Below are positions 1-64,000 of a stretch of DNA of 64,000 nt, in pieces. Location: contig NZ_CP013074.1 of the NCBI RefSeq assembly GCF_001889305.1, positions 558,001 to 622,000 of the forward strand. Direction: 5' to 3'. Under the pieces are notes generated by a model. That model saw only the letters and a list, made by a program, of their open reading frames with translations, ran no database searches and was not told the origin of the DNA. This DNA is from Dehalococcoides mccartyi. GTDB taxonomy: Bacteria; Chloroflexota; Dehalococcoidia; Dehalococcoidales; Dehalococcoidaceae. The position numbers and the translations under genes are program-made. The first letter of the stretch is position 1, and every line of letters begins with the position of its first letter.

Positions 1-1
1 T

Positions 2-250
2 AAAAACCGTTTGGTGGGTGAATATACCGCTTTAGCCGAGGCAGCTGGAAGTCACTCTGATTTGTATCATAACAACCAACTGGTAGGACGGGTGGTACGC
101 ACTCGTAAGGGGGTAAACCCTTTGTTTATATCCGTAGGGCACAAAATTTGCCTTGAGGAAGCTTGCAGCTGGGTTGTAGAGTGTTGCCGTGGTTACCGGC
201 TGCCTGAACCGATACGGCAAGCTCATCTGGCGGCTGCCGAGTTGATTTAA
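2..250 (+). CDS. nfi: Endonuclease V, C-terminal part (cut by window start)
   Basis: The reading frame is open from base 2, so this is the 3' end of a gene that begins before the window. Its last ~83 residues contain LVGEY, GRVVRTR, a PLFISVGH segment and RLPEPIRQAH near the end, which match the C-terminal part of endonuclease V. That enzyme nicks DNA one base beyond deaminated bases such as deoxyinosine, for repair. The catalytic N-terminal acidic residues lie outside the window and cannot be checked. The gene ends 112 nt before prfB, so the two could be separate transcripts. Confidence 0.85.
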   Translation, partial: KNRLVGEYTALAEAAGSHSDLYHNNQLVGRVVRTRKGVNPLFISVGHKICLEEACSWVVECCRGYRLPEPIRQAHLAAAELI

Positions 251-362
251 AAACCCTCTCCGGTATTATCATATAAGCCTATAAATGGTATTCTATATAA
301 TATGGATTTGGGCGTGCCGTCTAACCGTACACTGTTTTTAGCGTTATATTAAAAGAGGTATT

Positions 363-1452
363 ATGCAAGATATATTAAGTGAACTTAAGGGCCGCATTCT
401 TTCTGATATGGTGCGACTTTGACGTTTCTGCTAAAGAACTGGAGATAACCGAACTGGAAAATGCCTCCGCCAGCCCTGATTTCTGGCAGGACCAGCAAAA
501 TGCCCAAAGGGCCATGAAAAAACTGGCTGCCAACAAGCGCACTTCAGAACTTTGGCGGGGTTTGGAACGGCGTGTAAACGATCTTACTGAACTTGCGGTA
601 TTGTCATATGAAGACCCGTCTTTAAGTAACGAGATAGAACATGAAATAAGCGGTCTTACTGCCGAACTGAACAGCCTGGAAGTAGGCTTGGCTTTTTCCG
701 GCCAGTATGATAACCGAAATGCTCTGCTTACGGTGCATGCCGGGGCGGGCGGGGTGGAATCTCAGGATTGGGCAGGTATGTTGCTGCGGATGTTTATGCG
801 CTGGGCTGAAAAAAAGGGGTTTGGCATGGAAATACTTGACCAAAGCCTCGGTGAGGAAGCGGGCGTAAAGAGCGCAACTCTGCAGATAGATGGTGAATAT
901 GCTTACGGTTTTCTGAAAAGCGAACACGGGGTTCACCGCCTCATTAGGCTTTCTCCCTTTGATGCCGACCATGCACGACATACGTCATTTGCTTTGGTAG
1001 AGATTATGCCCGAAGCTGAAGACAGTGTGGATATTGACATAAAACCGGAAGACATAAAAATTGAGATGTTCCGTTCAAGTGGTCCTGGCGGGCAGAATGT
1101 TCAGAAAGTTTCAACCGCAGTACGGATTACCCACATACCTTCAGGGATTGTAGTTGCCAGCCAAACCGAGCGCAGCCAGCATCAGAACCGTGAAATTGCC
1201 ATGCGGATACTGGCATCCAAACTGCTGGCGGTAGAGATTGCCAAGCGGGCGGAAGAACGCGCCAAGCTTAAAGGAGAACGTATTTCTGCCGAATGGGGAA
1301 ACCAGATACGCAGTTACGTCCTTCACCCCTATAAGATGGTCAAGGATCACCGCACGGATTATGAGGTAGGTAATGCTGAAACTGTGCTGGAAGGTGAACT
1401 GGACGGGTTTATAAATGCTTATCTTCGGCAGAATATAGGAAGGGAAGAATGA
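363..1452 (+). CDS. prfB: Peptide chain release factor 2 (programmed +1 frameshift)
   Basis: RF2 recognises UGA and UAA stop codons and triggers peptide release. The ATG at 363 follows an AAGAGG ribosome site and opens a 19-codon leader frame ending in-frame at TGA 420-422, within CTT TGA C. A +1 shift at CTT (417-419) skips T420 and continues at GAC 421, giving about 362 residues, the usual RF2 length. The stop-recognition tripeptide SPF (about residues 197-199) and the catalytic GGQ (about 242-244) are both present. A GGTG element (410-413) sits three bases before CTT, where the frameshift-stimulating Shine-Dalgarno lies in other bacteria. The stop overlaps the next start as ATGA. Confidence 0.97.
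417..423 (+). promoter_or_regulatory. prfB +1 frameshift site (CTT TGA C)
   Basis: The bases CTTTGAC are the classic RF2 autoregulatory recoding site. When RF2 is scarce the ribosome pauses at UGA and slips +1 on CUU. The GGTG at 410-413 could pair with the 3' end of 16S rRNA (CACC) and is spaced three nucleotides from CTT. It is weaker than the AGGGGG stimulator of E. coli. Confidence 0.92.
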
Positions 1453-2675
1453 AAAAACAGTTTTTGGCGCTGGGGCTTATACTGGGAATACTGCTGGGCG
1501 GTTTGTTTCCGGCTGATGCCAGTGCTCAAAGCTCTATTACTATAGATAAAAGTAATGTAAATGTTACTTTCCCCAGCAATATAGGCTTTAGTATAACAGC
1601 CAGCAGTACCAGCAATATTACCGATATACGGCTGTTTTATACTGTTGACCGCAAAAGTTTTTCAGAGGTATACAGCGAATCTGTCTTGAAGTTTACTCCA
1701 GCGCCTACGGTAAGCACGTCGTATTCCTGGGATATGCGCTATACCGGCGGCATGCCGCCAGGTGCCCGTGTAAATTATTGGTACCGTATAACAAATGAGG
1801 ATGGAGATATCCTTGTAAGCCCAATCCAGACACTTGTATATGCAGATGCCCGTTTTGACTGGCAGAGTATTTCAGAGGGTATGCTGGAACTATACTGGTA
1901 TAATGGTGACCAGTCTTTTGCAGATGAACTTATGGAGTCAGCGCAAGCAGCGCTTGTGCGCCTTGCGGCAGATACCGGTGCAGAACTGCAGGACAAGATT
2001 ACACTGTATATTTATGCCAGTTCTTCAGACCTTCAAAGTGCCATGGTATTCCCTTCTGAATGGACAGGCGGGGTGGCTTATCCGGATTTCAATGTGATAG
2101 CTATAGGTATCGCACCTTATGATATTGATTGGGGCAAAAGGGCTATCACTCATGAGCTAGCTCACCAGGTAACCAACCAAATGACTTCCAACCCGTACGG
2201 GGATTTGCCTGTGTGGCTGAATGAAGGCATTTCCATGTATGCCGAAGGCAATCTGGAAGCAGTGTATGTAAATTATCTTACATGGGCTATTAGTCAGGAT
2301 AAACTTATTTCTGTTCAAAGCCTGTGCAGCCCGTTTTCAGCCAATTCGGCAGATGCGTATTTGGCTTATGCCGAAAGTTTTACCCTGGTGAATTATCTCA
2401 TTACCGGTTACGGTCCGGAAAAATTTTCAGATTTACTGCAAACATTCAGCCATGGTGCCGGTTATGATGAAGCGCTGCTGGCTGTTTATGGTTTTGATAT
2501 ACAGGATCTAAATATCCAGTGGCAGGCAGCTTTGAAAGGAGGCACTGTTGAAATCCAGCCGGTCAGGTCTATTAGTCTGACACCTGGTTTGGTAGTGTTA
2601 TTTACGCTGGTGGGAAGTGGCAGTATTATAACTGCTTTCTGGTTATGGAGTAGCAGAGTTGTCTCTCGTTCCTAG
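1449..2675 (+). CDS. Secreted, C-terminally anchored gluzincin-like (peptidase MA) protein
   Basis: This 408-residue protein has an N-terminal signal peptide (residues 1 to about 26, ending ASA), a beta-rich N-terminal half and a zinc-peptidase core. HELAH starts at about residue 235, and a downstream NEG (Glu about 259) supplies the third ligand, as in HEXXH...E gluzincins of the peptidase MA clan. A hydrophobic segment at about 385-403 with a short basic tail suggests the ectodomain stays membrane-anchored on the outside. It is translationally coupled to prfB (ATGA overlap) and overlaps radC by 17 nt, but no functional link to either is evident. The substrate is unknown. Confidence 0.8.
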   Translation: MKKQFLALGLILGILLGGLFPADASAQSSITIDKSNVNVTFPSNIGFSITASSTSNITDIRLFYTVDRKSFSEVYSESVLKFTPAPTVSTSYSWDMRYTGGMPPGARVNYWYRITNEDGDILVSPIQTLVYADARFDWQSISEGMLELYWYNGDQSFADELMESAQAALVRLAADTGAELQDKITLYIYASSSDLQSAMVFPSEWTGGVAYPDFNVIAIGIAPYDIDWGKRAITHELAHQVTNQMTSNPYGDLPVWLNEGISMYAEGNLEAVYVNYLTWAISQDKLISVQSLCSPFSANSADAYLAYAESFTLVNYLITGYGPEKFSDLLQTFSHGAGYDEALLAVYGFDIQDLNIQWQAALKGGTVEIQPVRSISLTPGLVVLFTLVGSGSIITAFWLWSSRVVSRS

Positions 2676-3345
2676 CATACGTGATTTGCCGCTTGCCGAA
2701 AGGCCCAGAGAACGGCTTCAGTCTCTTGGGGCCGGAGTGCTTTCTTCTGCTGAACTGCTGGCGGTTATTTTGGGGCGGGGTGTGGCGGGTGAGCCTGTGC
2801 TGCAAAGTGCTCAGCGTTTGCTTGCCCATTTCGGCGGGCCGTCAGGTATAGCCTCTGCCTCGGTGGAGGAACTTTCAAAACTGAAAGGAATAGGTTTGGC
2901 AAAGGCCTGCCAGCTGAAGGCCGCTTTTGAACTGGCTAAACGGGCAGGGGGGATTAAAGGCGAATACCAGCCCTGTATCAAGACCCCGGAAGATGTTTTT
3001 CAAATAATATACCCGCTGGTATCGGACGCGAAAAAAGAATATTTTTTCTGTTTGATGCTGGATGTAAAAAGCAGGCTTATCAAGGTAGGGCATATATCTG
3101 CCGGCAGTTTAGATGAGAGTGTGGTTCATCCCCGCGAGGTTTTCAAAGAAGCGCTATCCGCTAGTGCCGCAACTGTAATACTGGCACACAACCATTCTTC
3201 CGGAGATACCGAGCCATCTCCAGATGATATCGGTCTGTCTGCCCGTTTGCGAGAGGCTGGCAGCATAATGGGGATAGAGGTACTTGACCATATCATAATA
3301 GGCAGACAAAGCTTTACCAGTTTAAAAAGACAGGGGCTTTTATAA
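2659..3345 (+). CDS. radC: RadC family protein (JAB/MPN+ domain)
   Basis: This 228-residue protein has a helix-hairpin-helix segment (about 70-85, LKGIGLAKA) followed by the RadC JAB1/MPN+ domain with HNH at 177-179 and a downstream SGD, the metal-binding HxH...D signature. The start is TTG at 2659 inside the end of the preceding gene. The N-terminal IRDLPLAERPRERL is the standard RadC beginning, which supports this start. RadC was historically linked to recombination repair, but its biochemical role is unsettled. The next gene starts 2 nt after the stop. Confidence 0.93.
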   Translation: MSLVPSIRDLPLAERPRERLQSLGAGVLSSAELLAVILGRGVAGEPVLQSAQRLLAHFGGPSGIASASVEELSKLKGIGLAKACQLKAAFELAKRAGGIKGEYQPCIKTPEDVFQIIYPLVSDAKKEYFFCLMLDVKSRLIKVGHISAGSLDESVVHPREVFKEALSASAATVILAHNHSSGDTEPSPDDIGLSARLREAGSIMGIEVLDHIIIGRQSFTSLKRQGLL

Positions 3346-3347
3346 TT

Positions 3348-4940
3348 ATGAAAAAAATACTGTTTGCAATTTTTTCTGTCTGTCTCAGTTTCAGTTTATT
3401 ACTGAGCGGCTGTGGTTATGCACCCGGAGATACCGCTATGCCTACAGGCGACAATGTACTTACCCTGATTGGAGAAGAACCTTATACCCTTGACCCTGCC
3501 AAGGTAAGTGATATTTCTTCGGTGACCTATATTTACCAGATATTTAGCGGTTTGCTGAAAATGGGAGATGACCTGACTCCTGTTGCGGATATTGCCGAAA
3601 GTTGGGAGGTAAGCCCTGACGGGCTCACCTATACGTTTTATTTAAAACCGAATGTGAAATTTCATAACGGACGTGTTGTCACTGCCGCAGATTTTAAATA
3701 TTCATGGGAAAGGGCTGCCAGCCCTGAAACTGCCTCAGGCACGGTGCTGACCTTTTTGGGAGATATTCAGGGTGTAACTGAAATGGTACAAGGACAGGCA
3801 ACATCTATTTCAGGGGTGACTGTGGTAGATGATTTAACGTTAAGGGTAAAGCTGGTATCCCCCTGCAGTTTCTTCCTTTCGAAAATTTCATATGTGACTG
3901 CTTTTGTGGTAGACAAAAATAATGTGTCTCAAGGCAGCGGGTGGTGGAAAAAACCGGTGGGTACAGGTCCTTTTACGCTTACCGAACTTACCCAGGGAAA
4001 CTATATTGTACTAAATAGAAACCCCGATTATTATGATACACCGGCAAAAATTGCCAGTGTTATTTTCCGTCTCCAGTCCGGCCAACCTATGGATTTATAT
4101 GAAGTGGGCGGGGTAGATGTGGCAGCTGTCACTGCTGATTATCTGGCTAAAGCCACAGATCCGGACGGCGTTTTTGCAGCTGATTTACAGGTAGTGCCTC
4201 AGCTTGGTTTTTACTATTTTGCCTATGTAACCAGTAAAGCCCCGTTTGATGACCCTAAAATCAGGCAGGCTTTTAGTATGGCGGTAGATAAAGCCCGTAT
4301 TATAGAGCTCTGTTATAAAGGTAGTGTCAGCATGGCCGAGGGTATCTTGCCGCCGGGTATGCCCGGGTACAATTCGGAACTGGTCGGACTTGAGTATAAT
4401 CCGGAACGTGCCCTTGAACTGATAGCCGAATCTTCCTATGGCAGTGTGGAAAACCTGCCTACTATCACTCTGACAACGTCAGGCTGGGCCGGGTTGCTTG
4501 CTCCGGAATTGGAAGCAGTGATTGACCAGTGGAGACAGAATCTGGGGGTGGAAGTGATAGTCCGCCAGATAGATATGGAGCTTTTCCTTTATGACCTCCA
4601 GACAGAAAAAGATAACCTCTATTATTCCGGCTGGATGGCAGATTACCCCCATCCGCAAGATTTTCTGGCAGTGCTTTTTGAGACCGGTGCATCTTATAAC
4701 AGCGGAGATTATTCTAACCCTGAGGTAGATGCCCTGCTGGCAAGGGCGGCTGCCACTCTGGATATTCATGAAAGCATGCAGCTTTATGCCCAAGCGGAGC
4801 AATTGCTTATAAATGATGCTGCCTGTTTTAGTTTTTGGTTTGGGAAAAACTATATGCTGGTCAAACCCTATGTAAAGGGCTACAAGCTTAATGCAATGGG
4901 GATTTCGATACTTACAGAAGTTACCGTTGAAGACCACTAA
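3348..4940 (+). CDS. Family 5 extracellular solute-binding lipoprotein (OppA/DppA type)
   Basis: This 530-residue protein starts with a lipoprotein signal peptide whose lipobox LLSGC places the lipidated cysteine at residue 22. The mature part has SBP_bac_5 landmarks: TLDPAKV near the start, ESWEVSPDGLTYTFYL, an NGR..TAADF segment, and a VGTGPFTL motif. Such proteins deliver peptides or nickel to ABC importers. No permease or ATPase gene is adjacent, so it is either an orphan receptor feeding a transporter encoded elsewhere or has another role. It follows radC by 2 nt. The ligand cannot be judged from sequence. Confidence 0.9.
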   Translation: MKKILFAIFSVCLSFSLLLSGCGYAPGDTAMPTGDNVLTLIGEEPYTLDPAKVSDISSVTYIYQIFSGLLKMGDDLTPVADIAESWEVSPDGLTYTFYLKPNVKFHNGRVVTAADFKYSWERAASPETASGTVLTFLGDIQGVTEMVQGQATSISGVTVVDDLTLRVKLVSPCSFFLSKISYVTAFVVDKNNVSQGSGWWKKPVGTGPFTLTELTQGNYIVLNRNPDYYDTPAKIASVIFRLQSGQPMDLYEVGGVDVAAVTADYLAKATDPDGVFAADLQVVPQLGFYYFAYVTSKAPFDDPKIRQAFSMAVDKARIIELCYKGSVSMAEGILPPGMPGYNSELVGLEYNPERALELIAESSYGSVENLPTITLTTSGWAGLLAPELEAVIDQWRQNLGVEVIVRQIDMELFLYDLQTEKDNLYYSGWMADYPHPQDFLAVLFETGASYNSGDYSNPEVDALLARAAATLDIHESMQLYAQAEQLLINDAACFSFWFGKNYMLVKPYVKGYKLNAMGISILTEVTVEDH

Positions 4941-5010
4941 ATTAGTCTGAAAAGCGGGCTCAAGGGGTTTAAACACCTTTGGTTGGCAGAGTGCCGATGT
5001 GCTTAAATAA

Positions 5011-5049
5011 AAACCCTGATTCGGAATATAATATCTCCGGTCAGGGTTT
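5011..5049. terminator. Bidirectional hairpin terminator between SBP gene and tRNA-Ser
   Basis: AAACCCTGA (5011-5019) pairs with TCAGGGTTT (5041-5049), with an inner CGGA/TCCG stem. On the minus strand the stem is followed by TTTATTT, so it can end the tRNA-Ser transcript. On the plus strand GCTTTT follows, so it can also end the solute-binding protein transcript. Confidence 0.75.
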
Positions 5050-5064
5050 GCTTTTAGAAATAAA

Positions 5065-5154
5065 TGGCGGAGGGGGTGGGATTCGAACCCACGGTTCTCT
5101 TTCGGGAACAACGGTTTTCAAGACCGTCACCATAGACCGCTCGGACACCCCTCC
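5065..5154 (-). tRNA. tRNA-Ser (anticodon UGA)
   Basis: Read on the minus strand, the 90-nt sequence folds as a class II tRNA. The acceptor stem is GGAGGGG/CCCCTCC with discriminator G and an encoded CCA. The anticodon stem ACGGT/ACCGT encloses loop CTTGAAA (anticodon TGA). A long variable arm and a T arm GTGGG-TTCGAAT-CCCAC follow. The long variable arm and UGA anticodon identify serine. A strong promoter lies ~150 nt upstream. Confidence 0.97.
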
Positions 5155-5309
5155 ATGACCGTAAAATGAAGCCAAAATGAATGTTTTAGGTTTGCCTAGT
5201 GAGTTAACATAACAGTGATTTGCTAATCAAATGCTAACGGGATTTGTTAAAATGGCATTTACTAAATTTCTGCTGATCACGCTGCAACCATTTTTGCTTA
5301 TGTGGGCAC

Positions 5310-5338
5310 ATTATACCTGTTGGAAAATGCAGAGTCAA
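5310..5338 (-). promoter_or_regulatory. Sigma-A promoter upstream of tRNA-Ser
   Basis: On the minus strand TTGACT (5338-5333), a 17-bp spacer and TATAAT (5315-5310) give a near-consensus promoter. Transcription would begin near 5303 and run into tRNA-Ser, leaving a ~150-nt 5' leader to be processed. I see no gene in 5155-5398. Confidence 0.65.
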
Positions 5339-5398
5339 AGCTGGTTACTTTGACCTGCATAAACAGAGGGTATTTTGGATAGCGGTAGTAGCCGGGCT

Positions 5399-5683
5399 TT
5401 ATTTGGAATTCAAAATATGGGCAGTTTTACGGGTATTTCGTTCAATATCTATAAAGCATTGTATAAGCTCTGCTGATGCAAAAATAAGTACGCCGATTAT
5501 CAGTGAGCCTAAAATACCCATAATGCCGGCAAAAACCCCGAAGCTGGTGGCTATATCAAAAGAGATAATACTGGCACCTGCCATGATGCCGATAGAAATA
5601 ACAATACCTGTCAGTGTTATCAGCACCGCCAGTATTTTTAACACTATTATTATAATCTGTAATGCCGGGTATCTGCTGCGCAT
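5399..5683 (-). CDS. Small hypothetical membrane protein
   Basis: This is a 94-residue protein with two or three hydrophobic segments (about 8-34, 38-60 and 62-75) and a charged C-terminal tail. I do not recognise the family. The opposite-strand frame is also open, so coding on this strand rests on the clean membrane topology and on an AAAGG element upstream of the ATG. It lies upstream of the tRNA-Ser promoter. No function can be assigned. Confidence 0.55.
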   Translation of the reverse strand: MRSRYPALQIIIIVLKILAVLITLTGIVISIGIMAGASIISFDIATSFGVFAGIMGILGSLIIGVLIFASAELIQCFIDIERNTRKTAHILNSK

Positions 5684-5776
5684 ATTTCTGGTTCGCCTTT
5701 CAAACTCGGGGTGAATTTAGCGCTATCCTACACCTGCTGTACGGCTGTATCTTTTTAAGACTGAGCATGCTATTGA

Positions 5777-6007
5777 TTAATGTCTCTTTGAGCGGCTGGT
5801 TTTGTGAACGGATATCTTTTGAAAACCGTTTATTTGGGAGGTGGCTACTTTTCTGAATTTGTATCCGCATTTGTCACACTTGAAAGATTGCCCCAACAGC
5901 CAGTCCAGCACTCTCGGCTGGGTATGGAAATTGTGGCAGTCACATTTCGGGCAGACCTTTTGAACAGGAAAATGCTGTGTTTTGGACAAATGTTTGCTGA
6001 CAGCCAT
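5777..6007 (-). CDS. Small zinc-ribbon protein
   Basis: This 76-residue basic protein has two Cys pairs, CPKC (about 19-22) and CDKC (about 44-47), spaced as in a zinc ribbon that could bind nucleic acid or protein. A very strong GAGAGGGG ribosome site precedes the ATG, which supports it being a real gene. No close family is recognised. It is followed by the small membrane protein gene on the same strand. Confidence 0.65.
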   Translation of the reverse strand: MAVSKHLSKTQHFPVQKVCPKCDCHNFHTQPRVLDWLLGQSFKCDKCGYKFRKVATSQINGFQKISVHKTSRSKRH

Positions 6008-6104
6008 AAGACCCCTCTCAAATTAATCTACAGGATATTATAGACTAAAATTCTAAAAATAAGAATAAATAAATATTGAGAGGCAAAAAAGTCTAGTGTA
6101 CTTG

Positions 6105-7253
6105 TTAGCTAGGATTACCCGTTAGACAGTTTTCAAATGCCTGCAGCACTTCCGGGAAATTTGCCCGCCCAAACCCGATGCGGAAATGGCTTTGCCCGTA
6201 ATCATAGACTTCTGACGGTAAAAGCATGATGCCTGTTTTTTCTAAAATCTGATGGCAAAAATCCATGCAGGAGGTAGCTTTGTTTAAGCGAGGAAAGCAG
6301 ACTGAACCTGCTTTCGGTTTCACCCAACTGAAATTTGTCTTGTGCCTATCCATGAAGCCTTCAAGGAGTTTCAGATTTCGGTTTAGTTGCTTCATTTGAT
6401 CAGACACGATAGTATTTTTATTACGAAGGGCTATTATGGATAGTATTTCGTCTGTGGCACTGCCGCAGATGGTAGTATAGTCTTTATATCCGGCCATTTT
6501 GGAAAGCATATCTTTATCACGGCAGGCAAGCCAGCCGCTCCGCAGTCCCGGCAGGCCGAATGATTTTGAAAGCCCTCCCAAGCTTATAGCCCTTGAGGAT
6601 TGGTCACAGGCGGCAGGCAGGCGGGTATCGGGGGCGTATTCCATCAGACGGTACATTTCATCTGAAAAGTGCCAAAGCTTATGCCTGTTTATTATTTCCT
6701 GTATACGTGCATAGTCTTCCCTGTCCGGCATTGCTCCGGTAGGGTTGTGAGGGAAATTGGTTATTATCAGGCGGGTATTGGGGCGGATATTTTGGGTAAG
6801 AAAATCAAGGTTAAACTTCCAGCCGTTTTCTTCTTCAGGCATCCAGTAGCTGACTTCGCAGCCCAGATTTTCCGCCAGCTGGTAGAGTGATTGATAACCC
6901 GGAAAGGTGCAGATAACGTGGTCGTCTTTTTTAAGCAAGCAGTTTAAAGCTATAAAAATGCCTTCTTCGGGTACAGCAGTTAAGATGTCTGATGGGGCGG
7001 TTACCTCGTACAGTTTGGCTACTTCATTCCTAAGCAGAGGGTGCCCATCTGAATAGGTATACCCAAGCTTCAGGTTTTGCCAGAGGCTGCGGCACTCTGT
7101 GTCTGCCAGTGACAGCAGATAGGAGAGTGCCAGTGGTTCGCAGTCCGAGCTTGACATAAGGTGTTTGGCGGAGAACTCGTATTTGGCCAAGTACCGTTCC
7201 AGTTTAAACTGCTTTAGTTCCAATAAAACGGCCCTTTTCCTAGCGGATAACAT
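6105..7253 (-). CDS. Class I/II PLP-dependent aminotransferase
   Basis: This 382-residue fold-type I aminotransferase has NFPHNPTG at 166-173, the Asp-x-x-Tyr region SDEMYR at 197-202, and the PLP-binding lysine K230 in GLSKSFGLPGLRSGW, all typical of the aspartate aminotransferase superfamily. The substrate is not evident, and the enzyme looks closer to the broad 'aminotransferase class I/II' group than to AspC. The ATG at 7253 overlaps the serS stop by 14 nt, so it is co-translated with serS. Confidence 0.88.
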   Translation of the reverse strand: MLSARKRAVLLELKQFKLERYLAKYEFSAKHLMSSSDCEPLALSYLLSLADTECRSLWQNLKLGYTYSDGHPLLRNEVAKLYEVTAPSDILTAVPEEGIFIALNCLLKKDDHVICTFPGYQSLYQLAENLGCEVSYWMPEEENGWKFNLDFLTQNIRPNTRLIITNFPHNPTGAMPDREDYARIQEIINRHKLWHFSDEMYRLMEYAPDTRLPAACDQSSRAISLGGLSKSFGLPGLRSGWLACRDKDMLSKMAGYKDYTTICGSATDEILSIIALRNKNTIVSDQMKQLNRNLKLLEGFMDRHKTNFSWVKPKAGSVCFPRLNKATSCMDFCHQILEKTGIMLLPSEVYDYGQSHFRIGFGRANFPEVLQAFENCLTGNPS

Positions 7254-8481
7254 CTACTCCCATAAAGGGGCGGAGTACCTCGGGAACAACAATGCTGCCG
7301 TCAGGCTGCTGGTAGTTTTCTATAACCGATATCATAACTCTGGGCAGGGCTAACCCAGAGCCGTTTAGAGTGTGGACAAATTCAGGTTTGGCTTCAGAGG
7401 TGCGGCGGAAACGGACATTAGCCCGCCTGCCCTGAAAATCTGTGCAGTTGGAACAGGATGAAACCTCCAGCCATTCGTCAACGCCGGGTGAATACATTTC
7501 AATATCATAAGATTTAGCCGAACCAAAGCTGATATCAGCAGTGACCAGCTGTTTTAAGCGGTAGGGTATCTTAAGTGCGTCTGCTATTTCTTCAGCATCT
7601 GCCACCATCTTTTCCAGTTCATCAAAAGAGTCTTCCGGCTTGCAGTATTTGTACAACTCAACCTTGTCAAACTGGTGCAGCCGTTTTATTCCGCGTACGT
7701 CCTTTCCGGCAGACATTTTCTCACGGCGGAAGCAGGCAGTATAGGCTACGTAGTGAATAGGCAGCTGCTCAACAGAAAGTATTTCATCACGATGCAGATT
7801 AGTCAGGGGGGCTTCTGCGGTAGGTACCCACCAGTAATCTTCCTCTGCGTCATGGTACAGGTTATCAGCAAATTTGGGCAGATTGCCCGAAGCTACCAGG
7901 CACTCCCTTTTTATCATATAGGGAGGGTAGATTTCGGTATAATCGTGTTTACGGGTGTGTAGGTCCAGCATAAAGGCAATAAGAGCTCTTTGAAGGCGGG
8001 CACCCTCACCCTTCAGGATATAAAAGCGTGATCCGGAAAGCTTAATGCCGCGGTCAAAATCTATAATATCCAGTGCCTCACCCAGTTCCCAGTGCGGTTT
8101 GGGGGTAAAGCTGAAGCTCCGTTTTTCTCCGCGGTAATAGAGGACTACATTTTCGCTTTCATCTCTGCCTACGGGCACAGACGCATCGGGTATATTGGGC
8201 ACTCTAAGCAAACGGTCAGTCAGTTTTTCATCTACTTCAGAAAGTTCAGCTTCAAGTTCAGTTATCTGCCCTCGTAAGACCCGTCCTTCTTCAATGGCAG
8301 TGTCATCTCGCTGTTTAGCCATCATTTTGCGTTTGGCACGAAGGTTATCCAGTTCCTGGGTAAGATGGCGGCGGCGGTTATCCAGTTCCAATATTTCATC
8401 TATAGGAGCATCGGTATTACGGTCTGCTACTGCCTTGCGTACCAGTTCGGCATTTTCCCTTATAAATTTCAAATCAAGCAT
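7240..8481 (-). CDS. serS: Seryl-tRNA synthetase
   Basis: This 413-residue class II synthetase charges tRNA-Ser. Residues about 25-100 form the long coiled-coil arm that grips the tRNA-Ser variable arm. Class II motif 2 (CFRREKMSAGKD...HQFDKVE) and motif 3 (NGSGLALPRVM, then ENYQQPDG) follow in the standard order. It sits 31 nt downstream of lysS on the same strand and overlaps the aminotransferase gene, so lysS-serS-aminotransferase form one likely transcription unit. A tRNA-Ser gene is 2 kb away. Confidence 0.98.
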   Translation of the reverse strand: MLDLKFIRENAELVRKAVADRNTDAPIDEILELDNRRRHLTQELDNLRAKRKMMAKQRDDTAIEEGRVLRGQITELEAELSEVDEKLTDRLLRVPNIPDASVPVGRDESENVVLYYRGEKRSFSFTPKPHWELGEALDIIDFDRGIKLSGSRFYILKGEGARLQRALIAFMLDLHTRKHDYTEIYPPYMIKRECLVASGNLPKFADNLYHDAEEDYWWVPTAEAPLTNLHRDEILSVEQLPIHYVAYTACFRREKMSAGKDVRGIKRLHQFDKVELYKYCKPEDSFDELEKMVADAEEIADALKIPYRLKQLVTADISFGSAKSYDIEMYSPGVDEWLEVSSCSNCTDFQGRRANVRFRRTSEAKPEFVHTLNGSGLALPRVMISVIENYQQPDGSIVVPEVLRPFMGVDVIR

Positions 8482-8512
8482 GAAAGTTCTCCTTCTGCCA
8501 GAGTAATATCAA

Positions 8513-10009
8513 TTATTCCTGTGTTTTTGTGTCTTCCCTATCCTTCAGGGCAGGAAATAAAATAACTTCGCGGATAGAGTCATGGTTGGTCAGCAGCATA
8601 ACCAAACGGTCAATACCCACGCCCAGACCGCCGGTTGGCGGCATGCCATATGCCAGTGCGGCCAGAAAGTCTTCATCTATACTTTCGGACTCTTCGGTGC
8701 GCGACTGGTTGCGTTTTTCAAGCTGTTCCTTAAAACGTGCTCTTTGCTCTACCGGGTCATTCAGTTCGGAAAAGGCATTGGCAATTTCCATATTGGCACA
8801 AATAGCTTCAAACCGCTCTGTCAGACGGGGGTCTTCCGGCTTCTGTTTGGCAAGCGGAGACATGGCCACCGGGTGGTCAGTAAGGAAAGTGGGTTGAACA
8901 AGATGGGGTTCTACAAATTCACCTACCAGCTCATCCACCAGTTTGCCCCAGTCTTTGGCGGGGTCTACCTTCAGTTTGCGGCGGGTCATTTCCGCGGCCA
9001 AGGCTTCTTTGGTGGGGAAATCAAAAAAATCTATACCGGCATATTGCTTTACGGCATCACGCATGGTCAGACGGGGCCACGGGGGAGTAAAATCCAGTGT
9101 AATATCCCCGAACGGTGCAGTATATCCGCCGCTTATTTCTTTGACCACACTTGAGACCATTTCCTCAAGGAAATTCATTACATCTTTATAGTCGGCATAG
9201 GCCTGATAGCTTTCCATCATAGTAAATTCGGGGTTATGGCGGGTGGAGACACCCTCATTGCGGAATATCCGTCCTATTTCATATACCCGGTCAAAACCGC
9301 CAACAATCAACCTTTTAAGGTGCAATTCCAAAGCTATGCGCATGTAAAAATCACAGTCCAGTGCCTGATGATGGGTAATAAAGGGGCGGGCGAGTGCGCC
9401 GCCTGCTTCAGGTTGGAGAACCGGTGTTTCCACTTCAAGAAATTCTTTGGCACTCATAAAACAGCGTATGGCGCTTATAACACGGCTGCGGGTAAGGAAT
9501 GTCTGACGGGCATCCGCATTGGAAATAAGGTCAAGATAACGCTGGCGGTAACGTTTTTCCACATCCTGCAGGCCATGCCATTTCTCCGGCAAAGGCAGCA
9601 GGGATTTTGAGAGCATGGTTATTCTGGTAACCGCCAGACTGGGCTCACCGGTACGGGTACGCATCAGGCTGCCCTCTGCGCCTATAAAATCACCCAAATC
9701 CAGGTCTTTAAGGAGTTCTATACTCGCTTCGTCCATATCATTCTGACGGCAGAAAATCTGTATTTTACCGCTGCCGTCACGTATATCCATAAAGGAAATC
9801 TTGCCCATGTCGCGCCGGGTCATAATCCTCCCTGCAATCCTCAGGGTTTCTTTAGGCGGGTTTTCCTGTGTTTCAAGCTCCGCTAGCAAAGCTACGGCTT
9901 GTGCGCTGGTATGGCTGGGATGGAAAGTGGAGGGGTAAGGGTTTATACCCCGGCTCTTTATCCGTTCCAGTTTTTCCGTTTTTTGAGCGTTCAGATATTC
10001 TTCCGGCAT
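8513..10009 (-). CDS. lysS: Lysyl-tRNA synthetase (class II)
   Basis: This 498-residue enzyme has an N-terminal OB-fold anticodon-binding domain (about 55-150, with RIMTRRDMGKISFMDIRDG) and a class II core: motif 2 with FRNEGVSTRHNPEFTMMESY and motif 3 with GLGVGIDRLVMLLT. The length and motifs match bacterial LysS. Its own promoter lies at 10044-10072. It is first in a unit with serS. Confidence 0.98.
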   Translation of the reverse strand: MPEEYLNAQKTEKLERIKSRGINPYPSTFHPSHTSAQAVALLAELETQENPPKETLRIAGRIMTRRDMGKISFMDIRDGSGKIQIFCRQNDMDEASIELLKDLDLGDFIGAEGSLMRTRTGEPSLAVTRITMLSKSLLPLPEKWHGLQDVEKRYRQRYLDLISNADARQTFLTRSRVISAIRCFMSAKEFLEVETPVLQPEAGGALARPFITHHQALDCDFYMRIALELHLKRLIVGGFDRVYEIGRIFRNEGVSTRHNPEFTMMESYQAYADYKDVMNFLEEMVSSVVKEISGGYTAPFGDITLDFTPPWPRLTMRDAVKQYAGIDFFDFPTKEALAAEMTRRKLKVDPAKDWGKLVDELVGEFVEPHLVQPTFLTDHPVAMSPLAKQKPEDPRLTERFEAICANMEIANAFSELNDPVEQRARFKEQLEKRNQSRTEESESIDEDFLAALAYGMPPTGGLGVGIDRLVMLLTNHDSIREVILFPALKDREDTKTQE

Positions 10010-10043
10010 AGACTACTCTCTTGTATCTGGGATTTTCAAAGCT

Positions 10044-10072
10044 ATTATATGCTATCACTGCGGCTAAGGCAA
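10044..10072 (-). promoter_or_regulatory. Promoter of lysS
   Basis: On the minus strand TTGCCT (10072-10067), 17 bp and TATAAT (10049-10044) give a start near 10037, about 28 nt before the lysS ATG. Confidence 0.65.
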
Positions 10073-10158
10073 AGATAGCCTGTTTGATTTAATAAATTGG
10101 TTAAAATTGTTAGAAGGTATAAAAAAGATAAATGGTATAAAGATATGCCAGATAATAT

Positions 10159-10186
10159 TTGAAATATGATATAAAAGTGCTATAAT
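10159..10186 (+). promoter_or_regulatory. Promoter upstream of small membrane ORF
   Basis: TTGAAA (10159-10164), 16 bp and TATAAT (10181-10186) form a near-consensus promoter pointing at the small ORF at 10240, with a leader of about 47 nt. It is the main support for that ORF being expressed. Confidence 0.55.
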
Positions 10187-10239
10187 TGCTGGCGTTCCGG
10201 TAAATAGTTGTAAATAATACAAAATGGATAATAAAACGC

Positions 10240-10422
10240 ATGGATGTATCAGAGTCTATTGTCCCTATTATTGTGGGTGTCGTACAGGTGGTTTTTATTG
10301 TTATATTGGTAACTTTAGGGATATATAGTTTGAGAAGTCACCGATCCGGAAAACAATTAGATGCTACTAGAGATATTCAAACTGAAGAATCCAGTGAAGG
10401 GACTTTCTTTAGCCGTGATTAA
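10240..10422 (+). CDS. Small single-span membrane protein
   Basis: This 60-residue protein has one hydrophobic helix (about 8-30) followed by a polar, acidic tail. It lies alone between divergent lysS and convergent recO, overlapping the recO 3' end by 14 nt. A near-consensus promoter sits just upstream, but the ribosome site is weak. I do not recognise the family. Confidence 0.5.
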   Translation: MDVSESIVPIIVGVVQVVFIVILVTLGIYSLRSHRSGKQLDATRDIQTEESSEGTFFSRD

Positions 10423-11197
10423 GGCTGTTTTCCTGGCAGATATCAGCTAGTCTCATACTATCCAGCCAGAACAGGGCTTTGGGCTCTTTTTCAAGTACAA
10501 AGCGGATATTAGCACGTATTGCCAGCTCCAGTTCTGATAGTATTTCCCTGTTGACCTTCAGGCGGCAAATACTGGCGAAATTGTTTTCCTGAATATACCG
10601 CAGCACTTTCACCGCATTTACTGAAACAGGTATACCGGTTTGGGTATTACGGCAACTCGGACAAATTATGCCGCCGCTTTCCGAACTGTAGTAATTGGTG
10701 GTTGCCAGCAGTTTTTTGTGGCAGTTAGCACATTCGCGAAGCTCCGGTTTGTAGCCGCTGTTTTCCAATAGATGCAGCTCAAAATATTTTATACACAATT
10801 CCGCTTGAGATTCATTGTCCAGTTCTTCCAGAGTGGAAAGTAAAAGCTGAAAGATGGACGGGTTGGCAGATTCTTCCGGTGAGAAATGATAAGCCAGTTC
10901 ACAGGCGTAAAAAGCCATGGCAGATAGCTGAAGGCTGTTACGGATGTTCAGAAAACTCTGGATAGTCTGGCTGCCGGTTATAGTGTCTATAGCTTTGCCC
11001 CTGGCCAAAGAGACCTCCGAATAACATAAAAGCTCCAGATGACCAGAGAGTTTGCTTTTGGTTTTCCTGACGCTCTTGGCAAAGCCTTGTATCAGCCCCA
11101 GATCCGGGGTAAGCAAACTTAGAATACGGTCGGCTTCCCCGCATTTCGTTTTACGGACTACTATGGCTCTGGTTTTAAAATCATGGGGTTTGGTCAT
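10409..11197 (-). CDS. recO: DNA repair protein RecO
   Basis: This 262-residue RecO loads RecA on gapped DNA together with RecR. The N-terminal OB fold starts TRAIVVRKTKCGEADRILSLL and includes GLIQGFAKSVRK. The C-terminal half carries a zinc site with CANC and CPSC (about 157-180). recR lies 2 kb away on the same strand, so both members of the RecOR pathway are encoded in this cluster. Confidence 0.95.
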   Translation of the reverse strand: MTKPHDFKTRAIVVRKTKCGEADRILSLLTPDLGLIQGFAKSVRKTKSKLSGHLELLCYSEVSLARGKAIDTITGSQTIQSFLNIRNSLQLSAMAFYACELAYHFSPEESANPSIFQLLLSTLEELDNESQAELCIKYFELHLLENSGYKPELRECANCHKKLLATTNYYSSESGGIICPSCRNTQTGIPVSVNAVKVLRYIQENNFASICRLKVNREILSELELAIRANIRFVLEKEPKALFWLDSMRLADICQENSLNHG

Positions 11198-11325
11198 TTT
11201 AAGTCTGTCTTTTCGGTTTTTCTAAAGGGGTTACTATGCTCATTTGGTCTTTACCGAATGATATTATATGTTTAAGCTCAAAAGGTAAAGCGGTTTCGGG
11301 TCTTTTGAACTTATAAGCAGGGTTT

Positions 11326-12048
11326 TTAGCTGTGAGGCTGTTTTTCCTGTTTGATTGCCAGACGTTTTTGCACCTGGGGGCTTTTTAATTCGCGCAGGGC
11401 ATCTGTAGCTATAAATCGGGCACTTCCGGTATTTTGGGCTAGTATTTCTTCACCCAGAGTTATGGCAGCTTGGTTTAGGCTGAGATTCCGTTTACCTATC
11501 TGACGGAGTGCCCAGTTGACCGCCTTTTTTACATAATTGCGTTCGTCAGATGCTTCTGTCAGCAGGCGGGGGAAGAAAGAGATAAATTTTTCGTCCAGGG
11601 CTTTTTTATCATGGACTGCCAAAGTGGTCAGTAAAACAAAGCCTGCCCGTTTGATATATTCCTCTGGGCGGTAAGTCCATTTGAGTGCCTGTTCAAAGGC
11701 AAACGAGGTTTTTGACCATAGATTGTTGCAGCACAGGTCACAGATATCCCATGAATCTATATCCTTTACCCAACTTTCCATCTCTGTTTGGCTTACCTTG
11801 CGGCTTTCGGCAATCAGGCTGGCCATTATGCGGGCCTCGTGTATACCTGAATCCCAGAGTAAGAGGGCAAGAGTGTGATTATGTCCGGCTTCTTTGGCCA
11901 GATGGCGGATATCTTTTACGCTTACTCCCAGGGTATTGGTATTGGATATGCCGAAACGGCTCATACCTGCGGCATTATCGGTATTTGCCAGAGCTTTCAG
12001 GCTGTTTATTAGCCCGGTGTATTTGTTCAGGGTTTCTATATCCGCCAA
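11326..12048 (-). CDS. AlkD-like DNA alkylation repair protein (HEAT-repeat fold)
   Basis: This 240-residue helical protein has the features of the DNA alkylation repair family: SIDSWDICDLCCNN-type helices (DSWDICD at about 96-102), then WTYRPEEYIKRAGFVLL and VNWALRQIGKRN. AlkD proteins remove bulky or positively charged alkylated bases by trapping flipped-out nucleotides in a concave HEAT surface. Whether this one is an active glycosylase or a relative without activity cannot be judged here. It ends up against corA with a 1-nt gap, and recO follows after ~128 nt. Confidence 0.85.
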   Translation of the reverse strand: MADIETLNKYTGLINSLKALANTDNAAGMSRFGISNTNTLGVSVKDIRHLAKEAGHNHTLALLLWDSGIHEARIMASLIAESRKVSQTEMESWVKDIDSWDICDLCCNNLWSKTSFAFEQALKWTYRPEEYIKRAGFVLLTTLAVHDKKALDEKFISFFPRLLTEASDERNYVKKAVNWALRQIGKRNLSLNQAAITLGEEILAQNTGSARFIATDALRELKSPQVQKRLAIKQEKQPHS

Positions 12049-12049
12049 T

Positions 12050-13114
12050 TTAAAGCCACTTCTTCCTTTTGAAAAATGAGACCAGCAGTAGAGCTACGGC
12101 TAGCATTAGTAGAAGTATGCCGGGATATCCCCAGCTTAGGCGGAGCTCCGGAATATCAAAATTCATGCCATATATGCCCACGATAAAGGTCAGGGGTATA
12201 AAGATGGAAGCGAATATAGTTAGAACCTTCATTACCTCATTCATGCGGTTGGAAAGGCTGGAAAGATAAATGTCTATCATGTTGGAGAGCATATCCCGGT
12301 AGGTTTCTCCGGTATCTATCAGCTGGATAAGGTGGTCATAAATATCACGGAAATATATATGGCTGCTTTTATCTATCAGAGGGTTTTCAGTGCGTTCAAT
12401 AGAGGCAATGGTCTCCCTGACCGGCCAGATAGATTTGCGGATAAAGAGCATCTCTTTTTTAGCTTCTGAAATCTGTTTGAGAGTTTGGGAAGACGGGGAG
12501 GATAAAAGCTGCTCTTCTATTTCATCTAGATAGTCTCCGAAGCCCTCTATCAAGCCGAAATATCCGTCTACAACCATATCCAGTATGGAGTAGAGCAGAT
12601 AGTCTGCCCCAAGTTTGCGAAGACGCCCATTGTCAGATTTCAAATGTTCTTGAATGGGTTTAAAAATATCGCTCTGGTTTTCCTGAAAACTTATCAGGAA
12701 GTTTTTACCCAATACCAGACTGATGTGCTCGGAGCGGGTTTTATTAAGCCCGGAGTCCCAGTGTAATGCTTTAATCACCGCAAAAAGGTAAGTGCCGTAA
12801 TCTTCCAGTTTGGGGCGTTGCTCAGTGTTGACCACATCTTCAAGGGTAAGGGGATGGAGACTGAAGCACTTGCCCAATTCCTCCACCATATCTGTATCCT
12901 GAAGTCCGGTTACCTTTACCCAGATAATACCGCTGGACTGTTTAATCTGGGTGCTGCAATCAGCCAGAGTTTTTAGCGGCAGCGGCTGATAGGAATCAGG
13001 GGTATAGGCATGCAGACTGAGGCTGGCTTTTTCAGTCTTACCTTCACCTATAAATACTACCGAGCCGGGCAGCATACCTGCTTTTTGGGAGTACTTTTTT
13101 GATTGTCTGGTCAT
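12050..13114 (-). CDS. corA: CorA family Mg2+/Co2+ transporter
   Basis: This 354-residue protein has a large soluble N-terminal domain and two C-terminal membrane helices. The family signature YGMN is present, with Gly316-Met317-Asn318 at the pore mouth, and the C-terminus is basic (KRKKWL), as in CorA. It mediates Mg2+ (or Co2+/Ni2+) uptake. A GGAGG ribosome site precedes the ATG. The gene lies 1 nt from the AlkD-like gene. Confidence 0.95.
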   Translation of the reverse strand: MTRQSKKYSQKAGMLPGSVVFIGEGKTEKASLSLHAYTPDSYQPLPLKTLADCSTQIKQSSGIIWVKVTGLQDTDMVEELGKCFSLHPLTLEDVVNTEQRPKLEDYGTYLFAVIKALHWDSGLNKTRSEHISLVLGKNFLISFQENQSDIFKPIQEHLKSDNGRLRKLGADYLLYSILDMVVDGYFGLIEGFGDYLDEIEEQLLSSPSSQTLKQISEAKKEMLFIRKSIWPVRETIASIERTENPLIDKSSHIYFRDIYDHLIQLIDTGETYRDMLSNMIDIYLSSLSNRMNEVMKVLTIFASIFIPLTFIVGIYGMNFDIPELRLSWGYPGILLLMLAVALLLVSFFKRKKWL

Positions 13115-13151
13115 AGCCGCCTCCTTTCGGACTCAAGTCAGGAAAGGAAAA

Positions 13152-13766
13152 CTAGAAATTTTGGCGTCCCTCCATGGCCCGGCTTAAGGTTACATCATCA
13201 GCATATTCCAGTTCTGTTCCAAAGGGTAATCCCCGTGCCAGTCTGGTCACTTTTATACCCAGCGGGGTTATCAGCCGCGAAAGGTACATGGCGGTGGCCT
13301 CACCCTCGGTAGTGGGGTTGGTTGCCAGAATAATCTCGTCTACTTGGCCGTTATCCAGCCGGCTCATAAGCTCGCTTATGCGTATATTCTGGGAGGTTAT
13401 TCCCTCGGTGGGGGAAATAGCTCCATGCAGTACATGGTAATAGCCTCGGTAGACGCCCACGTGTTCCAGTGCCAAAATATCCTGCGGCTGTTCCACCACG
13501 CAAATCTTGTTTGTTTCGCGTTTGGTATTCTGGCAGATTGGGCAAAGCTCACTGTCAGCCACGTTAAAGCAGATACGGCACTGGCTTATCTGGTTCTTGA
13601 TACTGCGGATAGTATCAGAAAGTGCCAGAACTTGTTCTTCAGGCGCCCGCATCAGGTAAAAAGCCAGCCGCTGGGCGCTTTTCGGGCCTATGCCCGGGAG
13701 TTTGCCCAGCGAATCTATCAGCTTGTTTACTGCACCGGCTGTAGACGGTAAAGAAATATCCTTCAA
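13152..13766 (-). CDS. recR: Recombination protein RecR
   Basis: This 204-residue protein has a helix-hairpin-helix ([15 protein letters not shown]), a four-Cys zinc finger (CRIC...CPIC, about 57-75), and a Toprim domain with ICVVEQP. This is the standard RecR layout. It acts with RecO in RecA loading at gaps. It lies downstream of dnaX and ybaB, the dnaX-ybaB-recR order conserved in many bacteria. Confidence 0.98.
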
Positions 13767-13787
13767 AAAAAGTCTCCTGCCGAAATA

Positions 13788-14093
13788 TTACATCAGGCCC
13801 GGAATTTTAACATCCCCCATCAGTCCTTGCATCTGCTTTGAGCCTTCTTTTTTGGTCTCTTCGTAGGCATCATTGAAAGCTTTGATCAGGGCATTTTCTA
13901 AATCTTTGGGTTTGGACGTGTTGATTATTTCAGGTGAAATACTGAGTGACAGTACTTTCTGCTGGCCGTTCATCTTTATCTTGATAGCACCCTTGGCGCT
14001 TTCAGTCTCCACCACTACTTTAGCTAGTTCTTTCTGAGCTTTATCCAGCTTAGACTTTAGCTCCATGGCTTGCTTAATCATGTTCATGTTCAC
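13788..14093 (-). CDS. ybaB: YbaB/EbfC nucleoid-associated protein
   Basis: This 101-residue protein of the YbaB/EbfC family forms a dimeric DNA-binding tweezer. It begins MNMNMIKQAMELKSKLDKAQ and contains the VSLSISPEI-like central strand (VLSLSISPEII) and a C-terminal GGM-like end (GLMGDVKIPGLM). It lies 3 nt after dnaX and 21 nt before recR, the conserved arrangement. Confidence 0.95.
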   Translation of the reverse strand: MNMNMIKQAMELKSKLDKAQKELAKVVVETESAKGAIKIKMNGQQKVLSLSISPEIINTSKPKDLENALIKAFNDAYEETKKEGSKQMQGLMGDVKIPGLM

Positions 14094-14096
14094 GCT

Positions 14097-15776
14097 TTAT
14101 TTTTCCTCCACTGATATAATCTGGGCACCCAGTTTTTGGGCTTCTTTTACCAAATGGTTGGTTTCGGCTTCGGATATGCATACCAGAGTGCATGTCTTGC
14201 CGACGAAGTTTGAAATAATTTCGGCTGTAACCTTGCGGTTTTCCAGTTCTTCAATTTTGTCTTTGTGGTATTTGTATTTAAAAGACAGGGTGACCACATT
14301 TTTTTCTATAGAGACCGGGCGGACACCGGCGCTGCGGAGTATGGCTACCGCCGCTGAACGTTTGAGATTGTCCGGTGCCTGGTCAAGTATGTTTTTCCAG
14401 CTGACCTTTAGCTGTTCAATCACATCTCCGGCTCCGATAAGCACTTTTTCTTCTTCTTTGGGCTGGGCAGAAGCGGTGTACTTGGGTTTCTCGTCAATAG
14501 GTATGGCCGCTCTGGTAAGTTTGGGGGCAGATTCTTTGGCATGCGGCTTGGAAGCAGCGGCCGGTTCTGAAGCATTCTTGGTTTTATCCTGGGTTTCTGT
14601 TTGGGCTTCTTTCTGCGGCGGCTCATTAGATACCGCTGGTTTTTCAGCTTTAGAGGCTGGTAATTCGGCCTGGGGGAGTATAGTAGCAGGTGCAGTATCC
14701 GGATTAAGCGAAGCATCTACCAGTGCCAGCTCAAAACTCAGGCTGGAGGCCGTATCTGAGCTGAAATCAAGCTGGCTGAAGGCTTTTATAGCTTTGGTAA
14801 TACCCTCCAGGTTGGTTATGGCTGACACTTTTTGCAGGGCTTTTTTCTCATCTGTGGTAAGTTCCAAACTGCTTTCCGCTCCGCTGTTTACCAGCATAAC
14901 CTGTCGCAGGTAATCCAGCAGTTCACGGCGGAACTGTTTTAAATCAAGCCCGTCAGCTACTACGGCATTAAGGGTTTTTAGTCCGTTTTTAATGTCTTTT
15001 TTGAGGATATTTTCAGCCAAAGTCTTTATGCGTTCATCTCCGCTGATACCCAGAGCCGCCTGTACCTGGGACAGGCTTATTTCCGCACCGTAAGTGGTGG
15101 CTATCTGCTGGAGCAGGTTTTCACCGTCACGGAAACTGCCGCCTGCCGAACGGGTTATCAGTTTTAAGGCTTCCGGTTCTATATTTATATCCTCTGCCTT
15201 GCTTATTTTTTCCAGTTTGCGGGTCATATCCGAAAGGGATACCCGGTGGAAATCAAACCGCTGGCAACGGGACATAATAGTCGGTAAAACCTTGTGGATT
15301 TCTGTAGTGGCCAGTATAAATATAACCCTTGGCGGGGGTTCTTCAAGCGTTTTCAGGAGTGCGTTTGAGGCACTGTTGGAAAGCATATGGACTTCATCTA
15401 TGATATAAACCTTGTAGTTCGCCAGTGCCGGGGCGTACTGAACTTTTTCTTTGAGTTCGCGGATATCGTCTACCCCGGTGTTGGAGGCAGCATCTATTTC
15501 TATTACGTCCATAGAGCTGCCCTCGGTTATGGATAAACACATGGGGCAGGTATTGCAGGGTTCGCCCTTTCCCTGGTTGGTGGTGCAGTTTACCGCTTTG
15601 GCCAAAATGCGTCCGGTACTGGTTTTGCCGGTGCCTCTGGGACCGCAAAAAAGGTATGCCTGAGCAATACGCCCGCTTGAAAGGGCATTTTTCAGGGTGT
15701 GGGCAACGTGTTCCTGGCCGACAAGGTCAGCCAGAGTCTGGGGGCGCCATTTGCGGTAAAATACCTGACAGGTCAT
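14097..15776 (-). CDS. dnaX: DNA polymerase III subunit gamma/tau
   Basis: This is the clamp-loader ATPase. Using the start at 15776 (MTCQVFYRKWRPQ, the family-typical beginning) gives 559 residues. Walker A is at 45-52 (GPRGTGKT), zinc-binding Cys at 64, 74, 77 and 80, DEVH at 127-130, and an SRC arginine-finger region near 170. A long Pro/Ala/Lys-rich linker (about 370-450) leads to a C-terminal tau-like domain. Longer readings from 15785 or 15818 exist, but a -10 box occupies 15786-15791, so they could not be transcribed from that promoter. No convincing gamma-producing slippery heptamer is seen. Confidence 0.95.
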   Translation of the reverse strand: MTCQVFYRKWRPQTLADLVGQEHVAHTLKNALSSGRIAQAYLFCGPRGTGKTSTGRILAKAVNCTTNQGKGEPCNTCPMCLSITEGSSMDVIEIDAASNTGVDDIRELKEKVQYAPALANYKVYIIDEVHMLSNSASNALLKTLEEPPPRVIFILATTEIHKVLPTIMSRCQRFDFHRVSLSDMTRKLEKISKAEDINIEPEALKLITRSAGGSFRDGENLLQQIATTYGAEISLSQVQAALGISGDERIKTLAENILKKDIKNGLKTLNAVVADGLDLKQFRRELLDYLRQVMLVNSGAESSLELTTDEKKALQKVSAITNLEGITKAIKAFSQLDFSSDTASSLSFELALVDASLNPDTAPATILPQAELPASKAEKPAVSNEPPQKEAQTETQDKTKNASEPAAASKPHAKESAPKLTRAAIPIDEKPKYTASAQPKEEEKVLIGAGDVIEQLKVSWKNILDQAPDNLKRSAAVAILRSAGVRPVSIEKNVVTLSFKYKYHKDKIEELENRKVTAEIISNFVGKTCTLVCISEAETNHLVKEAQKLGAQIISVEEK

Positions 15777-15785
15777 ATCTGCCAT

Positions 15786-15813
15786 ATTATACCCTAAAAA
15801 TGTTATTCTCCAA
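15786..15813 (-). promoter_or_regulatory. Promoter of dnaX giving a probable leaderless mRNA
   Basis: On the minus strand TTGGAG (15813-15808), 16 bp and TATAAT (15791-15786) are followed by nine bases and then the ATG at 15776. Transcription would start at or next to that ATG, and there is no Shine-Dalgarno sequence. Confidence 0.55.
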
Positions 15814-15851
15814 AGCAATTTCAGGCAGATATTTAGCTATGAGTTATTAAA

Positions 15852-15880
15852 AAACCCTGCCGGTTTGTCCTGCAGGGTTT
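15852..15880 (-). terminator. Rho-independent terminator downstream of DUF2089 operon
   Basis: AAACCCTGC (15852-15860) and GCAGGGTTT (15872-15880) form a 9-bp stem. Read on the minus strand it is followed by TTTTTTAATAA. It would end the transcript of the three-gene operon that finishes at 16170. Confidence 0.75.
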
Positions 15881-16169
15881 GATATATTCAAAAGGCCTAA
15901 GTCTCAGCAGGTTTGTTGGCATAAACGGGTTACTCGTTTTTGCTATCAGGAACGGGTTGGGAAATAATGATGGCTGATAATACGCTTGCCTGCACTTGCT
16001 ATGGGCTTACCCTGTGGTAGTATTAGCGGGTATTCAGGTTTAGCAGGGCGGGTAGGGTGCAGACGACGGTAATTTTCTGCCTGCACCCTGGATTCTTTAT
16101 TCAATTCGCAGTTATACAAGGAATATATTTCAAACATTTATTTGTGCGGGTATGCAGTGTCAGCTGTAT
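15881..16169. other. Gene-poor interval with a long inverted repeat
   Basis: No convincing gene is seen here. A perfect 9-bp inverted repeat, AGGGTGCAG (16054-16062) and CTGCACCCT (16081-16089), has an 18-nt loop. The 63-codon minus-strand ORF covering 15946-16137 lacks a ribosome site and any family signature. The dnaX promoter lies just outside this interval. No SRP RNA, tmRNA or riboswitch core was found. Confidence 0.5.
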
Positions 16170-16592
16170 TTATTCGGTAAATACCTTTACCTTGCTGCCT
16201 TCACTGTCCACGTCTACCTCCATCTCAGTCATAGCTTCAATAAGCGGCTCGATATCCTCTTCACGCAGGTTCTTGAAATCAAAGTTGACACCCTTTTCCT
16301 TAAGGTTGCTGTCTATTTCATTGGTAGCATCTGCCGGAAGTATGGATGCCAGCTTGATTCCGGCTCTTAGCAGAGCCATTGGAACGCGCACATTGACCTT
16401 GGCATTACTGTCTTCGTCAGTGCCGTTTATTATTACCCGCAGGTATTTGGGTACTCCTTTGGCAGTTATGGCGGCAGCCGGGGCGGGTTTTGCGTCTTCA
16501 TTACCCAGCGCTTCAAGCAGTTTATTGGCCTGGTCTACGGTTATTTTGCCTTCGGAAAGCATTTGCAGTATTTTTTTAGCATTTTCAGACAT
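16170..16592 (-). CDS. SHOCT-like/YvlB-type cytoplasmic protein
   Basis: This 140-residue protein starts with a short helical module (about 4-29, ILQMLSEGKITVDQANKLLE) of the SHOCT-like type found at the start of YvlB/LiaX proteins. After an Ala/Pro-rich linker, a beta-rich domain (about 49-140) follows that contains LRVIIN and VNVRVPMALL, the pattern seen in such envelope-stress proteins. It is the last gene of a unit with a membrane protein and a DUF2089 regulator. The function is inferred only from this resemblance. Confidence 0.7.
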   Translation of the reverse strand: MSENAKKILQMLSEGKITVDQANKLLEALGNEDAKPAPAAAITAKGVPKYLRVIINGTDEDSNAKVNVRVPMALLRAGIKLASILPADATNEIDSNLKEKGVNFDFKNLREEDIEPLIEAMTEMEVDVDSEGSKVKVFTE

Positions 16593-16607
16593 TTTTAATA
16601 TTCCCCC

Positions 16608-16892
16608 TTATATAAACTGTACTTTTATACGTGTTTTATTGTCGCGGATATCTGCATTCATACCCCTGAGGGCACACCACAAGCGGTATGAATATGGACC
16701 GACAAGTAAAAGGAAGCGGCCTTTGCCGCTTGACCATGTCAGCAAAATGGCTAGCAGCATAAACGGTGCAAATACGATCATCAGTGCCAGTACAATGGGG
16801 TAGACCAGAAATAGCGGCAGTATAAGCGGGAAACTTCTGCTATGTTTGCCGAATGGTATTCCTACCCAAAACAGCATAGGTGGCCAGTACAT
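16608..16892 (-). CDS. Small membrane protein of DUF2089 operon
   Basis: This 94-residue protein has two adjacent hydrophobic segments (about 22-52), and its C-terminal ~40 residues look cytoplasmic and basic. Its ATG shares one base with the stop of the DUF2089 gene (TAATG), and the SHOCT-like gene follows after 15 nt. No family is recognised beyond this context. It could be a membrane partner of the stress module. Confidence 0.65.
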   Translation of the reverse strand: MYWPPMLFWVGIPFGKHSRSFPLILPLFLVYPIVLALMIVFAPFMLLAILLTWSSGKGRFLLLVGPYSYRLWCALRGMNADIRDNKTRIKVQFI

Positions 16893-17266
16893 TATCTTTG
16901 CAACCTCCTTAGAGCTTCTTCTACCGAAATCCCGCCCTTTTCCAGTTCTGTCAGTATGTTATCATCTTCATTGGTCTTGGGCGGGGTTGGGAAGTTTTCA
17001 ACAAAGCTGAAATTTGCCCCTATCCGCTGCAGGCGATTTTTAACGGTGGGGTAGCTGATACCGAAAAACTTTTCCATGTCTTTTATTGAGCCGTGGCATT
17101 TTACAAATGCCATTACAAATACCTGGTCTTCAGCGGAGAGTCTGGCCAAAGCAGGTAAATCAAAGCTCCCCTCAATGGCAATGCCTGAAGATACCAGTTT
17201 GACCCGCTCAACCGTTACGGTTGCTCCCTGGGTGAGCTTGGTCAGTTCCTGCCAGTCTTTTGCCAT
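16892..17266 (-). CDS. DUF2089 family protein with HTH (probable regulator)
   Basis: This 124-residue protein matches the DUF2089 pattern: an N-terminal strand region, LPALARLSAEDQVFVMAFV (about 37-55), then a helix-turn-helix-like stretch (SIKDMEKFFGISYPTVKNRL, about 59-78). Its C-terminal end (about 104-124, ILTELEKGGISVEEALRRL) repeats the SHOCT-like helical module that opens the third protein of the operon. A strong promoter precedes it, with A/T-rich repeats that could be an operator. I infer an autoregulated operon. Confidence 0.75.
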   Translation of the reverse strand: MAKDWQELTKLTQGATVTVERVKLVSSGIAIEGSFDLPALARLSAEDQVFVMAFVKCHGSIKDMEKFFGISYPTVKNRLQRIGANFSFVENFPTPPKTNEDDNILTELEKGGISVEEALRRLQR

Positions 17267-17304
17267 ATTGTGTACCTCCGGGTAGTTATTTAACTTATGT
17301 CAGT

Positions 17305-17333
17305 ATTATATGGCGAAAAATTAAAAAAGTCAA
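17305..17333 (-). promoter_or_regulatory. Promoter of DUF2089 operon
   Basis: On the minus strand TTGACT (17333-17328), 17 bp and TATAAT (17310-17305) form a near-consensus promoter, followed by a GGAGG ribosome site before the DUF2089 ATG. The direct repeat AATTAAAAAA occurs near 17320 and again near 17340, overlapping or flanking the -35 region. Confidence 0.7.
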
Positions 17334-17419
17334 TATATAAATTAAAAAAATTAATAATGCATGGGGTAAATATTTAAAAACTTATTTGGTTGCCAAGAGG
17401 TATTCTGCGGACAATAAAA

Positions 17420-17446
17420 AACGGCTTCGGAAATTCCGAAGCCGTT
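17420..17446 (-). terminator. Terminator of the FtsZ/tubulin-like gene
   Basis: AACGGCTTCGG (17420-17430) and CCGAAGCCGTT (17436-17446) form a perfect 11-bp stem with a 5-nt loop, followed on the minus strand by TTTTATTG. It lies 23 nt after the FtsZ-like stop codon. Confidence 0.88.
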
Positions 17447-17468
17447 AAAGTGCCATGTGGTTTAGAGG

Positions 17469-18647
17469 TTATTCAAGCAGGGAAGGAATATCTCTGCTGA
17501 GTTCATCGATGTCACGCCGCCTGTCCGCCAGGTCAGCCTGACGCTGCTTGATTACCGGCATCATGCTGGTGGAACGGTTGTAGTAGTAACGTACCCTCTC
17601 AAGGTCAGATAACTCGGAGAAAATAACGGTTACAGTCATGGTGTCTTTTTCGCGGGGGTAGTCACCGTTGCGGATAATGGCGTTAGGAGCCATCTCACGC
17701 AGCCAGTCACCCTGTTCTTTTATGATATCCATATTTATTTCTTTTGCAGGGGCGGAAATAAGGAACAGCGCCCGTCCGGCATCACGGGGGTCAATTTTCA
17801 GGGAAAGCTCGCTTACGGCTTCATCCATAGCCCGGATGCCCTTGTAGTTGGAAACGCTCTTCATCCGGAAATGGTCAGTTTTATCAAAGGGCAGGGTCAG
17901 AGTGCGGACGCGGGCCTTGCCGTGTCCGATAACGGTCCAGCCTGAAATGGTCTGGATGATATCACCGGCGTCCATGGTCTTGGCTCCAATGTACTTGGAA
18001 TTCTTTTCTTCACCGGCACACAGCAAATCCCAAAAGGGCTCAACAATCAGGGAGTTTATCTTGGAAAGGTTGTAGCGGAGTGAAAAATCCTTGCGGACAT
18101 AACGCTGGTTTTCCACCAGTATAACCGCATCTGCAACAGAGCTGATGGATTTTAAGCAGACAGCGGTATTGTAGACGGTGCGCTCTTCGGTTTTCTCCTC
18201 ATGCTCAAAGGGCAGGGCTATTAGGGCATAAACCGGTTTGTCCATGTAGCGCTCTTTGATATGCTGGGCGATAATGGAAACCGAACCCGAACCGGTACCG
18301 CCGGCCGCACCGGCAATAACCAGAAAACCGTCTGCATCATAAAAACGCTTGGTGGTGCGCAGGGCATCTATAACCTTGTCGGCATCTGCTCTGGCAATTT
18401 CAGCACCCAGTTCATTTATTTTACCTACCCCATGGCCGCCGGTTTTACGCCCGCCGATAAGTATGCGGTGTTGGTGGTCAGGTTTGATGGTAACCAGACC
18501 TGAAAGGTCAGCTTGGTCTGTGTTCACGGCAAATACTCCCGGGCAGATGCTTACGTTACGCTGGGAGCGGGCCCTTTTATCCATACGGGCAAACTCATCC
18601 GCTATGCGGCTGCCGCATTGCCCAAGACCTATTACAATTAATTTCAT
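17469..18647 (-). CDS. FtsZ/tubulin-like GTPase (divergent, CetZ-like)
   Basis: This 392-residue protein begins with a Rossmann-like GLGQCGSRI P-loop region, contains the tubulin/FtsZ signature GAAGGTGSGS (113-122), and carries a T7-like acidic loop MDAGD (225-229) that in this superfamily completes GTP hydrolysis across the filament interface. It is clearly not canonical FtsZ: it lacks the usual GGGTGTG and NxDFAD forms and has a different C-terminal half without the FtsA-binding tail. It is monocistronic, with its own promoter and terminator. A role in filament formation is inferred from the family, and the cell-biological role is unknown. Confidence 0.8.
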   Translation of the reverse strand: MKLIVIGLGQCGSRIADEFARMDKRARSQRNVSICPGVFAVNTDQADLSGLVTIKPDHQHRILIGGRKTGGHGVGKINELGAEIARADADKVIDALRTTKRFYDADGFLVIAGAAGGTGSGSVSIIAQHIKERYMDKPVYALIALPFEHEEKTEERTVYNTAVCLKSISSVADAVILVENQRYVRKDFSLRYNLSKINSLIVEPFWDLLCAGEEKNSKYIGAKTMDAGDIIQTISGWTVIGHGKARVRTLTLPFDKTDHFRMKSVSNYKGIRAMDEAVSELSLKIDPRDAGRALFLISAPAKEINMDIIKEQGDWLREMAPNAIIRNGDYPREKDTMTVTVIFSELSDLERVRYYYNRSTSMMPVIKQRQADLADRRRDIDELSRDIPSLLE

Positions 18648-18671
18648 TTTGTCCTCCGTTAATCGGGCTAA

Positions 18672-18700
18672 ATTCTAAACTAATAGCTTTAGCATGTCAA
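18672..18700 (-). promoter_or_regulatory. Promoter of FtsZ/tubulin-like gene
   Basis: On the minus strand TTGACA (18700-18695), 17 bp and TAGAAT (18677-18672) precede a GGAGG ribosome site and the ATG at 18647. Confidence 0.7.
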
Positions 18701-18741
18701 CAACTTACGTTTAAATCTATCCCAGTTATTAGTTTAAAAAT

Positions 18742-19746
18742 CTATTTGGAAATATAAGCTATCAAATCTCCCAGGCGGGTGGAGTAACCCCATTCATTAT
18801 CATACCATGAAAGTACTTTTACCATATTGCCGTCCAGCACCATAGTACTGGGGGCATCTATGATGGAACTGGCAGGGTTGCTCTTGAAATCACTGCTGAC
18901 CAGTTCTTCTTCGCAGTATTCTAGTATGCCGGCCAGCTTGCCCTGGGCGGCTTCCTTGAAAGCGGCGTTTACTTCCTCTACGGTTACATTTCTGCCCAGT
19001 TCACCTACAAAATCCACCAGTGAAACGCTGGCAGAGGGTATGCGGAATGAAATACCGTCCAGTTTGCCTTTAAGTTCGGGCAGCACCAAAGCTACCGCTT
19101 TAGCGGCACCGGTAGTGGTGGGGATAACATTGACCGCGGCGGCTCTGGCCCGGCGGATATCCTTGTGGAACATATCCTGTATCTTCTGGTCATTGGTATA
19201 GGCATGGCAGGTAGTCATGAAGCCTTTTTTAACCCCGAATTTATCATGGAGTACCTTTATAAGGGGGGCGACACAGTTGGTGGTGCAGGAGGCATTGGAG
19301 ATAACACGGTGAGTATTGCAGTTATATTTTTCTTCGTTTACACCCATAACCACGGTGATATCTTCACCCTTGGCCGGGGCGGAAATGACCACAGTCTTAA
19401 CACTGCCGCGAAGGTGGGCGGAGGCTTTAGCGGCATCGGTAAACAAACCGGTAGATTCAATCACCAAATCTACTCCGGCGGTCTCCCAGGGGATTTGCAT
19501 GGGGTCACGTTCGCTGAAAACCTTGATGGGTTTGCCGTCTACTATTATAGAGCAGTCATCAGATTCAACTGTGCCGGGATATTTGCCGTAGGTTGAGTCC
19601 CATTTTAAAAGGTGGGCATTGGATTTATTGTCTGCCAGGTCATTTACCGCAACTACTTCAAGTTCGCCGCGGTGGTACTGGTTTATAGTCCTTAGGGTAA
19701 TACGCCCGATTCGTCCGAACCCGTTAATGCCGATTCTGGTTACCAT
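18742..19746 (-). CDS. gap: Glyceraldehyde-3-phosphate dehydrogenase, type I
   Basis: This 334-residue enzyme oxidises glyceraldehyde-3-phosphate to 1,3-bisphosphoglycerate, or runs the reverse in gluconeogenesis. It has the NAD-binding start GINGFGRIGR, the catalytic Cys in SNASCTTNC (about 150-158), and the C-terminal WYDNEWGYS. A GGGGG ribosome site precedes the ATG. The HgdB-like gene ends 22 nt upstream. Enolase lies 1.2 kb away, so two triose-level steps cluster here. Confidence 0.97.
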   Translation of the reverse strand: MVTRIGINGFGRIGRITLRTINQYHRGELEVVAVNDLADNKSNAHLLKWDSTYGKYPGTVESDDCSIIVDGKPIKVFSERDPMQIPWETAGVDLVIESTGLFTDAAKASAHLRGSVKTVVISAPAKGEDITVVMGVNEEKYNCNTHRVISNASCTTNCVAPLIKVLHDKFGVKKGFMTTCHAYTNDQKIQDMFHKDIRRARAAAVNVIPTTTGAAKAVALVLPELKGKLDGISFRIPSASVSLVDFVGELGRNVTVEEVNAAFKEAAQGKLAGILEYCEEELVSSDFKSNPASSIIDAPSTMVLDGNMVKVLSWYDNEWGYSTRLGDLIAYISK

Positions 19747-19767
19747 AATAATCCCCCTTCAAGTAAA

Positions 19768-20787
19768 TTATAGATTTATCTGTTTTTTGGCCTTAAGCAT
19801 ATCCAAAAAGGCCTCAAGCCGGGTTTTCTGATGCTGGTTTAAATGAAAATCTGCGTTGCCTTCCAGGGTGAGTATGGGAAGCGGCAGCTTTTGCCTCAAT
19901 ATAATATCACCGATAGCCCGATGACAGAAAGCTTGGGTGTAATGGATTATGCCGTCTATGCGGCGCTCAGTGAGCTGGATCTGAATATCCCTTAAGCGGT
20001 ATTCCATGGGGTAGGGGTAGGTATAAGCGGTGTAAGACTGGGAGATATCAGCACCGCCTTCGGGCAGGCTGAACTGCCTCTGAATTTCATTAAACACCAC
20101 TCTGGCTCCGTTTTGCTCAAGGTAAGGGTAAAGCTCCTGCCCGAATACCGAAGGAACGCCCAGATATGCCAGCCTTAGTTCTGTTGAGGGGTAAGGGGTG
20201 CGGCTTTTCGCTGTATTCAGAAGTTTCTGAAGGTCAGCTTGGTACTTTACATAATCACTATTAAAATCTGAACTGGATACCAGCCAGTAGTGGTCTTCAA
20301 AACCGGATACTTTGTTTTCGGCATAACACAGGTAGTCCAGTCTGTGTGCCAGCTCTCTGGCGGGACTAAGTGTTTTCCGCCATTCTTCCGCCGCCTCAAG
20401 AGTAGTACCCAGCCTAATGGCCAGCTTTGACAGAGATGCTTTTACCTCCGCGGGGTTGGGTTCGGTGGGGAAGTCAAAGGGAATAGTGCGGATACCTTTT
20501 AGGTTCAAAACTTCCCTTAGCATCTGGGTGTTTGAGCAGTCACCGCTGGTTACACAGATAACCTCGCTTATGCCTTTATCCAGGCAGACACCATAAATGC
20601 CTTTTATCCAGGCACAGCAGTTCAAGGGAAAGCCGTCTTTTTCAGCCAAGCGGATAAGCCTGTCAGGATTTGTATCTGAAACGAAAATATTATTCAGGTC
20701 CAGCGGGCTGTAACCGGCTGAAAGCAGTATTTCTATGGGTACGGTGGTGGTAATGCCGATGTATTTGGGGTGCCCGTTATTTTTCAA
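19768..20787 (-). CDS. 2-hydroxyacyl-CoA dehydratase D-component/HgdB-like Fe-S protein (orphan)
   Basis: This 339-residue protein belongs to the family of HgdB, BcrC and double-cubane cluster proteins. The cysteines expected to hold the cluster are visible: NCCAWIKG (Cys57/58), TSGDCSNT (Cys84) and QAFCHRA (Cys288). The start is TTG at 20787. No partner subunit and no ASKHA-type ATPase activator (HgdC-like) is adjacent, so it is not an ordinary dehydratase operon. A stand-alone reductase, a double-cubane protein or an activator-sharing enzyme are all possible. Confidence 0.75.
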   Translation of the reverse strand: MKNNGHPKYIGITTTVPIEILLSAGYSPLDLNNIFVSDTNPDRLIRLAEKDGFPLNCCAWIKGIYGVCLDKGISEVICVTSGDCSNTQMLREVLNLKGIRTIPFDFPTEPNPAEVKASLSKLAIRLGTTLEAAEEWRKTLSPARELAHRLDYLCYAENKVSGFEDHYWLVSSSDFNSDYVKYQADLQKLLNTAKSRTPYPSTELRLAYLGVPSVFGQELYPYLEQNGARVVFNEIQRQFSLPEGGADISQSYTAYTYPYPMEYRLRDIQIQLTERRIDGIIHYTQAFCHRAIGDIILRQKLPLPILTLEGNADFHLNQHQKTRLEAFLDMLKAKKQINL

Positions 20788-20858
20788 AACAGCTCACATT
20801 TTATGAAAAATTTTTTATCCCATATGGCATCTGGCATATCTTTAAAGCTTTACCCTGC

Positions 20859-20901
20859 GGATGCAGTGTGGGAGGGTTTTCACCGGTTGCCGGCTGCATC
20901 C
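20859..20901. repeat. Structured inverted repeat between eno and HgdB-like gene
   Basis: GGATGCAG (20859-20866) and CTGCATCC (20894-20901) form an 8-bp stem enclosing a smaller CCGG-TTG-CCGG hairpin (20883-20893). It lies in the 139-nt gap between eno and the HgdB-like gene. Neither strand has a clear U-tract, so it is a processing or regulatory structure rather than a typical terminator. Confidence 0.45.
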
Positions 20902-20926
20902 AGAGGGTTTCTATATCCTTTTATAA

Positions 20927-22231
<1,305 letters not shown>

Positions 22232-22711
22232 TTAGTTTATTAAATCCAGAGCCATTGTAACCGCTTCCAGGGCATTTCCGGCTTCGATTACAGCGCCGTC
22301 AGCCTTGCCGTTCTGGCTCATTGACCAGCTGTTTAAAGTGATTACCGGCAGTCCGCTTTGGAGGGCATAGGCTATTTCAGACAATGTTCCGTAAGCACCG
22401 CCCACCGCAATAACTGCCTGGGCAGATTTGACCACCATGACATTCCGGGCAAAGCCTATACTGCTTATTATAGGTATTTGGACATACGGGTTAGCCTCTT
22501 CGCGGCTGTTTCCCGGCAGTATGCCTATGGTCAGCCCACCGTTTAAGGACGCGCCCCGGCAGGCGGCTTCCATTACCCCGCCCATGCCCCCGCAGACAAG
22601 TGTAACCTGTCTAAGCGCAAGTTCTTTGCCCACTTCCTCTGCCAAACGGGTTTCCTCAGGAGTGGCTTTGGAGGCACCTATAACCGCAATGAAAATACGT
22701 TTATTATCCAT
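22232..22711 (-). CDS. TIGR00725 family (LOG/TDP-like) nucleotide-binding protein
   Basis: This ~159-residue Rossmann-fold protein has the family pattern: FIAVIGAS at the start, VCGGMGGVMEAACRGA (about 38-53), then GIALPG-like GILPGNSR and AVGGAYGTLSEIAYAL. These proteins resemble LOG phosphoribohydrolases, but their substrate is not established. I prefer the ATG at 22711 over the TTG at 22720, because a TATAAT box at 22725-22730 leaves too little room for the TTG. It precedes eno by 18 nt. Confidence 0.8.
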   Translation of the reverse strand: MDNKRIFIAVIGASKATPEETRLAEEVGKELALRQVTLVCGGMGGVMEAACRGASLNGGLTIGILPGNSREEANPYVQIPIISSIGFARNVMVVKSAQAVIAVGGAYGTLSEIAYALQSGLPVITLNSWSMSQNGKADGAVIEAGNALEAVTMALDLIN

Positions 22712-22724
22712 GAAAAGCAAGGGA

Positions 22725-22754
22725 ATTATAACACCCCCGTGCTATTTGAGGCAA
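22725..22754 (-). promoter_or_regulatory. Promoter of TIGR00725-eno unit
   Basis: On the minus strand TTGCCT (22754-22749), 18 bp and TATAAT (22730-22725) precede the ATG at 22711 by 13 nt. The transcript would have only about a 6-nt leader and no Shine-Dalgarno. Confidence 0.5.
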
Positions 22755-22758
22755 AGAT

Positions 22759-23331
22759 TTAAGAGTTGAAACGGTTGGAGGCGGTATCCAGCCCATAGGT
22801 CAGCAGGCAGGTGAGTGCTTCGGAAGCACGGGTAATAGCCTTGTCCATAATCTCCCGTTCTTCCTCGCCGAAGTTGCCCAGTACATGGTCTACCACCTCA
22901 GTTCCGTTATTCCGGCTATCCGGCTTGCCGATACCTATTTTCAGGCGGATAAATTCCTTGGTGCCGATGTCTGTAATAATAGATGAAATGCCGTTATGCC
23001 CTCCGGCACTTCCCCCCAGCCGCAGGCGTATTTTGCCCGCAGGTAAATCCAAATCATCCTGCACTACAATAATATCAGCGGCTTTAAGGTTGTAGCGGCG
23101 AAGCAGCTGGCTGGCGGCCTTGCCGGAGAGGTTCATATAAGTCTGGGGTTTGGCCAGCACTATTTCCTCATCATTTATGCGTCCTGAACCGGTGCGGGAA
23201 AGGCAGCATTTTTTGTCAAAGCTGATATGGTTGTCTTTGGCAAAACGGCTCAGGCACTGGAAACCCACGTTATGGCGGTTGCCCGAATATTCTTTGCCGG
23301 GGTTTCCCAGCCCGATAATAAGTTTCATCAA
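22759..23331 (-). CDS. pth: Peptidyl-tRNA hydrolase
   Basis: This 190-residue enzyme releases tRNA from prematurely dropped peptidyl-tRNA. It starts KLIIGLGNPGKEYSGNRHNVGF, with the catalytic His in NRHNVGF, and has KPQTYMNLSG, VQDDLDLPAGKIRLR and GSAGGHNGISSI. All match bacterial Pth. Its ATG overlaps the ligA stop, so the two are coupled. Confidence 0.97.
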   Translation of the reverse strand: MMKLIIGLGNPGKEYSGNRHNVGFQCLSRFAKDNHISFDKKCCLSRTGSGRINDEEIVLAKPQTYMNLSGKAASQLLRRYNLKAADIIVVQDDLDLPAGKIRLRLGGSAGGHNGISSIITDIGTKEFIRLKIGIGKPDSRNNGTEVVDHVLGNFGEEEREIMDKAITRASEALTCLLTYGLDTASNRFNS

Positions 23332-25370
23332 GATTGCTCCAGCATATTTATAAATTCCTGTTCGGACAGCTCTTTTACCCCCATACTGCGGGCTTTGGCC
23401 AGCTTGGAGCCGGCATCAGCACCTACCACCAGATAGCGGGTTGCGTTGGTGACATTGTCCTTGGCCGTGCCGCCAAGTGAGCGGATTTTTTGCTGTGCTT
23501 CTTCGCGGCTTAAACTTTCCAGTTTGCCGGTAACTACAAACTCCACTCCGGAAAGCGGCAGAGGTTTATGTGAGGGCTTTTGGTCTGAAGCAAGCTTTAC
23601 TCCGGCTGTTTCCAAACGGCGGATGACCGCTATGTTTTTTTCTTCGCTGAAATAGGCTTTTATGCTGCTGGCTATCTTGGCACCTATATCCGGTATGGTT
23701 TGCAGTTCATCAAGCCCTGCCCCAGCCAGTGCCCATATATCCCCGTAGCGGCTGGATAGCAAAGCGGCTGTCTCATTCCCCACGTGGCGGATACCCAGCC
23801 CGAATATTACCCTGTCCAGCGGGCGGGTTTTGCTGTCTGCAATAGCTTTTATTATATTATCCGCACTTTTTTCACCCATGCGCGGCAGTTTCAGTAAATC
23901 AGCCGCAGTCAGGTAGTAAAGGTCAGATACGTTTTTGACCAATCCCTGTTGTGCCAGTATCACGCTCAGGCTTTCGCCGATGCCGCGGATATCCATAGCC
24001 CCTCTGGAGACAAAGTGTTCCAGCTGGCGTTCAAACTGGGCGGGGCAGGAAACGTTGGCACAGTAGTGCATAGCCTCGCCTGCGGGGCGGTATATTTCCC
24101 CTCCGCACACTGGGCAGGCCGGGCGGCTAAGTTTGGGGTTAAACAGGGTTTCCTCCATGCTGAAGGGTTTTGATTCGGGGCTGCGTTTAGCCAGCACCGG
24201 GGCAACTACCTCAGGTATTACTTCGCCTGCCCGCTGGATTACTACCGTATCCCCTTCACGGATATCCTTGCGGAGGATATCATCTTCGTTATGCAAACTG
24301 GCCTGTTTTACCACTACCCCGCCTACATTTACCGGTTCAAGGATGGCATACGGGTTTAAAGTGCCGGTACGGCCTACCGATATGCCTATTTTTTTAAGGA
24401 GGGTAGTGACCTGTTCGGCCGGAAATTTATAGGCGATAGCCCAGCGGGGTTCACGTCCCGCATCCCCCAGTTTTTGCTGCAGGGATACGGAATCTACCTT
24501 GAATACTACCCCGTCTGCTTCGTAGGGCAGGGAATCCCGGTTTTCCGCCATCTCACGGTAGTATTCTTTGGCTTCTTCCAGGGTGTTTACCAGACGGTTA
24601 CGCGGGTTTATCCTGAAACCCAGGCGGCTGAAGTACTCCAGTATCTGCCAGTGGCTGTCAGGCAGCAGGCTGTCTTCCGCATACCCCAGAGCATAAATAA
24701 ATATATCCAGCGGTCTTTCGGCCGTTACTGACGGGTCAAGCTGGCGGAGTGAACCGGCGGCGGCATTGCGGGGGTTGGCAAAAAGGGATAGTCCTTTATC
24801 AGCCCTTTCACGGTTGAGTTTGGCGAAGCCTTCTTTTGGAAGATACACTTCCCCCCTTATTTCAAAAACAGGGGGGGCGTCCTCCTCGGTATTTAAGGGT
24901 ATAGAATGGATAGTTCTCAGGTTTCGGGTAATATTTTCGCCCTGAAAGCCGTCACCCCGGGTAGCACCGGTGGTAAACTTGCTGTTTCGGTAGGTAAGTG
25001 CAACTGCCAGCCCGTCCATTTTGGGTTCGCAGTCTATCTGAAAAGCGGCATTTCCCAGCAGTTTTTTTACCCTCAGATACCATGCTTCCAGTTCCTCATC
25101 TGAAAAGGCATTTGCCAGGGAAAGCAGCGGATAGGGGTGATTGACGATGCCGAAGGCCTTTAGCGGCTCGGCACCCACTCTTTGGGTGGGTGAGTCCGCC
25201 GTAACAAGCTCAGGGTGGGCTTCTTCCAGTTCTTTCAGACGGCGGAGCAAGACGTCATATTCGGAATCAGAGATTTCAGGGTTATCCTGAACGTAATACA
25301 ATTGGTTATGGCGGTTTATTTCACGCCTCAGGTTTTCTATTTCAGTTCGGGGGGAAAACATATCTTCCAT
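23328..25370 (-). CDS. ligA: NAD-dependent DNA ligase
   Basis: This 680-residue replicative ligase has the N-terminal Ia NAD-binding region, the adenylation lysine in EPKMDGLA (about 118-125), an OB fold, a Cys4 zinc finger (CPVC...CANVSC, about 417-440), helix-hairpin-helix repeats (DIRGIGESL, LPRMGEKSA) and a C-terminal BRCT domain (about 600-680). The length is normal. It is first in a unit with pth. Confidence 0.98.
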   Translation of the reverse strand: MEDMFSPRTEIENLRREINRHNQLYYVQDNPEISDSEYDVLLRRLKELEEAHPELVTADSPTQRVGAEPLKAFGIVNHPYPLLSLANAFSDEELEAWYLRVKKLLGNAAFQIDCEPKMDGLAVALTYRNSKFTTGATRGDGFQGENITRNLRTIHSIPLNTEEDAPPVFEIRGEVYLPKEGFAKLNRERADKGLSLFANPRNAAAGSLRQLDPSVTAERPLDIFIYALGYAEDSLLPDSHWQILEYFSRLGFRINPRNRLVNTLEEAKEYYREMAENRDSLPYEADGVVFKVDSVSLQQKLGDAGREPRWAIAYKFPAEQVTTLLKKIGISVGRTGTLNPYAILEPVNVGGVVVKQASLHNEDDILRKDIREGDTVVIQRAGEVIPEVVAPVLAKRSPESKPFSMEETLFNPKLSRPACPVCGGEIYRPAGEAMHYCANVSCPAQFERQLEHFVSRGAMDIRGIGESLSVILAQQGLVKNVSDLYYLTAADLLKLPRMGEKSADNIIKAIADSKTRPLDRVIFGLGIRHVGNETAALLSSRYGDIWALAGAGLDELQTIPDIGAKIASSIKAYFSEEKNIAVIRRLETAGVKLASDQKPSHKPLPLSGVEFVVTGKLESLSREEAQQKIRSLGGTAKDNVTNATRYLVVGADAGSKLAKARSMGVKELSEQEFINMLEQS

Positions 25371-25505
25371 ACAGATTATTAGTATATCACAGCCCCTGTT
25401 TAGAGCAAGTACAAAAGTATAGCCGCTTACGTTTGACAGGGGCTTGCGTCAGACGCCGTTCTAAGTTAAACTAAAACCAGAATTTTGTGAGAGGAAGCTA
25501 GAAAA

Positions 25506-26834
25506 ATGGCTGAAGTTCGGGCTTTTCATGGATTACGTTACAACCCTATGTTTGTGGACGATATGGCAGATGTTATCTGTCCGCCTTATGACATTATCAG
25601 CCCTGAACAGGAAAAAGCCCTTAAAGAACGCAGCCCATACAACTATATACGTTTGGAATATAGCCAGCCTACCCCTCAAGATAATGTTGTAGACAACCGC
25701 TATACCCGTGCCGCCGCCATACTGGAAAAATGGATAGGTGAACGGGTAATAACTGCTGAAAAGAAGGCAGCTATATATATACATGACCATTACTTCAGTG
25801 TGTTCGGCAAACAGTATAAAAGACGGGGAATTATTGCCAGAGTGCGGCTTGAGGAATGGGACAGGATGGTTATCCGCCCCCACGAGGGCACACTTTCCGA
25901 ACCTAAAAGGGATAGGATTAACCTCATTTCAGCCGTCCGCGCCAATACCAGCCCGGTGTACGGGCTGTATCAGGATATTGAAAAAGATATAAACCGGGTA
26001 TTGGAAATCCAAACAGGCGGCAAGCCGGCTGTCAGCATGAATATTGAAGGCGAACGCCACGAACTTTGGGTAGTCACCGATGATTCTGCTATAGCCAAGG
26101 TGACAGCTTTGTTTGACAAGAAACCCATCTATATAGCTGACGGGCATCACCGCTATGAAAGTGCCTTGACTTATAGGCGTGAACGTCTGGCCGGCAACCC
26201 TCAGCTGCCCTCTGATGACCCGGTTAATTTTGTAATGATGACCTTGGTAGATTTTGCCGATCCCGGTCTGGTAGTTTTGCCGGCACACCGCCTGCTGGGT
26301 GGTATGGATGCAAATACCTTGTCAAACCTTAAGACTAAACTGGCTTCCTTCTTTGATGTAACTACTATACCTGCCAAACTGCCTGGTGCTTGGGATACTC
26401 TGGATAAGGCTCTTAGAGAAGAGGGTAAAATCCGCTTGGCTATGTATGGTTTGGGCGGCACAGAGAATTTTACCTTGCTGACCCTGCGTGAGGTTGAGAC
26501 CGCCAGTAATCTTATGCCGTATTTCCATTCTGATATATATAAGAAACTGGATGTTAGTGTACTTGACCATATTATCCTTGAGGAGCTGATGGGGCTGAAG
26601 ACGGTGGAGGACCCACGCATATCTTTCAATTTTGACCGTAATGATGTGGTTTCAAGGGTGAAATCTGGTGAATTCCAGATGGCTTTTATTCTGAATCCTA
26701 TGAAGGCGGAAATTATCAAGGCTATTTCAGATGTATCTGACCGCATGCCCCGCAAATCCACTTACTTCTTCCCCAAGCTGCCTTCGGGCTTGGTAGTTTA
26801 CCGTTTTGACTCTGAGGCAAGTACTAAAAAGTAA
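25506..26834 (+). CDS. DUF1015 family protein
   Basis: This 442-residue protein matches DUF1015: it starts EVRAFHGLRYNP, then VICPPYDIISPEQ (about 20-32), NYIRLEY, RPHEGTL and the diagnostic YIADGHHRYESAL (about 209-221). Family members are widespread, often near serine-metabolism or aminotransferase genes, with no settled biochemical role that I can state. It is transcribed alone, divergent from ligA, and ends at a bidirectional terminator shared with pdxT. Confidence 0.88.
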   Translation: MAEVRAFHGLRYNPMFVDDMADVICPPYDIISPEQEKALKERSPYNYIRLEYSQPTPQDNVVDNRYTRAAAILEKWIGERVITAEKKAAIYIHDHYFSVFGKQYKRRGIIARVRLEEWDRMVIRPHEGTLSEPKRDRINLISAVRANTSPVYGLYQDIEKDINRVLEIQTGGKPAVSMNIEGERHELWVVTDDSAIAKVTALFDKKPIYIADGHHRYESALTYRRERLAGNPQLPSDDPVNFVMMTLVDFADPGLVVLPAHRLLGGMDANTLSNLKTKLASFFDVTTIPAKLPGAWDTLDKALREEGKIRLAMYGLGGTENFTLLTLREVETASNLMPYFHSDIYKKLDVSVLDHIILEELMGLKTVEDPRISFNFDRNDVVSRVKSGEFQMAFILNPMKAEIIKAISDVSDRMPRKSTYFFPKLPSGLVVYRFDSEASTKK

Positions 26835-26860
26835 ACCACATAGGTTTATAAAACAAAGAA

Positions 26861-26883
26861 GGGGAGGTGAAAACCTCCCCTTT
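26861..26883. terminator. Bidirectional terminator between DUF1015 gene and pdxT
   Basis: GGGGAGGT (26861-26868), a GAAA loop and ACCTCCCC (26873-26880) form an 8-bp GC-rich stem with T residues on the plus-strand side and A residues on the left. It can terminate both converging genes. Confidence 0.9.
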
Positions 26884-26906
26884 ATGATTTTACCTAAATA
26901 TTTTAA

Positions 26907-27494
26907 TCAGGGCTTATAATCTTTGGCCATCTGGATAAAGTACCGGTGAAAGCGGTTATCCGCAGAGAGTTCGGGGTGGAACGATGTTGCCAGAAGGTTA
27001 TTCTCCCTTACTGCCACTATAATCCCGTCAGGTAGCTTGGCCAGTATGTCAACACCTTTGCCGGTTTTTTCCACTAGAGGGGCGCGGATAAATACTGCAG
27101 GGAAATCCCCGCCTTCCAGCCCTTTTATCTTCAGCATTGCCTCAAAGCTGTCCACCTGCCTGCCGAAGGCATTCCGACGGACAGTTATATCCATAAGTTC
27201 AAGCGTTTTTACCCCGGAGATATCTCCGCTTAGCTCTTTGGCAAGGCAAATCATACCGGCACAGGTACCCCAAACGGGCATGCCGTTACGGGCTAAATCT
27301 TTTACAGGCTTGGCCAGGCCGAATGTGTAAAGGAGCTTGGTTATGGTGGTGCTTTCACCGCCGGGAATAATAAGCCCAGAAAGTTCAGACAGTTCTTCAG
27401 CCTTGCGTACTTCCACCGCTTCCGCTCCCAGCGTGCGCAGCATATGTATATGTTCCCGGAATGCCCCTTGCAGGGCCAGTACACCGATTTTCAT
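26907..27494 (-). CDS. pdxT: Pyridoxal 5'-phosphate synthase glutaminase subunit
   Basis: This 195-residue class I glutamine amidotransferase feeds ammonia to PdxS for PLP synthesis. It starts KIGVLALQGAFREH and has GGEST (46-50), the nucleophile Cys78 in GTCAGM, and the His173/Glu175 pair in FHPELS. The length and motifs match PdxT. The partner pdxS is not in this window. The gene lies downstream of serA on the same strand, separated by a 12-bp inverted repeat. Confidence 0.96.
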   Translation of the reverse strand: MKIGVLALQGAFREHIHMLRTLGAEAVEVRKAEELSELSGLIIPGGESTTITKLLYTFGLAKPVKDLARNGMPVWGTCAGMICLAKELSGDISGVKTLELMDITVRRNAFGRQVDSFEAMLKIKGLEGGDFPAVFIRAPLVEKTGKGVDILAKLPDGIIVAVRENNLLATSFHPELSADNRFHRYFIQMAKDYKP

Positions 27495-27508
27495 TTATTC
27501 CTCAAATA

Positions 27509-27544
27509 GGCAAGGCTACCAGCAATTTAAGCGGTAGCCTTGCC
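27509..27544. terminator. Perfect 12-bp inverted repeat between serA and pdxT
   Basis: GGCAAGGCTACC (27509-27520) and GGTAGCCTTGCC (27533-27544) are perfect complements with a 12-nt loop. On the minus strand only TATTTG follows, so termination of serA may be partial. The pdxT ribosome site (TTGAGGAAT) starts right after the stem. Confidence 0.6.
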
Positions 27545-27569
27545 ATATATTACCACAAACTCTAAAAGA

Positions 27570-29150
27570 CTAGATTTTTACAACTTGGACAGTTTGAACG
27601 TCCTGCAGAGACAGCAGCTGCTGGCGCTGTTTTTCCGGCAGGGGTTCATCCAGAGCCAGTATCATCAGGGCCTGCCCTCTGGCTTTCTGGCGGCTGAGGT
27701 GCATATAGCTTATGTTGATATCTGCATCCCCGGTAATCTTGCCGGCCGCACCTATCAGTCCGGGGCGGTCTATATGGTCTGCAAACAGGAAATAACCGCC
27801 GGTAGGTACAATATCTATCCAGTAATCATTCAATTTCACAATGTGTACATCACCGCGTACCAGACTGCCGGCAACCGTATTGGATTTACCGTTATCGGTA
27901 TCTATGGTGACTGTAATCAGGCTGGAAAAATTCTGGCAGGCTGCTTCTTTTTGTTCGGTTACACCCAGCCCGCGCTGCGCGGCTACGATATCAGCATTGA
28001 CCACGTTTACCCGTTCTTCGCTGATATGTTCAAGTATACCGCCCAGCACCAGGGCCTTCAGGGCGGTGGTGTCATAAGCGGCCAGTTCGCCGCAGTATTT
28101 AATGGTCACATTTTTCATGTGCCCGTCAGTCAGCTGGCTTACCAGGCTGCCCACTGTGCGGGCAACCGGCATGAAAGGACCAACTACCGGCAGGCTTTCG
28201 GCCGAGATATAGGGTGCATTTACGGCGTAGCGGGCAGGGCGGCCTTCAAATACATCTATTACCTGTTTGACTACGTCAGAGGTAGCCAGCTCCTGAGCTT
28301 CGGCAGTGGAAGCACCCAGGTGGGGGGTAACAATAATATTGTCACACTCAAAAAGGCAGCTTTCGGTGCAGGGTTCTTTGGAGAAAACGTCAATAGCGGC
28401 ACCGCCGATACGTTTTTCCTTGATGGCTGCTGCCAGTGCTTCTTCGTCTATGATGCCGCCGCGGGAGGTATTGATAAGGCGGACGGTGGGTTTCATCATC
28501 TCCAGTTCCTTGGGGCCGATAAGTCCCTTGGTCTGGCCGGTCATGGGAACATGCAGGGTGATAAAGTCAGCCTGTTTCAGCAGGTCTTCAAAGGGTACCA
28601 GTTCTACCTGCAGTTTTTTGGCACGTTCCATAGATATAAAGGGGTCATAACCTATAACCCGCATTTCCAAAGCTAAAGCCCTTTTGGCTATCTCAGAGCC
28701 GATATTGCCCAAACCTACAATGCCCAGTGTTTTGCCCTTAAGTTCAGAGCCCACAAATTCATTGCGTTTCCACTGGCCGGATTTCAGGCTGGCGTTGGCT
28801 CTGGGAATATGGCGAGCCATAGACAGCATAAGGGCCAGGGTATGTTCGGTAGCGGAGATAGTGTTGCCGGTGGGGGCATTTACCACGATAATACCGTTAC
28901 CGGTGGCAGCTTTTAAGTCAATATTATCTACGCCCACTCCGGCCCGGCCGATAACCTGCAATTTTTTACCGGCATTGATAATATCAGCGGTGACCTGGGT
29001 CTGGCTGCGTACCAGCAGAGCGTCATATTCACCGATAATATTTACCAATTCCTCCGGTTTAAGGCCGGTCTTTACATCTACCTGTGCAATCTCCTTAAGG
29101 GGTGATAATCCGGTTGCGGAGAGTGCATCGCTTACCAGTACTTTTTTCAT
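27570..29150 (-). CDS. serA: D-3-phosphoglycerate dehydrogenase
   Basis: This 526-residue enzyme oxidises 3-phosphoglycerate, the first step of serine synthesis. It has the two-part D-isomer-specific dehydrogenase fold with NAD motif GIVGLGNIGSEIA (about 143-155), catalytic Arg in INTSRGG and His in PHLGAST, followed by an allosteric substrate-binding domain and a C-terminal ACT domain (about 453-526), which usually senses serine. The class V aminotransferase lies 1 nt upstream, so the pair probably forms a serine-synthesis unit. Confidence 0.97.
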   Translation of the reverse strand: MKKVLVSDALSATGLSPLKEIAQVDVKTGLKPEELVNIIGEYDALLVRSQTQVTADIINAGKKLQVIGRAGVGVDNIDLKAATGNGIIVVNAPTGNTISATEHTLALMLSMARHIPRANASLKSGQWKRNEFVGSELKGKTLGIVGLGNIGSEIAKRALALEMRVIGYDPFISMERAKKLQVELVPFEDLLKQADFITLHVPMTGQTKGLIGPKELEMMKPTVRLINTSRGGIIDEEALAAAIKEKRIGGAAIDVFSKEPCTESCLFECDNIIVTPHLGASTAEAQELATSDVVKQVIDVFEGRPARYAVNAPYISAESLPVVGPFMPVARTVGSLVSQLTDGHMKNVTIKYCGELAAYDTTALKALVLGGILEHISEERVNVVNADIVAAQRGLGVTEQKEAACQNFSSLITVTIDTDNGKSNTVAGSLVRGDVHIVKLNDYWIDIVPTGGYFLFADHIDRPGLIGAAGKITGDADINISYMHLSRQKARGQALMILALDEPLPEKQRQQLLSLQDVQTVQVVKI

Positions 29151-29151
29151 T

Positions 29152-30240
29152 TTAACTCCTGAAACCTGCCTTGGGCAGGGCTGATTTAAGATTATCCAGT
29201 GTAACTTTGATATCGTTTTCGGTTACCCAACCCAGATGACCTATACGGAAAATCTTGCCTTCCAGAGGGCCTTGTCCGCCGGCCAGCACGGTGTTGTATT
29301 CTTCGCGCATTACCTTTAAGAGCTTCTTGGGGTCAAGCCCCTCGGTAGCCAAAACCGCAGTAACGGTGTTGGATGCATATTTTTCTTCGGCAAGCAGGGT
29401 CAAACCCAGCTCTTTGACACCCTTGCGGGTAAAGTCAGCAATTTTCTGGTGGCGTTTGAAGATATTCTGCATACCTTCTTTTTCCATCATAATCAAAGCT
29501 TTGTGCAAAGCTACAATAACTGAAACGCAGGGTGTCCAAGGTGTCTGCCCTTTCTCAATACTGGCTTTGTGTTTAGCCAAGTCCCAGTAGAAACGGGGCA
29601 TCTTGGATTCGGCATTGGCTTTCCATGCATCAGGGCTGACAGAAATAAAAGCCAGACCGGGGGGAACCATCCAGCCTTTTTGTGAGCCGGATACAACTAC
29701 GTCACAACCCCATTCGTCAACCGGCAGGTCAATGGAACTGAGGCTGGAAATGGCATCTACCAGCAGCAGTTTGCCGGCGCCTTTTACTACAGCCGCCAAA
29801 GACTTAAGGTCATTGGTGATGCCGGTGGAGGTTTCATTGTGGGTGACCAGCACCGCTTTTATTTCGGGGTGTTCCATCAGAGCCTTTTTGACCAGAGCGG
29901 GATCAGCCGCTTTGCCGTGCTCAAAATTAAGGGCAATTATCTTAGCCCCGAAAATGGAGGCAATCTTGGCAAAGCGTTCGCCGAATACACCTATGGAAAC
30001 GCTTAGTACGGTTTCACCGGGAGATAAAAAGTTGACAGCCGCGGCCTCAAGGCCGCCAGTACCTGAGCCAGTGAGCACCAAGACATCATTCTTTGTCTGG
30101 AAGAAATACTTCAGTTTTTCAGCTACCTCTTTCATGATAGCTGCCATTTCGGGTCCGCGGTGGTTTATCATCTGCTGGCCCATGGCGGTTAAGACTTCTT
30201 CAGGACAGGGGGTAGGTCCGGGGATTCTCAGGTTTTGCAT
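29152..30240 (-). CDS. Class V aminotransferase (alanine-glyoxylate/phosphoserine type)
   Basis: This 362-residue PLP enzyme starts LRIPGPTPCPEEVL, has the glycine-rich LTGSGTGGLEAA (about 56-67), THNETSTG, DAISSLSSIDLPVDEWG, and the PLP lysine in GSQKGWMVPPGLA. This matches the alanine-glyoxylate/serine-pyruvate aminotransferase group. Being 1 nt upstream of serA, it may act as the missing phosphohydroxypyruvate transaminase, since I see no SerC-type gene here. Serine-glyoxylate transamination is the alternative. Confidence 0.85.
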   Translation of the reverse strand: MQNLRIPGPTPCPEEVLTAMGQQMINHRGPEMAAIMKEVAEKLKYFFQTKNDVLVLTGSGTGGLEAAAVNFLSPGETVLSVSIGVFGERFAKIASIFGAKIIALNFEHGKAADPALVKKALMEHPEIKAVLVTHNETSTGITNDLKSLAAVVKGAGKLLLVDAISSLSSIDLPVDEWGCDVVVSGSQKGWMVPPGLAFISVSPDAWKANAESKMPRFYWDLAKHKASIEKGQTPWTPCVSVIVALHKALIMMEKEGMQNIFKRHQKIADFTRKGVKELGLTLLAEEKYASNTVTAVLATEGLDPKKLLKVMREEYNTVLAGGQGPLEGKIFRIGHLGWVTENDIKVTLDNLKSALPKAGFRS

Positions 30241-30299
30241 ACTGGCTCCTTTTCAAATATTACCTTTAGTATATAAAAAATATTGCTTTTAGCAAAATT

Positions 30300-31490
30300 C
30301 TAAACAGCTTTGGAGTAGCGTCTCTTGCCGGCTTTTATTATATCACCGCATTTTACAGTTGTACCGGGGTCTGATATTTTAGCGGAATTTATTTCCACCC
30401 CGCCCTGTTCCAGCAGGCGGCGGGCTTCGCTTTTGCTCTTGGCAAGGTCCGCCTTGATAATAAAATCTATCACGCAGATGCCCTCACCGTTTTCCAGGCG
30501 GCATTCCGGCATATCTTCCGGTATTTCACCCCGCTGCACCACCCGGGTAAACTGGGCATCCGCCTCTTCGGCGGCAGCTGTGCTGTAAAGCTGAGTTATC
30601 AGCTCGCGGGCCAGGCGTTTTTTAAGTACCATGGGGTTTATCAGACCGTTTGCCATCTGGTTTTTAAAATCAGCTATTTCGGTTGCGGGTATGTCGGTCA
30701 CCAGTTCAAAATACTGGAGTATCAGCTCATCCGGGATAGACATACACTTGCCGAATATTTCAGTGGGCTCTTCGGCTACACCGATATAGTTGCCCAGACT
30801 CTTGCTCATTTTGTGGACGCCGTCAGTGCCTACCAGTATAGGTACCATTAGCACCTGCTGGGGTTTCTGCCCCAGCATTTCCTGCAGTTCACGCCCTACC
30901 AGCAAATTAAACTTCTGGTCTGTCCCCCCGAACTCCACGTCAGATTTCACCATGACAGAGTCATAGGCCTGAAGCATGGGGTAGAGCAGTTCGGTTACGC
31001 TGATGGGTTTGCCGACGGCATATCTTTTGGCAAAATCGTCTCTGGCCAGCATCTGGGCTACGGTAAATTTGGAAGAAAGGCGGACTACGTCTTCCAGTTT
31101 AAAGTTACCGTACCATTCGCTTTGCCAGCGGACTTCGGTTTTATCTTTATCTACAATCTTGAAAAACTGCTCCAGATAGGTTTTGGCATTTGCCTTTACC
31201 TGTTCGGCTGAAAGCATGGGGCGGGTGACAGAAGCGCCGGAAGGGTCACCAATCTGGGCGGTCCAGTCTCCCACTATCAAAACTACCTGATGCCCCAAGT
31301 CTTGAAGCTGGCGGAGTTTCCTAAGGGCTACCATGTGTCCCAGATGGATATCTGGCGAACTGGGGTCAAAGCCTTCTTTCAGGCGGAGCTTTTTACCCGA
31401 AAGAAGCAGCTTTTTAAAGTCTTCTTCTACAATTACTTCGGCTACGCCCCGTTTCAAAATCTGGTCTATCCGGTTTTCCGCTTGGTTCAT
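30300..31490 (-). CDS. tyrS: Tyrosyl-tRNA synthetase
   Basis: This 396-residue class I synthetase has a HIGH-type motif (HLGHM, about 48-52), the Tyr-binding YPMLQAYDSV, and KMSKS (about 230-234), followed by a C-terminal S4-like RNA-binding domain (about 335-396, SKSEARRLLEQGGV). It shares a unit with ribF, whose stop lies 6 nt before it. Confidence 0.97.
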   Translation of the reverse strand: MNQAENRIDQILKRGVAEVIVEEDFKKLLLSGKKLRLKEGFDPSSPDIHLGHMVALRKLRQLQDLGHQVVLIVGDWTAQIGDPSGASVTRPMLSAEQVKANAKTYLEQFFKIVDKDKTEVRWQSEWYGNFKLEDVVRLSSKFTVAQMLARDDFAKRYAVGKPISVTELLYPMLQAYDSVMVKSDVEFGGTDQKFNLLVGRELQEMLGQKPQQVLMVPILVGTDGVHKMSKSLGNYIGVAEEPTEIFGKCMSIPDELILQYFELVTDIPATEIADFKNQMANGLINPMVLKKRLARELITQLYSTAAAEEADAQFTRVVQRGEIPEDMPECRLENGEGICVIDFIIKADLAKSKSEARRLLEQGGVEINSAKISDPGTTVKCGDIIKAGKRRYSKAV

Positions 31491-31496
31491 CTGGTA

Positions 31497-32414
31497 TTAC
31501 CTCAGTATATCTCTGGCTTTTGATATATCAGCTGAAATCTGGGTTTTCAGGGCTTCGGCATCTGCGAAGCAGATTTCAGGCCGTAAAAATTCTACAAATT
31601 CCACCTTAAGTACTTGACCCCTTATATCACCTGCAAAATCCAGCAGGTGTACCTCAAGGCGGTGTTCCTCCTGCCCGAAGGTGGGGCATGAGCCTATATT
31701 TGCTACCGCGTTATACTTTTTTTCGCCTAAAAATGCTTTGGCGGCATAAACACCGTCTGCCGGCAAGGCCAGGTAACCGGGCAGGGTAAGGTTGGCGGTC
31801 GGGAAGCCCAGCTTCGTACCCCGGTTTGCCCCGTTTTGAACAGTCCCGCGGAGGTGATAGTTTCTTCCCAGCATCAGACGGGCTTTGCTGACATTGCCGG
31901 AAAGCAGTGCCTGGCGGATGGCAGTAGAGCTGACTATCTGGTTTTCTATAACTACCGGTGATACTACCGAAACGCTGAAGTCCATAATATGGCTAAGCCG
32001 CCTAAGAGCAGTGGCATCTCCAGCCCGGTTTCTGCCCAAAGCAAAATCCGAACCTACCACAATGCCTTTCATATGCAGGTGGTCCAGCAGATAGCCTACA
32101 AAGTCGGTGGCGGAGACAGTGGAGATTTCAGGGGTGAAAGAGAGCATTATTATCTGGTCAAGCCCCATTTGCGAAAGCGCCAGATTGCGTTCTTCCAAAC
32201 TTAGTATCAGTTTAATATCATCCTGCCCAAGCACTTTGCTGGGGTGGTCTTTAAAGGTGATAAGGCAGCTTTGCAGGTTACGTTCTTTGGCCTGTTTTTT
32301 AAGCTCGTTTATAAGGTGCTGATGCCCCAGATGAACACCGTCAAAAACTCCTATGGTAACAAGGGTATTTTGGTCTGAGGAATGGCGGATAATTTCTTCT
32401 TCAAGGAGTGTCAT
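31497..32414 (-). CDS. ribF: Bifunctional riboflavin kinase/FAD synthetase
   Basis: This ~305-residue protein makes FMN and FAD from riboflavin. The N-terminal adenylyltransferase has GVFDGVHLGHQ and the C-terminal kinase has the GTKLGFPTANL motif. I chose the ATG at 32414 (MTLLEEEI...), because the 30 residues upstream of it are hydrophobic-rich without family similarity and an AGAGG element precedes this ATG. The gene is followed after 6 nt by tyrS. Confidence 0.94.
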   Translation of the reverse strand: MTLLEEEIIRHSSDQNTLVTIGVFDGVHLGHQHLINELKKQAKERNLQSCLITFKDHPSKVLGQDDIKLILSLEERNLALSQMGLDQIIMLSFTPEISTVSATDFVGYLLDHLHMKGIVVGSDFALGRNRAGDATALRRLSHIMDFSVSVVSPVVIENQIVSSTAIRQALLSGNVSKARLMLGRNYHLRGTVQNGANRGTKLGFPTANLTLPGYLALPADGVYAAKAFLGEKKYNAVANIGSCPTFGQEEHRLEVHLLDFAGDIRGQVLKVEFVEFLRPEICFADAEALKTQISADISKARDILR

Positions 32415-32656
32415 AAAAGTTGCCAACCTCTTGCTAAATATTTCGTTTAAATATCTGACAAAGAAAAAGGGGCTTTCTGAAATATAAAACCCCTGCCGGA
32501 ACATTACTTTTAAACCTGTTTTATACTAACACAAGGCTATAGGTACGTCAATTTCATTATATATAAGGAAAAGGGGGGCAGATAAAATATTTTCGGGAAA
32601 GAGTACTTTTTCCTTTAAAACAGGCTATTTATATTACATAAAAACTGGTATAATGC

Positions 32657-32685
32657 TTGACAAACTGTGCTTACAGGAGTACCAT
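32657..32685 (+). promoter_or_regulatory. Probable rpoBC promoter
   Basis: TTGACA (32657-32662), 17 bp and TACCAT (32680-32685) point at rpoB, with a start near 32692 and a leader of about 125 nt. A second TATAAT (32649-32654) lies just upstream and could be an alternative -10. Confidence 0.55.
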
Positions 32686-32760
32686 TATTATTTGCAAATT
32701 ATGCCTCCAAAAAAAATGTCAAACCAAAAACAGCGATTTTTTCTTCTAGCCGCATTATTG

Positions 32761-32782
32761 TGCGCTTTCGTTTTTTAGCGCA
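32761..32782 (+). promoter_or_regulatory. Leader hairpin upstream of rpoB
   Basis: TGCGCT (32761-32766) and AGCGCA (32777-32782) pair around a U-rich loop within the rpoB leader. It may be a weak attenuator or RNA-stability element, and the interval 32515-32816 contains no gene. The rpoB ribosome site AAGGAG follows. Confidence 0.4.
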
Positions 32783-32816
32783 ACGACGTCCCTTGAGATT
32801 ATAATAAGGAGCAGAC

Positions 32817-35800
32817 ATGGTATCTATGTTACCTAAGGCCGACGCCGCCACTGGTGTAATCCGCAAATCTTATGCCCAATTACCCGAGGTTGTCAATGTA
32901 CCTAACCTGATAGAGATGCAGCTGCAGTCTTTTGTCTGGTTTCAGGAGGAGGGTCTCCGTGAACTGATTGAGGAGATTTCTCCAATCAAAGACTTTGTGG
33001 GAAACAGGCTGGAACTGGAATTCATCGGCTATGAATTCAGAGAGCCCCGTTTATCCGAGTACGAATGCACCCAGCGTGACCAGACCTACTCTGTGCCCCT
33101 ATATGTAAAAGCCAGGCTGATAGTAAAAACTACCGGTGAAATCAAAGAACCCTTTGATTTGTTCTTCGGGGATATCCCACTTATGACCGCTTTGGGTACA
33201 TTTATTACCAGCGGTACGGAGCGGGTAGTTGTCAGCCAGCTATTGCGTTCACCGGGTGTTTACTTTACCATTTCAGATGACCCGGCCACCGGCCGCCCTC
33301 TCTGCCATACTAACCTTATTCCCAGCAGGGGTGCCTGGCTGGAGTTTGAAACCTCCAACCGGGATGTTATTTCAGTAAAAATTGACGGGCGCCGCAAGAT
33401 TCCCGTCAGTACCCTTCTGAGGGCCATAGGTTATTCTGACGATTTGGATATTTTAAACCTGTTTGAGGTTATTGATAATGACCCCGAACGCCATTATATC
33501 CAGTCCAGCATTGACCGTGATCCGCTTATAAAGGATGAAATAAGTGCCCTTATTGATATTTACAGCCGTTTGCGCCCCGGTGATCCGCCCAATGCGGACA
33601 ACGCCCGCAAACTTATTAACGAAATGTTCTTTGACCCCCAGCACTATGATCTGGGTAAGGTAGGCCGTTACAAGGTTAACCGCCGTCTGGAATTGCCGGC
33701 CCGTGAGGTTGGTGAAAACCGTGCCCTTACCCGTGAGGACATAGTAGCCATTATCCAGCGGATTATCATGGTCAATAACGGACAGGATACTCCGGATGAT
33801 ATTGACCATTTGGGCAACCGCAGAATCCGCACTGTGGGTGAACTTGTTCAGAACCAGTTCCGCATAGGTCTGGTACGTTTGGAGAGAGTTGCCCGTGAGA
33901 GAATGAGCATTGTCAATCTGGAAATGGTTACTCCCAGTGCCTTGGTTAATATCCGCCCGGTGGTTTCAGCTGTTAAAGAGTTTTTTGGTGGTTCACAGCT
34001 TTCCCAGTTTATGGACCAGACTAACCCTCTGGCTGAAATAACCAACAAACGCCGTCTGTCCGCCATGGGGCCCGGCGGTCTTTCCCGCGAAAGAGCCGGC
34101 TTTGACGTTCGTGACGTTCATTACTCTCATTACGGGCGTATCTGCCCCATTGAGACGCCTGAAGGCCCGAATATTGGTCTTATCGGTTCTCTGGCTACTT
34201 ATAGCCGGATTAACCGCTACGGCTTTGTGGAAACTCCCTACCGCAAGGTTTATTCCAAACTGAAAAATAGTGATAAAAAACTGGTTGGTCTTAAACTGAA
34301 GACCGAAGTCAGTGAAAAAGGCAAGGTTCTTGCGGCTGCCGGTACTATCATTACCGAAGACAGCTTTAAGCTCATTTCAAAGCTGCCTGAGTGTGATATT
34401 CAGGTTATGCCGTTTGTATCTGCCGAAGTCAAATATATGCCTGCAGACGAAGAAGACCGCTATATTATCGCCCAGGCTAATACCCGTTTGGATGATAAAG
34501 GTTATTTCCTTGATGAAAGGATTGAAGCCCGTCTGGCTGAACGCTATGTAATAGAGCCCCCCGAAAAGATTGATTACATGGATGTTTCACCCAAACAGAT
34601 TTTCAGCGTAGCGGCTTCGCTTATTCCGTTCCTTGAGCATGACGATGCCAACCGCGCCCTTATGGGTGCCAACATGCAACGCCAGGCTGTGCCTCTGCTT
34701 CGGGCAGAAGCCCCCATGGTAGCAACCGGTATGGAACGCGAAGCAGCCAGATACTCCGGTCAGGTTATTTTTGCCAAGCGCGCCGGTGTAGCTACTTCGG
34801 TTACCAGCGAGAAAATAATAATCCGCACCGCTGACGGCGGACATGATGAATATCTGCTCAAGAAATTTGTCCGCACCAATCAGGGTACATGTATAAATCA
34901 GCATGCCGTTATAAATAAAGGACAGAAGATAGAGGCCGGGCAGGTACTGGCTGATAGCTCTGCTACCGAAAACGGCGAACTGGCTCTGGGTCAAAATTGT
35001 GTTGTGGCCTTTATGAGCTGGCAGGGTTTTAACTATGAAGATGCTATTATCCTCAGCGAACGTCTGGTAAGGGAAGACGCCTTTACCTCTATTCATATTA
35101 CCAAGCATGAGCTTGAGGCCCGTGATACCAAACTGGGTGTTGAAGAAATCACCCGTGATATTCCCAACGTAGGTGAAGAAAGCCTGCGCGAACTGGATGA
35201 AGACGGTATTATCCGCATAGGGGCTGAAGTTGGCCCGGATGATATTCTGGTGGGTAAGATCACCCCCAAGGGTGAAACCGAGCTTTCAGCAGAAGAAAAA
35301 CTCCTTCGGGCCATTTTCGGCGAGAAAGCCCGCGAAGTTAAGGACACTTCACTCCGTATGCCTCATGGTGAATGGGGTAAGGTTATAAATGTAAGGGTCT
35401 TCTCCCGTGACAGCGGTGACGACCTGCCTGCCAGAGTGAACAAATGGGTGCAGGTTTGGGTTGCCCAGAAACGCAAGGTTTCAGTGGGTGACAAACTGGC
35501 TGGCCGCCATGGCAACAAGGGTGTTATCTCTATAATTGCCCCGGTAGAGGATATGCCTTATCTGCCTGATGGCACCCCGGTAGATGTGGTTTTGAATCCC
35601 ATCGGCGTACCTTCACGCATGAATCTGGGACAGATTCTGGAAACCCATCTGGGTTGGGCAGGACATCTGCTGGGCTTCAGAGTGGCTACCCCCGTATTTG
35701 ACGGGGCGGATGATACCGCTATTGAAGACGCTTTAGCCCGCTCCTGGCTTTCAACCAAGGCTGGTGCAATAGACATGAGCCCTGAAAACAAACGCCCCAG

Positions 35801-36635
35801 CGCAGATAATGCCAAGGCTATAGAGTGGATAAAACAGCAGGGCTTTGACGGCAAGAAGATATTTGATGAAAAACACCCTGGTCTGGCCAAGGAGGTCAGC
35901 CTTAAGCTTTGGCTTAAGGATATGGGGGTAGATGCTTCTGCTTTAAGCGGGGCTGAACTGGAAAAGAGAGCTTACGAAGTAAGCAGCCAAAACCGCCTGC
36001 CTTCGCCTATTGTGGGTAAATCAGTACTGCGTGACGGCCGCACCGGCGAAACCTTCGACCAGCCGGTAACCGTAGGCAATATGTACATCCTTAAACTTAT
36101 CCACTTAGTGGAAGACAAGGTACATGCCCGTGCAACCGGTCCGTATTCACTTATCAGCCAGCAGCCTCTTGGCGGTAAAGCCCAGTTCGGCGGCCAGCGC
36201 TTTGGTGAAATGGAAGTTTGGGCCATGTACGCGTATGGTACAGCTCATAACCTTCAGGAGATGCTGACTATCAAGTCAGACGATATTGCCGGGCGAGCCA
36301 AGGCTTATGAATCTATTGTAAAGGGGGAGGATGTACTCCAGCCCGGTGTACCCGAATCCTTCAAGGTGCTTGTAAAGGAACTGCAGAGTCTGGGTTTGGC
36401 AGTTGAAGTGATAAATGAAGAAGTTAAAATTGCTCCATCCGAGAAAGTAGCCTCTCTGAATGAAGGAAACCAGCCGGGGAGTGATGATATTTCTGCTGAA
36501 ATACTTCCTGAAACCCTGTATGCAGGCACAGAGGATATAGAAGACTCCATGATGTCGGTAATTGATGCTGACGATCAAGATTTGGCAATGTCATCAAATG
36601 ATGAAGAGGTATCCGAAAACGATGAACGAAGTTAA
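32817..36635 (+). CDS. rpoB: RNA polymerase subunit beta
   Basis: This 1272-residue catalytic subunit contains the expected blocks: the rifampicin-region [28 protein letters not shown]-like stretch ([10 protein letters not shown], about 398-407), [62 protein letters not shown] and the C-terminal [18 protein letters not shown]. The ATG at 32817 follows AAGGAG. It overlaps rpoC by 14 nt, so the subunits are translated in step. Confidence 0.99.
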
Positions 36636-39600
36636 TGATTTTGATGCTATACGGATTTCGCTGGCTTCCCCTGACCAGATACGAAGCTGGTCTTATGGTG
36701 AGGTTACCAAACCTGAAACCATAAACTATCGTACGTTAAAGCCGGAGCGGGACGGTCTTTTCTGTGAGCGCATTTTTGGCCCTATTAAGGACTTTGAGTG
36801 TGCTTGCGGCAAATACAAACGTATCCGCTACAAGGGCATTATATGTGATAAGTGCGGCGTGGAAATTGCCCGTGCCAAGGTACGGCGTGAACGGATGGGG
36901 CATATTGAACTGGCCTGTCCGGTAGGCCATATCTGGTTCACCCGCGGGATTCCCAGCCGGGTAGGCCTGCTGCTTAATCTTTCTACCCGTAGCCTTGAAA
37001 GGATTATTTATTATTCCCATTTCATTATCACTGCGGTAAATGATGAAGCCCGTGAAAAAGCTATTAAAGACCTTGAGGTTATTTCATCCCAGCGGGTGGC
37101 TGATAAGGGCAGCGAGGTAGATACCAAGGTTGCCCAGATGGAAGCTGAAGATGCCACTGTTGAAGCTATTAATCAGGTTCGCCGTGATTTTTCAGCTGAA
37201 CGTGAGCAAATGGAAGAAGATATCCAGCTGCTTATAGACCAACTGAAAGACCTGCAAATAGGTAATCTGTTGACCGAAAACCAGTATTACGAATTGAAAC
37301 AGCGTTTCAGCAATGTTTTTGAAGCATCTATGGGTGCTGAGGCCTTGTTAAAACTGCTTTCTTACATTGATATGGACAAGGAGCGGAGCAAACTTATTCA
37401 GGAAACCCGCTCTACTTCCGGCCAGCGCCGCAAAAAGGCTGGCAAACAGCTTCAGCTGGTAGAGGCTTTCCGCCGTTCCAGCAACAAGCCGGAGTGGATG
37501 ATTATGACGGTTCTGCCGGTACTGCCGCCGGACCTGCGTCCTATGGTTCAGCTTGACGGCGGCCGTTTTGCCACCAGTGACTTAAATGACCTTTACCGCA
37601 GGGTTATTAACCGCAATAACCGTCTCCAGCACCTGATGGAAATCGGGGCTCCGGAGATTATTATCCGCAACGAAAAACGTATGCTCCAGGAAGCGGTGGA
37701 TTCACTGATTGATAACGGACGCCGCGGCAAGAGCGTAGCTGTAAATGGTGACCACAAAGCCAAGTCGCTTTCTGATTTGCTTCGCGGTAAACAGGGACGC
37801 TTCCGCCAGAATCTGCTGGGTAAACGTGTTGACTACTCAGGCCGTTCGGTTATTGTGGTAGGCCCTTCACTCAAACTTTCACAGTGCGGTCTGCCCCGCC
37901 GTATGGCACTTGAGCTCTTTAAACCCTTTGTCATGCACCGTTTGGTACGAGACGGGTTAGCCCCTAATATCAAGAGTGCCCGCCGTTTGGTAGAGCGTGC
38001 CCGCCCTGAGGTTTACGATATTTTGGAAGAGGTGGTCAAGGAGAGGCCGGTTATGCTTAACCGTGCTCCTACTCTGCATCGCCTTAGTATCCAGGCCTTT
38101 GAGCCGGTACTCATTGACGGCAGTGCCCTCAGGCTTCACCCGCTGGTTTGTTCAGCATTTAACGCTGACTTTGATGGTGACCAGATGGCTGTCCACGTGC
38201 CTCTTTCCAAGGCGGCCGTGAAAGAAGCCCGTGAAACCATGCTGTCCATTCATAATATGATGCTTCCCTCCAGCGGTGAGCCGGTGGTCTCCCCCAGTCT
38301 TGATATGGTCTTTGGTTGTTATTACCTGACAACCACCCGTCCGGGCGCAAAAGGTGAGGGTAAAGTCTTCAGTGACTTTGAAGAAGCCAAACATTATTAC
38401 GAAATGGGTATTATTGACCTCCGTGCCATTATCAAGGTACGTGACGGCAAAGGGAATATGCTGGAAACCACTACCGGGCGGATTATATTCAATGATGTCC
38501 TGCCCAAGGCTGTAGAGTTTCAGAATATGGACATACCCAAATCCGCCATTAAAAAGATAATCGGACGTTGTTACAAGATACTTTCCAGCCAGGATATGGC
38601 TATCATGCTGGACAAGATTAAACAGCTTGGTTTCAAATACGCCACCAGTTCAGGCATTTCTATTGCCATGAGTGATATTTCAGTACCGCGTGAAAAAGCT
38701 AAACTGGTAGCCGCTGCTGATGAGCGGACTGCAATTTCCGAAGGGCAGTTTGCCCGCGGTCTTATCACCGAGGATGAACGTTACAATAGTATTATTGAAA
38801 CGTGGATGGAAACGACTGACCGCATTACGGACGCCATTCAGGCTGGCTTTGACAAACAGGGTTCTGTTTACATGATGGCTAACTCTGGTGCTAAAGGTAA
38901 CATTTCCCAGATACGCCAGATGGCTGGTCTGCGCGGCCTTATGACTAACCCTTCCGGCCGTATTATCGACTTCCCCATCAAGTCTTCCCTGCGTGAGGGT
39001 TTGACTGCCCTTGAGTACTTTATATCTACCCATGGTGCCCGCAAAGGTCTGGCTGATACCGCTTTGCGTACGTCCGGTTCAGGTTATCTGACCCGCCGTC
39101 TTATAGACGTAACACAGGATGTTATCATTCTTCAGGAAGACTGCGGCACTTCAAATGGTACCTGGATAGTAGAGCCCAAAGAAAAGGGTATGCTGCCACC
39201 GCTGGTTGACCGTGTACTTGGCCGCTGGGCTGCTCATAATGTGGTTCACCCCCAAACCGGCGAAATTATTGTGGAAAACAATGAAGAGATTGACGAAGCT
39301 AAGGCCAAGGCTATCGGCGAGGCTGGTATTACCGAGGTCTTTGTGCGTTCTCCTCTTACCTGCGAAGCTACTCACGGCATGTGCCGCCGCTGTTACGGGC
39401 GTGACCTTGGCCGTGTCCGTCTGGTAGACATGAATACCGCCGTAGGCATTATTGCCGCCCAGAGTATCGGTGAACCCGGTACCCAGCTGACACTCCGCAC
39501 CTTCCACACCGGCGGTGTGGTAGGCGTAGATATTACTACCGGTCTTCCCAGAGTTGAAGAACTCTTTGAAGCCCGCCCGCCCAAGGTTCAGTCTATAATC

Positions 39601-40509
39601 TCTGAGATAGACGGTGCGGTAGAAGTTATTGAAAATGAAAATGGCCGCCATATCCGCATAGCCTCAGATGAGGTCTATCAGGATGAATACGAATTACCTT
39701 CCGGCTGGAAGACTCAGGTTCAAAGCGGTCAGTGGGTGGATTCCGGTATGGTACTGGCTTCGCCTGAAATGGAAGGCAAGTCCAAAGCTGTTGTTCAGAG
39801 CGACCAGAATGTAGTTGCCAGAGTGGCTGGTGAAGTTTCAGTGGATGGCAATCTGATTACCATCAAGTACAGCGAAAGTGAAGAACGCGAATACGCTATA
39901 CCTGCCGCCATGCAGATAAAGGTTAAAACCGGGGATAGTGTCCGTGCCGGTCAGCAGCTGACTGACGGCTCTATAAACCCGCAGGATATTCTATCCATTT
40001 TGGGCAGGGATGCTGTTCAGAAGTATCTGGTTGAAGAAGTCCAGAAGGTCTACTACTCTCAGGGTGTACATATCAATGATAAGCACATAGAGGTTATTGC
40101 CCGCCAGATGCTTATCAAGGTACGTATTGATTCTTCCGGTGATACAGACCTTGTTCCGGGTGAACTGGTGGACAAGTTCCGTTATGAGGATATCAATGCC
40201 AAGGTTTTGGCCGAAGGCGGCGAACCGGCAACTGCCCATACCGTGCTTATGGGTATCACCCGTGCCTCACTCAGCACCGAAAGCTGGCTAGCGGCGGCCT
40301 CCTTCCAGGAGACCACCCGCGTCCTTACTGATGCCGCCATTTACGGCAAGGTGGACAAGCTGTCCGGCCTTAAGGAAAATGTTATCATAGGCAAGCTTAT
40401 ACCTGCCCAGTGTAAGTCCTGCAAGGAAGCTACAGTTGAAAGAGCGGAACGTATTGCCGCTGCAGCTTCTGCACCCGCTGTGAGCAGTCTGCCGGAAAAT
40501 TGCCTTTAG
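36622..40509 (+). CDS. rpoC: RNA polymerase subunit beta'
   Basis: This ~1295-residue subunit begins [17 protein letters not shown]. The N-terminal zinc Cys set (CACGK...CDKCGVE), the active-site NADFDGD (about 508), the bridge-helix/trigger region and the C-terminal zinc site (CRRCYG) are all present. I placed the start at 36622 (AAGAGG upstream) rather than the longer frame, whose extra 20 residues are not family-like. The bundled beta'-insert seen in some phyla is absent. A terminator follows. Confidence 0.97.
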
Positions 40510-40534
40510 GTTCTCTAGTGTTTTTACTATCGTG

Positions 40535-40564
40535 GCAGAGGGGCTTTTAGCCCCTCTGCTTTTT
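40535..40564 (+). terminator. Terminator of rpoBC
   Basis: GCAGAGGGGC (40535-40544), a TTTTA loop and GCCCCTCTGC (40550-40559) form a perfect 10-bp stem followed by TTTTT, a textbook intrinsic terminator 25 nt after rpoC. Confidence 0.95.
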
Positions 40565-40696
40565 GTGAGGGATAGTTAGGAGCATACGGTTCTAGCTTAT
40601 CTCTGTATACTTCACTTTAATGTCACTCCTCCTGCCGTAAATGACTGAGAGAAATTCTTTTGACACCAGACTTTAGAGAGTGTTTTGGAATATTTG

Positions 40697-40705
40697 TGCT
40701 ATAAT
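40697..40705 (+). promoter_or_regulatory. Extended -10 promoter of ruvB, probable leaderless start
   Basis: TGC-TATAAT (40697-40705) is an extended -10 with no clear -35. Seven bases (ACTTCAA) separate it from the ATG at 40713, and no Shine-Dalgarno exists, so transcription and translation probably begin at about the same base. Confidence 0.6.
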
Positions 40706-40712
40706 ACTTCAA

Positions 40713-41762
40713 ATGTCAGAGGAAAAAGAGCGTCTTATATCCGGGAAACTGGCCGCCGATGATGCCAAGCTGGATACCAGCCTTCGCCCCCGTTGCCTGT
40801 CTGATTTTATAGGTCAAAAGCGCCTCAAGGATAATCTTGGGGTAGCCATACAGGCGGCCAAGCAAAGGGGAGAGGCGCTGGACCATGTTTTGCTTTACGG
40901 GCCGCCGGGATTAGGGAAAACCACTCTTTCGCATATCATAGCTTTGGAGATGGGGGTGAATATCCGTATTACCTCCGGTCCGGCCATTGAAAGGCAGGGT
41001 GATTTGGCAGCTATTCTGACCAATCTGAAGCCCTTTGATATCCTGTTTATAGATGAAATACACCGCCTTAGCCGGAATGTAGAGGAAGTCCTTTATCCGG
41101 CTATGGAAGACTACGCACTTGACATAATGGTAGGAAAAGGGCCGGGCGCCAGAAGCCTCAGGCTTAAACTGCCACATTTCACCCTGATAGGGGCGACCAC
41201 CCGCTATGCCATGCTTTCAGCACCTTTGCGTGATCGTTTCGGTTCTATATTCCGTCTGGATTTTTATGATGAAGAAGCCATATATGATATTGTCCGCCGC
41301 TCCGCCCGTATACTAGGGGTGGAAGCAGATGAAAATGGTCTTCATCAGATAGCCTGCCGTTCCCGCGGCACTCCTAGAGTGGCAAACCGTTTGCTTCGGC
41401 GGGTGAGGGACTATGCCCAGGTAAAGGGAAACGGGCTGATTACCGGGGATATTGCAGCGGAATCTCTGGCCTGTTTGGAAGTGGATAAATTGGGGCTGGA
41501 TGAGATTGATCACAAGGTTTTAAAAACCATTATCCATAAATTCGGGGGAGGACCGGTGGGTCTTGAAACTATTGCCGCGGCTATTTCCGAAGAAGCGGAT
41601 ACGATTATGGACGTTTATGAACCTTATCTGCTCCAACTGGGTTTTTTGGAAAGAACACCTAGAGGACGTCAGGCAACCCGTTTGGCTTACCAGCACTTGA
41701 GTATACCTTATCCGGCTGATAAAAATACCCAGCAGGGACTTTGGGCGGAGAATGGCACCTAA
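40713..41762 (+). CDS. ruvB: Holliday junction branch-migration ATPase
   Basis: This 349-residue AAA+ motor drives Holliday junction migration with RuvA. It has Walker [10 protein letters not shown] (about 60-68), Walker B DEIHRL, sensor and arginine-finger blocks ([17 protein letters not shown]), and the C-terminal winged-helix ([13 protein letters not shown]). The start at MSEEKERL (40713) is preferred over the longer frame, since a -10 box occupies the upstream bases. ruvA and ruvC are not adjacent. It overlaps queH by 11 nt. Confidence 0.97.
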
Positions 41763-42300
41763 ACTTCTTCTCCATGGTTGCTGTGCCCATTGTACCGCTT
41801 ACTCTTTCAAATACTGGCAGGAACAGGGTTTTCTGGTCAGTGTTTACTGGTACAACCCCAACATTCACCCCTTTACTGAGCATCAAAGCAGACTTGAGGC
41901 TATGGAGAAACTTTCAGATGAAATGGGTTTTGAGCTTATAACAGAGCCTTCATATCAAATGGCCGAATATTTTAAAAATGTAGCCGCAAATGTGGATGGG
42001 CGTTGTCGAATCTGTTTTGATATGCGTCTGGGGCAGACTGCCGCTTATGCCGCACAGCATGGGTACGAATATTTTTCCTCAAGCCTTTTTATCAGCCCTC
42101 ACCAGAAACATGCTGATGCAGTTTGTGCGGCTGAAATATTGGCTAAGGAAACGGGGATCAAATTTGCCTATGCAGACCTTCGAAAACGTTATTCGGACAG
42201 CCGCCATATTACCAAACCCTTAGACCTTTATCGCCAGCAGTACTGCGGGTGTATATATAGTGAGTATGAAAGATTCGGCAAGGCGGATTCGCCTGCCTAA
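41752..42300 (+). CDS. queH: Epoxyqueuosine reductase QueH (DUF208)
   Basis: This 182-residue protein matches the non-cobalamin epoxyqueuosine reductase Que[12 protein letters not shown] at the N-terminus, [12 protein letters not shown], a CRICFDMRL block (about 80-88), SSLFISPHQ and the C-terminal YCGCIYSE. The paired cysteines hold the Fe-S cluster and metal. It makes the last step of queuosine in tRNA anticodons, in place of B12-dependent QueG. It overlaps ruvB by 11 nt, so it is co-translated. Confidence 0.93.
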
Positions 42301-42375
42301 TAGGCTATTTTGTACTCTTTTATCCGGGCAGGTATGTTAAAATATATGTACACTATTTGCCAGAGGTTTATTTAA

Positions 42376-43011
42376 ATGGCCTATTTAATCCGCCCTATAA
42401 AAGACGAAGATATACCTGAACTAAATCAACTTGATAAAGAAGCCTTTCCCACAATGTGGCCGGCGACCAATTTCAAGCGTGAGATGGAAAACATCATGGC
42501 CCATTATATGGTGCTGGTTGATGAGGACATCTCCACTGCTGCAAAGCCTGTTTTAAGTATTTGGAAACGACTTAGGAATTGTATCCGACATGATACTGGC
42601 ACTATTCAGCAGGTGGTAGACTGCCCAAAGGTAATTGGTTACGGTGCTATATGGGTAATGGCCGGCTCTGCCCATTTGGTCAGCGTGGCAGTGCGGGAGG
42701 CCTACCGCCGCAAAGGATTTGGCGAGTTGCTTCTGATAAGCTCTTTGAAAGAAGCTATCAAACACAAATGCTTTGAAATGACTCTTGAGGTCAGGGTTTC
42801 AAATATTGTGGCTCAAAATCTGTATTTGAAATATGGGTTTGCCATAAAGGGTATACGGAAAAAATACTATCTGGATAATCACGAAGATGCCCTTATTATG
42901 ACTTTAGATAGCATTGATAGCCCTGATTTTACGTCTAAACTGGAAGAATATAAAAACAGCCACACCCGGAAGTGGAAAACCACACCGGGCATGGCCGAAC
43001 TGGCTTCTTAA
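42376..43011 (+). CDS. GNAT-family N-acetyltransferase (RimI-like)
   Basis: This 211-residue protein starts YLIRPIKDEDIPELNQLDKEAF and has the acetyl-CoA loop SVAVREAYRRKGFGELLL (about 107-124), then NIVAQNLYLKYGF, as in RimI-type ribosomal-protein alanine acetyltransferases. A ~35-residue insert (about 48-80) separates the N-terminal strands, so it is longer than classical RimI (~150). The substrate is unproven. An AGAGG site precedes the ATG. Confidence 0.82.
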   Translation: MAYLIRPIKDEDIPELNQLDKEAFPTMWPATNFKREMENIMAHYMVLVDEDISTAAKPVLSIWKRLRNCIRHDTGTIQQVVDCPKVIGYGAIWVMAGSAHLVSVAVREAYRRKGFGELLLISSLKEAIKHKCFEMTLEVRVSNIVAQNLYLKYGFAIKGIRKKYYLDNHEDALIMTLDSIDSPDFTSKLEEYKNSHTRKWKTTPGMAELAS

Positions 43012-43029
43012 ATTTATTAAAAGGGAAAG

Positions 43030-43257
43030 TTACTCTTCGTCTCCGCCCCGGGATTTGCGTTTTAAATCCCCCAGGGATTTCAATCGTTCAAATTCTGCTT
43101 CATCTATGGGTTCGCAGAGCTTGACCGTACCCCGTTCAATGCGTATTTTGAAAAGCTTGCGGCATTTCCAGCATTTATAAGGTCCTTCATATACTTCGTC
43201 AGCTAATGAAAAACTGCCAATTACGCCACAATCAGGGCAGGGGATTTTTACCATCAT
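43030..43257 (-). CDS. Small zinc-ribbon protein
   Basis: This 75-residue protein has CPDC (7-10) and CWKC (29-32), a zinc-ribbon arrangement, and a charged C-terminal half. The start at 43257 is followed at once by a second Met. I do not recognise a family. It is 64 nt downstream of the permease gene on the same strand. Confidence 0.7.
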   Translation of the reverse strand: MMVKIPCPDCGVIGSFSLADEVYEGPYKCWKCRKLFKIRIERGTVKLCEPIDEAEFERLKSLGDLKRKSRGGDEE

Positions 43258-43321
43258 CTCTCAGGTACTTCCTTTCACCAACTTGCGTTTACAGTGTAAT
43301 AGTTTATTCCTAAGGGAAAAA

Positions 43322-43861
43322 CTATTCAAGCAGGTTTACTTTTGAAAAGAGGGCATTGGCCAGCATCCCGGCGGCTATTGGCATCAGGGCGGTTACGGCC
43401 AGCCGTATCAGGGCGAATTTCCAGCCCAGCATGCCAATCTCAAGAGGAAGACGGTTCACCGCCAGCAGTGACCAGCCCGTCATGAATGCTACCATAGTAC
43501 CGGCTCCGGCACCGCCGCCCAGCAACCCGGCGGCAATGGGCATACAACTGTAAGGTCCGCCCGGCATTAGCCCGCCCACAGCTGTACCGATAAGTACACC
43601 TTTGAAACCTGATTCCTGTCCCAGCCACTGGCTGACGGTCTCTTCGGGTATGATAACCCTGAGCATACCGGCAATCACAAAGGCCAGTACCATCATGGGC
43701 AATACCTGAATAAATATATCCCAGGCGGCTTTAAACCCCTCTACGTGAGCACCGTTTTTGTTGTAAGCAATAACACTGACCACCACTGCTGCAACCGCCA
43801 GAATTATGGTGGGGATTATCATGGAAGGTCTTTGGCCTCTCTCACAGCTGTTATTTACCAT
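43322..43861 (-). CDS. Predicted permease (YraQ/ArsP-like, one half)
   Basis: This 179-residue membrane protein has about five helices and the family motifs ...VLPMMVLAFVIAGMLR and GGLMPGGPYSCMPIAAGLLGGGAGAG. It resembles half of the ~300-residue UPF0718/ArsP permeases. Whether it works as a dimer, with another half encoded elsewhere, or alone is unknown, and so is the substrate. It lies 28 nt after the Trm9-like gene's stop on the same strand. Confidence 0.75.
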   Translation of the reverse strand: MVNNSCERGQRPSMIIPTIILAVAAVVVSVIAYNKNGAHVEGFKAAWDIFIQVLPMMVLAFVIAGMLRVIIPEETVSQWLGQESGFKGVLIGTAVGGLMPGGPYSCMPIAAGLLGGGAGAGTMVAFMTGWSLLAVNRLPLEIGMLGWKFALIRLAVTALMPIAAGMLANALFSKVNLLE

Positions 43862-43889
43862 ATTACTTATACAAATATATCCTAAAGCC

Positions 43890-44564
43890 CTATTTTTTTA
43901 AAGTTTGTTTCTCAAGTATCAGGCAGATGTTACGGGCAAAATATTTTGGTCCGCGGTGGCTCTTTTCACCGGATGAGCTGACTACCCTGAAACCGGCTTT
44001 TTTAACCAGTGCCTCTATCTCCCAGCAGGTATACAGGTGGTAATAGCGCATGAGTATCTGGTCCTGGCTTTTCCATGGCACCAGAGTTTCCCGCCCCTTG
44101 AACCAAAAACGGGGCTGTAGACGGTTCCAGACCGTCAGGAATATTTGTCCGTTATCTTTCAGTACCCGTCCGAATTCGTTTAGGGCTTTTAGTTGAGAAT
44201 CCTGTCCTTTCAGGTGGTGGAAACTGGCCACAGCAATCAGCCAGTCAAATTCGGCATCCTTGAAAGGCAGGTTTTGCATATCTGCCACTGCCAGATTAGG
44301 TTTGAAGCCGTGTTTACGGGCATATTTACCGGCTTGGTCTATCATCTCGGCTGAAAAATCTATGCCATACAGCTCAAAATTGTTTTTAAAAGGTATAAAA
44401 TCTGCTCCGCAGCCGCAGCCGGCATTAAGGAGTTTGCCTGTTTGCCATTTTTCGGCCAGTGCTGAAAGCTCCGGGCTGAAAATGGAACGATGGCGAAAGC
44501 TGTACCAGCCAGCGGCTATACGGTCAAATACCTGTGACTGGGAAGTAAAATTTTGTTCGTTCAT
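43890..44564 (-). CDS. SAM-dependent methyltransferase, Trm9-like
   Basis: This 224-residue class I methyltransferase has motif I LLNAGCGCGADF (45-56), a motif II-like NLAVADMQNLPF (about 94-105), and VASFHHL. The C-terminal part (RETLVPWKSQDQILMRYYHLYTCWEIEALVKKAGF, residues about 158-192) resembles the wobble-uridine methyltransferase Trm9/ABH8 group, in which an R/Y-YHLY element is characteristic. It is divergent from elp3, with start codons 44 bp apart. I infer that it methylates cm5U34 made by Elp3. A generic methyltransferase is the fallback. Confidence 0.65.
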   Translation of the reverse strand: MNEQNFTSQSQVFDRIAAGWYSFRHRSIFSPELSALAEKWQTGKLLNAGCGCGADFIPFKNNFELYGIDFSAEMIDQAGKYARKHGFKPNLAVADMQNLPFKDAEFDWLIAVASFHHLKGQDSQLKALNEFGRVLKDNGQIFLTVWNRLQPRFWFKGRETLVPWKSQDQILMRYYHLYTCWEIEALVKKAGFRVVSSSGEKSHRGPKYFARNICLILEKQTLKK

Positions 44565-44572
44565 AGCTTTAG

Positions 44573-44580
44573 GTTATAAT
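44573..44580. promoter_or_regulatory. Overlapping divergent -10 boxes between Trm9-like gene and elp3
   Basis: TATAAT on the plus strand (44575-44580, with TTGTTC at 44553-44558) and TATAAC on the minus strand (44578-44573) overlap. The two genes therefore share one promoter core, with mutual exclusion or linked control likely. The minus box lies 8 nt from the methyltransferase ATG. Confidence 0.45.
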
Positions 44581-44608
44581 TAACTATCCTTAATAGATAA
44601 GAGTATAT

Positions 44609-45988
44609 ATGAAGAAGCTTTCCCGAACAATATCAGGCGTTACCCCGGTGGCGGTTATGACCAAACCTCTGCCGTGTCCCGGCAAGTGCATATATTGTCC
44701 TACTTTTGCTGCCACTCCCCAGAGCTATACACCTGAATCTCCGGCTGTTTTGCGGGCTAAAAGCTGTGAATACCAGGCTTACAAACAGGTTGCCCTTCGC
44801 CTGCGGATAATACAGGATATGGGTCACCCTACAGATAAGGTTGAGCTTATAGTTATGGGTGGTACTTTCCTTTCAGCAGATACCGCCTACCAGTATGGTT
44901 TCATTAAAGACTGCTATGATGCGTTGAATGGGATAGTGGCTGGCAGTCTGGAGGAAGCTAAGACTATAAATGAAACTGCTCAGCACCGCTGCGTAGGCTT
45001 ATGCATTGAGACCCGCCCGGATATCTGCGGTGAGACCGAAATACAACGGATGATAGATTTCGGAACTACCAGAGTGGAACTTGGCGTCCAGATGCTGGAT
45101 GATGATATTTATAAACTGGTTGAACGGGGACATACAGTTGCGGATGTGGCTGAGGCCACCCGCCTTTTGCGTGAATACGGCCTAAAAGTGCATTACCACT
45201 GGATGCCCGGACTTCCCGGTTCAGCCCCTGAAAAAGATCTGGCACTTTCCCGCATGGTGTTTGAAGATCCCCGGTTTTGCCCTGACGGGCTTAAGCTTTA
45301 TCCCACTATGGTAGTGGAGGGGACTGTACTTGAGGAGTGGTGGAAAGAAGGCAGATATACACCGTACCCAAGTGACATCATGACCGGGCTTATTGCGGAT
45401 ATTAAAGCTCTGGTGCCGCCTTATGTGCGTATCTCACGGGTTCTTCGGGATATACCGGCGGTATTTATCAGCGCGGGACTCAAAGACTCCCTGAGAGATG
45501 GTGTTCGGCAGATACTGGAAAGCCGCCACCAGAAGTGCAGGTGTATACGCTGTCGTGAATACGGCCACCGCCAGCGGAAAGGACAAACCAGTGGTGAACC
45601 CACCTTAAGGCGACTTGATTATCCTGCTTCAGAGGGCAACGAGATATTCCTTAGCTTTGAGGATTCTTCCGATACCCTTTATGGTTTGCTCAGGTTGCGT
45701 ATACCCTGTTTATCCCTGCCTGTTCCGGATAAAAAATACGGCGGTAAAATAGGACTGGTACGTGAACTGCATGTATATGGCATAGAACTCTCACTGGGTG
45801 AACAGGGAGACCAGTCTGCCCAGCACCGGGGTCTTGGCAGAAAGCTGGTGGCCGAGGCAGAACGGCTTGCCCATGACGAATACGGCCTTAGCTCACTGGC
45901 AATACTAAGCGGTGTGGGCGCCAGAGAGTATTACCGTTCACTCGGGTATGAACTTTCGGCAGGGTATATGTGTAAGCGTCTGGCTTGA
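44609..45988 (+). CDS. elp3: tRNA wobble-uridine acetyltransferase/radical SAM enzyme Elp3
   Basis: This 459-residue protein combines a radical SAM domain with a C-terminal GNAT domain. The Fe-S cysteines are 23, 27 and 30 (CPGKCIYC), and TFAATPQSYTPESPA is the Elp3 substrate/SAM segment. A zinc-type cluster CRCIRCREYG (about 309-318) precedes the acetyl-CoA fold with HRGLGRKLV (about 409-417). It carboxymethylates U34 of tRNAs using acetyl-CoA and SAM. A D. mccartyi Elp3 of this type has a published crystal structure. The Trm9-like gene is divergent next to it. Confidence 0.95.
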   Translation: MKKLSRTISGVTPVAVMTKPLPCPGKCIYCPTFAATPQSYTPESPAVLRAKSCEYQAYKQVALRLRIIQDMGHPTDKVELIVMGGTFLSADTAYQYGFIKDCYDALNGIVAGSLEEAKTINETAQHRCVGLCIETRPDICGETEIQRMIDFGTTRVELGVQMLDDDIYKLVERGHTVADVAEATRLLREYGLKVHYHWMPGLPGSAPEKDLALSRMVFEDPRFCPDGLKLYPTMVVEGTVLEEWWKEGRYTPYPSDIMTGLIADIKALVPPYVRISRVLRDIPAVFISAGLKDSLRDGVRQILESRHQKCRCIRCREYGHRQRKGQTSGEPTLRRLDYPASEGNEIFLSFEDSSDTLYGLLRLRIPCLSLPVPDKKYGGKIGLVRELHVYGIELSLGEQGDQSAQHRGLGRKLVAEAERLAHDEYGLSSLAILSGVGAREYYRSLGYELSAGYMCKRLA

Positions 45989-46203
45989 TATTAAAGCGGA
46001 TTTGGCTGATTTTGCCCTGTATGGTGACAAATGTTAAACTACAGGTGTAAACTCTGCTGATGTGTCAGTAAATGCAACTTGAACTGAATGGTAAAAACGT
46101 TTTTTAGGTGCTAGAATATAAACAGTTATTTTATACAGTAACTTGTGTGTATTACCAGTATATATGGTGACGGGAAAACAAAAGACATGGCTAGGAGGAT
46201 AAA

Positions 46204-47142
46204 ATGGTCCGTGTTGCTGAAGAATGGTTTGCAGTATGCGGAGGGTGTGAACTCTCTATACTGGATATAGGTGAGCCGCTGCTGGATGTTTTACCCAACT
46301 TGGAAATAGTTCATATGCCTGTTCTTATGGATCATAAACTTCTCGGACAGAAGGGTGATGGTATTAAATACGAAATCCCAGAAGCTGATCTTGGTATAAT
46401 TACAGGCGGTATCCGAAATGAGGAAAACAGGGAACTTGCTCTGGAAATGCGCAAGAAATGCAAGCTAATCGTAGCCCTTGGCACTTGTGCCTGTTTCGGC
46501 GGTATTCCGGCTCTGGCAAACCTTTCTACTACCGAAGATATGTTGAAACAGGTTTTCAGTAAGGAGAAAGGTACTGATCCTGCTTCTCCTCCCGGTGACA
46601 AATCCCTCCCCAAAATGCTTGACCGTGTTTATGCCGTAGATGAAATAATAACAGTAGATATTCACCTGCCCGGTTGTCCTCCTACACCAGCCCATATAGT
46701 TGAACTGCTCACAGCAGTACTTGCGGGTAAAACTTTTGCGCTTCCCGAAAGAAGTGTTTGCGATACCTGCCCCACCATACGTGAAAAACAATCTACCGGC
46801 GGGTCTATCAAACGCCCTCTGCAAAATGCCCAGTTTACCCCCGGCCGCTATGATAATATGCGCTGCCTGAATGAACAGGGCTTGTTCTGTCTGGGGCCGG
46901 TTACCAAAGCTGGGTGCAACCGTATTTTGGGTGCTGATCCTTCGGAAGAAATTCCCCGCTGTATAAAGGCTTATATGCCGTGCCGCGGCTGTTTCGGACC
47001 TGTCCGCAAAGGTTCTAATCCTACTGCTGATATAATGGGCTCGTTAAGCTATATCGGGCGTGATCCAAAGGAGATTGTTGACCGGGTGGCCACCATAAAC
47101 CGCTTTATCGGTTCGGGTAGACTCCGCCCGCAGGATAAATAA
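46204..47142 (+). CDS. vhuG: [NiFe] hydrogenase small subunit (Vhu/Mvh type)
   Basis: This 312-residue cytoplasmic small subunit carries the electron-relay Fe-S clusters. The N-terminal CGGC (12-15) gives the proximal-cluster cysteines, and the cysteines of CACFGG, LPGCPPTP and CRGCFGP provide the others. There is no Tat signal, unlike membrane-bound uptake hydrogenases, so it matches group 3 methyl-viologen-type enzymes. A GGAGG site precedes the ATG. The vhuA gene follows 29 nt later. Confidence 0.9.
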   Translation: MVRVAEEWFAVCGGCELSILDIGEPLLDVLPNLEIVHMPVLMDHKLLGQKGDGIKYEIPEADLGIITGGIRNEENRELALEMRKKCKLIVALGTCACFGGIPALANLSTTEDMLKQVFSKEKGTDPASPPGDKSLPKMLDRVYAVDEIITVDIHLPGCPPTPAHIVELLTAVLAGKTFALPERSVCDTCPTIREKQSTGGSIKRPLQNAQFTPGRYDNMRCLNEQGLFCLGPVTKAGCNRILGADPSEEIPRCIKAYMPCRGCFGPVRKGSNPTADIMGSLSYIGRDPKEIVDRVATINRFIGSGRLRPQDK

Positions 47143-47171
47143 TAACCCCTTTTAGTTAATTCGGAGGATAT

Positions 47172-48611
47172 ATGAAACAGATTACAATACAGCCGGTTAC
47201 CAGAATTGAAGGTGCTGCTAAGGTTGTTATAAACCTTGATAATAGCGGCAATGTATCTGATGCCCGCATGCATATTATAGAGCTGCGCGGTTTTGAAAAA
47301 TTTTGTATAGGGCGGCCTGTAGAAGAAATGCCCCGTATTACCCCGCGTATCTGCGGCGTTTGTCCGCTTTCCCATCATCTGTGTTCCGCTAAGGCTTGTG
47401 ACAACGTCTTCGGTGTTACCCCGCCGTCTGCTGGCCGCAAACTGCGTGAACTGGCTAATGCCGCTGCTTATCTGGAAGAGCACATCCTCCATTTCTTCTT
47501 TTTAGCTGGAGCTGACCTTGTGATGGGTCCGGGTGAAAACTACTCTATGCGCAATGTTTTTGGTATAGCCCAGAAGATGCCTGAACTGGGCCAGAAGGTT
47601 ATACGCTCACGTCATCTGGCATCAAAGATGCTGGATTATCTTTTGGGAAAAGATATCCACCCTGTAGCGGCTGTAGCCGGAGGGTTCTCAAAACCGCTTA
47701 CGGAAACTGAACGTGAAAAAATGATGGAAATGGCTAAAGAACTGTTGGAGTTCTCCAAGTTTTCCATAGCATATGCCAAAGAAAATCTTTTCAGTAAATA
47801 TGAAAGCCTTATTAAAGAAATTGGCGTTATCAAGACCGGCTTTTTAGGCACTGTAGATAAAAACGGTGCTTTAAACCAATATGACGGCAATCTTCGTCTT
47901 ATGCGTCCTGACGGCAAGTTTACCGAATTTTCCCCCAAGGATTACCTTGACCATATTACTGAGCGGGTAGAAGACTGGAGTTATGCCAAATTCCCGTATG
48001 CCAAGGAACTCGGTGAGTTTAATATGGATTTAGACAATCCCTCCGGTATTTTGAGGGTAAACACTCTGGCCCGTATAAATGTCTGTGACCGTATTGCTAC
48101 GCCCTTGGCTCAAAAGGAACTGGAAGAATTCCGCGCTAAATTCGGCCGTCCTGCCCAGCAGTCACTTCTTTTCAATTGGGCACGCTTGATAGAGCTTTTA
48201 TACAATGCTGAAAGGGTTATTGAGCTTCTTTCTGACCCCGAAATTACCAGCACCAACACTCGTGTACCGGTAACTCCCAAAGCTGGCCGGGGAGTGGGTT
48301 GCATAGAAGCCCCCCGCGGCACCCTTATTCATGACTATACTACAGATGATAATGGTTTAGTTACTGATGCCAATCTGGTGGTTGCCACCGTCTTTAATAA
48401 TGCTGCTATAAATATGTCCGTAAAACAAGCTGCCCAAACTCTTATAAAGGGTGGTAAGTATGATGAAACCATTTTGGACGAAATAGAAATGGTTATACGG
48501 GCTTATGACCCCTGCTTGTCCTGCTCTACACACGAGCTTAATGGCAAAGTAGCGGTCAGGCTGGATATAGTTGACGCAAGCGGACAGCTGGTCCAGACTT
48601 ACTCTAACTAA
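47172..48611 (+). CDS. vhuA: [NiFe] hydrogenase large subunit (Vhu/Mvh type)
   Basis: This 479-residue catalytic subunit holds the Ni-Fe site. Motif L1 is [11 protein letters not shown] (Cys61 and Cys64), and the C-terminal L2 motif is DPCLSCSTH (446-454, Cys448 and Cys451). The chain continues 25 residues beyond His454, the tail removed by the maturation protease encoded 2 nt downstream. The electron partner (a VhuD or Hdr type) is not in this window. Confidence 0.92.
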
Positions 48612-48613
48612 AT

Positions 48614-49117
48614 ATGGACTGTTTACCGGAATATTGCTCCCGGCTGGTGGTTGTATTCGGCTGCGGAAACATACTTTATGGTGATGACGGTTTTGGCCCT
48701 GCTGTAGCAGATTACTTAAATGCCCATAGCCGGGTTCCTTCTTTTGCCTGCGTTATGGACGTGGGTACAGCTATCCGAGAGTTATTATTTAACATAATGA
48801 TAAGTGATGTGAAACCCAAGGTTATAGTACTGGTAGATGCCATGGAAACTGGGCTGGAGGCGGGTGAGATTGGGCATCTTACGGTTGAACAGGTATCTCC
48901 GGAAAAGATAAATGACTTCTCACTGCACCTTATGCCCACCCTGAATATGCTTAAAGAGCTTCATGCTGACGGGGGAGTAAAAATAGATGTGCTGGCAGTT
49001 AAACCTGAACGGATACCCGAGGAGATGGAACAGGGTTTAACTGAAAAAGTCCAAAAAGCGGTAGTTGAAACCGCCCGTTATATTATGGATATCTATTTTG
49101 CCCAGCCGCCTTTTTAG
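48614..49117 (+). CDS. Hydrogenase maturation endopeptidase
   Basis: This 167-residue protease of the HyaD/HycI/FrcD family begins VVFGCGNILYGDDGFGPAVADYL, with the acidic nickel-sensing residue in GDDGFG, and has VLVDAMETG and the conserved HLMPTLNML. It cuts the C-terminal extension of a hydrogenase large subunit once nickel is inserted. Being 2 nt after vhuA, its substrate is almost certainly VhuA, after His454. Confidence 0.9.
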   Translation: MDCLPEYCSRLVVVFGCGNILYGDDGFGPAVADYLNAHSRVPSFACVMDVGTAIRELLFNIMISDVKPKVIVLVDAMETGLEAGEIGHLTVEQVSPEKINDFSLHLMPTLNMLKELHADGGVKIDVLAVKPERIPEEMEQGLTEKVQKAVVETARYIMDIYFAQPPF

Positions 49118-49419
49118 TGGCTTTCCTGACTCCAGTTCTGCATCATTTCCTTTATCTTTTGCCCCAGTTTTGGGTTATTCCGCAGGCGTTCAATGAAAAT
49201 AGGGCAGGCCTCCAGCATGGAGTTTTGGGCGGCGGAAGCCATGGATAACATCTGCTGCATGGCAGCTTCATCTTGAGGCGCATTCATACCCGGACCTCCG
49301 CTTTGTACCTGGCGGCGGATATCTTCAGAAGTATATCGCATAGGTGTTGTACAAGCACGGTACCACGGACACTCTTTGCATTGGGCTATATTTGATGCTT
49401 CGTTCAATATATCAGTCAT
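49114..49419 (-). CDS. Small Cys-containing hypothetical protein
   Basis: This 101-residue soluble protein has CKECPWYRAC (about 14-23) and a Cys at about 75 (ACPIF), which could bind an Fe-S cluster or zinc. A strong AAGGAG site precedes the ATG. It overlaps the hydrogenase protease 3' end by 4 nt in tail-to-tail orientation. No family is recognised. Confidence 0.7.
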   Translation of the reverse strand: MTDILNEASNIAQCKECPWYRACTTPMRYTSEDIRRQVQSGGPGMNAPQDEAAMQQMLSMASAAQNSMLEACPIFIERLRNNPKLGQKIKEMMQNWSQESH

Positions 49420-49435
49420 TGTTACTCCTTAGGTT

Positions 49436-49975
49436 TTAGTATATCTTGTCCAGTTGGTTGTCAAAATCTGTCTGGCTGGAAAATGCCCCGAACTTTATGG
49501 CCTTTATTATCCCTTCGGCATTTATAAAATAGGTAATGGGAATATAGTTTGCATTGTAGATTTGCCCGATAGCACCAGTGGTATCCAGCAGTACCGGAAA
49601 GGTATAGTGATTATCCTCCATAAACTGCTCTATAAGTGACTGGCTCTCTGTTATATTTATCATAAGGACTTTAATGCTGTCTGGGAGAGTCTTGTTTTTT
49701 AGATAAGCGGCTTCAAAAAAAGGCATCTCCTGTTTGCAATAACTGCAGCTTATCTTCCAGAAGTTTATAATTACCCCCGAGCCTCTGAAATCACTCAGGT
49801 TTATTTCCTGCCCAGCCAGATTTTTCAGGGAGAAATCCGGTGCAAAATTGTTTATCTTTATACCTGTTACGGGTTGGTTGGCGTTGTCAGATGGAGATGG
49901 CGTGGATTGGCTGCAGGCGGACAGACAAAGACTGCCAAGGAGCAGAAAACAGAGGGCTAACAATTTACTTTTCAT
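49436..49975 (-). CDS. TlpA/ResA-like thiol-disulfide lipoprotein
   Basis: This 179-residue protein starts with a lipoprotein signal (LCLSACSQS, lipid Cys about 21) and a linker, then a redoxin domain: NFAPDFSLKNLAG, VIINFWKISCSYCKQEMPFF with active-site CSYC, and the cis-Pro strand YIPITYF. It would reduce or oxidise extracytoplasmic thiols, with electrons from CcdA, encoded 1 nt upstream. The cytochrome c maturation usually tied to this pair may be irrelevant here. Confidence 0.88.
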   Translation of the reverse strand: MKSKLLALCFLLLGSLCLSACSQSTPSPSDNANQPVTGIKINNFAPDFSLKNLAGQEINLSDFRGSGVIINFWKISCSYCKQEMPFFEAAYLKNKTLPDSIKVLMINITESQSLIEQFMEDNHYTFPVLLDTTGAIGQIYNANYIPITYFINAEGIIKAIKFGAFSSQTDFDNQLDKIY

Positions 49976-49976
49976 T

Positions 49977-50699
49977 TCAAATCTGCAGGGTACTGAAAAA
50001 CCCTATTCTATTACCAAGTATCAGTATACCAATAAATATCAGTATCACGCCACTTGCACCGTATATGGCAGCTGAATAGTGGCTAATTTTACCTATCAAA
50101 GGCAGAGTTTTTTGAAGGAGCAACCCTAATGCAATAAATGGTATACCCATGCCCAGTGAAAAAACAGCCAGCAGTGCCGAGCCGTAAAGCGGGTTTTCTC
50201 CTCCGAATGTAATAGTTAGTATACTGCCCAGCACCGGGCTGATGCAGGGTGTCCAGGCAAGGGTGAAAACCGCCCCGCTTAGGAAAGACCTGGCATAACC
50301 GCTCATTTTAAGGTTTTGTGGGCTGGCCAGATGCTTTTCAAAATTGATTGACGGGAAACGAAGGCATAGCAGCATGTACCCACCAAAGATGATAAGCATT
50401 CCCCCTGAGAGTATCCTTACCCAGAGGTCACTGGGGTTTATAATAACCCCGCCCAGCCCGGCTAAAGCCCCAAGACTGGTAAAGATAAGGCTGAAACCGG
50501 CTACAAAGGCCACTGAATGCCGCAGGGTTTTATAAGAAATGGCGGAGTTTGGTTTAGCATCAAGTATCTCGGCTCCCGTCAGGCTGGCTAAATAAATAGG
50601 CATCATAGGCAGTACGCATGGGGAGAAAAAGGCGGACAGTCCGCCGGCAAGGGCTAAAAGGTAAGAGATATCTTCCAAACCCGTTCTGCACCTTCCCAT
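49977..50699 (-). CDS. ccdA: CcdA-like transmembrane thiol-redox protein
   Basis: This 240-residue protein has six predicted membrane helices and the CcdA signature AGGLSAFFSPCVLPMMPIYLASLTG (Cys in SPCVLP), and a second Cys in the WTPCISPVLGS segment. These two cysteines carry reducing power across the membrane to the ResA-like protein encoded 1 nt downstream. A later TTG (50678) starting LEDISYLL is an alternative start. It is divergent from the nuclease gene. Confidence 0.9.
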   Translation of the reverse strand: MGRCRTGLEDISYLLALAGGLSAFFSPCVLPMMPIYLASLTGAEILDAKPNSAISYKTLRHSVAFVAGFSLIFTSLGALAGLGGVIINPSDLWVRILSGGMLIIFGGYMLLCLRFPSINFEKHLASPQNLKMSGYARSFLSGAVFTLAWTPCISPVLGSILTITFGGENPLYGSALLAVFSLGMGIPFIALGLLLQKTLPLIGKISHYSAAIYGASGVILIFIGILILGNRIGFFSTLQI

Positions 50700-50761
50700 A
50701 ACCCTGAAAACAAGGCTATAATGTACTTTAATATTATATCAGTTTTACAGGCGGAGTATTT

Positions 50762-51901
50762 ATGCGTCCCCTTTCCTACAGTCAGATAGACCAGTACCTG
50801 AGTTGTCCTTTAAAATACCGTTTTCTTTATATTGACGGCCTAAAGCCGTTGGAAAAGGGGTATTTCAGCTTTGGTACTACCCTGCATGACTGTGCGGAGC
50901 ATTTTTTCAGAATAAAAGTACCTCCTCCACCCAGTTTGGAAAAGATGCTGGAATATTATCGCTTGCACTGGCGGTCTGAAGGGTATGAGTCTGTTGAGGC
51001 AGAAGAAAACTACCGCCAGTTAGGTAAAGAGATACTTGCGGAGTTCTGCCGTATCCACAGTGCTGATTTTCATATGCCACTTGCAGTGGAATACCAGTAC
51101 ACTGTAAATCTGGACGGAGTTAAGCTGACCGGTAAAATTGACAGGGTAGATAAACTCTTATCCGGTGAACTATGTATTGTGGACTACAAAAGCAACAAAG
51201 ACCTGTTTTCGGCTGAATATGTTCAAAATAACCTTCAGCTGAGTCTTTACCAGCTGGCAGTAGAGCAGATTTGGTTTTTGCCGGTTGGGGAACTTTGCCT
51301 TTATCACCTTCGTTCAAACACCGCCATGCGTTGTTCTGCCCGTAGTAAAGAGGTTATTGCTGATGCCAGGCAACTGGTGCTGGAGGTAGCCGAAAAAATA
51401 GAAAAAGCTATTTTCCCTGCCTGTGAAAACGGTTTTTGCCCGTGTGATTTTGCCCATCTCTGTCCGCTGTATCGCCACAAATACGCACCCCCGCCCCAGT
51501 TACCCGAAGCATCAGCAGTAGATATACCCCGTGCGGTTGAGGAATATGCGGAACTCCAGTCCCGTAAAAGTGAAATAGAAGCCAGAATAGATACTCTGAA
51601 AGAGTCTATTATTGAATACTGCCGTGCCAATTCGCTTGGACGGGTATACGGCAATGAACATTCACTCAGCTACAAAGAGGTTTCGCGTAGCGGGTATAAC
51701 AATCAGGCGGTGCGGGATTTGCTTGTGCCGCTAGGGCTGTGGGACAAGGTTTCCGAATTGGATAAAAGCCTGCTGGAGAAATATCTGGAAACAGATGCCT
51801 GCGGACAGACACTGAAAGAAGAATTGCTGGCTTTAAAGGAAGTTGTATCTACCTCTCCGCGGCTGTATATCAAACAATTTTCAGCCGATAACGATAGCTG
51901 A
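50762..51901 (+). CDS. PD-(D/E)XK nuclease (RecB/AddB/Cas4-like)
   Basis: This 379-residue protein has the AddB/Cas4 nuclease core: LSYSQIDQYLSCPLKYRF with Cys15, GTTLHD, GKIDRVDKL (motif II Asp), VDYKSNK (motif III Glu/Lys), and the C-terminal CENGFCPCDFAHLC set (about 220-233), which completes a four-Cys Fe-S staple. The extra ~130 C-terminal residues include a helical part. No Cas gene or helicase partner is adjacent, so it may act in DNA repair. A GGAG site precedes the ATG. Confidence 0.85.
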   Translation: MRPLSYSQIDQYLSCPLKYRFLYIDGLKPLEKGYFSFGTTLHDCAEHFFRIKVPPPPSLEKMLEYYRLHWRSEGYESVEAEENYRQLGKEILAEFCRIHSADFHMPLAVEYQYTVNLDGVKLTGKIDRVDKLLSGELCIVDYKSNKDLFSAEYVQNNLQLSLYQLAVEQIWFLPVGELCLYHLRSNTAMRCSARSKEVIADARQLVLEVAEKIEKAIFPACENGFCPCDFAHLCPLYRHKYAPPPQLPEASAVDIPRAVEEYAELQSRKSEIEARIDTLKESIIEYCRANSLGRVYGNEHSLSYKEVSRSGYNNQAVRDLLVPLGLWDKVSELDKSLLEKYLETDACGQTLKEELLALKEVVSTSPRLYIKQFSADNDS

Positions 51902-51921
51902 AAGTGCAGGTTTGCAGATAG

Positions 51922-52410
51922 ATGTTTTTTCAAATGATTGGTGTGTTTTTACTGGCGCTGGTGGAAATCTGGCTGGCCATACCGGCTGGTTTGATTTGGG
52001 GTTTGCACCCAGCTCTGGTTATTCTGCTGGTATGCGGCGGTACTTTAAGCGGCGTAGGTATTATTATTATTCTTTCAGAAAGAATACGGGCAGGCTCAAA
52101 CCGCTGGCTGGATAAAAACCGTACGGGTGATGCCTCTGCAAGCCTGTCAGCACTCTTTGCCCAGATTATTGCGGCTTTGCAGGAAAGGCTTCATTCGGGC
52201 CGGCTGTACAAAATATGGTTAAAATACGGAATTATAGGGTTGGGTCTTTTGTCACCCGTGTTAACCAGTGCCCCCTTAGCTGCCTTTTTAGGGGTGATGC
52301 TAAACGCAGACAAGCTGAAGCTGTTTATCTGGATATCAGCAGGGGTAGCGGTTTGGACAACTGGGCTCACGTTGGCTATGTATTTTGGTTTGATACTGCT
52401 GGGAATCTAA
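51922..52410 (+). CDS. Small multidrug export family protein (COG2426)
   Basis: This 162-residue membrane protein has the COG2426 pattern: N-terminal helix LLALVEIWLAIPAGLIWGL, then a second helix with GGTLSGVGIIIIL, a polar loop, and two C-terminal helices (GLGLLSPVLTSAPLAAFLGVML and AGVAVWTTGLTLAMYFG). It lies 20 nt after the nuclease. The transport role is only inferred from the family name. Confidence 0.75.
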   Translation: MFFQMIGVFLLALVEIWLAIPAGLIWGLHPALVILLVCGGTLSGVGIIIILSERIRAGSNRWLDKNRTGDASASLSALFAQIIAALQERLHSGRLYKIWLKYGIIGLGLLSPVLTSAPLAAFLGVMLNADKLKLFIWISAGVAVWTTGLTLAMYFGLILLGI

Positions 52411-52520
52411 GAATATATCCGAAATGCTTAGTAAAAAATCAAAAAACCTGATGCTAAAAGTAAAAACATGTGGTACAATAAATTCTAGCAAACAAAGAGG
52501 CAGATTGCTAAAATTTATTA

Positions 52521-52549
52521 TTGTTCGGGTATTTTAACAGTGTTATACT
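52521..52549 (+). promoter_or_regulatory. Promoter of radical SAM-nrdJ operon
   Basis: TTGTTC (52521-52526), 17 bp and TATACT (52544-52549) give a start near 52556, with a ~44-nt leader carrying a small AGCCT/AGGCT hairpin before the GGGGGA ribosome site. No cobalamin riboswitch core is visible in the 52411-52599 interval. Confidence 0.5.
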
Positions 52550-52599
52550 TATAAGAGCGAGCCTTCCCATAGGCTTGCTAATCATGTTTGGGGGATTGA

Positions 52600-53349
52600 A
52601 TGAAGGTTTATCATCTGGCATATGAGCCAAGTTACCATTCAATGGATTTTCATTTTTGGACTGAATGTAATTTAAAATGCCGCGGTTGTTATACCAATTA
52701 CGAGGTTTACGATTTTGGTCTGCTGGATGATCCTGTAGCTGAGATAATTACCCGTGAAAGGCAAGCCCCTCCCACTAAATTTCTAACGTTTGACCAGGTT
52801 ATGGAAAAGATAGATGGCTATACTATAAAATATGCGGTTTTTCTGGGTACGGAGGCGGTGCTTGACCCTGAGCTGCCTAAACTGGCTAAGGCTGTCCATG
52901 AAAAATACGGCTCTTACAATATTCTGCTAACCAACGGTATCAGGATGCCTGACCTTACAGATATTGACCAGGTTATTTTCAGCCTGAAGGCGTATTCCGA
53001 AGATATATATCGTGATTATACCAGCCGCTCAAATAAATCCGCGCTGGAAAATCTGAAGAAGATACATGCTTCATTAGGTGAGCGCAAACTCCATGTAGAA
53101 GTGGTGTACATACCTGATTATATAGCCAAAGACGAAATAGAAAAGGTAGCCCAGTTTTTAGCCAGCATAGATAAAGATATGTCTTTCCGCATTGACGCTT
53201 ATTTCCCTATTCCGGGTTGTCCTTGGCGGGCGGCCAACAAGGAAGAAGTGGAAGAAGCAGCCGAAGTTGCCCGCAAGTACCTGAACAATGTAGTGGTACT
53301 TACGTTGGATATGAAACGAATCGGTGATAAGGCAGTTAAGGTTTTTTAA
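52600..53349 (+). CDS. Radical SAM protein coupled to class II RNR
   Basis: This 249-residue protein has the radical SAM Fe-S motif CNLKCRGC (CX3CX2C, about 24-31) after FHFWTECN, and a short SAM-domain barrel. It is too long and too divergent to be a standard NrdG, though its partner is a ribonucleotide reductase: nrdJ starts immediately after its stop, with no gap. The only role suggested by the context is in RNR function or nucleotide metabolism. The exact reaction is unknown. Confidence 0.75.
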   Translation: MKVYHLAYEPSYHSMDFHFWTECNLKCRGCYTNYEVYDFGLLDDPVAEIITRERQAPPTKFLTFDQVMEKIDGYTIKYAVFLGTEAVLDPELPKLAKAVHEKYGSYNILLTNGIRMPDLTDIDQVIFSLKAYSEDIYRDYTSRSNKSALENLKKIHASLGERKLHVEVVYIPDYIAKDEIEKVAQFLASIDKDMSFRIDAYFPIPGCPWRAANKEEVEEAAEVARKYLNNVVVLTLDMKRIGDKAVKVF

Positions 53350-55149
53350 ATGACAGTAGAATCCGGCAGACAATCAGTTGTGATAGCAGCACGTTTATCC
53401 ACTACCGCCAAAAGGGTATTGGAAAAGCGGTATCTCAAAAAAGATGCTGACGGACGGGTGATTGAAACGCCTGAGGATATGTTCCACAGGGTAGCCAGAG
53501 TAGTAGCTTCTGCCGAATATAAATATGCACCGGGTGCGGATATAAGCCGTATTGAAGAGGAATTTTATCAGGCTATGTTCCGCCTGGAGTTCCTGCCCAA
53601 TTCACCCACCTTATTGAATGCCGGGCGGCAAGTAGGGCAGCTTTCAGCCTGTTTTGTTTTGCCGGTAGAAGACTCCATTGAATCTATTTTTGATGCCGTA
53701 AAACAGACAGCTCTTATTCATAAAAGCGGGGGCGGCACAGGGTTTTCATTCTCCGACCTGCGTCCTGCCGGAGATAGGGTTGGGGAACTCACCGAAGTGG
53801 CCGGCGGCCCGGTCTCTGTAATTAATATATTTGCTGCAGCAGCAGATTATGTGCGGCAGGGTGGGGTTCGCCGCGGGTGTAACGCCGCTATTTTAGATGT
53901 AACTCATCCCGATATCCTTAATTTTATCTCCTGCAAGGGTGACCCGAATGCCCTGACCAATTTTTATATTTCAGTTGTGGTAACCCGAGACTTCATGACC
54001 AAAGTACGAAATGGTGAAGATTACGATATTATCAACCCGCACACCGGTGAGGTAGTTCAGCGGCTAAACGCCGCCTGTGTGTTTGATCGTATTGTGGACC
54101 AGGCTTGGAAAACGGGTGATCCGGGTTTGGTATTTATAGACCGTATAAATGATGATAATCCCACCCCGTTATTAGGGCGCATCAAGCATGTAAGCGGTTG
54201 CGGAGAGCAAACCCTTCTGCCATATGAATCTTGCAATCTTGGTTCAATCTCTTTGCCTCGTATGCTCAAGCGTGATGGCGAACGGGTAGTGGTAGACTAT
54301 GAAAAGCTGGGGCGGACAGTTAAAATGGCTATCCGCTTTCTGGATAATGTAATAGATGTAAACAAGTTTCCTACTCCTGAAATTGAAAAAGCCACGCTGC
54401 GTAATCGCAAAGTAGGCTTGGGGGTTATGGGTTTTGCCGATATGCTGGTTTTGATGGGTATACCATACAATTCCGAAGAGGCTATATTTCAGGCTGACCA
54501 GATAATGGAATTTATTAAAGAAACTTCCCACCGTGCTTCGTCAAAACTAGCCGAAGTCAGAGGGTCTTTCCCTGCTTATGAAGGCAGTATTTATGACGTA
54601 CCGGGCGGACGCCCCATGCGGAATGCCACTTGTACCAGCATAGCTCCCACCGGCACGCTTTCCATTATAGCCGGGGTATCTTCGGGCATAGAGCCTTCTT
54701 TCGCTATGGTATTTGTCAGGAATATACTTGATGGTGAAAACCTGCTGGAGATAAACCCGTATTTTGAAGAAATGGCCAGACGCGGAGGTTTCCATTCAAA
54801 AGAGCTGTTTGAGAAACTGGTTTCCTCAAACCATCTGCATGATATAGAGTGTATACCGGACTGGCTTAAACGTCTGCTGGTTACTGCTCACCGCATTCGC
54901 CCCGAATGGCATATCCGTATTCAGGCGGCTTTCCAAAAGTATACTGATAATGCTGTTTCCAAGACGGTAAATTTCTCCCATGAGGCTACCCGTGAGGATA
55001 TGGCGAATGTGTTTAATATGGCCTATGACAAGGGGCTTAAAGGGATAACAGTATACCGTGACGGAAGCCGGGCAGCTCAGCCTTTATGCACCTGCGAATC
55101 AGGTGTAAAGCTGGTAGACCAGTATCTGGATAACTGCTCCTGTCGTTAG
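53350..55149 (+). CDS. nrdJ: Adenosylcobalamin-dependent (class II) ribonucleotide reductase
   Basis: This 599-residue enzyme has no ATP-cone and is shorter than most NrdJ proteins. Catalytic residues are visible: Cys101 in SACFVLPVE, and CGEQ (Cys284, Glu286) followed by YESCNLGS. The C-terminus ends with cysteine pairs (CTC and CSC) that should re-reduce the active site. It makes deoxyribonucleotides with B12 as radical source, which fits an organism that depends on corrinoids. The start directly follows the radical SAM stop codon. Confidence 0.93.
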   Translation: MTVESGRQSVVIAARLSTTAKRVLEKRYLKKDADGRVIETPEDMFHRVARVVASAEYKYAPGADISRIEEEFYQAMFRLEFLPNSPTLLNAGRQVGQLSACFVLPVEDSIESIFDAVKQTALIHKSGGGTGFSFSDLRPAGDRVGELTEVAGGPVSVINIFAAAADYVRQGGVRRGCNAAILDVTHPDILNFISCKGDPNALTNFYISVVVTRDFMTKVRNGEDYDIINPHTGEVVQRLNAACVFDRIVDQAWKTGDPGLVFIDRINDDNPTPLLGRIKHVSGCGEQTLLPYESCNLGSISLPRMLKRDGERVVVDYEKLGRTVKMAIRFLDNVIDVNKFPTPEIEKATLRNRKVGLGVMGFADMLVLMGIPYNSEEAIFQADQIMEFIKETSHRASSKLAEVRGSFPAYEGSIYDVPGGRPMRNATCTSIAPTGTLSIIAGVSSGIEPSFAMVFVRNILDGENLLEINPYFEEMARRGGFHSKELFEKLVSSNHLHDIECIPDWLKRLLVTAHRIRPEWHIRIQAAFQKYTDNAVSKTVNFSHEATREDMANVFNMAYDKGLKGITVYRDGSRAAQPLCTCESGVKLVDQYLDNCSCR

Positions 55150-56150
55150 GTATGTTTATTCATGCGGGCAAAAACAGCTAAAATCTCCGGGTCAAACTGT
55201 ATACCTGAACAGCGTTTCAGCTCTTCCCAGGCTTCTTTATCTGTCATAGCCTTGCGGTATGGTCTTAAAGAGGTCATGGCATCATAGGCGTCAGCCAGTG
55301 CCATTATTCTAGCTCCCAGCGGTATTTCATCTCCTTTTAGCCCATCAGGATAACCCCGTCCGTTAAAATGCTCATGGTGGTGGCGGACTATTTTCAATAT
55401 TTCACGGTCTTCGGTGATGGGGGAAAGTATGCGTTCGCCTATGCCGGGATGGGTTTTTATATGATTGTATTCTTCTTCGGTCAGGTTGCCGGCTTTATTC
55501 AGACAAACACTTCTGATACCTATTTTGCCGATGTCATGAACCAACCCTGCTAAACGTATCTGCTCAATGGCAGCAGCAGGCAGTTCCATAGCGCTGGCAA
55601 TAGAAACCGAGGTTTCAGCTACCCGCTGTGAATGACCTATAGTGTAACTGTCTTTAGCCTCAAGTGCATAGGCCAGAGAAGTTATGGCATTAAAAAAGGA
55701 ACTGCGTATTTTTTCCGCCTGGTCTTTTATCTTTAACTCCAGATGCTGCTGGTAATCACGATTGTCCAGTATTAGACGGCGTTTTTCCAGTGCCCGCTCT
55801 ATACTCATCATCACCGCATCCAGTTTAAAAGGTTTGGTCACATAATCATAAGCGCCCAGCTTCATGCAGTTTATAGCGGTATCTGTATCGCTGATGGCAG
55901 TAGCCATTATAACGGCGGTATCAGGTGAACCAATGCGGATTTCGGGTAAGATATCCATGCCGGAAATCCCAGGCATTTTTATATCCAGTATTGCCAGTGC
56001 GATATTATTGTTTTTTACAATTTCCATAGCCTCGGCGGCATTTGGGGCGGTCAGGCATTTATAGCCTTCTCCGGTTATTTTCTGGCAAAGCAAACGGCGG
56101 ATTGTATCTTCATCATCTACCGTTAAAATAGTTTCATTTTTTGTAGTCAT
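55146..56150 (-). CDS. Response regulator with HD-GYP domain
   Basis: This 334-residue protein has a receiver domain (Asp56 in ILDIKMPG, VTKPF) followed by an HD-GYP c-di-GMP phosphodiesterase-type domain with HDIGKIGI (about 212-219), HPGIGE, HHEHFNGRGYPDGLKG and DAYDAMTS. The GYP residues appear as GRGYP. It lies 28 nt after the histidine kinase gene, with which it presumably forms a pair. Actual c-di-GMP activity is inferred only from the motifs. Confidence 0.88.
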   Translation of the reverse strand: MTTKNETILTVDDEDTIRRLLCQKITGEGYKCLTAPNAAEAMEIVKNNNIALAILDIKMPGISGMDILPEIRIGSPDTAVIMATAISDTDTAINCMKLGAYDYVTKPFKLDAVMMSIERALEKRRLILDNRDYQQHLELKIKDQAEKIRSSFFNAITSLAYALEAKDSYTIGHSQRVAETSVSIASAMELPAAAIEQIRLAGLVHDIGKIGIRSVCLNKAGNLTEEEYNHIKTHPGIGERILSPITEDREILKIVRHHHEHFNGRGYPDGLKGDEIPLGARIMALADAYDAMTSLRPYRKAMTDKEAWEELKRCSGIQFDPEILAVFARMNKHT

Positions 56151-56178
56151 GCGTACCCCTTAGAATATCCGCCGGTTT

Positions 56179-58737
56179 TTAATCTGGCTGGTTGATTGGA
56201 AGCTCTATAAAAAAGGTAGCACCCTTACCTTCGGAACTTTCTGCGTACAGTTTACCACCATGCTGGGTGATTATACCATGCCCGATAGACAGTCCTAATC
56301 CAGTACCTTTGCCTACTTCTTTCGTGGTAAAGAAAGGGTCAAATATATGTTTTAGGACGTTTTCAGACATACCCGGACCATCATCCTCAATAGATATCCG
56401 GATACTGTTATCTAGCCTGCAGCTTGTGATGACTATCGTACCTTCCCCATGCGCTTGGGTTATAAAATATTCGGCGTTTATGACTATATTCAATAGTACT
56501 TGTTGCATCTGGAAATAATCTGCCTTAATCTCTGGCAGATTCGGATCCAGATTGGTAACCATCTGGATATTATTAACTTTTTGCCCGTAGTTGCAGATAG
56601 CAAGTACTTTTTTGATTACCTGATTCATATCCACCCAGTCTCTGGCTTGCTCATGGCGGCGGGCAAAGGTAAGCAGGTTCCGGATAATATCAGCTGCCCG
56701 CTGAGCTTCCTGACTGATTATCTGAACATCATGCATTAAATCTTCCGGCAGGTCTTTTTCCTGAATCAGCTCTGAAAATCCTAAAACACTGGTCAGTGGG
56801 TTATTAAGTTCATGAGCCAGGCCGGCAGCCATTTCACCCACTGAAGCCAGCCGGTCAGTTATCATCAGCTGGGCGGCTATTTTATGATGCTCGGTGAGAT
56901 CTTTTATAGTGTGTATGGTTCCCAGAGACTGCCCGTCTGTGTTCAGAATAGGGTCAATTGTTTCCTGAAAATGCTTCTCAATGTTTTCCTCAAAATAATT
57001 AATGTGTTGGGTTTTTTTTGTATTGGAAACTATCAGCTTGGGGCAGCTTTCTTTGGGGCAGTCTTTATGGTGAAGCACTTGGTAGCATTTCTTGTTCAGG
57101 ATATCTTGCGGCTGGCAGTTAAGGGTATTTGTAAAAGCCCGATTTGCCCGCAGGATATTAAAATCATTGTCCAAAAGAAATACTATATCGGATATATTAT
57201 CAAAAGTTATTCGCCATTCTTCTGCCGCATGTAACAACTTGGCATCCACTTTTTTCCGTTCCGTTATGTCCCTTAATACCGCGCAGCAATAATCAACTCC
57301 CTCAAACTCCAGAAAGTTACACATTACTTCAATGGGTATCTGCTGGCCGCTTTTAGTAAATTGGACGGATTCTACCGAGAATTTGATATCATTTTTTAAT
57401 CTGCCCCAGAGGGTTGCCCATTTTTCTGAAATACATACGGGATTTATATCTTTCACTGTTAAATTACGGATTTCTGTATGGGTATAACCCAGTGACTGGC
57501 AGGCGGCCTTGTTTGCGGCTATTATATGTCCTTTTTGGTTGACCCACAGAATGGAATCTGCCGAATGTTCGACCGAAAAGGAGGTGAATTTCAGGTGTTT
57601 TTCAGCCTCTTTGCGCAGTCTGATATCTCTAACTACGGCTATATTGTATTCCACTCCGTCATATTGCATATAGTTAGCGTTGATTTCCACCGGTATTTCT
57701 TCACCGCGTTTGTTTCGGTGTGTGGATTCAAAGTTTAGACGGGTACTATTTTTAAGTTTCTCCCAGTGCCTTATCCAATCAGTCCGGTTGGTTATAAAAG
57801 TGTCTATATCTGTTACGTTTAATTTTAGCAAGTCTTCACGTTTATAGCCGAGAGAGTCACAGGCTGATTGGTTTACATCTGCAAAATTACCCTCGGAATC
57901 GGTCCAGAATATGGCATCTGTGGTTCGTTCCACTGCAAATCTGGTCAGGAGCAATATTTTTTCAGATCTTTTGCAGATTGTGATATCTCTGGCTGATAGC
58001 TGCAGATATGGCGAGCTGGTATTCCGGTTAATTATCCGGCTGTAAACGGAAAGCCAGCAAGTTTGGCCATTCTTAAGTGTCAGCCTAATCTCAACAGGTT
58101 GGGTGCTGTCTGTTTTGGTGTCTTGAAGCATTTGGTTAATAAGGTCAGCTGCTTCACTGCTGAATAAGCCGCAGGATTTCCAGTTATCACCGGCAATTTC
58201 GTTTAAAAAATAACCGGTTATTTCCTCAAATATCTGGTTAGCAAATATCAGTTTACCGTCAGGCTGGAAACCCATTACCAGAGGAAGGGCAGGCAGGGTT
58301 TTATCCGGAAAAACCGGATAATCCGGATTATGCTGAACCTGAGATTGACACTGTATAACACAAATCAGTTTATCTGAGAAAAGTTTACATAATAATTCTG
58401 CCGAAAGGGGGAAGCCATTTTTGCAGGGGATATAGCAGGGTATAGGTCTTGAAGATGTTTTAAATTGAGGGAGCTTTTGGGTATCGGTATTCAAACCGGC
58501 GGCTTTAAATATATCTTTCATCAGAGCAGGGTTAGAGAGGTATTCGGCAGGGGAATAACCACTGATAGCGGATGAGTTTGAACTGACATAAGTCAAGCGT
58601 GGCTTGGGTGAGGTTTCGAATATAAAAAACAGATTTCGGGTACTTTCTATCAAGGAAAGTATCTCGGTCAGGTTTACACTTTCGGGCAAAACACTTTGCT
58701 CTGCAGTTGTGCGGCAGGATTTATACTGATCTTCCAT
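56179..58737 (-). CDS. Soluble multi-PAS sensor histidine kinase
   Basis: This 852-residue kinase has no obvious membrane helix or signal peptide. Five PAS-like regions can be marked at about 25-130, 145-255, 263-375, 384-495 and 505-620. The fifth has CYQVLHHKDCPKESC, a cysteine-rich insert that could bind a metal or redox cofactor. The H-box is HELNNPLTS with His642, followed by the N-box and DGPGM, GTGLGL ATPase motifs. It is followed by the HD-GYP regulator, its probable partner. Confidence 0.9.
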   Translation of the reverse strand: MEDQYKSCRTTAEQSVLPESVNLTEILSLIESTRNLFFIFETSPKPRLTYVSSNSSAISGYSPAEYLSNPALMKDIFKAAGLNTDTQKLPQFKTSSRPIPCYIPCKNGFPLSAELLCKLFSDKLICVIQCQSQVQHNPDYPVFPDKTLPALPLVMGFQPDGKLIFANQIFEEITGYFLNEIAGDNWKSCGLFSSEAADLINQMLQDTKTDSTQPVEIRLTLKNGQTCWLSVYSRIINRNTSSPYLQLSARDITICKRSEKILLLTRFAVERTTDAIFWTDSEGNFADVNQSACDSLGYKREDLLKLNVTDIDTFITNRTDWIRHWEKLKNSTRLNFESTHRNKRGEEIPVEINANYMQYDGVEYNIAVVRDIRLRKEAEKHLKFTSFSVEHSADSILWVNQKGHIIAANKAACQSLGYTHTEIRNLTVKDINPVCISEKWATLWGRLKNDIKFSVESVQFTKSGQQIPIEVMCNFLEFEGVDYCCAVLRDITERKKVDAKLLHAAEEWRITFDNISDIVFLLDNDFNILRANRAFTNTLNCQPQDILNKKCYQVLHHKDCPKESCPKLIVSNTKKTQHINYFEENIEKHFQETIDPILNTDGQSLGTIHTIKDLTEHHKIAAQLMITDRLASVGEMAAGLAHELNNPLTSVLGFSELIQEKDLPEDLMHDVQIISQEAQRAADIIRNLLTFARRHEQARDWVDMNQVIKKVLAICNYGQKVNNIQMVTNLDPNLPEIKADYFQMQQVLLNIVINAEYFITQAHGEGTIVITSCRLDNSIRISIEDDGPGMSENVLKHIFDPFFTTKEVGKGTGLGLSIGHGIITQHGGKLYAESSEGKGATFFIELPINQPD

Positions 58738-58896
58738 ATCCTTACGCTTTTTAACCTATATTTTGTTACAGGAGCAGGGCAGAGGCCTCAGGTATATTCA
58801 GGTATGACCAATTTCAGTATAGCAGGAGGAATGTCCATTTGTCATGTGTTTTGACAAAAAAAGAGCCTTACTTCGGATAAATAATGACAAAAGGCA

Positions 58897-59229
58897 TTAA
58901 AACATCAGGCCTTCGCGGCATTCGCGGTGCTTGAAACTGGGCTGATAGTCACGGCAGGCTTGCGGCTTGAAATCATGGATGGTACACAGGGATAAGTTGT
59001 CTATCCCGCGTCCTAAAAAAATACAACCATTCTCATTATGGCGTATAAGCATGGTTCGGTGTCCCGGCCAGCGTTTATCGGCGTATATTTCCTTGAAATC
59101 TTCAAGGCTAAGACTCAGATGCTTGGCAATGCTTTGGGCTTCGTCCATTTCCAAGTGGGGCTGAAAGTGAAGGCAACAGTTGCCGCAGCGCCTGCATTCG
59201 AAAACATCGGTATTTGCTATATCGTTCAT
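58897..59229 (-). CDS. YkgJ-family cysteine-cluster protein
   Basis: This ~110-residue protein has the YkgJ pattern: CRRCGNCCLHF near the N-terminus, then CIFLG, CTIHDFKPQACRDY and a last CREG, eight or so Cys that bind zinc or an Fe-S cluster. I chose the ATG at 59229 (MNDIAN): the next upstream ATG, at 59238, lies inside the -10 box, and 59229 has the same 7-nt spacing from TATAAT as ruvB. The function is unknown. Confidence 0.75.
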   Translation of the reverse strand: MNDIANTDVFECRRCGNCCLHFQPHLEMDEAQSIAKHLSLSLEDFKEIYADKRWPGHRTMLIRHNENGCIFLGRGIDNLSLCTIHDFKPQACRDYQPSFKHRECREGLMF

Positions 59230-59236
59230 GTACTTC

Positions 59237-59266
59237 ATTATAAATGCCGGTTTGTGCTATTATCAA
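59237..59266 (-). promoter_or_regulatory. Leaderless promoter of YkgJ-like gene
   Basis: On the minus strand TTGATA (59266-59261), 18 bp and TATAAT (59242-59237) lie 7 nt before the chosen ATG at 59229, with no ribosome site. It points away from the Ig-repeat gene promoter, and their -35 boxes are only 7 bp apart. Confidence 0.65.
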
Positions 59267-59273
59267 GGTGATG

Positions 59274-59301
59274 TTGATTACTCACGTGTAAGTGATATAA
59301 T
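59274..59301 (+). promoter_or_regulatory. Leaderless promoter of Ig-repeat protein
   Basis: TTGATT (59274-59279), 16 bp and TATAAT (59296-59301) lie 9 nt before the ATG at 59311. No Shine-Dalgarno is present, so the mRNA should begin at or within a few bases of the start codon. Confidence 0.65.
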
Positions 59302-59310
59302 CAGTAAAGC

Positions 59311-60576
59311 ATGAAAATGAAAAAAGACTACATAATTAGACTTTTAGCTACTCTGGTTATAAGTGTAGCAATGTTTTTTGCTACTCCCTCTGTAAACAGG
59401 GCTGCTCTGGAAGGGCAGCTGTTTTTTTCTGATACTATTATCAAAGTAGGCACAGAGCTTACGGTTTATGGTCAAAATTTCTTGCGCCAGAGTGATGTAA
59501 AGCTGTTTTTTGATGATGAGGAAGTTGCCATTGGGGCGACTAATCAACTGGGTGAGTTTACTCTCAGCTTTATTGTTCCGCCATCAGGACGTGGATTGCA
59601 TGTTGTAAAGGCTTTGGATGCGGATTACAACATGGGCAGCGGGTTGGTTTTGGTTGAAAGCTGGATTGACCTGTCTAAATCTGAGGCGGCCATTGGCGAG
59701 ACTGTTAACATAAATGGCACAGGATTTACCCCTTTAACTGCAGTCAGTTTTTATTACAATGATACCCCGCTGACTGTAGTACCCGGTGTTGTTAAGGCTG
59801 ATATTACAGGAAGTTTTTCGGTAAGTTTTACAGTTCCTGAACGCTTTGCAGGTATTTACCTGGTGGAAGTGCGTCAGGGGGAATACATAAATAGTCAGAG
59901 TTTAAAAACTAACGTCTGGCTGGATATTAACCCCGAAATAGGTTTGGGCAAGCTGCTGGACGTGGGTACGGAACTGAACATTTCCGGCAAAGGCTTTAAA
60001 CCTAATGGGCAGGTAGATTTGCAGTATGACGGGATTTCTTTGCTGAAGGCATTTACAGATAGCAGCGGTACTTTTTCAGTTCAAATCACTATCCCATCCA
60101 GTGTAGCTGCTTCGCATACCCTGATATTAGATGATGGGCAAAACCGTATTGTGAGTGAAATCTGGTTGGAAAATACACCTCCGGCCGCACCAGTTATCAC
60201 ACTGCCTGCTTCAGGTGAGGCGCTGAGTTATCCGTTTATCTTTGGCTGGGAAGGGGTAAGCGATGCAAGCGGTGTGGAGTATGTTTTGCAGATAGCTTCT
60301 GACAGCGGGTTTAGCGGTATATTGCTGGAGATAAAAGGTATAAAAACCAGCCAGTACATATTAACCGATAACGAAGATATAAACAGTTCTGAGGCTGCAA
60401 ATTTCTACTGGCGTGTTAAAGCGGTTGACGGTGCCGGTAACGCAGGGGACTGGTCTGAAGCAAGTGTTTTTGGCAGGGTTTCACTGGTTCAGAATTTGGG
60501 TTTGGTTGTTGGGGTGGGAGCGGGGCTTATCGCTATCGTAGTGTTTATGTGGTGGACTATTCGGAACCGCCGCTAG
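59311..60576 (+). CDS. Secreted Ig-like (IPT/TIG-type) repeat protein with C-terminal anchor
   Basis: This 421-residue protein has a signal peptide (about 1-31), three related beta-sandwich modules (about 31-115, 117-205 and 206-290, each with VG or GTELT...GxxF... strands like IPT/TIG domains), a fibronectin-type region (about 295-385, EYVLQIASDSGF) and a hydrophobic segment (about 393-415) with a basic tail (RNRR). It looks like an envelope surface protein, such as an adhesion or S-layer associated factor. A leaderless promoter drives it. Confidence 0.75.
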   Translation: MKMKKDYIIRLLATLVISVAMFFATPSVNRAALEGQLFFSDTIIKVGTELTVYGQNFLRQSDVKLFFDDEEVAIGATNQLGEFTLSFIVPPSGRGLHVVKALDADYNMGSGLVLVESWIDLSKSEAAIGETVNINGTGFTPLTAVSFYYNDTPLTVVPGVVKADITGSFSVSFTVPERFAGIYLVEVRQGEYINSQSLKTNVWLDINPEIGLGKLLDVGTELNISGKGFKPNGQVDLQYDGISLLKAFTDSSGTFSVQITIPSSVAASHTLILDDGQNRIVSEIWLENTPPAAPVITLPASGEALSYPFIFGWEGVSDASGVEYVLQIASDSGFSGILLEIKGIKTSQYILTDNEDINSSEAANFYWRVKAVDGAGNAGDWSEASVFGRVSLVQNLGLVVGVGAGLIAIVVFMWWTIRNRR

Positions 60577-60623
60577 CTCTAAAAAATATTTTTTGCCACC
60601 TCTTGCCTTACGTTTGGGCTTCC

Positions 60624-60651
60624 TTGACAGTAGCTATGTTTCGTGTAGAAT
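60624..60651 (+). promoter_or_regulatory. Promoter of kamA-ligase operon
   Basis: TTGACA (60624-60629), 16 bp and TAGAAT (60646-60651) give a start near 60658. An AAGGAGG ribosome site lies at 60698-60704, ahead of the GTG start at 60717. Confidence 0.7.
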
Positions 60652-60716
60652 AATACTCATAGTGACGTGTACCTGTGGTAACCGCCATAAATTGTTAAGG
60701 AGGCTTCAAGCCTAAC

Positions 60717-62036
60717 GTGACCACTACTGAAAAAAACGAAAACAAACAATCGGATGACCCTCTTGGCTCAGGTGCAGTTGAAACTTGTGGTAAGGTAGAT
60801 GATGAGCCTCCCAGTAGGCTTAACCAAACTAAGAAATTTAGACTTAAATATTTCCCCAAGGTAAGTGACCAGGATTGGAATGACTGGCACTGGCAATTCA
60901 AGAACCGTGTTACTTCTGTAGCAGAAATAGCAAGGTTTTTTCATTTGTCTGCAGAAGAATACCGGGATATGGATTCGGTTTCTGCAGTATTCCCCTTGTC
61001 TGCTACTCCGTATTATCTCAGTCTGATAGATTTTGATAATGTTAATGATCCTGTAAAACTTCAGCTTATGCCTGACACAGCGGAACTTTGTTTTGATGCC
61101 CATTGTTGTTCTGATCCCTTGGGAGAAGAGCATAGTTCGGTAGTGCCGGGGCTGGTACACCGCTATCCTGACCGAGTGGTTATGGTACTGACTGATATTT
61201 GTCCGGTGCTTTGCCGCCACTGTACCCGTAAAAGAGAGTGGAAAAATGGTGGTTGGGTGCACACTCAGGCTGAGATAGATGCCATGCTGGCTTATATACG
61301 CCAAAATCCTGTTATCAGAGATGTAATTATATCCGGCGGTGACCCTTTGACTCTATCCACATCTCGTTTAGAGAGTGTCCTTTCGGTTTTGCGTTCTATA
61401 CCCCATGTGGAAATAATCCGCATAGGCACGCGCTATCCTGTCGTTTTGCCCCAGCGGATAGATGATGAACTTTGTAATATGCTTTCCAAGTACGGGCCTA
61501 TCTGGCTTAATACCCATTACAATCACCCTAATGAAATTACAGAAGAATCCCGCCGTGCCTGTGACCGTTTGGTCAGAGCAGGTGTGCCTGTTAATAACCA
61601 GTCTGTGCTTTTAAAAGGCATAAATGACAGTGTGGCTATTCAAAAATCTCTGTGCCATAAACTCCTGATGAGCAAGGTCCGTCCGTATTATCTGTTCCAG
61701 TGTGATAACGTACAAGGGACAGAACATTTCCATACCACTATTGAAACAGGGGTGGGTATTATTGAGGGTTTGCGTGGTTATACCTCCGGTTTGGCTGTAC
61801 CGAATTATGTCATAGATTTGCCCGGGGGTGGCGGCAAGATTACTGTCCAGCCGGACTATGTGCTGGATAAACAGGCTGACGAATATATAATCCGTAATTA
61901 TAAAGGGGATATAATCCGTTTTAAAAATCCAGTTGGTCACAAGGTTTTAGGCAATAAAGTGAATACCGTCAATGTGAAAACTGCCGCCAAAATAAATGGA
62001 GAAGCAAATGCAAATAGGGCTGTCATACGATCTTAA
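60717..62036 (+). CDS. kamA: KamA-family lysine 2,3-aminomutase
   Basis: This 439-residue radical SAM/PLP enzyme has CPVLCRHC (Cys162, 166, 169) and the PLP lysine K374 in LPGGGGK. The two aspartates that, from my recollection of the clostridial enzyme (D293 and D330), grip the lysine side chain align with D330 (FQCD) and D367 (VIDLPG). That favours L-lysine over glutamate as substrate, giving L-beta-lysine. The GTG start has AAGGAGG upstream. It overlaps the ATP-grasp gene by 29 nt. No AblB acetyltransferase is adjacent. Confidence 0.88.
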   Translation: MTTTEKNENKQSDDPLGSGAVETCGKVDDEPPSRLNQTKKFRLKYFPKVSDQDWNDWHWQFKNRVTSVAEIARFFHLSAEEYRDMDSVSAVFPLSATPYYLSLIDFDNVNDPVKLQLMPDTAELCFDAHCCSDPLGEEHSSVVPGLVHRYPDRVVMVLTDICPVLCRHCTRKREWKNGGWVHTQAEIDAMLAYIRQNPVIRDVIISGGDPLTLSTSRLESVLSVLRSIPHVEIIRIGTRYPVVLPQRIDDELCNMLSKYGPIWLNTHYNHPNEITEESRRACDRLVRAGVPVNNQSVLLKGINDSVAIQKSLCHKLLMSKVRPYYLFQCDNVQGTEHFHTTIETGVGIIEGLRGYTSGLAVPNYVIDLPGGGGKITVQPDYVLDKQADEYIIRNYKGDIIRFKNPVGHKVLGNKVNTVNVKTAAKINGEANANRAVIRS

Positions 62037-63024
62037 ACAGGCATTAAAACCGGTTGCCGGCGGCCCTGATGATGCGTTGGAAGAATATGACTCACCGGAA
62101 ACGGTAGAGGCTATAACAACCGCCTTGAAGGCAGCGGGTCATACCGTTTACCGCTTGGGCGGGGGCAAAGAATTTTTACGCAGGGTGCAGGAACAGAAAC
62201 TTGACCTTGTTTTCAATATTTCCGAAGGGTTGGGTAATTACCGCAGCCGCGAAGCTCAAATCCCCAGTATTTTAGAGATGTTAGATATACCTTACACAGG
62301 TTCAGATCCGCAGACACTTGCAATCTGTCTGGACAAACCTCTCACCAAGAAACTGGTAGCCAGTGCAGGTATAAAGACTGCCAGATGGCAATTGGTAAAC
62401 AACTGTGAAGAGCTTTCTGCTATAGACTGGTCGGGATTTCCATTGCCGGCTTTTTTGAAGCCCGCCTGTGAGGGGTCAAGCAAGGGTGTAAGGTTTGCTT
62501 CACGTGCCGAAAGTATTGACGAGATAATGAGTATGGCTGCGGATCTGCTGACTACCTATGAGCAGCCTGTTTTAATAGAAGAATTTATAAACGGTGAAGA
62601 GATTACAGTAGGGGTTATAGGCAACACCTCCCCCGAGGTTTTGGGTATAATGCGGGTTGTGCCTAAAACTAAGACTGATTATTTTGTTTACTCTATAGAG
62701 GTTAAGCGCAACTGGCGGCAGATGGTGGAATATGAAGTTCCGGCGGCTTTACCCGGGGAAACTCTGGCGCGGATTGAAAAAGCCACCTTGGATGCGTATA
62801 AAGTATTGGAATGTCGTGACCTGTGCCGTATGGATTTCAGAATAAGCCCTGACGGCGTGCCGTATTTTCTGGAGGTAAACCCGTTGCCCGGTCTTAACCC
62901 TGTCAGCGGGGATTTGCCGATTATGGTATCTAAATTGGGTATCAGCCATGCAGAGTTGGTGTTAAAAATACTTAACACGGCAATGGTTCGCCACAATCTG
63001 TTAGCGGAGAACTGCCTGCTCTAA
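62008..63024 (+). CDS. D-Ala-D-Ala ligase-like ATP-grasp ligase
   Basis: This ~338-residue ATP-grasp protein has Ddl-like blocks: FNISEGLGNYRSREAQ (about 71-86, replacing the Ddl HGxxGEDG loop), IPYTGSD, LDKPLTKKL, KPACEGSSKGV (about 149-159) and LEVNPLPGLNP. I set the start at 62008 (GGAG spaced for it) rather than 61996. The replaced first loop suggests a different amino-acid substrate from D-Ala. Sharing a unit with kamA, it may join beta-lysine to another residue. Confidence 0.85.
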   Translation: MQIGLSYDLKQALKPVAGGPDDALEEYDSPETVEAITTALKAAGHTVYRLGGGKEFLRRVQEQKLDLVFNISEGLGNYRSREAQIPSILEMLDIPYTGSDPQTLAICLDKPLTKKLVASAGIKTARWQLVNNCEELSAIDWSGFPLPAFLKPACEGSSKGVRFASRAESIDEIMSMAADLLTTYEQPVLIEEFINGEEITVGVIGNTSPEVLGIMRVVPKTKTDYFVYSIEVKRNWRQMVEYEVPAALPGETLARIEKATLDAYKVLECRDLCRMDFRISPDGVPYFLEVNPLPGLNPVSGDLPIMVSKLGISHAELVLKILNTAMVRHNLLAENCLL

Positions 63025-63046
63025 GTTTGCTATAGCGGTTATGTCC

Positions 63047-63070
63047 AAGCCTCCTTCGGGAGGCTTTTTA
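63047..63070 (+). terminator. Terminator after kamA-ligase operon
   Basis: AAGCCTCC (63047-63054), a TTCG tetraloop and GGAGGCTT (63059-63066) form an 8-bp stem followed by a short T-tract. It separates the kamA operon from the Fur gene. Confidence 0.9.
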
Positions 63071-63096
63071 ATTGGGGACCATTATGTTGGCATGTC

Positions 63097-63125
63097 TTGA
63101 TATTTCAAAAAGCCGAAGCTATAAT
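63097..63125 (+). promoter_or_regulatory. Promoter of Fur/Zur-znuA operon
   Basis: TTGATA (63097-63102), 17 bp and TATAAT (63120-63125) give a start near 63132. The AGAAGGA ribosome site and GTG start at 63156 follow. The -35 overlaps TGATATTTCA, a short imperfect palindrome that could be part of a metal-regulator site. Confidence 0.7.
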
Positions 63126-63155
63126 TGAGAAAAGGTATCATTTAGAAGGATTTAC

Positions 63156-63587
63156 GTGTCAACTATTCAAAGCCGCATACGCCAAAATAAATATAAGATA
63201 ACTCCCCAGAGGCAGGCCGTTTTGAAGGTGCTTTCCAGCGCAAACCAGCCGCTAAGTCCAGCCGAAGTGCATAAATTGGTACAGTCAGATAAACCGTCAA
63301 CCGGTATGGCTACTGTGTACCGTTCATTGCAGCTTCTTGCTGAGCTGGGCCTTATTTGTGAGCTCCATACCGCCGGAAATTGTCATCGTTACCTGCTTAA
63401 ACGTATAGATTCCCACCATCATCATCTGATATGTTCCGGTTGCGGCCAAGTTGTTCATGTAGAGGGTTGCGGGCTTCAAGAAATTACAGAAAATTTATCC
63501 CGGCAGACAGGATTTGCCATTGATACCCATTTGCTGGAGTTTATAGGGCGGTGCCGGAATTGTCAGAAGGAGACTGGTAAGGTATGA
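63156..63587 (+). CDS. Fur-family metal regulator (Fur or Zur)
   Basis: This 143-residue regulator has the winged-helix start (YKITPQRQAVLKVL), the TVYRSLQLLAELGLI recognition helix, the His-rich SHHHHLICSGC block, and two structural CxxC pairs (CSGC and CRNC). The start is GTG with AGAAGGA upstream. It overlaps the znuA-like gene (ATGA), so it probably controls zinc or manganese uptake rather than iron. Confidence 0.9.
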   Translation: MSTIQSRIRQNKYKITPQRQAVLKVLSSANQPLSPAEVHKLVQSDKPSTGMATVYRSLQLLAELGLICELHTAGNCHRYLLKRIDSHHHHLICSGCGQVVHVEGCGLQEITENLSRQTGFAIDTHLLEFIGRCRNCQKETGKV

Positions 63588-64000
63588 AATACAGGACATT
63601 ATTTTTGGGTGTGGCTTTGGGGGTTACACTTTTGAGCAGTTTCCTTTTGGCTGGCTGTCAGGAAGAATCATCTTCTGCAGATAAATTGAAAATTGCAGTC
63701 AGCATAGTACCGCTTAAAGAGTTTACCCAGCAAATTGCCGGGGATAAGGCAGAAGTAGTGCTCATGGTTCCTCCCGGAGCCGAGCCCCATACATATCAGC
63801 CGCTTCCTTCGCAGATGGTAGATATCAGTCAGTCAGATATGTACGTGAAATTGGGTTCTGATTTTGGTTTTGAACAAAACTGGCTTTCAAAGATATTGTC
63901 GTTAAATAACTCTATGCTGGTTGTAGACAGCTCGGTAAATATTACCCTGGAGCGTAGTTCCGAAGACGGTGGGGCGGACCCGCATATCTGGCTTTCACCC
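63584..64000 (+). CDS. Zinc/manganese ABC transporter binding protein, N-terminal part (cut by window end)
   Basis: The 139 visible residues start with a lipoprotein signal (LLAGC, lipid Cys about 25), then IAVSIVPLKEFTQQIAGDKAEV, PPGAEPHTYQP with a metal-binding His in EPHTYQP, and end within DPHIWLSP, the second His motif of cluster A-I metal-binding proteins (ZnuA/AdcA/MntC type). No His-rich loop is visible so far. It is coupled to the Fur-like gene by ATGA. The gene runs off the window. Confidence 0.92.
   Translation, partial: MKYRTLFLGVALGVTLLSSFLLAGCQEESSSADKLKIAVSIVPLKEFTQQIAGDKAEVVLMVPPGAEPHTYQPLPSQMVDISQSDMYVKLGSDFGFEQNWLSKILSLNNSMLVVDSSVNITLERSSEDGGADPHIWLSP

Follow-up and report, generated by a model that had tools for sequence, protein, structure and literature searches.

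Candidate leaderless gene starts placed head to head between a YkgJ-like gene and an Ig-domain protein gene in Dehalococcoides mccartyi

Known gene-start designs and the layout of the locus

Back-to-back divergent promoters that share an intergenic region and have their -35 boxes next to each other are a known arrangement in bacteria. TA-led genes, as described by Zheng et al. 2011 (PMC3160421), are characterized by a TATAAT-like box some 10-12 nt upstream of the start codon, which in Chloroflexi has the pattern TAtaaT. The locus studied here shows the same pattern and differs in that two such genes lie head to head; the main text of that paper contains no occurrence of Dehalococcoides. It also shares the neighbouring -35 boxes of divergent promoters, with the difference that both of its genes are, by their sequence, near-leaderless. 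The arrangement is a further instance of an already known gene-start design and not an unusual one. In open-licence papers, which provide weak evidence of absence, no transcript-start map was found for Dehalococcoides, and no title was on the topic of leaderless initiation in this genus.

The window is the whole stretch of 64,000 nucleotides that was analysed (G000:C1:558001-622000), derived from a 1.52 Mb genome with 46% G+C; positions are counted from its first letter. Features of the locus are as follows.

58897..59229, minus strand: YkgJ-like gene (CxxCxxCC, putative Zn/Fe-chelating domain; Pfam PF03692, E 1e-09), start taken as ATG 59229
59237..59242, minus strand: -10 box TATAAT, 7 nt upstream of ATG 59229, invariant in 3/3 genomes
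59261..59266, minus strand: -35 box TTGATA, spacer of 18 to the -10 box, invariant in 3/3 genomes
59274..59279, plus strand: -35 box TTGATT, spacer of 16, 4/6 columns invariant (TTGATT, TTGAAT, TTGATA)
59293..59301, plus strand: extended -10 box TGATATAAT, 9 nt upstream of ATG 59311, invariant in 3/3 genomes
59311..60576, plus strand: ORF of a TIG/Ig-domain protein gene (Pfam PF01833 TIG, E 7e-11)

The sequence-only reading had proposed near-consensus promoters in both directions, and its boxes and coordinates proved correct, including the distances of 7 and 9 nt between TATAAT and the two ATGs. Consensus scores are 11/12 for the minus promoter and 10/12 for the plus promoter, in which TATAAT occupies 59296-59301 and a TG one base ahead makes the -10 box an extended one. 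The 7 bp reported between the two -35 boxes were recovered at 59267-59273. Likewise, the lack of a Shine-Dalgarno (SD) site held, as none of five SD-like tetramers (AGGA, GGAG, GAGG, AAGG, AGGT) occurs within 20 nt upstream of ATG 59229 or ATG 59311. The longest ORF of the YkgJ-like gene begins at 59238, and the in-frame ATG at 59238-59236, the first of this frame, overlaps the minus -10 box. The size of 73 bp given for the compact region is the gap counted from ATG 59238; once 59229 is taken as the start, 81 bp separate the two ATGs. A search for known RNA elements gave no Rfam match at gathering score within 58700-60800. The TIG/Ig-domain protein is probably exported, judging by eye from a signal-like N-terminal stretch and a hydrophobic C-terminal stretch.

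We consider two near-leaderless genes placed head to head the best reading of these features, and a probable one. Two separate housekeeping-type (sigma-70-like) promoters would stand back to back, each with a transcription start no more than about 3 nt away from its own start codon. The predicted first base is the A of ATG 59229 on the minus strand and about 59308-59309 on the plus strand, where, judged by the spacing, the mRNA may have a short leader of 2-3 nt. Both mRNAs would leave no room for an SD site and would be read as leaderless. It is from sequence that we infer where transcription starts, that the mRNAs are translated leaderless, and the choice of 59229 over 59238. With footprints of typical size, RNA polymerases at the two promoters would overlap by about 30 bp, and interference between them is possible.

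Chance, conservation and the choice of start codon

A consensus scan of positions 50000-64000 detected 28 promoter sites, with 26.7 expected. This total is at chance level, and consensus match alone consequently means little. One or both promoters could then be a fortuitous match in AT-rich DNA, in line with the near equality of back-to-back TATAAT pairs 42-68 nt apart and their backward control in G000 (13 vs 12), and with about 6 of 20 gene-start matches being expected from composition. However, in 362 of 40,000 dinucleotide-shuffled versions of 59230-59310 a promoter scoring at least 10/12 stood in this geometry on one side or the other, but in none on both, the layout is kept in 3/3 genomes, and none of the other 12 TATAAT pairs of G000 has an ATG 5-11 nt off on both sides. 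The placement of promoters adjoining the two start codons exceeds chance, and we regard a fortuitous match on either or both sides as very improbable. Of these 12 pairs, four have such an ATG on one side; in two of the four (L101 and L102) TTG or GTG stands on the other side, but the frames opened there are just 1 and 13 codons long. In G000-G002, several TATAAT pairs are almost identical in sequence, such as those at G000:C1:910885 and 449202.

Similarity at the DNA level was found in 3/41 searched genomes, the genome studied and two others of the genus. In all three, which make up the whole conservation sample and are closely related, the minus -35 and -10 boxes, the 7-nt distance (TATAAT-7-ATG), the plus TGnTATAAT-9/10-ATG, the spacer lengths, and the distance between the -35 boxes are kept. 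Invariant columns amount to 24/26 in promoter boxes and 37/55 elsewhere in the region separating the ATGs (one-sided p 0.012, from three sequences only). In the plus spacer, 7/14 columns are invariant, and it is G001 that differs. An imperfect palindrome seen by eye in this spacer (59280-59293) was considered as a shared operator and set aside because of the 7/14 columns that vary.

Substitutions in G002 bear on both start codons. At 59317 the Ig protein has Lys instead of its second Met, which modestly favours the Ig start at 59311. The longer YkgJ frame has CCC in place of TAC at codon 3, with the -10 box and ATG 59229 unchanged, and this modestly favours 59229 as the YkgJ start.

Alternatively, a more distant promoter that gives a true leader could also feed one or both genes, and ATG 59238 would then be used on a longer YkgJ mRNA. 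ATG 59238 is indeed kept in 3/3 genomes, although its presence is implied by TATAATG itself. No SD-like motif was found ahead of 59238 or 59229, codon 3 of the longer frame is the one changed in G002, and the promoter scan lists no other same-strand site scoring at least 9/12 over more than 1.5 kb upstream of either gene, from 59267 to 61012 for the minus strand and from 57525 to 59274 for the plus strand. A contribution from such a farther promoter is in our view unlikely. The proposed exclusion of ATG 59238 as the YkgJ start is likely, on the condition that the gene is fed by this promoter alone. For annotation, the YkgJ gene start should probably be corrected to 59229.

Frequency of the geometry at gene starts

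To estimate how common this geometry is, a G000 sample of 464 kb was used, with 400 ORFs predicted by a home-made script combining ORFs and codon scores, which places starts approximately; scoring was limited to ATGs no farther than 105 nt from the longest start. Promoter boxes in this geometry precede 20/628 candidate ATGs, each in a different gene. Dinucleotide shuffling of the 48 nt upstream gives 6.1 (sd 2.6), and 0/200 shuffles reach 20; about a third of the matches (~6) are in this way accounted for by base composition alone. Internal ATGs show the geometry in 5/1638 cases (Fisher p 7e-8), a control which probably overstates the enrichment, since coding DNA is probably less AT-rich.

Counts in consecutive 7-nt distance windows are 20 (5-11 nt), 16 (12-18), 12 (19-25), and 27 (26-32), followed by 7-15 sites in each window from 33 to 88 nt; inside the first window, 9 sites peak at a distance of 9 nt. 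The 5-11 nt window stands out against composition, yet leadered promoters are at least as common, with the 27 sites at 26-32 nt. Upstream of first ATGs, SD-like motifs are far commoner than these boxes.

The same analysis in other genomes disclosed 6/174 candidate ATGs in G001 (1.7 in shuffled sequences, reached by 1/200; internal ATGs 4/540), and 5/168 in G002 (1.3 shuffled, 2/200; internal 1/522). G003, of another genus of the same family, has 10/159 (1.3 shuffled, 0/200; internal 1/445). Within 104 kb around the window there are six matches, for which counterparts of like sequence were recognized by eye for 6/6 in G001 and 5/6 in G002. The sixth is the Ig gene itself, whose promoter is present in G002 and which was missed because the frame is open 132 nt further upstream, outside the start rule.

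The excess of about 14 in 400 genes corresponds to roughly 3-4% of genes. This is near the values for TA-led leaderless genes in 4/12 Chloroflexi genomes described in PMC3160421 (4.0-5.7%). The sample yields twenty candidates for leaderless initiation, six of them compared with relatives. Prediction of two leaderless mRNAs at the studied locus gains support at the level of sequence from this excess (20 vs 6.1 shuffled) and from conservation in 3/3 genomes, with the reservation that the plus mRNA may have its 2-3 nt leader.

The divergent pairing, its relatives and its surroundings

Proximity of the two promoters raises the question of whether the genes are coupled through a shared control region, either by one regulator or by mutual exclusion of RNA polymerase. 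In favour of coupling, the -35 boxes are only 7 bp apart, and boxes and distance are kept in 3/3 genomes. Furthermore, back-to-back TATAAT pairs over 11 family genomes (G000-G010) number 114 vs 63 in the backward control and exceed it in 9/11, a surplus which may mean that such layouts are favoured in general.

Counts of gene pairs argue otherwise. The G000 sample contains 49 divergent pairs, 24 with a gap below 200 bp, and leaderless-type starts occur in 10/48 genes of these short pairs. Independence predicts about 1.0 double leaderless-type pair, and the 1 seen is the studied pair, itself counted; when it is left out (8/46 genes), about 0.7 double pair is expected. In the G003 sample, one wider divergent pair (342 bp) is double. 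Double pairs are about as frequent as independence predicts, so the studied pair needs no special cause. Promoters of this type are fairly frequent ahead of divergent genes with a short gap, and the pairing is probably an ordinary consequence of this. Coupling is also at odds with the variable half of the plus spacer, the possible place of an operator, and with the genes not being divergent neighbours in any of eight genomes of the other genus. Taken together, a shared control region is quite unlikely.

In a stronger form of the same idea, the overlap of the polymerase sites would cause the two leaderless genes to exclude each other or to be co-regulated. The locus would then act as a minimal switch from a metal-chelating-type protein to a surface protein and back, and would be kept in the genus for this reason. 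We hold this to be very unlikely; if it were true, the family-wide excess of TATAAT pairs would point to a wider trait. Two near-leaderless genes with separate promoters remain the preferred reading.

Relatives of the YkgJ gene were found in 21/41 genomes and those of the Ig gene in 35/41. They are divergent neighbours in 0/8 genomes of the family's other genus, probably Dehalogenimonas (G003-G010); G009 and G010 have them about 3.5 kb apart and facing each other. YkgJ starts were inspected at 19 loci of 26 matches, and 18 have a candidate start, 3 of these from the genus itself. Among the other 16, promoter-like boxes close to the start are present in G005 (TATAAT 6 nt before ATG, -35 match 4/6), G011 (TACAAT 6 nt before ATG, -35 match 5/6 with a spacer of 19), and G003 (TATAAT 9 nt before TTG, -35 match 3/6). 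By comparison, an SD-like motif lies 4-9 nt before a candidate start in at least 6 of these 16 (L028, L032, L104, L105, L108, L109). The start mode of YkgJ seems, by sequence, to switch between relatives, and these mixed starts outside the genus indicate that leaderless initiation is not a constant feature of the gene. Among YkgJ relatives from other genera, -10-like boxes 6-9 nt before a candidate start were noted for L033, L035, and L110. In a paralogue of the Ig protein from the genome studied, AAGGAGG lies a short way upstream of the start region.

Downstream of the Ig gene, positions 60717-62036 hold a KamA-family radical SAM gene, which passes TIGR00238 and falls short of the thresholds set by the models for lysine, glutamate and arginine 2,3-aminomutase. 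The Ig gene itself contains a strong terminator-like hairpin at 59400-59430, some 90 nt past its ATG (9-bp stem, 3-nt loop, then seven T). A 55-nt piece with this hairpin folds at -14.4 kcal/mol, and values in two relatives are -9.9 and -11.3 with shorter T runs; the hairpin is possibly a coding coincidence. Terminator-like sites in 50000-64000 number 28, twice the expectation from shuffled sequences (14.3, sd 3.9).
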